From Bacteroidales bacterium UBA1256 (GTDB lineage Bacteria > Bacteroidota > Bacteroidia > Bacteroidales > Paludibacteraceae), in contig DBVU01000088.1 in assembly GCA_002308195.1 (NCBI GenBank), positions 1-23,212 on the forward strand: a DNA stretch of 23,212 bases, in the 5' to 3' direction. The position numbers and the translations under genes were made by a program. The notes under the pieces were generated by a model that worked only from the letters and a program-made list of their open reading frames with translations, had not been told where the DNA came from and searched no databases. This document shows, piece by piece, positions 1 to 23,212 of the stretch (positions are counted from its first letter, which is position 1; each line of letters opens with the position of its first letter).

Positions 1-34
1 GAAGTGTAGTTAATTTTTTCATAATTGTAAAATT

Positions 35-55
35 TTAAGGGTTCACTAACCTTAA
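35..55 (-). terminator. Weak candidate terminator downstream of ribBA
   Basis: TTAAGG-G-TT and AACCTTAA form an 8-bp stem with one bulged G and a CACT loop, 22 bases past the ribBA stop. On the minus strand the stem is followed by a mixed AAAATTTT stretch rather than a clean T run, so this is only a tentative end for the minus-strand operon. Nothing else is recognisable in bases 1-76. Confidence 0.25.
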
Positions 56-76
56 TTCAAATACCGTGCCAAACTG

Positions 77-1327
77 TTAAACCAACTTCAAATTATGGTT
101 CATTTTTTCTTTTTTGGTACGCATATATCGCTCGTTCCAACGATTTGGAGCTATCTCAATCGGCACATTCTCAACGATTTGTATGCCGTAACTCTCTAGC
201 CCGACACGTTTGACAGGATTATTCGTCATTAAGCGTAATTTTAGTGCATGCATCTCGCGCAGGATCTGAGCCCCCACACCATAATCGCGTTCATCCGGAC
301 GGAAGCCTAAGTGCACATTGGCTTCAACGGTATCGTCGCCTTGTTCCTGTAGCTTATACGCGCGTATCTTATTCATAAGTCCTATGCCGCGCCCCTCTTG
401 GTTCATATAGACCAATATACCGCGTCCTTCTGCCTCAATCATCTGCATGGCTTTAGCTAGCTGTTCGCCGCATTCACAACGCTGCGAACCAAATATATCG
501 CCTGTCATACAACTAGAGTGTACACGGCACAAAACCGGTTCGTCGTCACGCCACTCACCTTTGGTGAGTACTATATGTTCCAATCCCGTTGTCAGGTCGC
601 GAAAAGGCGTAAGCATAAACTCACCGTTGGCAGTAGGAAGAAAGACCGTTTCGCCACGTTCCACCAACGACTGTTCACCTTTAACCTCTACCCTTTCTCC
701 TGCCGCCTCTTGCCTTTCTCCTTTGCTCAACCGATAGGCAATCAGGTCCTTTATCGTAATAATCTTCAGATCGAACTTACGTGCCACTTCTTGCAGTTGT
801 GGCATACGCGCCATTGTGCCATCAGGGTTCATTATTTCTATGAGCGCTGCTGCAGGTCTCAATCCCGCTAAACGAGCTAGGTCAACGCCCGCTTCGGTAT
901 GTCCCGCACGCTGCAATACTCCGCCCATCTTGGCATAAAGTGGATTGATATGTCCAGGACGGCCAAAAGTCTCCGGTTTGCTATTGGGGTCGGCCAAAGC
1001 AAGAATCGTAGCCGCCCTGTCGGCAGCAGAAACGCCCGTAGTGCAACCTTCCAGTTTGTCAACCGTCACAGTAAATGGCGTACCGAGCATCGATGTGTTG
1101 TTGGCCACTTGGTGCATCAGGTCCAATTCTGCGCAACGCTGTTCCGTTATAGGACAACAGAGCACGCCACGCCCGTTTTGGAGCATGAAATTGACTTTCT
1201 CGGGAGTGATTTTCTCAGCGGCTATGATGAAATCGCCTTCATTCTCACGATCTTCATCATCTACCACAATTACGAATTTGCCCAACCGAAAATCCTCGAG
1301 AGCTTCTTGTATAGTGTTGATTTGCAT
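77..1327 (-). CDS. ribBA: Bifunctional riboflavin enzyme RibBA: 3,4-dihydroxy-2-butanone-4-phosphate synthase and GTP cyclohydrolase II
   Basis: Cytoplasmic enzyme supplying both precursors of riboflavin: the RibB half converts ribulose 5-phosphate to dihydroxybutanone phosphate, and the RibA half opens GTP. The 416-residue product shows the RibB acidic motif [10 protein letters not shown] near residues 23-32 and [14 protein letters not shown] near 140-153. The RibA half has the zinc cysteines Cys273, Cys284 and Cys286 (SSC...CEC) and NQEGRGIGL near 309-317. I chose the ATG at 1327 because [13 protein letters not shown] matches the usual family start; an in-frame ATG at 1363 would add 12 residues. 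The start lies inside the end of the upstream permease gene (58-base overlap, different frame), implying translational coupling. Oddity: the linker between the two domains (residues about 201-217) is built from seven heptanucleotide repeats and is rich in Gly, Glu, Arg and Lys. No FMN riboswitch is visible. Confidence 0.95.
679..727 (-). repeat. Seven-unit heptanucleotide repeat in the ribBA interdomain linker
   Basis: Read on the plus strand the units are CTTTAAC, CTCTACC, CTTTCTC, CTGCCGC, CTCTTGC, CTTTCTC and CTTTGCT, exactly contiguous over 49 bases. They fall between the RibB and RibA domains and encode the [17 protein letters not shown] region. The same type of array occurs at 4327-4375 in mtaB and at 2774-2801. 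Confidence 0.8.
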
Positions 1328-2775
1328 AATTTCTGTTTCCAGTTTTCGTACTCTTTTTTCCATGCCTCCGGGTTAAACAATGGTGAATCGGTAGCAGCTT
1401 TGTAGGTTAGGAAAATGCCTATAGGCAGCAACACAAACGAACTGAGCCACATTCCTGCCCAACAAGGCCACAGGGCCTCACGCGCCATCTTATAACCCGC
1501 ATTGTCGATTATGTAATAGACAATAAACATAATAACCGAAATCACCACAGGTGCGCCTAGACCACCTTTCCGAATAATGGCACCCAACGGCGCACCGATA
1601 AAGAAGAATATCAGGCACGCAAAAGCCAATGTGAACTTACGGTACAGTTCTATCTCATGTTTGCGGATATAGCGTTGCGAATCGTCCAGCAGAAGAGAGT
1701 TGTATTCTACCTGATCGCGATAATTGCGTGCTTTCTCTTCGGCCATTTCCAGTACCTGGTATCGTCGTTGCACGCTCAGCGCAGCCCACAACGAATCCGG
1801 GTCACACGATTGCTTGACTTCTGATATAGATGGCAGAACGACCGCCTCATAACGATCTTCGCGGCTGAAATAGCGTTCGTCCAGTAGTTTCTCGCTCTGT
1901 TCGCGACTACGCGTCTGCGCTTCTATCTTCACCGAATCGATTGATTCTATCAGTTGTGCCACATTCTTGCTCACGTGTTGATCTTCTAGAATCGATTCAT
2001 CGAAGCGGTTGAAATCAGTCGAGAAATCTATCAGAATCTGCTTGTGGGCAAATGTCTCACGCCGATAAGGGATACTCTGCGTAGTTCCTGTGGCCCGTTG
2101 TTGCGCTTTGTCCAGATTTTCGAACGACTCGCCGTTGATCAGGTCGATGACTAGATATTGCTTGTTGGCACTGGCCGACAAGCGTCCGGTGTCTGCTACC
2201 ATCACTTTGGCATTGGTGAATCCGCCCGAATAGTCATAAATCATCACGTTGAGTAGTTCGCCGCGACGTGTTTTCTCATGCACGTAGATGTGATAACCGC
2301 TGATTTCATCGTAGAATTCTCCGACAGGAATCTGCAGTTCAGGGCTCTTCTGGCGAAGCGAGAAAATGAGTGCCCAGAGTTTCATCTGCGAGCGTGGCAG
2401 CACATTATTGCTAAAGAAGAACGCACCTACGCAGAGAAAGGCGATGGCGATAGTCAATGGTCGCATGATTCGGAAGAGCGAAATACCCGCCGCCTTCATG
2501 GCTGTCAGTTCAAATTTCTCCGCCAGATTGCCAAAGGCAATAATCGAACTAAGCAGTATAGCCAACGGCAATGCTAGCGGCACTACGGATGCGGTAGCGT
2601 AGATAAAGAACTCGGACAAAACGCCGATACTGATTCCCTTCCCCACCAAATCGTTCACATGCATCCACATGAACTGCATCAGTAGGATGAAAATAGCAAT
2701 GAAGAAAGTAGCCAAAAACAGCCCCAAGAAATTTCGGAGCAAATAAATGTCTATTTTCTTTATTATCTTTATCAC
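1270..2775 (-). CDS. lptG: LptF/LptG (YjgP/YjgQ) family lipopolysaccharide-export permease
   Basis: Inner-membrane permease of the LptBFG transporter family, which extracts lipopolysaccharide from the inner membrane. The 501-residue protein has three N-terminal membrane segments (about residues 15-38, 55-82 and 105-123) and three at the C-terminus (about 381-400, 408-425 and 436-458). A large periplasmic part lies between them. It is longer than the proteobacterial forms (about 360 residues) because of a charged, helix-prone stretch at about 255-370, as often seen in Bacteroidetes. The start is GTG at 2775: the upstream in-frame codons are TTA, AGG and a TAG stop, and the family normally begins a few residues before the [15 protein letters not shown] segment. 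The GTG lies inside a heptanucleotide repeat. The last 19 codons overlap the beginning of ribBA. LptF and LptG cannot be told apart with certainty from this sequence. Confidence 0.88.
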
Positions 2776-2801
2776 TAACCTCTAACCTTTAATCTTCAAT
2801 C
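2774..2801 (-). repeat. Four-unit heptanucleotide repeat filling the cdd-lptG junction
   Basis: Plus-strand units ACTAACC, TCTAACC, TTTAATC and TTCAATC run without gaps. They include the GTG start region of the permease gene and end within the cdd stop codon, so all 24 bases between the two genes are repeat. It belongs to the same family as the arrays in ribBA and mtaB. Confidence 0.65.
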
Positions 2802-3282
2802 ATCCTTTCAGGTTCTCACTTACAAAAATCAACGGAAGCAGTTCGGCTGCCGAATCGAAGACATAGGTCTCTTCCTCGCCAAACAAGATCACTTCCATCT
2901 TGCCACCATAACGATGCTCTGTCTCGACCATTACTTGACGACAAGCGCCACACGGCGAACCCGGTTCACGAGTGAAATGGCCTTCTGTGAAGCATGCTAT
3001 TGCTAGTTTCTCGACCGGTTGGTCGGGATATTGTGCGCCCGCAGCAAACAAAGCCGTACGCTCGGCGCACAGACCACTTGGATACGCTGCATTCTCTTGG
3101 TTGCAACCACGTATTACGGTTCCGTTAGCCAGTTTGGCTGCCGCACCTACGTGAAAATGACTATACGGACAGTAACTGTGCTTGGTTTGTTCTTTGGCAA
3201 TGTTGATTAGTTCGCGCTGGTCGTCTGTTAGTTCGTTCCACTGGTATGCACGAACTTGCGTCTTCAAATTGTACTCTTTCAT
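2800..3282 (-). CDS. cdd: Cytidine deaminase
   Basis: Zinc enzyme of pyrimidine salvage that converts cytidine and deoxycytidine to uridine and deoxyuridine in the cytoplasm. The 160-residue product has the full active-site signature. In SGLCAERTA, Cys72 is a zinc ligand and Glu74 the proton shuttle. In PCGACRQ, Cys111 and Cys114 complete the zinc site. SYCPYSHFHVGAA near residues 36-48 is the usual N-terminal substrate-binding motif. The length is typical of the short homotetrameric class, plus an N-terminal extension of about 20 residues. It is the second gene of the minus-strand operon, 27 bases after the repeat protein and 24 bases before the permease gene. No Shine-Dalgarno sequence is visible. 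Confidence 0.95.
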   Translation of the reverse strand: MKEYNLKTQVRAYQWNELTDDQRELINIAKEQTKHSYCPYSHFHVGAAAKLANGTVIRGCNQENAAYPSGLCAERTALFAAGAQYPDQPVEKLAIACFTEGHFTREPGSPCGACRQVMVETEHRYGGKMEVILFGEEETYVFDSAAELLPLIFVSENLKG

Positions 3283-3309
3283 ACTATCGATTGGGTTAAA
3301 TATTTCTGT

Positions 3310-3660
3310 TTATCGCCTGTTACCATACATCAGATGCATCTTTTCTCTCGATCTCCAACCTGCTTGATACTCATGGCTCACAAAATAGATTTTCAGGTCA
3401 GCTTGATACTCATGATCAACAAAATAGACCGTGACATCAGCCTGATACTCATGGTCTGTAAAATACCACTTGCCTTCGTTGCCTTTGGCCTGATAGTCAT
3501 GATCCTCTTTATATACCAACAGGTCAGCCTGATACTCATGATCTACGACATACACTTTGACTTTAGCCTGATACTCATGGCTTACGGAATACACTTTCTG
3601 CGCATTTCCGGTCATAGCAGCTATCAAGAATAGCGCCAAAAGGATGATTCGATTTTTCAT
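3310..3660 (-). CDS. Small secreted 'DHEYQA' repeat protein (resembles DUF6150 family)
   Basis: Product of 116 residues whose function is unknown. It starts with a signal peptide (MKNRIILLALFLIAAMTGNAQ). The rest is six copies of a 13-residue unit of the form VYxVDHEYQAD; the fourth copy is preceded by a three-residue insertion carrying GNEGKWYF. It ends in a basic tail after AGWR. Alternating hydrophobic and polar residues suggest repeated short beta strands. The pattern, including the central G-x-G-x-WYF and terminal AGW, matches what I remember of the Bacteroidetes DUF6150 proteins, where the unit is often xxDYxSxAD; the family name is from memory. I chose the ATG at 3660 because it begins the signal peptide and lies properly downstream of a promoter, whereas the more upstream ATG at 3705 overlaps the promoter. 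It is the first gene of the operon. Confidence 0.75.
   Translation of the reverse strand: MKNRIILLALFLIAAMTGNAQKVYSVSHEYQAKVKVYVVDHEYQADLLVYKEDHDYQAKGNEGKWYFTDHEYQADVTVYFVDHEYQADLKIYFVSHEYQAGWRSREKMHLMYGNRR
3363..3580 (-). repeat. Six direct repeats inside the DHEYQA gene
   Basis: The plus-strand 13-mer CYTGATACTCATG (one copy has TAG for TAC) begins at 3363, 3402, 3441, 3489, 3528 and 3567. The spacing is 39, 39, 48, 39 and 39 bases. It encodes the HEYQA core of each 13-residue unit. The nucleotide conservation exceeds what the protein alone would need, suggesting recent expansion or gene conversion. Confidence 0.85.
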
Positions 3661-3702
3661 AATTTCTCTCGTTATTTGGTTTGACAAACAACTTTGCGGC
3701 TG

Positions 3703-3734
3703 CAAAGTTACAACATTTTTTTTGAATATGCAAG
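3703..3734 (-). promoter_or_regulatory. Bacteroidetes-type promoter for the DHEYQA-cdd-lptG-ribBA operon
   Basis: On the minus strand CTTG (-33) is followed by exactly 20 bases, including eight consecutive A, and then TAACTTTG (-7, TAnnTTTG). The -7 element runs into an inverted repeat, CTTTGC-AGCC-GCAAAG (3692-3707). The distance to the ATG at 3660 implies a leader of about 35-40 bases. Confidence 0.7.
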
Positions 3735-3953
3735 ATTTTTAACAGAAAAATATCGTCTAGGCTTGTACAAGCGTGCTTTTTTTGTGCAACGTGTGCAAAT
3801 ACCATGCCGAAAATTAAAGGGGGTGCGCTCGGTATATTCTCGGTAATGTCTCGTTCACTCCAGGTAATTGTCTCGGTATTGTCTCGGTAATAAATGGTGG
3901 ATATATACATAGTATATATAAAAGTGCGGTTTTTTCGAGCAGAAAAAAAAAGA
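3735..3953. other. Divergent intergenic spacer with palindromes and an 11-bp array
   Basis: Non-coding stretch between two divergent promoters. It holds a perfect 12-bp palindrome GCTTGTACAAGC (3761-3772) followed by GTGC and seven T, the 11-bp repeat array listed separately, and an AT-only inverted repeat ATATATAC-ATA-GTATATAT (3901-3919). I see no credible reading frame or RNA gene. Confidence 0.5.
3828..3893 (+). repeat. Six contiguous 11-bp direct repeats (consensus CTCGGTAATGT)
   Basis: Units in order: CTCGGTATATT, CTCGGTAATGT, CTCGTTCACTC, CAGGTAATTGT, CTCGGTATTGT and CTCGGTAATAA. The phase is exact for 66 bases. Units 4 and 3 are the most diverged. The array sits between the divergent promoters at 3703-3734 and 3954-3985. 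A related three-unit array in the opposite orientation is at 11526-11558. Confidence 0.75.
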
Positions 3954-3985
3954 TTTGCGTATTTCATTTTTTTGTAGTACTTTTG
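3954..3985 (+). promoter_or_regulatory. Bacteroidetes-type promoter of mtaB, nearly leaderless
   Basis: TTTG (3954-3957), a 20-base spacer with seven T, then TACTTTTG (3978-3985). The mtaB ATG begins only 9 bases after the -7 element. A normal start site would therefore give a leader of only a few bases. Confidence 0.75.
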
Positions 3986-3993
3986 CACTCGAA

Positions 3994-5334
3994 ATGAAAA
4001 TTGCGTTTACGACATTAGGATGCAAGCTCAATTTTGCAGAGAGTAGTAGTCTCGGCAAGGCATTGCTCGAACGTGGGCATGAGCGGGCCAAGAAAGGCGA
4101 GCAAGCCGACTTGTGCGTTATCAACACATGCACAGTCACCGATGCCGCCGATCATAAAGATCGGCAGATGATTCATCGTATTCGTCGCCAGAATCCGAAT
4201 GCCATACTCATCGTCACAGGCTGCTATGCGCAATTAAGGCCCGATGAAATCGCACATATTGAGGGTGTTGACTATGTCCTCGGACAGAAAGAGAAGTTTA
4301 ATTTGCCCTCTTTCATAGAGCAAATTGAGTCAAGAGTCAAAAGTCAAGAATCGAAAGGCGAAAGGCGAGAGGCAAAAGTACAGATGTCGCCTATACGCGA
4401 AGTAGATGAGTTTCACGGTGCGTATAGCCGCGATGACCGCACACGCTGTTTTCTGAAAGTGCAAGACGGCTGTAACTATTTCTGTAGTTACTGCACTATC
4501 CCACTCGCTCGCGGCAAGAGCCGTAATCCTTCGATTTCAACGATAGTATCGCAGGCTGAAGAAGCGCTGCGCGGAGGAGCCAAAGAGATTATTCTCTCGG
4601 GCGTAAATATTGGCGATTTCGGGCGTAGCACCAACGAGCGTTTCATCGATTTGCTGCGCGCATTGGACGATATAAAAGAGGCGAACGGCGAAAGAGACTA
4701 TCGCATCCGGATCAGCAGTTGCGAGCCGAACCTTTTGTCCGATGAAATCATTGATTTTGTGGCCAATAGCCGCCATTTCGCACCGCATTTTCATATTCCT
4801 TTGCAGTCCGGCAGCAATGACGTGCTGAAGATTATGGGGCGCCGCTATACGCGCGAATTATTTGCAGAACGAGTGGCGCATATCAAATCCGTTATGCCCA
4901 ATGCCTTTATCGGTGTCGATTGCATGGTTGGCGTACGTGGTGAGACCGACGAATGTTGGGCTGATTATGTCGGTTTCATCGAGCAATTACCCGTATCACA
5001 ACTGCATGTCTTCACTTATTCCGAACGCGCCAATACACGTATGCTAAAAATGGATCTGTATGTTGTTCCGCAGAAAGAGCGTGAACGGCGCAGCAAACAA
5101 CTACATGCCATAAGTGCCAGAAAAACAGAGACTTTCTACCACGAGCATGAAGGCGAACAAGCAATTGTTCTATGGGAAGGGAAAAAAGTAGAAAGTCAAA
5201 AGGTGCTTCCGAGCACACCGGTAAAAGACGAAAGACCACTGATGTACGGATTCACCGAAAACTACATCAAGGTCTCCTGCCCTTACGATAAGGCCAAAAT
5301 TAATACTTTCGAACAGGTAACTATTCGATTCTAG
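3994..5334 (+). CDS. mtaB: tRNA (N6-threonylcarbamoyladenosine-37) methylthiotransferase MtaB
   Basis: Radical-SAM enzyme that adds a methylthio group to t6A at position 37 of ANN-decoding tRNAs. The 446-residue product has three domains. The N-terminal methylthiotransferase domain has cluster ligands Cys10 (TTLGC), Cys46 (INTC) and Cys77 (VTGC). The radical-SAM domain has CNYFCSYC (Cys160, Cys164, Cys167). The C-terminal part is TRAM-like. The short VINTCTVT and GC-rich cluster context favours MtaB over MiaB or RimO, though I cannot align it here. The start at 3994 gives the canonical MKIAFTTLGCK; the in-frame ATG at 3955 would lie inside the promoter. Residues 112-128, between the first two domains, are encoded by a heptanucleotide repeat array, and a shorter array lies at about residues 398-404. 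The stop overlaps the convergent addB-like gene. Confidence 0.92.
   Translation: MKIAFTTLGCKLNFAESSSLGKALLERGHERAKKGEQADLCVINTCTVTDAADHKDRQMIHRIRRQNPNAILIVTGCYAQLRPDEIAHIEGVDYVLGQKEKFNLPSFIEQIESRVKSQESKGERREAKVQMSPIREVDEFHGAYSRDDRTRCFLKVQDGCNYFCSYCTIPLARGKSRNPSISTIVSQAEEALRGGAKEIILSGVNIGDFGRSTNERFIDLLRALDDIKEANGERDYRIRISSCEPNLLSDEIIDFVANSRHFAPHFHIPLQSGSNDVLKIMGRRYTRELFAERVAHIKSVMPNAFIGVDCMVGVRGETDECWADYVGFIEQLPVSQLHVFTYSERANTRMLKMDLYVVPQKERERRSKQLHAISARKTETFYHEHEGEQAIVLWEGKKVESQKVLPSTPVKDERPLMYGFTENYIKVSCPYDKAKINTFEQVTIRF
4327..4375 (+). repeat. Seven-unit heptanucleotide repeat in the mtaB interdomain linker
   Basis: Units GAGTCAA, GAGTCAA, AAGTCAA, GAATCGA, AAGGCGA, AAGGCGA and GAGGCAA are contiguous over 49 bases. 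They encode ESRVKSQESKGERREAK, between the methylthiotransferase and radical-SAM domains. The array has the same length as the ribBA one and shares the peptide SKGER(Q/R)EA with it. Confidence 0.85.
5185..5205 (+). repeat. Three-unit heptanucleotide repeat near the end of mtaB
   Basis: Units AAAGTAG, AAAGTCA and AAAGGTG, encoding the KVESQKV segment in the TRAM-like C-terminal part. This is shorter and weaker than the other arrays but of the same form. Confidence 0.5.
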
Positions 5335-8081
5335 AAATCTTTTTTCTTCTTACGCTCGCAGATTTCGTAGAAATCGCAATACGTATTACACTTGCCCTCC
5401 TCGCATTGCGGGAAGGATGAATCAGTCAGCAATTCCTTCACCTTACTCTGCAGTTTAGGGAAGATCTCTTCCTGGATAGCGCGATAATCATTCACCACAC
5501 TACCTACGCTGACCACGGTGCTTTGGTCTTGCATATCTTTTTTGCAGAAGAATAGATTCGGCTGAATCGGGCGTTCTTCGCTTGAGCCCAAGTGCGACAT
5601 TAGAACATGCGAATAAATAAGGGTTTGGCGAACATACCCCTTTTTCTCATCCTCCATTATATTGTCTAATGGTGCACTTAGCTTACTCGACTCGTAACTA
5701 GCTGTTTTATAGTCCACTATGCGGATACGTTCGTTGCCGTTCTTGTGACCGCAAATATCCACACGGTCGATTTTACCGCCCAACTGGATAGTTCCGATTT
5801 CCGGAACAGGCAAGTCCATGTAATAGCTTTTTTCCTGCTGCCAGATTTTGAGGCCTTCAGTCTCGATAGTCCGCAAATCGTTATCTATCAGGTTCTTCAC
5901 ATACTGAATCACTTTGGGATTATCAAACGGATAATCGTCGATAGCAAAAGTGGTTGTCTTGTGATATTCCAGTTGTGCCTTATTCAGTTCCTCATAAGCT
6001 TCCACCAAAAGCTCTTGCAACTTAGCCTCATCCTTATACGGCAACAACATCTCCGCGCTAATCTCAATCGGATTCTCGTTATCGCACCCCAGTTGTTTGT
6101 AGATGGCTTGCATCACGTTATGGACCAACGTGCCAAGCGTATTCGCTTGCATCTCCGTTGTCTCTTCTTCCGGTTTGGAGATCCCTCGGATCTTCTGCAA
6201 ATAGAATGCCAGAGGACACGTTATATACGTATTGAGCGCACTTGGCGAGAGACGAATGGGCGCCCCACCTTTGTATTCCAGATACGACTGTTTCTCTTCG
6301 TCTATCAAACTCTTTTGACCGATAGTGCTTGATTCGCTCAAACAGTATTTGTTTATCTTGAACTCTTCAGGCGACGCAATCATCTGCATGATAAACCGCG
6401 ACATACCTTTGCTACCATCCGCTCCACCGATATTGCCAAACAACATCGTGGTTTGCCCTGCGCGACTGAGCAAACGGAAGAAATTGTACGCATAGACCGT
6501 GGCACGCTCATCGTTGGTCTGCATGTGGTAGTATTTGCGCAGATAATACGGGATAAAGCTGAAATCCGCCTGGCTCTGCGGCACAACACCTTCTTCTACA
6601 TTGAGTAGCAGCAGTTTGTCGAAATCGAGCATACGTGTCTCCAGTACACCTAACACCTGAATATCGCTAATCGGTTCTCCGTGGAAAGGCATTGTCACGT
6701 TCTCCATCATTCGGCGCATCAAGAGTCGAACCAGTTTAAGAGTATAAGGGATATCACCTAGCCCATCCACCAGTAGTTTGCGCATTTGATTGAGGATCTT
6801 GCGCACTTGATAGTTCGATTCCAATTGGAGCAATTCTTGCCATTCCAGGCCTTTTTCTGTCTGCGATTCTTCTGTAACATCCGAGGAGACTTTCTCGGGG
6901 AATAGATATGCCGACAGTTTGTCGATGAATTCGGGCGAAACTATATCGTCTGCCTTGCCATTCTCGCGGTTGTTCAACCAACGCATCACATCCGCAAAAA
7001 TCTGCGTGTTGCGTAGTGGAAAACCTTTGGTGATATTGATCAATGTTGGTTCTTGCTTGCCAGGAAGAGTGATGGCAGGCAAGGTATAGATAACCGGCTC
7101 CAACATCGATTCATCGCATATAACCACACCTACTCGCTTGCCTTCTTGCTTATAATTGTCGAGCAACCACTGATGGACGTATTGTGCTTGCACCTCACGC
7201 GACGAGCAAGCATACACATCTATCTCTTTCGGCTTTTCCCATCGTTGCGGTTGCGTATTCGAACCTAGATCGTTGCTGTTCTTCACAGCAAAAGAGAAAG
7301 CTTTCTCGTTGGTCTGGAATCCATCTACATAATCCCAGTAGAACAATGCTTGCTTCGCATCACGCAGATGTTTCATCAATTCGAATTCAACAGGAAGCAG
7401 ATAGTTGAAACCCACAAAAACAAACGTGCGGCCTGTGATTTGTGTTTGCACATAGTCGGTATCCCATTGCTCAATCACGCTGCGTTGGCGCATTCCAGGG
7501 AAGCCTTTCTGCTCGCTTTGCATTTCCGCATGCAAGTCCCTGTACAGTTCGTATAGATTGGCCCAAATAGCCTTGTATTGCTCGCGAACAGAATCAGGAT
7601 CATCATATTTTTTCTGATTGAACAGTTGTTCCAGACGATCTCTCACATCATCATCTATCTGCAACTGTTCCAACTCAGTAGCAGCAATCGCATTAGAGAA
7701 GAAATTCGGCACTTCTTCGGCAGACATCGAGGCATCGACGTTCGTAAAATCCGCAATCATCTGTCTGCCCCATCCATAGAACATATCCAGGGGCATAACG
7801 TCGTTTCCTGCACGTTGAGCATACAGTTTATACAGACGAACGATAGTCATCAGTTCGTCTTCCGCGTACAACGGGCTAAGTTCGTCGAATAGTTGGCTGA
7901 TAGTCGTTACCCGTGGCGCATAGACGGCTTTCTGGTTTTCTGCTTGTTGGATTCGCAGAATCTCATCCTTGAGCGTGATTCCCGCACGATGAGTCGGCAA
8001 CACCAGTGTCGCCCGATTCAGATTCGCCCAACCTATTTGCTCAACGATAGATTTCGCTGTTTGCTTCAAAAAACTATCCAT
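5331..8081 (-). CDS. AddB/RexB-like PD-(D/E)XK nuclease subunit
   Basis: Likely partner of the upstream helicase-nuclease in double-strand break processing (AddAB/RexAB type). The 916-residue product has a RecB-family nuclease domain at the C-terminus: GTLVH near 647, GGKIDRVD near 767, IVDYKT near 789 and the Q-x3-Y motif in RQTLIYS near 820. A cysteine in TCP near 622 plus three cysteines in the last 25 residues (C-x3-C-x5-C) resemble the iron-sulfur staple of AddB. The N-terminal half is helicase-like in layout, but the first 45 residues contain no Walker A GKT, so ATP binding is doubtful. It starts 11 bases after the addA-like gene, with AGGAG at 8090-8094 at ideal Shine-Dalgarno distance and overlapping that gene's stop. 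Its TAG stop shares CTAG (5331-5334) with the mtaB stop. Confidence 0.85.
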   Translation of the reverse strand: MDSFLKQTAKSIVEQIGWANLNRATLVLPTHRAGITLKDEILRIQQAENQKAVYAPRVTTISQLFDELSPLYAEDELMTIVRLYKLYAQRAGNDVMPLDMFYGWGRQMIADFTNVDASMSAEEVPNFFSNAIAATELEQLQIDDDVRDRLEQLFNQKKYDDPDSVREQYKAIWANLYELYRDLHAEMQSEQKGFPGMRQRSVIEQWDTDYVQTQITGRTFVFVGFNYLLPVEFELMKHLRDAKQALFYWDYVDGFQTNEKAFSFAVKNSNDLGSNTQPQRWEKPKEIDVYACSSREVQAQYVHQWLLDNYKQEGKRVGVVICDESMLEPVIYTLPAITLPGKQEPTLINITKGFPLRNTQIFADVMRWLNNRENGKADDIVSPEFIDKLSAYLFPEKVSSDVTEESQTEKGLEWQELLQLESNYQVRKILNQMRKLLVDGLGDIPYTLKLVRLLMRRMMENVTMPFHGEPISDIQVLGVLETRMLDFDKLLLLNVEEGVVPQSQADFSFIPYYLRKYYHMQTNDERATVYAYNFFRLLSRAGQTTMLFGNIGGADGSKGMSRFIMQMIASPEEFKINKYCLSESSTIGQKSLIDEEKQSYLEYKGGAPIRLSPSALNTYITCPLAFYLQKIRGISKPEEETTEMQANTLGTLVHNVMQAIYKQLGCDNENPIEISAEMLLPYKDEAKLQELLVEAYEELNKAQLEYHKTTTFAIDDYPFDNPKVIQYVKNLIDNDLRTIETEGLKIWQQEKSYYMDLPVPEIGTIQLGGKIDRVDICGHKNGNERIRIVDYKTASYESSKLSAPLDNIMEDEKKGYVRQTLIYSHVLMSHLGSSEERPIQPNLFFCKKDMQDQSTVVSVGSVVNDYRAIQEEIFPKLQSKVKELLTDSSFPQCEEGKCNTYCDFYEICERKKKKDF

Positions 8082-8092
8082 AGTCAGTTCTC

Positions 8093-11000
8093 CTATACTT
8101 GTTTAAGTTGCTCGTTGGGCTTGTTCTGCGCGTACCACAGATAGCCTTCTACATCGATATAACCAAAATTGCGCATCGCCTCCATATACTTATGAACCTG
8201 TTCGATGTATTTCTTGTGGTTGGCAGATGTAAATCTTCCGAATTTATAGTCCAACACAATCGCTTTTTTTCGATCCTCGTCTATCATCACACGGTCGGGA
8301 CGAATCTCCTTGCGATTCTGAAATATGCTGCTTTCCAGTTGCAATTTCCACGGATCAGTAAACCATCCACGCACTTTCTCATTGCCTTCCCAAGCCGATG
8401 AAATCAGCGCTTTTAGCGTTTCTCTTTGTTCCGGATTGACTATTTCTCCGCGACTCTCAAACTCATCCAACACGTTATCTAGCTGATCAAGAGTGTGGAT
8501 GTGAGCAAAGATGTCGTGACAAAGTGTTCCTTCCTCCATCCGTTCCACCAATCGCGCAGCTTCCTCGCCATAACTGGTATAGAGTTGGCCTTCTTGCGAC
8601 TGAACAAAACGCACAGTTCGGCCATCGCTCCATAGTTGCGAATTTTGTTTAGTCGCGTGTTCGAATTTAAATGGACCATCATTGGAATTCTCCTTGCCTT
8701 TTGTTATGGTGCCAAATTCGCGCTCAACATACCCATTTTCATTGAATTCATCGGACTTAATATCCAGAAAACGCAACAAATACTCTCCTACACTATTGCT
8801 TGCCTTGCCTTCCTTGTTGCAATCAGTATATACAAACAGATTGTCTCTTGCGCGAGTGAGAGCCACATATAACAGATTGAGATTGTCAATACGTAAGTTA
8901 TGGCGTTCTTGCTCATATTCTGCTTTGTAATCCGACAGGTTCATCTCTTTCCCGTACTGGATTGGCAGAGAGATATCTATGTTCCTTCCTTCAGGCTGAA
9001 TAGCTGCCGTACTCCACACTTTCGGTGATTTGTTCGCACTGATTGTCGCATCCCAATTGCAGAATGGGACAAACAACGTTTGCGCTTCCAATCCCTTGCT
9101 TTTGTGAACGGTCATGATACGAATCGCATTACTGGAATTCACAGAAATAGACTTATCGCAGAGTATATCGTCCCAATAGGTCAGAAAATCATCCACGGTT
9201 CCTCCTTCGGAGGCCACATAACTACGTACATAGTCTAAGAAGGAGTCTAGATATGCATGTTCCTGATGGACATATTCTCCGTTGGAATCGCACAAATATA
9301 GACGAACGATATCGCAAATGGTTTCAAAAAGCGGGGCATCTAATCGAATTTGTGCGCTCAGTTGGTCCAAATCGCAATCGGGCAACCATTTACGAATCTG
9401 CTCTTCGTAGATGGAAGTGCCTTTTTCTTGTTCTGCGCCTTGGTCGCGTTTTTGAACCACGAACTTCAAAATAGCGATAATCATGCGCACATCTTGCGAA
9501 GCAAGCAGTTTGTAGCTATTCTCTGTGGCAAACGCTACTTGGCTCAGTTTCTCATATTGGCTCTTATCTAGTCTGTTATATTCATCAATGATGGTATCCG
9601 TATCTTTATTGCCACGAACCAAAATCATTATTTGATCCGGAGTAATCCCTTGCTGCAACAATTCCTCGATTTGATCGAACATATCTTGCGCTAATAGCGC
9701 GTTGATATTCTCATTCCCTTTTTCTTTCTGAAATGCTCTGAAGCACACATACCCTCCGGATTTATCGGGATCATCACTTTTGTAATACTCGTTGACCTTT
9801 TCCGGAGAGAAGTTTTCGTTGTAGATTTCCTGAACCTGCTCCTTTTCTCTGGCATTAGGATACACACCCTTAACATACGCAAAATCAGCGTATTGTTCGC
9901 ATATATATTTGAATAACGAGAGATTGAATTGGACTACTTCTTTGCTACTACGATGATTGCGCTCCAAACGCGGGAACTCTGCGTTTACGTACGGCACATA
10001 TTCATTATCCGCATTACCATTTTCGTCTTTTCTCCCTAACTCATACATAGTATGCCAGTCGCCATTACGCCAACGATAGATACTCTGCTTGATATCTCCA
10101 ACCACCAAAATGGAATTGTTCTCACCCGCCACCAATTCCTTGATTAGCAGATTAAAGATAGTCCATTGCAGTTTACTGGTATCTTGGAACTCATCCAACA
10201 ATACGTGATGATAGCGAATACCTACTTTCTCCAGAATAAAGTCCGCATCGCCTTCTTTGAGTGCTTTGTGCAGCATTGCAGCCGTTTGAGCGAGCAAAGT
10301 TCTATTAGTCTCTACCAGATTGCGTTGTATGATTGCACGCAGTTCTGACATCAATTGCAAGTCATACGTAAATTGTTTGCTCAGTTGAATAGTGTTATAC
10401 GTAGCCTGACAACGACGCGCAATGTAAGTTCCTTTAACAACAAGATCCACCAAATCTGCGGGTAATGCTTTCCATCCATTACTCTCTGCTTTTAACAATT
10501 GCGTATCTGTCAACCCTCTAAACAAATTGTCCACAGACTTAGGATTATTGAGACTGTCGCTAATATTATCTATTGCGGTATTTAATGCACCTCCATTCGT
10601 CAACGATGTATCCACTTTATACATCTTCGCCAATAAATCCTTCAATTGTACAACATCTTCATTCGTCTCCCATGCCTCATCCAATCGTTTGCGATACGCA
10701 TCTATAGCTTCCGCATCAAAGAGAATCCTGTTGTCCGCATCAAGCATCTGAACCGATTCGTTGTACAGTTCTTTAGCCATACTGATCAGCGTATCGCGGA
10801 TATCATCAGTATTCTCCGCTTCCAGATTTGCCTTTACGTAGTTCTCTATTAGACTCCTCGCCGTGTCGGTCATACTGGTTGTCAGCATTTGGTCTACGGC
10901 CTGTGTAATCACCCGTTCTGAATCCAATTCCGGCGTATACCCTGCACTCATCTTCAGCACCGCAGCCAAACCACTCTGCAGATTCAACAAGAACGAATCG

Positions 11001-11347
11001 ATAGTCTGGACATGCACATTATCATAATCCAGTAGCATTCGTTTGAAACATTCTCCCGCACGTTCACGCAGTTTACCATCGTTTTCATTAGTCTGCACAG
11101 TCATATATTCTTTCGCGCGATCCAAGAACTTCTGGTTCTGCCCTTCTTTCAGTTGATATAGATCGGACATAATACGCTCCTTCATTTCGAAAGTAGCGTT
11201 ATTAGTAAACGTAACCGCCAAGATAGAACGGTAGTCGACACCGGAAAGAAGCAGACCTATATAATAGGCCGCCAGGTTATAGGTTTTTCCCGTGCCCGCA
11301 GAAGCACGGCAAACGTTCATCGGTTTTCGAAAATTGATATGACTCAT
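8093..11347 (-). CDS. AddA/RexA-like UvrD-family helicase with C-terminal nuclease
   Basis: Superfamily 1 helicase-nuclease expected to unwind and resect broken DNA ends for RecA loading. In 1084 residues it shows Walker A ASAGTGKT (residues 15-22), Walker B LLDEFQDTS near 380-388, motif III GDIKQSIYRWR near 418-428, TVHKSKGLE near 745 and LYVALTRARDNL near 827. The C-terminal RecB-type nuclease motifs are also present: LCHDIFAHIH, PDRVM, VLDYKFG near 1032 and Q-x3-Y in EQVHKYMEA. Both helicase and nuclease sites look intact. It is the first gene of a two-gene operon with the AddB-like subunit, which supports AddAB rather than a lone UvrD or RecB. The start at 11347 is 49 bases from the -7 element of a good promoter. 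Confidence 0.88.
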   Translation of the reverse strand: MSHINFRKPMNVCRASAGTGKTYNLAAYYIGLLLSGVDYRSILAVTFTNNATFEMKERIMSDLYQLKEGQNQKFLDRAKEYMTVQTNENDGKLRERAGECFKRMLLDYDNVHVQTIDSFLLNLQSGLAAVLKMSAGYTPELDSERVITQAVDQMLTTSMTDTARSLIENYVKANLEAENTDDIRDTLISMAKELYNESVQMLDADNRILFDAEAIDAYRKRLDEAWETNEDVVQLKDLLAKMYKVDTSLTNGGALNTAIDNISDSLNNPKSVDNLFRGLTDTQLLKAESNGWKALPADLVDLVVKGTYIARRCQATYNTIQLSKQFTYDLQLMSELRAIIQRNLVETNRTLLAQTAAMLHKALKEGDADFILEKVGIRYHHVLLDEFQDTSKLQWTIFNLLIKELVAGENNSILVVGDIKQSIYRWRNGDWHTMYELGRKDENGNADNEYVPYVNAEFPRLERNHRSSKEVVQFNLSLFKYICEQYADFAYVKGVYPNAREKEQVQEIYNENFSPEKVNEYYKSDDPDKSGGYVCFRAFQKEKGNENINALLAQDMFDQIEELLQQGITPDQIMILVRGNKDTDTIIDEYNRLDKSQYEKLSQVAFATENSYKLLASQDVRMIIAILKFVVQKRDQGAEQEKGTSIYEEQIRKWLPDCDLDQLSAQIRLDAPLFETICDIVRLYLCDSNGEYVHQEHAYLDSFLDYVRSYVASEGGTVDDFLTYWDDILCDKSISVNSSNAIRIMTVHKSKGLEAQTLFVPFCNWDATISANKSPKVWSTAAIQPEGRNIDISLPIQYGKEMNLSDYKAEYEQERHNLRIDNLNLLYVALTRARDNLFVYTDCNKEGKASNSVGEYLLRFLDIKSDEFNENGYVEREFGTITKGKENSNDGPFKFEHATKQNSQLWSDGRTVRFVQSQEGQLYTSYGEEAARLVERMEEGTLCHDIFAHIHTLDQLDNVLDEFESRGEIVNPEQRETLKALISSAWEGNEKVRGWFTDPWKLQLESSIFQNRKEIRPDRVMIDEDRKKAIVLDYKFGRFTSANHKKYIEQVHKYMEAMRNFGYIDVEGYLWYAQNKPNEQLKQV

Positions 11348-11395
11348 AGTTTTTCAGGTACAATGCGTTGATTCATATTCTCGCTAAAAATCGTG

Positions 11396-11427
11396 CAAAT
11401 ATACGAAATATTTTTCAAATATACAAA
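11396..11427 (-). promoter_or_regulatory. Bacteroidetes-type promoter of the addAB-like operon
   Basis: Minus strand: TTTG (revcomp of 11424-11427), a 20-base spacer containing the palindrome AAATATTT, then TATATTTG (revcomp of 11396-11403). It predicts a leader of roughly 40-45 bases before the ATG at 11347. Confidence 0.75.
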
Positions 11428-11475
11428 TTTTGGAGAACAAATATGCACGTTTTTCAAAAACGTATATTAAAAATT

Positions 11476-11507
11476 CTGAGCGCAGGGCTTTATTTTCCTG
11501 CGCTCAG
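11476..11507 (-). terminator. Strong intrinsic terminator after the exported-protein gene
   Basis: A perfect 11-bp stem, CTGAGCGCAGG / CCTGCGCTCAG, with a 10-base loop. On the minus strand it is followed by AATTTTTAATA. It lies about 55 bases past the stop of the 11563-12711 gene and separates it from the addAB-like promoter. Confidence 0.85.
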
Positions 11508-11525
11508 ACGCTATTTCTGGTTATT

Positions 11526-11558
11526 TTATTAACGAGACGTTAACCTGACAATACCGAG
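11526..11558 (-). repeat. Three 11-bp repeats of the CTCGGTAATGT family
   Basis: On the minus strand: CTCGGTATTGT, CAGGTTAACGT and CTCGTTAATAA, contiguous and in the same 11-bp phase as the array at 3828-3893. The 14-mer GTCTCGGTATTGTC is identical at both loci. The array begins 4 bases after the TAA stop of the upstream gene and precedes its terminator. Confidence 0.7.
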
Positions 11559-11562
11559 ACTA

Positions 11563-12711
11563 TTACGGACGAAGAATGGTGAAATGAACAACTTCTGTCG
11601 GTTTCGTCGGTGGTACATCAAATTTCATAACTGTCGGCAAGAACGAAGAAACCTCAATTGCCTTCAATAAGCCGTACTCTTCAGGAGCAACGCGGAAAGT
11701 CAGTTGCGAACGCTTTGGCACAGTACCCAGGCGCTTACCGTTTAGTTCGATCAAGAAGTCCGAATAACGTTCGTTGGTAATAGTGATCAGATACGAACGG
11801 AAAGAATTGGTAACATTAACAATCTGACCAAGTCTTGCTTCCTGCTCACGCATCAGTTTCTGCTCGTGCATCAAATGACCAAAACGGCGCTCTGAGTTAT
11901 CCTCAAACTGGTGGAATCCGGTTTTGCCATAGTTCTTAAGCGTGATATCATCCCACTCCCAACCTTTCGGCTCAACGATATCGATATTCGTAACGCTGTA
12001 AGGCAGTTTCTCGAAGGTCAGAGTGAATGGGTGAATACCTACTCCATACGACTCAGATGCACCGGTGCTGATGTCATTAGCAGAAATCAGTTTGTACTCA
12101 TTGCCTGTCGCACGGTCGCGGATAACGGTAGTAGGATAAATCGACCAGCGAATACCTTTAGCATCCAAAATCTTGAATGTAGCCACTGTATTGGCTCCTG
12201 TATTATCAATAGATACCAAGCAGCAATTACCACGTTTGTCATCAATTCCAATGGTGGAGAATTCCTCTTCTACCGGCGCAGCGCTATAGAACAACTGGCC
12301 TACCAAACGCTCGGTCATATGCAGAATATCTTCTATCGAAGCCAACGGAGATCCTTCGCTAGCAGAAGATACGATACCCAGAGTGCGGACATCCAACAAA
12401 CGAGCTTTGATATAATACGAATCGCGGAAAGGAGTAATGTTAGCCACACAAACCAAATCCACGCCAAGACGCTCACCGTAGTTGCAAATCAGCTGATTGT
12501 CCTGAGTGTTCTGCAAGTCACGCGCAAAATCAGCCGTACTTTCTACTGCCTTGAAATCGCGGTTCTGTACAATACCGGAAACCAATTCGCTTCCGACAAT
12601 TTCTTTTACGTCTGGGTCAAAACTTTCTGGCGCCGTGATATAAACAGCGACTGTGCGCTGAGCGGCAAGCATCGTTGGCAAAGCCAACAAAAGAAATAGA
12701 ATCTTCTTCAT
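11563..12711 (-). CDS. Exported protein of unknown function with an N-terminal TolB/CsgG-like domain
   Basis: I do not recognise a named gene. The 382-residue product begins with a clear signal peptide (MKKILFLLLALPTMLAAQ). Residues about 18-145 read like the nucleotide-free alpha/beta fold of TolB-N or CsgG-type proteins: alternating strands VAVYIT, LICNYGERLGVDLVCVANI and KARLLDVRTLGIV. Residues about 150-255 look beta-rich, with TVIRDRATGNEYKL. A charged helix follows (about 280-300), then a C-terminal beta domain (ITNERYSDFLIELNGKRLG) reminiscent of PEGA-like modules. A periplasmic or surface role is an inference from the signal peptide. It is transcribed alone, with its own promoter (12813-12844) and terminator (11476-11507), divergent from the dehydrogenase gene. 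Confidence 0.7.
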   Translation of the reverse strand: MKKILFLLLALPTMLAAQRTVAVYITAPESFDPDVKEIVGSELVSGIVQNRDFKAVESTADFARDLQNTQDNQLICNYGERLGVDLVCVANITPFRDSYYIKARLLDVRTLGIVSSASEGSPLASIEDILHMTERLVGQLFYSAAPVEEEFSTIGIDDKRGNCCLVSIDNTGANTVATFKILDAKGIRWSIYPTTVIRDRATGNEYKLISANDISTGASESYGVGIHPFTLTFEKLPYSVTNIDIVEPKGWEWDDITLKNYGKTGFHQFEDNSERRFGHLMHEQKLMREQEARLGQIVNVTNSFRSYLITITNERYSDFLIELNGKRLGTVPKRSQLTFRVAPEEYGLLKAIEVSSFLPTVMKFDVPPTKPTEVVHFTILRP

Positions 12712-12812
12712 ACTTAAATTGTTTATTTACTAAAAAACTAAAAATTTTTTCGGTATAATTGTTTATTCCAATTTCGTATCAGCAACTTCTGTGCCAAACA
12801 CCTATTGCGGTG

Positions 12813-12844
12813 CAAAAATACTACAAAAAAATGACATATACAAA
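12813..12844 (-). promoter_or_regulatory. Bacteroidetes-type promoter of the exported-protein gene
   Basis: Minus strand: TTTG (revcomp of 12841-12844), a 20-base spacer and TATTTTTG (revcomp of 12813-12820). It predicts a leader of about 95 bases. The region 12810-12834 matches the mtaB promoter at 24 of 25 positions. Confidence 0.7.
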
Positions 12845-12868
12845 TATTTCCGATTTTTTATTAAAAAA

Positions 12869-12900
12869 TTTGCTCATTTCAAAAATATTTTGTACCTTTG
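12869..12900 (+). promoter_or_regulatory. Bacteroidetes-type promoter of the dehydrogenase-to-tetR gene run
   Basis: TTTG (12869-12872), a 20-base spacer, then TACCTTTG (12893-12900). The -7 element is the left arm of a perfect 7-bp inverted repeat, CCTTTGC-AGCC-GCAAAGG (12895-12912), so the expected start site falls within the repeat. The leader to the ATG at 12921 would be about 15 bases. Confidence 0.8.
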
Positions 12901-12920
12901 CAGCCGCAAAGGTTCGCAGA

Positions 12921-13838
12921 ATGAAAATAGCATTCACCACATCGTTGCCACGCGAAGGTTTTCGGGCATTAGGCGCAGAGTTCGAGCTCTGTGATGGTTT
13001 GTGTCCGGAGGCTGAGATTCTGGTCTGCACATTCGATTATCGGGTTCCTAAGTCGCTTATCGATAGTATGCCCAACTTGCGGTTGATTGCTAATTTCGGA
13101 GCGGGATACAACAATATTGATCTAGATGCTTGCCGTGAACGAGACATTCACGTGACAAATACGCCACAACCGGTTATCGAACCAACCGCAGAATTGGCTT
13201 TTGCGCTGATGATAGATGTGGCACGGCGTGTTTCCGAATTCGACCGCGCAATCCGCCTTGGAAACGGCGAGCCTATGGCCGTGATGAACAATCTGAGTCA
13301 CTCGCTTTACGGAAAAACACTCGGCATCATCGGCTTAGGACGTATTGGCCAAGCTCTGGCACGACGAGCCAAAGCCAGTGGAATGAAGATCATATACCAC
13401 AATCGACATCGCCTGCCCGATGAAATCGAGCAAAAATACGATGCACAATACGTAGATTTCCAGACTTTGCTGCAAGATAGCGACTATGTCAGTCTCAATC
13501 TGCCATACACGCCAGAAGTGCATCACCTGATAGGTAAACCTGAATTGGGCATGATGAAACGCTCTGCGTACCTTATCAATACTGCGCGCGGCGCACACGT
13601 AGACGAGGAAGCTTTGATTGAAGCACTCAAAGGCGGTATTATTCGTGGTGCTGCGCTCGATGTGTATGAACACGAACCTTCGATTTCAACGGAACTATTG
13701 ACACTTCCGAATGTCGTTCTCTCTCCACACACAGGAACGGGAACATGGGAAGGACGCATAGCTATGTGCGAAAATGTGGCCGAGAATATCATCGCATTCA
13801 GTCGAGGAGAAATCGACAAGATGAATATTGTGATCTGA
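12921..13838 (+). CDS. D-2-hydroxyacid dehydrogenase family NAD(P)-dependent oxidoreductase
   Basis: Cytoplasmic dehydrogenase that interconverts a 2-keto acid and a D-2-hydroxyacid. The 305-residue product has the Rossmann motif GLGRIG (residues 138-143). The catalytic set is Arg223 (NTARG), Glu252 (YEHEP) and His270 (SPHTGTGT), so the active site looks complete. The closest general type is glyoxylate/hydroxypyruvate reductase-like, but the substrate cannot be read from sequence. I chose the ATG at 12921 because it follows the promoter and begins the expected first strand MKIAFTT; the in-frame ATG at 12759 lies upstream of the promoter. It is slightly short for the family (usually 310-330 residues). 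It is followed after 26 bases by a lipoprotein gene. Confidence 0.88.
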   Translation: MKIAFTTSLPREGFRALGAEFELCDGLCPEAEILVCTFDYRVPKSLIDSMPNLRLIANFGAGYNNIDLDACRERDIHVTNTPQPVIEPTAELAFALMIDVARRVSEFDRAIRLGNGEPMAVMNNLSHSLYGKTLGIIGLGRIGQALARRAKASGMKIIYHNRHRLPDEIEQKYDAQYVDFQTLLQDSDYVSLNLPYTPEVHHLIGKPELGMMKRSAYLINTARGAHVDEEALIEALKGGIIRGAALDVYEHEPSISTELLTLPNVVLSPHTGTGTWEGRIAMCENVAENIIAFSRGEIDKMNIVI

Positions 13839-13864
13839 AACTAACAATTTAATTTTATAATTTT

Positions 13865-14404
13865 ATGAAAAAATCCATTCTTTTAATCTCCGCTATGGTA
13901 CTTATTAGTGCCTGTGGATTTATGAAAAACGCAACTGTAACTACAGCTAGCAGCGACGAGAACACAGCCGCTAGTCAAACAACTGCTACAACCAACACCA
14001 ACACAGCCCAAACAGCAGGACAAGGCGTAGGCAATGCGTTGTTAAGCCTCTACAATCAGTACAAAGCAGATGGCAATAAATATGACTATAAGAACATGCA
14101 AAATATTGCTAATACTGTCAATCTGATTGCTAATTGCGAGGGACTAAAAGAGAATTATAAGAACAAAACATATCTCAGCGAGTTCGGCCGAGGCATGATA
14201 GCTAGTTCGCTTGGCTTGGTTACTCAAGATAACGTAGAAAGCGTAACCAACAGTCTGGTTGAGATGGTCAAAGATAATGAAAACGTACAAGCAGCATCCG
14301 ACAAAGTAAGTTCTGGTGCTAATACCGCTGCAGGCTATGCCAACACCGCAGCACAGTATGCTAGCGCGTTGAGTAGTATTCTCGGTGCATTCGGAGGAAG
14401 ATAA
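13865..14404 (+). CDS. Small lipoprotein of unknown function
   Basis: Product of 179 residues. The signal peptide ends in a lipobox, LISAC, so Cys17 would be lipidated. A low-complexity Thr/Ala/Asn stretch follows (about residues 25-55), then a predominantly helical region ([21 protein letters not shown]...). The Ala-rich tail [16 protein letters not shown] ends in a glycine-rich terminus. I do not recognise a family. The gene lies 26 bases after the dehydrogenase and ends one base before the pepT ATG, so it is probably co-transcribed with both. An outer-membrane or periplasmic lipid-anchored location is inferred from the lipobox. Confidence 0.7.
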
Positions 14405-14405
14405 G

Positions 14406-15617
14406 ATGAATATAGTAGATCGTTTTCTCAAATATGTGTCGTTCCACACTACGAGCGACGAAAATACCAACATGACTCCATCTACTCCCGGTCAAATGGA
14501 GTTTGCTAAGTACTTGGCAGATGAGTTGAAACAAATCGGGTTAAAAGAAGTTTCGCTCGATTCCAACGGATATATTATGGCTACGTTACCTGCCACGTGT
14601 GAAGGAAAACCGACCATCGGTTTTATCGCACACATGGACACCGCGCCTGATGCTAGCGGAAAGAATATCAAGCCGCGTATCGTAAAAGCATATGATGGCA
14701 AAGATATCGTTCTGAACGAAGCGGAGAACATCGTGCTCGAAACTGCCAAATATCCGGAAATACTGAACTACAAAGGTCAAGATATCATCGTTACCAACGG
14801 AAAAACACTGCTTGGTGCGGATGATAAAGCCGGTATTGCGGAGATTGTTACCGCAATGGAATATCTGGCGCAACATCCTGAGATTCAGCATGGTAAAATT
14901 CGCGTCGGCTTTACGCCGGACGAAGAGATCGGACAGGGAGCAGACCATTTTGACGTGAAAGCCTTTGGCTGCGATTGGGCATATACCATGGATGGTGGAG
15001 CTATCGGAGAATTGGAATTTGAGAATTTCAATGCTGCCGCATGCAAGATACATGTCCATGGAGTAAATGTTCATCCGGGTAGCGCATACCACAAAATGCA
15101 AAACTCGATGCGTATCGCCTATCAACTCGCAGTTATGTTGCCGCGTTGGGAAACTCCCGAGCATACGCAAGACTACGAAGGTTTCTACCATCTGATTGGC
15201 ATGAACGGTACTGTAGAAGAAACTACGCTTAGTTACATTATCCGCGATCATGATCGTGCGCGTTTCGAGAGCCGCAAACGCGAATTAGAGCATCTGGTTC
15301 GTAAGGTAAATCGTGAGTATGGTGAAGGAACGGCCGAGATTGAGATGCGCGATCAGTATTACAATATGCGCGAGAAAATCGAACCGGTAATGCATATCAT
15401 CGATTTAGCAGAAGAAGCTATGAAGGCGGTTGGGGTTACGCCAAAAGTAAAACCTATTCGTGGGGGAACTGATGGCGCACGACTATCGTTCGAAGGTCTG
15501 CCATGCCCAAACATCTTTGCGGGAGGTGAGAATTTCCACAGCAGATACGAATATTTGCCGATTCCATCGTTGGAAAAAGCTAGTGAAGTAATTCTTGAAA
15601 TCATTAAAAAAGCATAA
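14406..15617 (+). CDS. pepT: Peptidase T (tripeptide aminopeptidase)
   Basis: Di-zinc M20 aminopeptidase that removes the N-terminal residue of tripeptides in the cytoplasm. The 403-residue length matches PepT. Visible metal and catalytic residues are His76 and Asp78 (IAHMDTAPD), the bridging Asp at 139/140 (GADDKAG), Glu173-Glu174 (TPDEEIGQG), Asp196 (TMDGG) and the C-terminal His of ENFHSRYEY near 378. [16 protein letters not shown] marks the dimerisation domain. The start at 14406 gives [19 protein letters not shown], the usual PepT beginning; the ATG at 14385 lies inside the lipoprotein gene. The gene is one base downstream of that gene and 2 bases upstream of gcvT. A PepT-GcvT neighbourhood is, as I recall, common in Bacteroidales. 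Confidence 0.95.
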
Positions 15618-15619
15618 TT

Positions 15620-16705
15620 ATGTTAAAGACAACTCCTTTTACAGACATTCACATTGCCCTTGGCGCTAAGATGGCCGAGTTCGCAGGTTTCAATATGCCT
15701 ATTCAGTACCCTACCGGTATCAATCAAGAACATATCATCGTTCGCGAAGGTGTCGGAGTATTCGACGTGAGCCACATGGGCGAATTTTGGGTAAAAGGCG
15801 AAAAAGCGCTTGATTTTCTGCAGTATATTACGACAAACGATTTAAGTGTCATTGCGGCAGGAAAATGTCAATACACCTGTATGCCGAATGGAAAAGGCGG
15901 CATTGTAGACGACCTAATCATATACAAATATTCAACCACAAAATACCTGATGGTAGTTAATGCCGGCAACATTGACAAAGACTGGGCATGGGTAAACAAA
16001 ATCAAAGATTCGAAACCAGAATTCGCCGAAGTTAGTCTGGAGAACGCAAGCAATCGTTATGGCCAATTAGCTGTGCAAGGTCCTAAAGCGACTGAACTGC
16101 TGCAATTGTTAACGGACGCAGATCTGAAATCGATTGACTACTACGCTTTCCGCGAGTGGAGTTTTGCAGGTGTACCGGGTGTTATTCTGTCTAACACCGG
16201 TTATACCGGTGCAGGAGGATTCGAGCTCTATTTCCCCGCAGAAAACGGCAAGCAAATCTGGGATGCGCTATTCGAAGTAGGCAAACCATTTGGATTGGCT
16301 CCGATTGGCCTAGGCGCTCGCGACAGTTTGCGTCTGGAGAAATGGTATTGCCTCTATGGTCACGATATCGACGATACCACATCACCATTGGAAGCAGGCC
16401 TGGGTTGGATCACCAAATTAGATGCAAAAGACTTTATCGATCGCGATTTCTTGCGCAAACAGAAAGCAGAAGGCGTACAACGCAAATTGGTACACTTCGA
16501 ATGTCAAGAGCGAGCTATTCCACGTAATGGATATGAGATATGCGACGAAGCGGGCAATGTAATCGGTAATGTTACTTCTGGTATCATGTTACCAACCACC
16601 AAAGTAGGAATTGGTATGGGTTATGTCAAGACTGCTTTTGCCAAGAAGGATTCTATCATTTATATCCGCATCCGTGAGAAACTCATACCGGCTAAGATTG
16701 TTTAA
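15620..16705 (+). CDS. gcvT: Glycine cleavage system T protein (aminomethyltransferase)
   Basis: Tetrahydrofolate-dependent aminomethyltransferase that releases ammonia and passes the one-carbon unit from lipoyl-GcvH to folate. The 361-residue product has the standard start ([20 protein letters not shown]), FDVSHMGE near 50, [11 protein letters not shown] with the catalytic Asp near 95, the folate-site motif [12 protein letters not shown] near 195, and [11 protein letters not shown] near 233. The C-terminal barrel is complete ([18 protein letters not shown]). gcvH and gcvP are not in the window, so the rest of the system must be elsewhere. It lies 2 bases after pepT. Its TAA stop is embedded in the Shine-Dalgarno sequence of the next gene. 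Confidence 0.95.
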
Positions 16706-16710
16706 GGAGG
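16704..16710 (+). promoter_or_regulatory. Perfect Shine-Dalgarno sequence of the patatin gene
   Basis: AAGGAGG ends 4 bases before the ATG at 16715 and overlaps the gcvT TAA stop. A full anti-SD match is rare in Bacteroidetes, and most neighbours in this window have none. Confidence 0.75.
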
Positions 16711-16714
16711 AGAG

Positions 16715-17644
16715 ATGTCAAAGCGTGTTGCATTAGTCCTAGGTTCTGGAGGTGCGCGCGGTTTAGCGCACATTGGTGCAATTGAAGAACTGGAAGCGCG
16801 TGGTTATACTATCAGCAGTATAGCCGGGTGTTCGATGGGTTCTATCATTGCCGGCATGTATGCTGCCGGGCAACTGCATAAAGCCAAAGAATGGTTTTTG
16901 CAAGTAGATAAACAGCTGATCCTTAGAATGATAGACATCAACCTACTAAGTAGCAACTCGTTGGTTAAAGGAAGGCGCATCATTGAGGAACTTGAAAAAA
17001 TTGTACCGGATAGACCTATTGAGCAACTGAATATTCCCTGCACTATCGTTGCTTCAGATTTGATTAGCACCGAGGAAGTTGTTTTCCGCGAGGGAAGTTT
17101 GTTTGAAGCAGTACGGGCATCTATCAGTATTCCTCTGTTTTTCCAACCGGTACAAATAGGCAAACGACTATTGGTGGATGGTGGTATATTAAACCCGCTT
17201 CCATTACATCTGGTTGAACGAACAGAAGGCGATATTCTGGTGGCAATGGATATCAGCGGAAAAGACAGTTTGGAAGTGGCGCCACAACCAGAACCGATAG
17301 ACGTAGAAGGACGATTGGCCGAACTGACCACACGAGGAATTCCTGTACCGAAGGCATTGGAGAACCAACTGAGACAATTAGGCAAACGTGTGGATAAGGT
17401 GCGTATAGAGCGAGCCAACAATTTGGGTAGAACAGTTAGTTTTGCTGGGATGGTAGATCGTATGTCAGATATGCAAATCCAGCAAAATACCCTAATGGCA
17501 CTACGTCTCACGCCACCTGATGTACATGCCGTCATGCCTCAATATGCCTTCCCTACTTTTGCTTTCGATAAAGCTGAAGAAATTATTGAACAAGGACGAC
17601 TATTGATGCGTGAGGCACTGGATAATTATGAACAAACGCATTAG
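16715..17644 (+). CDS. Patatin-like phospholipase (RssA/YchK-type)
   Basis: Serine acyl hydrolase of the patatin fold. The 309-residue product has the oxyanion motif GSGGARG (residues 10-16), the nucleophile Ser40 in GCSMGS, and the catalytic Asp155 in the DGG motif (LLVDGGILNPLP), so the Ser-Asp dyad is complete. No signal peptide or membrane segment is visible, suggesting a cytoplasmic or membrane-associated enzyme like RssA rather than the secreted patatins that carry an outer-membrane barrel. The substrate is unknown; phospholipids or lysophospholipids are plausible. The gene has an exceptionally good Shine-Dalgarno sequence. Its last 17 bases overlap the start of the TonB-dependent receptor gene, so the two are probably translationally coupled. 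Confidence 0.9.
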   Translation: MSKRVALVLGSGGARGLAHIGAIEELEARGYTISSIAGCSMGSIIAGMYAAGQLHKAKEWFLQVDKQLILRMIDINLLSSNSLVKGRRIIEELEKIVPDRPIEQLNIPCTIVASDLISTEEVVFREGSLFEAVRASISIPLFFQPVQIGKRLLVDGGILNPLPLHLVERTEGDILVAMDISGKDSLEVAPQPEPIDVEGRLAELTTRGIPVPKALENQLRQLGKRVDKVRIERANNLGRTVSFAGMVDRMSDMQIQQNTLMALRLTPPDVHAVMPQYAFPTFAFDKAEEIIEQGRLLMREALDNYEQTH

Positions 17645-19505
17645 TTCGTTCGTTTTGGCTTCGATGGTAGCCATTGGCATACATGGTACGGAAACCGTTA
17701 CCGCAGATGATTTTCGACTGGAGGAAGTAGAAGTCACTGCGCACAAAGCACAGATCCAGTCCGAGTCTTTTCGGTTGGTAGCCAAACTCACTCACGAAGA
17801 GATAGAGGCCTTACCTGTACAAAACGTAGCAGATATATTAGCCTATTTGCCCGGTTTGGATATCCGTAGCCGCGGTGTGAGTTACGCACAAACTGATTTA
17901 AGCATGCATGGCGGCACATTCGACCAAGTATTAATTCTGCTGAATGGCATTAGCCTGCAAGATGCGCAAACGGGTCATTACGCACTCAATCTACCCATTT
18001 CGGCCGCATTGATCGAGAGAATTGAGGTTCTACAAGGCACTGCCGCCAATCTCACAGGAGCATTTTCCGGGGCTGTAAATATCGTTACACGCGATGAGAC
18101 GGAAGACCATTATCATCTGCAATTGTATACGGGTATGCACAATTACGTGGCACCTATGTTTGCTGCATCTTGGGCCAGAGGAGACGTGCATGTAAACACT
18201 TCGATCGATTATGCTCGTTCTGATGGTTACACAGCGCCCAAAGCCAACGACAAAGAGCAGACTGCGATGCATAATAGCGATTTCCGCGTAGCTAATATGT
18301 TTGTTCAAACACGATGGAAAGGGCTAGATTTCCAGATGGGAGCGCAATACAAAGATGCAGGACTAGGGATGGCGTATGGATTTGGCAGTCAGGACCAGTT
18401 TGATGCCACACGCACAATATTCGCCTTTATGAGTTACAATGGTCGCATCAAAGATGCGTGGAGCATTAGCGCTATGGGGGCATATCGTGGTCAATACGAT
18501 CGTTATGAATGGCATCGAGGGAATCCGTTGAATCGTCACTGGACTCACAATGCCCAAGTAGGATTACACATCCATTACGCCTCCGCAATAGGTCGTACCA
18601 CGTTAGGTGCCGAATGTCGCAACGAGTATATACGGTCCAGTTCCATGGGAGAACATAACCGTGTGCAAGCTACTATATCTGCTGAGCAGCAATTCGTTTG
18701 GCGCGATTTATCAGCATCATTAGGTATCGCGGGCCACTACAACACACAATTTGGTTGGAATGCTTCCGGTTCCGCCACTATGGGATATGCCTTTATGCGA
18801 AGTGGTTCTGTCTATCTCACGGCAGGTCGTTCGCTACGCATGCCTACCTTCACAGACTTGTATTATAATGCAGGAAATCAGTTAGGAAACGATAGTCTGG
18901 AGGCCGAAAAAGCATGGACTCTTTCGGTGGGGGCACAATATACGTGGCAATGGGCGAAAGCCGGACGCTTACACATAGCGGGCAATGCCTTTTATAGATG
19001 GGGACAAGATATCATAGACTGGGTCTACGTGCCAACGGATGCTATTAGGCCCTTCCATGCTCAGAATCAGCAACAAGTGGATGCTATGGGAGTAGAAATA
19101 GAGATTGATTATCACTATAACAACTGGCTGCGTCAGGTACGAGCACAATACGCCTATACTCATTTGTCGTTGGATTTAAACGAAGCACAAAGCCGCTATT
19201 TGGATTACTTGCGGCATAAAGTGGTAGTTGGCATTGATCATGGCATCTACGTATGGAACAATGGTATGTTGGGCGCGTGTTGGACATTACGCTACCAAGA
19301 CCGTTTAGGGCAATACAACGATGCTGAAGGCATTGCTAAAAATTACTCGCCTACTCTGTTGTTAGACGGCAGCATCTACGCTGAATGGTCGCATATGCGT
19401 ATTGCCGTCGAATGCAAGAACATGACCAACCGCCATTATTACGATTACGGAGGTATACTGATGCCTGGCAGTTGGGCGACCGTGAATATAAAAGCTACAC
19501 TATAG
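17628..19505 (+). CDS. TonB-dependent outer-membrane receptor
   Basis: Outer-membrane gated importer driven by TonB. The 625-residue product has a signal peptide (residues 1 to about 20-26), a TonB-box-like LEEVEVTA (31-38), a plug domain (about 50-155, with LPVQNVADILAYLPGLD and GTFDQVLILLNGIS) and a barrel of about 470 residues rich in alternating aromatic strands. There is no N-terminal CarboxypepD-like domain and no SusD partner, so it resembles BtuB- or CirA-type receptors rather than SusC. The ligand cannot be read. I see no cobalamin riboswitch upstream, but internal operon position makes that uninformative. I chose the ATG at 17628 because it begins the signal peptide; 17610 would add six polar residues. 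It lies between the patatin-like gene (overlap) and tetR (5-base gap). Confidence 0.88.
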   Translation: MNKRISSFVLASMVAIGIHGTETVTADDFRLEEVEVTAHKAQIQSESFRLVAKLTHEEIEALPVQNVADILAYLPGLDIRSRGVSYAQTDLSMHGGTFDQVLILLNGISLQDAQTGHYALNLPISAALIERIEVLQGTAANLTGAFSGAVNIVTRDETEDHYHLQLYTGMHNYVAPMFAASWARGDVHVNTSIDYARSDGYTAPKANDKEQTAMHNSDFRVANMFVQTRWKGLDFQMGAQYKDAGLGMAYGFGSQDQFDATRTIFAFMSYNGRIKDAWSISAMGAYRGQYDRYEWHRGNPLNRHWTHNAQVGLHIHYASAIGRTTLGAECRNEYIRSSSMGEHNRVQATISAEQQFVWRDLSASLGIAGHYNTQFGWNASGSATMGYAFMRSGSVYLTAGRSLRMPTFTDLYYNAGNQLGNDSLEAEKAWTLSVGAQYTWQWAKAGRLHIAGNAFYRWGQDIIDWVYVPTDAIRPFHAQNQQQVDAMGVEIEIDYHYNNWLRQVRAQYAYTHLSLDLNEAQSRYLDYLRHKVVVGIDHGIYVWNNGMLGACWTLRYQDRLGQYNDAEGIAKNYSPTLLLDGSIYAEWSHMRIAVECKNMTNRHYYDYGGILMPGSWATVNIKATL

Positions 19506-19510
19506 TTAGA

Positions 19511-20101
19511 ATGAAAAATCGACGTGAATATATTATCCGCAAAGCGATGGAACTCTATGCGCTAGAAGGATACCAAAATGTCAGCATCACCGATTTGCAG
19601 AATGAACTAGATATCGGCCGCGGGACACTCTATTACTACTTTAAGGATCAGGACGAGTTGTTCCAAACTTGTATGGAACAGTATTTTTTGGAACCCAAAC
19701 AGCGTGCCCTCAATAGTGTTAGCGATGATGTCTTGATGGAGGGGATGATTAATGCCATGATGCAGTATCTTGGGAGTCTTGAGCATGAGTTGATGACTTT
19801 TACCAATCGTAGTGTGAACACCAGTAATGTAAACAACCTCATGTTCACCGCCTATAGTCGTTTCCCTAGTTTACACCGCAAGGCACAACGCTTAGCATTG
19901 AAGGAAGTCGAACTATGGCGCAAAGCCATCTACAATAGCCAACGAGCAGGATTGGTTCGCCACGGTATTGATGTAGACCTGATTGCCCTAATGTTAGCAC
20001 ACGTCAAAGATAGTTACGACAATGGCTTGGGACGCACACAGATGGACTTCTCGTTACTTGAGAAATCCTACTATGCGATGTACAATTTATTAAAAATTTG
20101 A
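19511..20101 (+). CDS. TetR/AcrR family transcriptional regulator
   Basis: Ligand-responsive dimeric DNA-binding protein, 196 residues. The N-terminal helix-turn-helix is typical: ITDLQNELDIGRGTLYYYFKDQDELF (residues 26-51, split here as ITDLQNELDI and GRGTLYYYF). The C-terminal ligand and dimer domain is helical and not recognisable to a ligand class. The ATG at 19511 is chosen because it starts the first helix MKNRREYIIRKAMELY; the longer in-frame start at 19385 lies within the receptor gene. It ends only 12 bases before a 10-bp inverted repeat in front of the first acyl-CoA synthetase gene, which makes control of fatty acid activation and perhaps its own operon plausible. This is inference from position. 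Confidence 0.88.
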   Translation: MKNRREYIIRKAMELYALEGYQNVSITDLQNELDIGRGTLYYYFKDQDELFQTCMEQYFLEPKQRALNSVSDDVLMEGMINAMMQYLGSLEHELMTFTNRSVNTSNVNNLMFTAYSRFPSLHRKAQRLALKEVELWRKAIYNSQRAGLVRHGIDVDLIALMLAHVKDSYDNGLGRTQMDFSLLEKSYYAMYNLLKI

Positions 20102-20112
20102 ATAAAAGTTCA

Positions 20113-20136
20113 GTTTTCGAACGGAGGTTCAAAAAC
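20113..20136. promoter_or_regulatory. Candidate TetR operator in front of the first acyl-CoA synthetase gene
   Basis: GTTTTCGAAC-GGAG-GTTCAAAAAC: two 10-base arms with 9 of 10 complementary positions and a 4-base spacer. It occupies the place where the -33 box should be, 7 bases upstream of the -7 element. The regulator gene ends immediately upstream. No experimental support exists. Confidence 0.55.
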
Positions 20137-20143
20137 AAAGTAT

Positions 20144-20151
20144 TACCTTTG
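20144..20151 (+). promoter_or_regulatory. -7 element of the first acyl-CoA synthetase promoter
   Basis: TACCTTTG followed by CACCG matches the Bacteroidetes TAnnTTTG element. No TTTG is found 19-21 bases upstream; that position falls in the inverted repeat at 20113-20136. A weak -33 box suggests dependence on, or blockade by, a regulator. The predicted leader is about 15 bases. Confidence 0.6.
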
Positions 20152-20171
20152 CACCGAAAATTTAAAAAAAC

Positions 20172-21821
20172 ATGGCAACAAAACACTATTTATCCTATTT
20201 GCAGGAAACAATGCACTCGAGTTGGAATAGCCTGGCTATGACTGACATCGATGGTGAAAACAAATACACATATGCAGAATTGGCTTCTGCTATTGCAAAA
20301 TTACATATTACCTGGCAACAATTAGGAATCAAAAAAGGAGAAAAAATAGCTCTTTGTGGGCGCAATTGTGCAAACTGGGGACTACTTTTCCTCGCAGTAG
20401 AGACATACGGAGCAGTCGTAGTTAGTATTTTACCGGATTTTACAGCTGATGGTATTTATAGTCTGGTGGATCACTCTGAAGCAGTACTGCTCTATGTAGG
20501 TCCGAACGTAAAAAAGAAAATCGATGCCAGCCAGATGAAGGGGTTGAAAGCCACTATCTTCATGGACGAGATGAGCATCGTCGAAGCAGACGAAAAGACT
20601 CGTAAGACATTTGAGAAAGTTGATGCAGCGTTCGCAAAGGTTTATCCTAATGGTGTACAACTTAGCGATGTCAACTACCCTACAGATAACTACGATGATT
20701 TGGCTGTACTGAATTATACTAGCGGTTCAACCGGCAACCCGAAAGGTGTGATGCTGACTCACCTGAACCTAAGTGGAAATGTCGAGTTTGCGCATTCGCG
20801 TATTCCACACAAACCAGGAGACAAAGTACTGTCGATGCTACCTATTGCACACATGTTCGGTTTGATGTTCGAGTTCCTCTATCAAGTTTGTGAGGGAGCT
20901 CAAGTCTATTTCCTGACGCAGGCTCCGACTCCAACTGTGCTGATGAAAGCATTTGCACAAGTCAAACCATTTATGATCTTGACAGTGCCACTCGTAGTAG
21001 AAAAGATTATCAAAAAAGGCGTACTGCCCAAGATTAGCACTCCAATGATGCGTGTCCTATGGAAAACTCCTGGATTGCGTCGAATTGTACGTAAAAAAGT
21101 AAAAGAAGGTCTGGACAAGATGTTTGGCGGCGAACTGCGTTATCTCATTATCGGTGGTGCTGCGCTGAATGGCGAAGTAGAACAAGTGCTGCATGATATT
21201 AAGTTCCAGTATTGTGTCGGCTATGGTATGACCGAGTGCGGGCCACTGATTAGTTACGAAGACTGGTGGGAGTATGCGTTCCATAGCTGTGGTAAGCAAC
21301 TGCCACAATGCCACGTTCGTATCGATTCAGAGAAACCGACGGAGAAGGATGGAGAAATTCAGGTCAAAGGTATCAATGTGATGCGTGGATACTACAAAAA
21401 CGACGAGGCTACCAAGGCTGTCTTCACAGACGATGGATGGATGCGAACGGGCGATTTAGGAATCCTGGACAAAGATGGCAATATCTATATTCACGGCCGC
21501 TCGAAGAATATGATTCTTGGCCCTTCTGGTCAGAACATCTACCCGGAAGAATTGGAAGATAAACTCAACTCAATGCCTTGTGTAGTGGAGTCTATTGTCG
21601 TGGACCGCGATCATAAGTTGGTTGCACTCATCTTCCCTGATTCTTCGGCAGAAGGCAAGAAACTGTTAGGCAACAAGACACTAACAGAACAGATGGAAGA
21701 AAATCGTTTGGCAGTCAATAAGGACCTGCCTCAGTATAGTCAAATTAGCGCTGTGGAATTAGTGGCTCAGGAATTTGAAAAAACGCCTAAGCGCTCTATC
21801 AAACGTTACTTGTATAAGTAA
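20172..21821 (+). CDS. Long-chain fatty acid-CoA ligase (AMP-binding enzyme), first of a tandem pair
   Basis: ATP-dependent acyl-CoA synthetase that activates fatty acids through an acyl-adenylate. In 549 residues it has the P-loop-like motif NYTSGSTGNPKGVML (about 181-195), YGMTECGP near 350, GWMRTGDLG near 423 and GRSKNMILGPSGQNIYPEELED near 445-466 (split: GRSKNMILG, NIYPEELED). It ends in KTPKRSIKRYLYK, which carries the usual catalytic lysine. The family is the bacterial FadD/Faa-like group typical of Bacteroidetes; chain-length specificity cannot be read. It has its own promoter with a candidate operator, a strong terminator after it and a paralogue downstream. Confidence 0.92.
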   Translation: MATKHYLSYLQETMHSSWNSLAMTDIDGENKYTYAELASAIAKLHITWQQLGIKKGEKIALCGRNCANWGLLFLAVETYGAVVVSILPDFTADGIYSLVDHSEAVLLYVGPNVKKKIDASQMKGLKATIFMDEMSIVEADEKTRKTFEKVDAAFAKVYPNGVQLSDVNYPTDNYDDLAVLNYTSGSTGNPKGVMLTHLNLSGNVEFAHSRIPHKPGDKVLSMLPIAHMFGLMFEFLYQVCEGAQVYFLTQAPTPTVLMKAFAQVKPFMILTVPLVVEKIIKKGVLPKISTPMMRVLWKTPGLRRIVRKKVKEGLDKMFGGELRYLIIGGAALNGEVEQVLHDIKFQYCVGYGMTECGPLISYEDWWEYAFHSCGKQLPQCHVRIDSEKPTEKDGEIQVKGINVMRGYYKNDEATKAVFTDDGWMRTGDLGILDKDGNIYIHGRSKNMILGPSGQNIYPEELEDKLNSMPCVVESIVVDRDHKLVALIFPDSSAEGKKLLGNKTLTEQMEENRLAVNKDLPQYSQISAVELVAQEFEKTPKRSIKRYLYK

Positions 21822-21842
21822 CTAATAAGTGAGTAAGTTTGG

Positions 21843-21858
21843 GTATCCTTAGGGATAC
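21843..21858 (+). other. Small perfect hairpin just before the terminator
   Basis: GTATCC-TTAG-GGATAC: 6-bp perfect stem and 4-base loop, 4 bases upstream of the terminator stem and 21 bases after the stop of the first synthetase gene. It may protect the 3' end of the mRNA. Confidence 0.5.
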
Positions 21859-21862
21859 GAAG

Positions 21863-21897
21863 CAAGCGTGTAACCGTGAGGCTACGCGCTTGTTTTT
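21863..21897 (+). terminator. Intrinsic terminator after the first acyl-CoA synthetase gene
   Basis: The 10-bp stem CAAGCGTGTA / TACGCGCTTG (one T-G wobble) continues past an A-C mismatch into CC/GG. It is closed by the stable tetraloop GTGA and followed by TTTTTGTATTTT. Confidence 0.85.
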
Positions 21898-21916
21898 GTA
21901 TTTTATGCAAAAATAA

Positions 21917-21948
21917 TTTGCATGTATCGAAAAAAAATATTAATTTTG
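21917..21948 (+). promoter_or_regulatory. Bacteroidetes-type promoter of the second acyl-CoA synthetase gene
   Basis: TTTG (21917-21920), a 20-base spacer with eight A, then TAATTTTG (21941-21948). The entire -7 element is the left arm of an 8-bp inverted repeat, TAATTTTG-CGGC-CAAAATTA (21941-21960). The ATG follows at 21978. Confidence 0.8.
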
Positions 21949-21977
21949 CGGCCAAAATTAGAAATTAGAACGCTGTT

Positions 21978-23212
21978 ATGACGAAACATTATCTCCAGTA
22001 TCTGACCGAGGTTATGGAGAAGCAGTGGAATGATCCTGCTTTGACCGATTATAACGAGGACCACGAATATACGTTTGGCGAATTAGCTACACAAATGATA
22101 CGCCTACAGGAACTCTTTCGTTCCATGGGCATCAAACCGGGCGATAAGATTGCTTTATGCGGTAGAAACTGCGCCAATTGGGCAGTTGTGTACCTTGCTA
22201 TCGCTGCATATGAGGGAGTGTGCGTCAGTATCTTACAAGACTTCAAGGCCGAGGATATTGCACATCTGCTAGAGCACTCTGATTCTTCGCTACTGTTTGT
22301 TGGTCCGTATGTTTGGAAAGAACTGCAAGAGCAGCCTATGCCCAAGGCAGTAAAGGCAGTTATCTCACTAGAAGATTTCCGTACGTTGTACAGCATAAAG
22401 GGCATTGAGATTCCATCTCCAGAGAAATTGGATGCTGCTATACAAACTAAATATCCGTATGGTCTGCAACCGGATGACATTCATTTTGCTGCAGATCCGG
22501 AGAAAATGTCGCTTATCAACTATACCAGTGGTTCAACGGGATCACCTAAGGGTGTGATGCTGAATGGTCGTTCTATCAGCAATAACATTGAAGTTGGTAT
22601 GAAAATGTTGCCTGTAGATCCGGGACAACGCCTAGTATCAATGCTACCACTGGCACATATGTTTGGCCAAGTATGCGAACTACTCTACCCCTTGAGTTGC
22701 GGTACGCATATTTATTTCTTAACCAAGTCTCCCACACCTAGCATCCTATTGAAAGCGCTGAAAGAAGTACAACCCTATTTGGTGGTCACAGTGCCACTGG
22801 TAATTGAGAAAATCTACAAAAAGAATCTTGACCCAACCTTGAGCAAGCGTATTATCCGCGCATTCTGGTATACGCCCATCATTGGCAATATACTGCGAGC
22901 CCGTGTCAAATCGGCACTCAAGAATGCTTTTGGCGGACGCTTACGCTATTTCATCTGCGGTGGAGCAGCTATGAACCCGGTGGTAGAGAAATGCCTGATG
23001 GATATCCACTTCCCGCTCTCTATTGGTTATGGCATGACAGAGTGTGGCCCGCTGATTGGCGGCAACCCGCCAAAGTATTTTAAGGCACGCTCTGGTGGTG
23101 TACCGGTTATGAACATGGAGGTAAAAATAGATCAGCCAAACGAGGCCGGCATCGGAGAAATTCTGGTAAAGGGAGAAAACGTGATGTTGGGCTACTACAA
23201 GAACGAAGAAGC
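21978..23212 (+). CDS. Long-chain fatty acid-CoA ligase, second of a tandem pair (partial, runs off the window)
   Basis: The frame stays open from ATG 21978 to the last base, giving 411 complete codons of an AMP-binding enzyme. It parallels the first synthetase throughout. The start MTKHYLQYLTEVMEKQW matches MATKHYLSYLQETMHSSW, and IALCGRNCANW is identical in both. INYTSGSTGSPKGVML lies near residue 178, YGMTECGPL near 352, and the last visible motif is NVMLGYYKNEEA. The C-terminal domain with the catalytic lysine is outside the window. Differences concentrate between residues about 100 and 165. It has an independent promoter immediately behind the terminator of the first copy, so the paralogues are probably separately regulated. 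No operator like the one at 20113-20136 is visible here. Confidence 0.9.
   Translation, partial: MTKHYLQYLTEVMEKQWNDPALTDYNEDHEYTFGELATQMIRLQELFRSMGIKPGDKIALCGRNCANWAVVYLAIAAYEGVCVSILQDFKAEDIAHLLEHSDSSLLFVGPYVWKELQEQPMPKAVKAVISLEDFRTLYSIKGIEIPSPEKLDAAIQTKYPYGLQPDDIHFAADPEKMSLINYTSGSTGSPKGVMLNGRSISNNIEVGMKMLPVDPGQRLVSMLPLAHMFGQVCELLYPLSCGTHIYFLTKSPTPSILLKALKEVQPYLVVTVPLVIEKIYKKNLDPTLSKRIIRAFWYTPIIGNILRARVKSALKNAFGGRLRYFICGGAAMNPVVEKCLMDIHFPLSIGYGMTECGPLIGGNPPKYFKARSGGVPVMNMEVKIDQPNEAGIGEILVKGENVMLGYYKNEE

Follow-up and report, generated by a model that had tools for sequence, protein, structure and literature searches.

Heptamer arrays in the ribBA and mtaB genes

The window (the whole stretch of DNA analysed here, 23,212 nt) contains two enzyme genes whose coding sequences carry tandem heptamers. 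On the minus strand, ribBA (positions 77..1363) encodes 3,4-dihydroxy-2-butanone-4-phosphate synthase/GTP cyclohydrolase II, as indicated by Pfam and NCBIfam matches (PRK09311.1, 568.7 bits; cut-off, 569). Because stops lie directly ahead of a later Met, residue 13 of this ORF, in the relatives L045, L048 and L108, that Met is probably the true start. On the plus strand, mtaB (3994..5334) encodes tRNA threonylcarbamoyladenosine methylthiotransferase, with a TIGR01579 match above the cut-off and the domains UPF0004 and Radical_SAM.

The array in mtaB (4327..4375, plus strand) was recognised by TRF, by its lag-7 score and by its units, which read GAGTCAA GAGTCAA AAGTCAA GAATCGA AAGGCGA AAGGCGA GAGGCAA. 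It is thus a mosaic, in which GAGTCAA-type units pass into AAGGCGA-type units with the phase kept, and TRF reports it as two pieces (4327-4349 and 4352-4378). The bases agree at lag 7 in 33 of 42 comparisons, against a mean of 13.5 in dinucleotide shuffles, none of which (0/5000) was as good. The array encodes ESRVKSQESKGERREAK, MtaB residues 112-128 (numbered by arithmetic), in the linker between UPF0004 (2-97) and Radical_SAM (155-328). In an AlphaFold2 model of MtaB (pLDDT 77.5), used for a view of the linker only, the first half of the array extends helix 104-121 and the second half is a low-confidence coil (pLDDT 54 in block 121-130 and 46 in block 131-140).

The array in ribBA (679..727, minus strand) is decayed. 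Read on the minus strand, AGG ends all seven full units in the phase used, and the 16 encoded residues (approximately 213-228, again by arithmetic) belong to the RibB-RibA linker, between DHBP_synthase (19-210) and GTP_cyclohydro2 (239-401). Its lag-7 matches (25/42; shuffle mean, 15.2) were reached in 5 of 5000 shuffles; taken alone, the array falls below a TRF score of 30 and below the threshold of our segment scan (6.5 versus 15). Its recognition depends mainly on the cleaner arrays at its slot in some relatives, for example L081, L084 and L086. The AlphaFold2 model of RibBA was set aside (mean pLDDT 54.8).

What the first-pass annotation had observed here is largely real, and we regard it as partly confirmed. 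A period-7 array in both genes had been claimed, which is clear for mtaB and, for ribBA, holds above chance in a decayed form. The placement of both between folded domains is borne out by the Pfam domains that flank each. Their length of exactly 49 bases, however, depends on how the fuzzy edges are counted, and the segment scan gives 4327-4373 for mtaB. The two linkers had also been said to share a peptide, and SKGERQEA and SKGERREA are indeed both present. This likeness needs no common function, because any perfect array of heptamers, whichever of the three frames is read, encodes a single cyclic peptide of 7 residues on each strand (six units checked). One peptide appears in every frame because 7 and 3 are coprime, and therefore a unit that is free of stops yields no stop in any frame. 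This is a simple rule that explains how a 7-mer can serve as a protein spacer.

A third array, absent from the first-pass annotation, lies at 2775..2804 on the minus strand (TTAAAGG TTAGAGG type; 19/23 lag-7 matches, equalled in 0/5000 shuffles). According to the ORF list, it occupies the spacer between the minus-strand ORFs 2800-3282 and 1270-2775, outside any linker; the latter we take to be permease-like, of an LptF/YjgP-like kind.

Period-7 arrays across related genomes

Are these arrays isolated accidents? Five gut Bacteroidales MAGs, each the single MAG consensus of a species, were sampled (400, 400, 210, 400 and 274 kb; ~1.7 Mb) and found to contain 75, 31, 46, 55 and 21 period-7 arrays (total 228), whereas five dinucleotide shuffles of each sample contained none. 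Heptanucleotides were thus over-represented against a composition-matched null in the five samples, and every other single period from 4 to 14 gave 0-16 arrays. The excess over shuffled sequence on which the first-pass reading rests was proposed for the window's own genome; it is seen here in relatives. A 400-kb sample of a more distant relative (G040) held 3 period-7 arrays, none of them coding. This sample also had 31 arrays of period 11, of which 3 lay in short ORFs, and 17 of period 8, of which 5 lay in ORFs.

Simple repeats whose unit length is not a multiple of three would normally be expected outside genes. Of the 228 arrays, 117 were coding (>95% inside ORFs, which were called with a simple in-house caller), 58 intergenic and 53 partial; approximately half thus lie inside genes, among them those for cell-wall, cofactor, DNA-repair and tRNA-modification enzymes. 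Per base, coding DNA is still depleted, as ORF bases make up 92% of the DNA (two genomes). The coding arrays are imperfect and have a median length of 33 nt. They differ from the intergenic ones in stop content, in that units free of stops on both strands were found in 44/117 coding and 5/58 intergenic arrays. Orientation differs with position: internal coding arrays are mostly hydrophilic and N-terminal ones mostly hydrophobic, with sense-hydrophobic arrays accounting for 19/24 N-terminal but 19/90 internal cases (Fisher p 2.5e-7). Among the arrays that have an opposite strand open in every frame, this rule was not significant (1/2 versus 3/20, p 0.34).

Internal arrays occur in 75 proteins, of which the 37 from G001 and G014 were scanned and 31 had a Pfam match; by Pfam content, the carriers include the housekeeping enzymes RibBA, MurG, DapB, UvrA and GlmS. 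An enrichment at domain boundaries, a question raised by the first-pass annotation, was not found: in 25 Pfam-annotated proteins with 30 arrays, 18 of the arrays lie inside Pfam stretches, where coverage would predict 21.4 (sd 2.1). In the other six of the 31 proteins (MatE, MBOAT, 2-Hacid_dh, a TPR protein, HHH_3 and BatD), the stretch was not located, too weak or ambiguous, and they were omitted. The arrays inside domains presumably sit in loops.

Might the arrays instead serve at the DNA or RNA level, as binding sites near gene starts for a cold-shock, S1 or nucleoid protein, with the coding copies as by-products? Among the 111 arrays that were not fully coding, 66 have their end no more than 60 nt ahead of an ORF start, a count made without a shuffled-position control, and 48 of these 66 have the purine-rich strand as the gene strand; the window has such an array at 2775-2804, and MacGregor 2015 (PMC4679880) proposed a role of this kind for TAACTGA arrays. 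However, about half of all arrays are located within genes, and the units differ among close relatives, which would be odd for a conserved binding site. We consider this explanation improbable.

Exchange of units at linker slots

We compared three linker slots among relatives: mtaB (79 linkers, after L079, a poorly placed 27-aa segment, was dropped), ribBA (37 loci and the window; two genomes contribute two loci each, L002/L088 and L017/L100) and murG (30 of the 38 genomes in which it was matched, among them G001), which was picked since G001 has an array in this gene. The DapB slot was left out, as a regular expression found only 5 of 30 loci. Arrays do occur in DapB of relatives, and our ORF picking missed several DapB loci.

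All three slots are sites of period-7 DNA. Lag-7 scores of at least 12 were reached by 23/79 mtaB, 14/30 murG and 9/38 ribBA linkers, compared with 18/1472, 11/910 and 4/516 flanking windows, respectively. This agrees with the proposal of the first-pass annotation that a DNA repeat is converted into a protein spacer. Could these simply be ordinary hypervariable linkers, low-complexity peptides rich in K, E, S and Q whose DNA is periodic by accident? The window RibBA array is weak and most mtaB slots (56/79) score below 12, as such an account would allow, but lag 7 alone stands out among the mtaB linkers, with 0-2/79 at lags 4-6 and 8-11, and period 7 is also present in the intergenic arrays. 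An accidental origin thus appears very improbable. Some slots hold no array or, in some RibBA cases, palindromic repeats; a linker slot may therefore simply tolerate any sequence, which counts against the population of dispersed arrays favoured below.

In MtaB, RibBA and MurG alike, one slot holds different heptamers in different relatives. The pair L025/L044, 95.4% identical in both flanks, has GTCGAAA units in one genome and TCAGCCA in the other; L028/L042, with flanks ~96.7% identical, has GTAGAAA and TCTCAAA. At the MurG slot, a 30-aa segment is kept in 18/30 genomes with varying units (AATTAAA, GTCGAAA, GGCGAAA, GAGTCAA, AATCAAA, GGACAAA and others). Relatives do not share the linker peptides of the window, and this check thus did not go against the first-pass reading.

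That reading had further predicted changes by whole 21-base steps. Some pairs agree: L019/L034 differ by a clean gap of 21 nt, their DNA being otherwise almost identical, the MtaB segment is 64 aa in the window and 57 aa in L001, and the RibBA segment is 69 aa in the window and 62 aa in L081. As a general rule, such steps were not supported, since among 18 mtaB pairs with a flank identity of 88 to 99.5% the difference was 0 in 7, 21 in 1 and some other amount (3 to 30) in 10. The earlier interpretation as a whole is partly supported.

Because gain or loss of one 7-nt unit shifts the frame, phase variation that toggles the enzymes might also be imagined. The carriers are, however, housekeeping enzymes, the arrays are short and imperfect, and the linker was open and in frame in 80/80 mtaB, 38/38 ribBA and 30/30 murG rows; these observations make phase variation extremely improbable.

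Possible origin of the arrays and known heptamer repeats

How might so many arrays have arisen? One possibility is local slippage only: a chance seed would be extended in place by a polymerase with a 7-nt bias, and purifying selection would spare the copies in loops. In most of the genomes examined by others, heptanucleotides outnumbered every other class of long repeat, for which a polymerase explanation has been proposed (Mrazek 2007, as cited in PMC4679880). Clean in-phase differences, such as the 21 nt of L019/L034, are in keeping with slippage, and so is the lack of any obvious likeness, by eye, between the flanks of GTCGAAA arrays from different genes. Nevertheless, arrays within a genome share units far more often than by chance. 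In G001 there are 152 unit-sharing array pairs against a null maximum of 9, and over the five genomes, each of which exceeds its null maximum, the pairs number 8-152 against maxima of 3-12 (4-16 with common words favoured). Recurring units occur in many unrelated ORFs of the relatives. Counted with overlaps inside an array included, the triple pattern of GTCGAAA is matched 82 times in G001 and not at all in 194/198 genomes of its order, and its abundance spans 0 to 161 among 40 close relatives, which also argues against slippage in place. We regard slippage alone as unlikely.

Do the units in the linker slots then follow those in the rest of the genome? Seven genomes with GTCGAAA in the mtaB, ribBA or murG slot have a median of 60 matches elsewhere, compared with 4 in 33 genomes without it (p 0.001, kinship ignored); for GGCGAAA, the medians are 18 in four genomes and 1 in 36 (p 0.03, kinship ignored). 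Even so, 69-111 matches occur in four genomes that lack the slot unit, and among the four GGCGAAA genomes one has none. These pattern counts were clearer than a weak test of 12-mer counts. In that test, covering 15 slots and 5 genomes, the genome's own sample was richest in 6/15, one of these with the gene inside the sample; the mtaB unit of G028 is far more frequent in the sample of G018.

We consider it rather likely that the arrays in the window are members of a lineage-specific population of dispersed heptamers, spread by putative copying together with slippage and filtered by what the protein tolerates. Such arrays would be genome-wide and typical of one group among the gut Bacteroidales, the Paludibacteraceae MAGs, with every genome carrying many copies of a unit set peculiar to it, as seen in the relatives. 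An array may land or grow in a gene, where by arithmetic its peptide is independent of frame, which leaves total length as the one thing that has to fit. Selection would then retain arrays whose peptide is harmless or useful, consistent with the observed distribution: with the A- or purine-rich strand as sense, they would form hydrophilic loops and linkers, and with the T-rich strand as sense at the N-terminus, signal-peptide-like cores. Whole arrays appear to be replaced by other units at one slot on short time scales, as in the few close pairs above. For the copying step, we infer ectopic recombination or template switching between arrays, with slippage in place. No gene for the spread of arrays was found, and Ku, considered as an agent, was not found in any of the 18 relatives searched; the arrays thus offer a test case for dispersed-repeat spread without an obvious agent. 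More tentatively, we speculate that a putative copying activity may continually replace the sequence of loops, interdomain linkers and signal peptides in core enzymes; a frame-indifferent class of repeats might in this way supply a sizeable share of the disordered protein of this group, with a turnover that outpaces the folded parts. Linker replacement at 95% flank identity is a natural experiment.

The first-pass annotation had likened the arrays to the short tandemly repeated repetitive (STRR) sequences of cyanobacteria, defined recurring heptamer units that are mainly intergenic. Judged by likeness, this would be the right kind of comparison, although a mainly intergenic location does not apply to the arrays described here. 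Like long SSRs, STRRs and G-rich heptamers, they combine period 7 with degenerate tandem units and a genome-wide spread. According to PMC4692102, the G-rich heptamers of Xanthomonas and Nostoc are over-represented in non-coding and under-represented in coding DNA, whereas about half of our arrays are coding despite the depletion per base.

Another parallel is the TAACTGA direct repeats described from Beggiatoaceae, Cyanobacteria and some Bacteroidetes (MacGregor 2015, PMC4679880). These are mostly intergenic, just upstream of starts; 24 of 169 sets lie in or overlap ORFs, mostly at protein ends, and insertion between subunits of modular proteins was suggested to be tolerable. The two systems share dispersed tandem heptamers with a patchy taxonomic spread, a unit whose stop content governs its placement in ORFs, and one cyclic peptide per strand. 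The TAACTGA unit itself is not matched in the window, where the units are GAGTCAA, AAGGCGA and AGG-ending types, and in contrast to a single unit, there are here many units per genome, placement in conserved enzymes and unit swaps between orthologues.

Among translated repeats, the Rickettsia palindromic elements, ~150-bp palindromic units in protein-coding genes (PMC10969869), are alike at the protein level, being dispersed, in frame within unrelated genes and translated. The arrays differ from them as short, frame-indifferent tandem 7-mers, and the palindromic repeats in some RibBA slots are closer to these elements. Coding 25-residue domain repeats likewise spread within and between genomes, but in ORFs without assigned function, some for surface lipoproteins, whereas the heptamers are spacers in core enzymes. 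In the open-licence literature, none of the titles and abstract openings among the matches listed described heptamer arrays that act as interchangeable linkers or signal peptides. What sets the arrays apart from known heptamer repeats and in-gene repeat DNA is that the units in the linkers of orthologues are swapped between close relatives with the reading frame kept.

Heptamer arrays in the window and the peptides they encode

The first-pass annotation had placed heptamer repeats in the linkers of two enzymes, and both arrays do lie between the flanking Pfam domains, DHBP_synthase and GTP_cyclohydro2 in RibBA (77..1363, minus strand) and UPF0004 and Radical_SAM in MtaB (3994..5334, plus strand). 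The repeat claimed in mtaB (4327-4375) was confirmed as a clear period-7 tandem, with matches between bases 7 nt apart (lag-7 matches) at 33/42 positions, a value reached by none of 5000 dinucleotide shuffles. This array is a mosaic in which three GAGTCAA-type units are followed by GAATCGA and then by AAGGCGA-type units, the phase being kept throughout. The array claimed in ribBA (679-727, minus strand) also stands above shuffled sequence (25/42 lag-7 matches; 5/5000 shuffles as high), but it is weaker than that of mtaB and degenerate, and neither TRF nor a segment scan detected it. Every full unit in it ends with AGG, and cleaner arrays are found at that RibBA position in some relatives. A third heptamer array, absent from the annotation, occupies the spacer (2775-2804, minus strand) separating two minus-strand ORFs, ahead of a permease-like ORF. 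The window also contains a small protein (3310-3705, minus strand; Pfam DUF6150) with 13-residue HEYQA repeats, which have a period of 39 in the DNA, and, upstream of mtaB (3828-3891), a degenerate period-11 repeat (CTCGGTAATGT).

How can unrelated genes share a peptide? In a perfect heptamer array, three units make 21 bases, or seven codons. Shifting the frame merely rotates the unit, so that a strand yields a single cyclic 7-residue peptide whichever frame is read (six units checked); a perfect unit without a stop in one frame has none in the other two either. For AAGGCGA, for example, the peptides of the two strands are (AKGERRK) and (AFRLSPF); those of TAACTGA are given in PMC4679880. Any two unrelated genes that carry an identical unit on the same strand necessarily have the peptide in common.

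Occupancy and turnover of linker slots

We compared the best 80 of 567 mtaB loci, which by their record titles come mostly from uncultured Bacteroidales or Paludibacteraceae MAGs of guts, many of them ruminant. The MtaB linker lies between two conserved blocks, LGQ.EKF and CFLKVQDG; it is hypervariable in both sequence and length, but open and in frame at 80/80 loci. A lag-7 score of at least 12 was reached by 23/79 linkers versus 18/1472 flanking windows of equal size; at lags 4-6 and 8-11, only 0-2 of the 79 linkers reached this score. The units occupying this fixed position (slot) include GAGTCAA (L001), TCACCAA (L019, L024), GTCGAAA (L025), TCAGCCA (L044), TCTCCAA (L043), GAAGATT (L023), GAGGCGA (L061) and CTCCCGA (L063). 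Loci L006, L020 and L022 have a short linker instead, and L015 and L054, by eye, have repeat DNA of other types. Locus L033, titled Oscillospiraceae, is identical to the Paludibacteraceae record L031 over the linker and the following 600 nt, and is probably a mis-binned contig.

Loci L025 and L044 carry GTCGAAA and TCAGCCA, respectively, between flanks that are 95.4% identical on either side, and L028 and L042 carry GTAGAAA and TCTCAAA at about 96.7% identity; therefore, whole arrays can be replaced within short time scales. The unit is unchanged in other close pairs (e.g., L043/L058). Length changes had been expected in 21-base steps, and L019 and L034 indeed differ by a clean 21-nt gap. However, among 18 pairs with flank identity of 88-99.5%, seven did not differ in length, one differed by 21 and ten by other amounts between 3 and 30, making the 21-base step one of several.

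RibBA was found in 36/40 relatives' genomes, and nearly every one of its 37 linkers differs; 9/38 rows, counting the window, scored at least 12. Several other RibBA linkers (L092, L093, L101, L105, L106, L110), and MurG of L252, contain short palindromic repeats of GGTCTTTCAGGCGAAGCCGGTCTT and TCAGTCCGAAGGACGGTCTG types, which by eye recur between species and appear REP- or RPE-like. In the linkers of L085 and L096 (RibBA) and L076 (MtaB), a heptamer array is followed by an inverted one, and a hairpin is possible on paper. MurG, chosen because the relative G001 has an array there, matched in 38/40 genomes, of which 30, including G001, were scored. Its slot, between its two Pfam domains, behaves as do those of MtaB and RibBA: 14/30 genomes scored at least 12 versus 11/910 flanking windows, the units there belong to at least six families, and the length is identical in 18/30 genomes.

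Abundance, position and strand of arrays

Samples of 400, 400, 210, 400 and 274 kb from five relatives contained 75, 31, 46, 55 and 21 period-7 arrays, versus none in five dinucleotide shuffles of each and at most 16 for any one of the other periods in the range 4-14. Of these arrays, 117 were coding (>95% inside ORFs), 58 intergenic and 53 partial. Because ORFs span about 92% of bases (two genomes checked), coding DNA is depleted in arrays per base; the number within genes is still large. The idea that a DNA repeat is converted into protein spacer holds, and it extends far beyond two genes. Among 75 proteins with internal arrays, a Pfam scan covered the 37 of G001 and G014 and matched 31; the carriers, with gene names inferred from Pfam domains, include UvrA, AcrB-type pumps, DapB, CoaE, MurG, MurF, GlmS, QueA, MiaB, FabD and a TsaD-family protein. 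Around mtaB, the 1008 kb from 56 loci with MtaB identity of at least 74% contain 180 period-7 arrays, 115 of them coding, and the 400 kb from 24 more distant loci contain 51 (20 coding). At least one array occurs in 16 of these 24, and the trait therefore reaches beyond the nearest relatives. Not every genome shows it: 400 kb of a sixth one, G040 (locus L077), contain three period-7 arrays, not one of them coding, and instead 31 period-11 and 17 period-8 arrays, mostly intergenic.

The annotation had tied arrays to domain junctions. We found 18/30 arrays inside Pfam stretches, where 21.4 (sd 2.1) were expected, and boundaries are not special. The more hydrophobic strand is sense in 19/24 arrays whose start lies among the first 35 residues versus 19/90 internal arrays (Fisher p 2.5e-7). 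When the comparison was limited to the 22 arrays with a second strand free of stops in every frame, the difference was not significant (p 0.34), and stop codons may therefore contribute to it. Units without stops on both strands make up 44/117 coding versus 5/58 intergenic arrays (8264/16384 possible heptamers are of this kind), and GTCGAAA-type arrays were coding in 10 cases and intergenic or partial in none. Some N-terminal arrays, such as LSIFNFQFSTC and LLALSSLLLALS, resemble signal peptides by eye. In L111:11388-12973, an A-rich heptamer array and then a T-rich one stand at the start of each of two adjacent genes, whose apparent signal peptides are seemingly made of two opposite arrays. 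Arrays also directly precede C-terminal ends resembling what we take to be type IX secretion tags (L122:14713-16050, L187:13594-15297, L188:1609-4317 and L188:4337-8932).

Unit sharing and known repeat systems

Pairs of arrays sharing a unit numbered 152 in G001 against a null maximum of 9, and the other four genomes likewise exceeded their maxima. The triple GTCGAAA pattern has 82 matches in G001 (overlaps counted) and none in 194/198 genomes drawn from the same order; in 40 relatives its count lies between 0 and 161, and that of triple AAAGGCGA between 0 and 52. With genomes treated as independent despite kinship, GTCGAAA is commoner elsewhere in the seven genomes that have it in the mtaB, ribBA or murG slot than in the 33 without (p 0.001), as is GGCGAAA in four versus 36 (p 0.03). 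Some genomes without the slot unit are also rich in it, and a 12-mer test in five genomes gave a weaker result. Sharing so far above chance is not explained by slippage acting independently at individual sites, unless unit bias is extreme and different between sister species. We infer instead a step of copying between arrays, which accounts for the sharing within genomes. Ku, considered as an agent of spread, was not found in any of the 18 relatives searched.

In the way they work, these arrays resemble dispersed repeats within genes such as the Rickettsia palindromic elements (PMC10969869). By kind, they belong to the heptanucleotide long simple repeats (PMC4679880, PMC4692102) and form a variant in which each genome has many units, about half of the arrays lie in genes, and units are rapidly exchanged at fixed slots.
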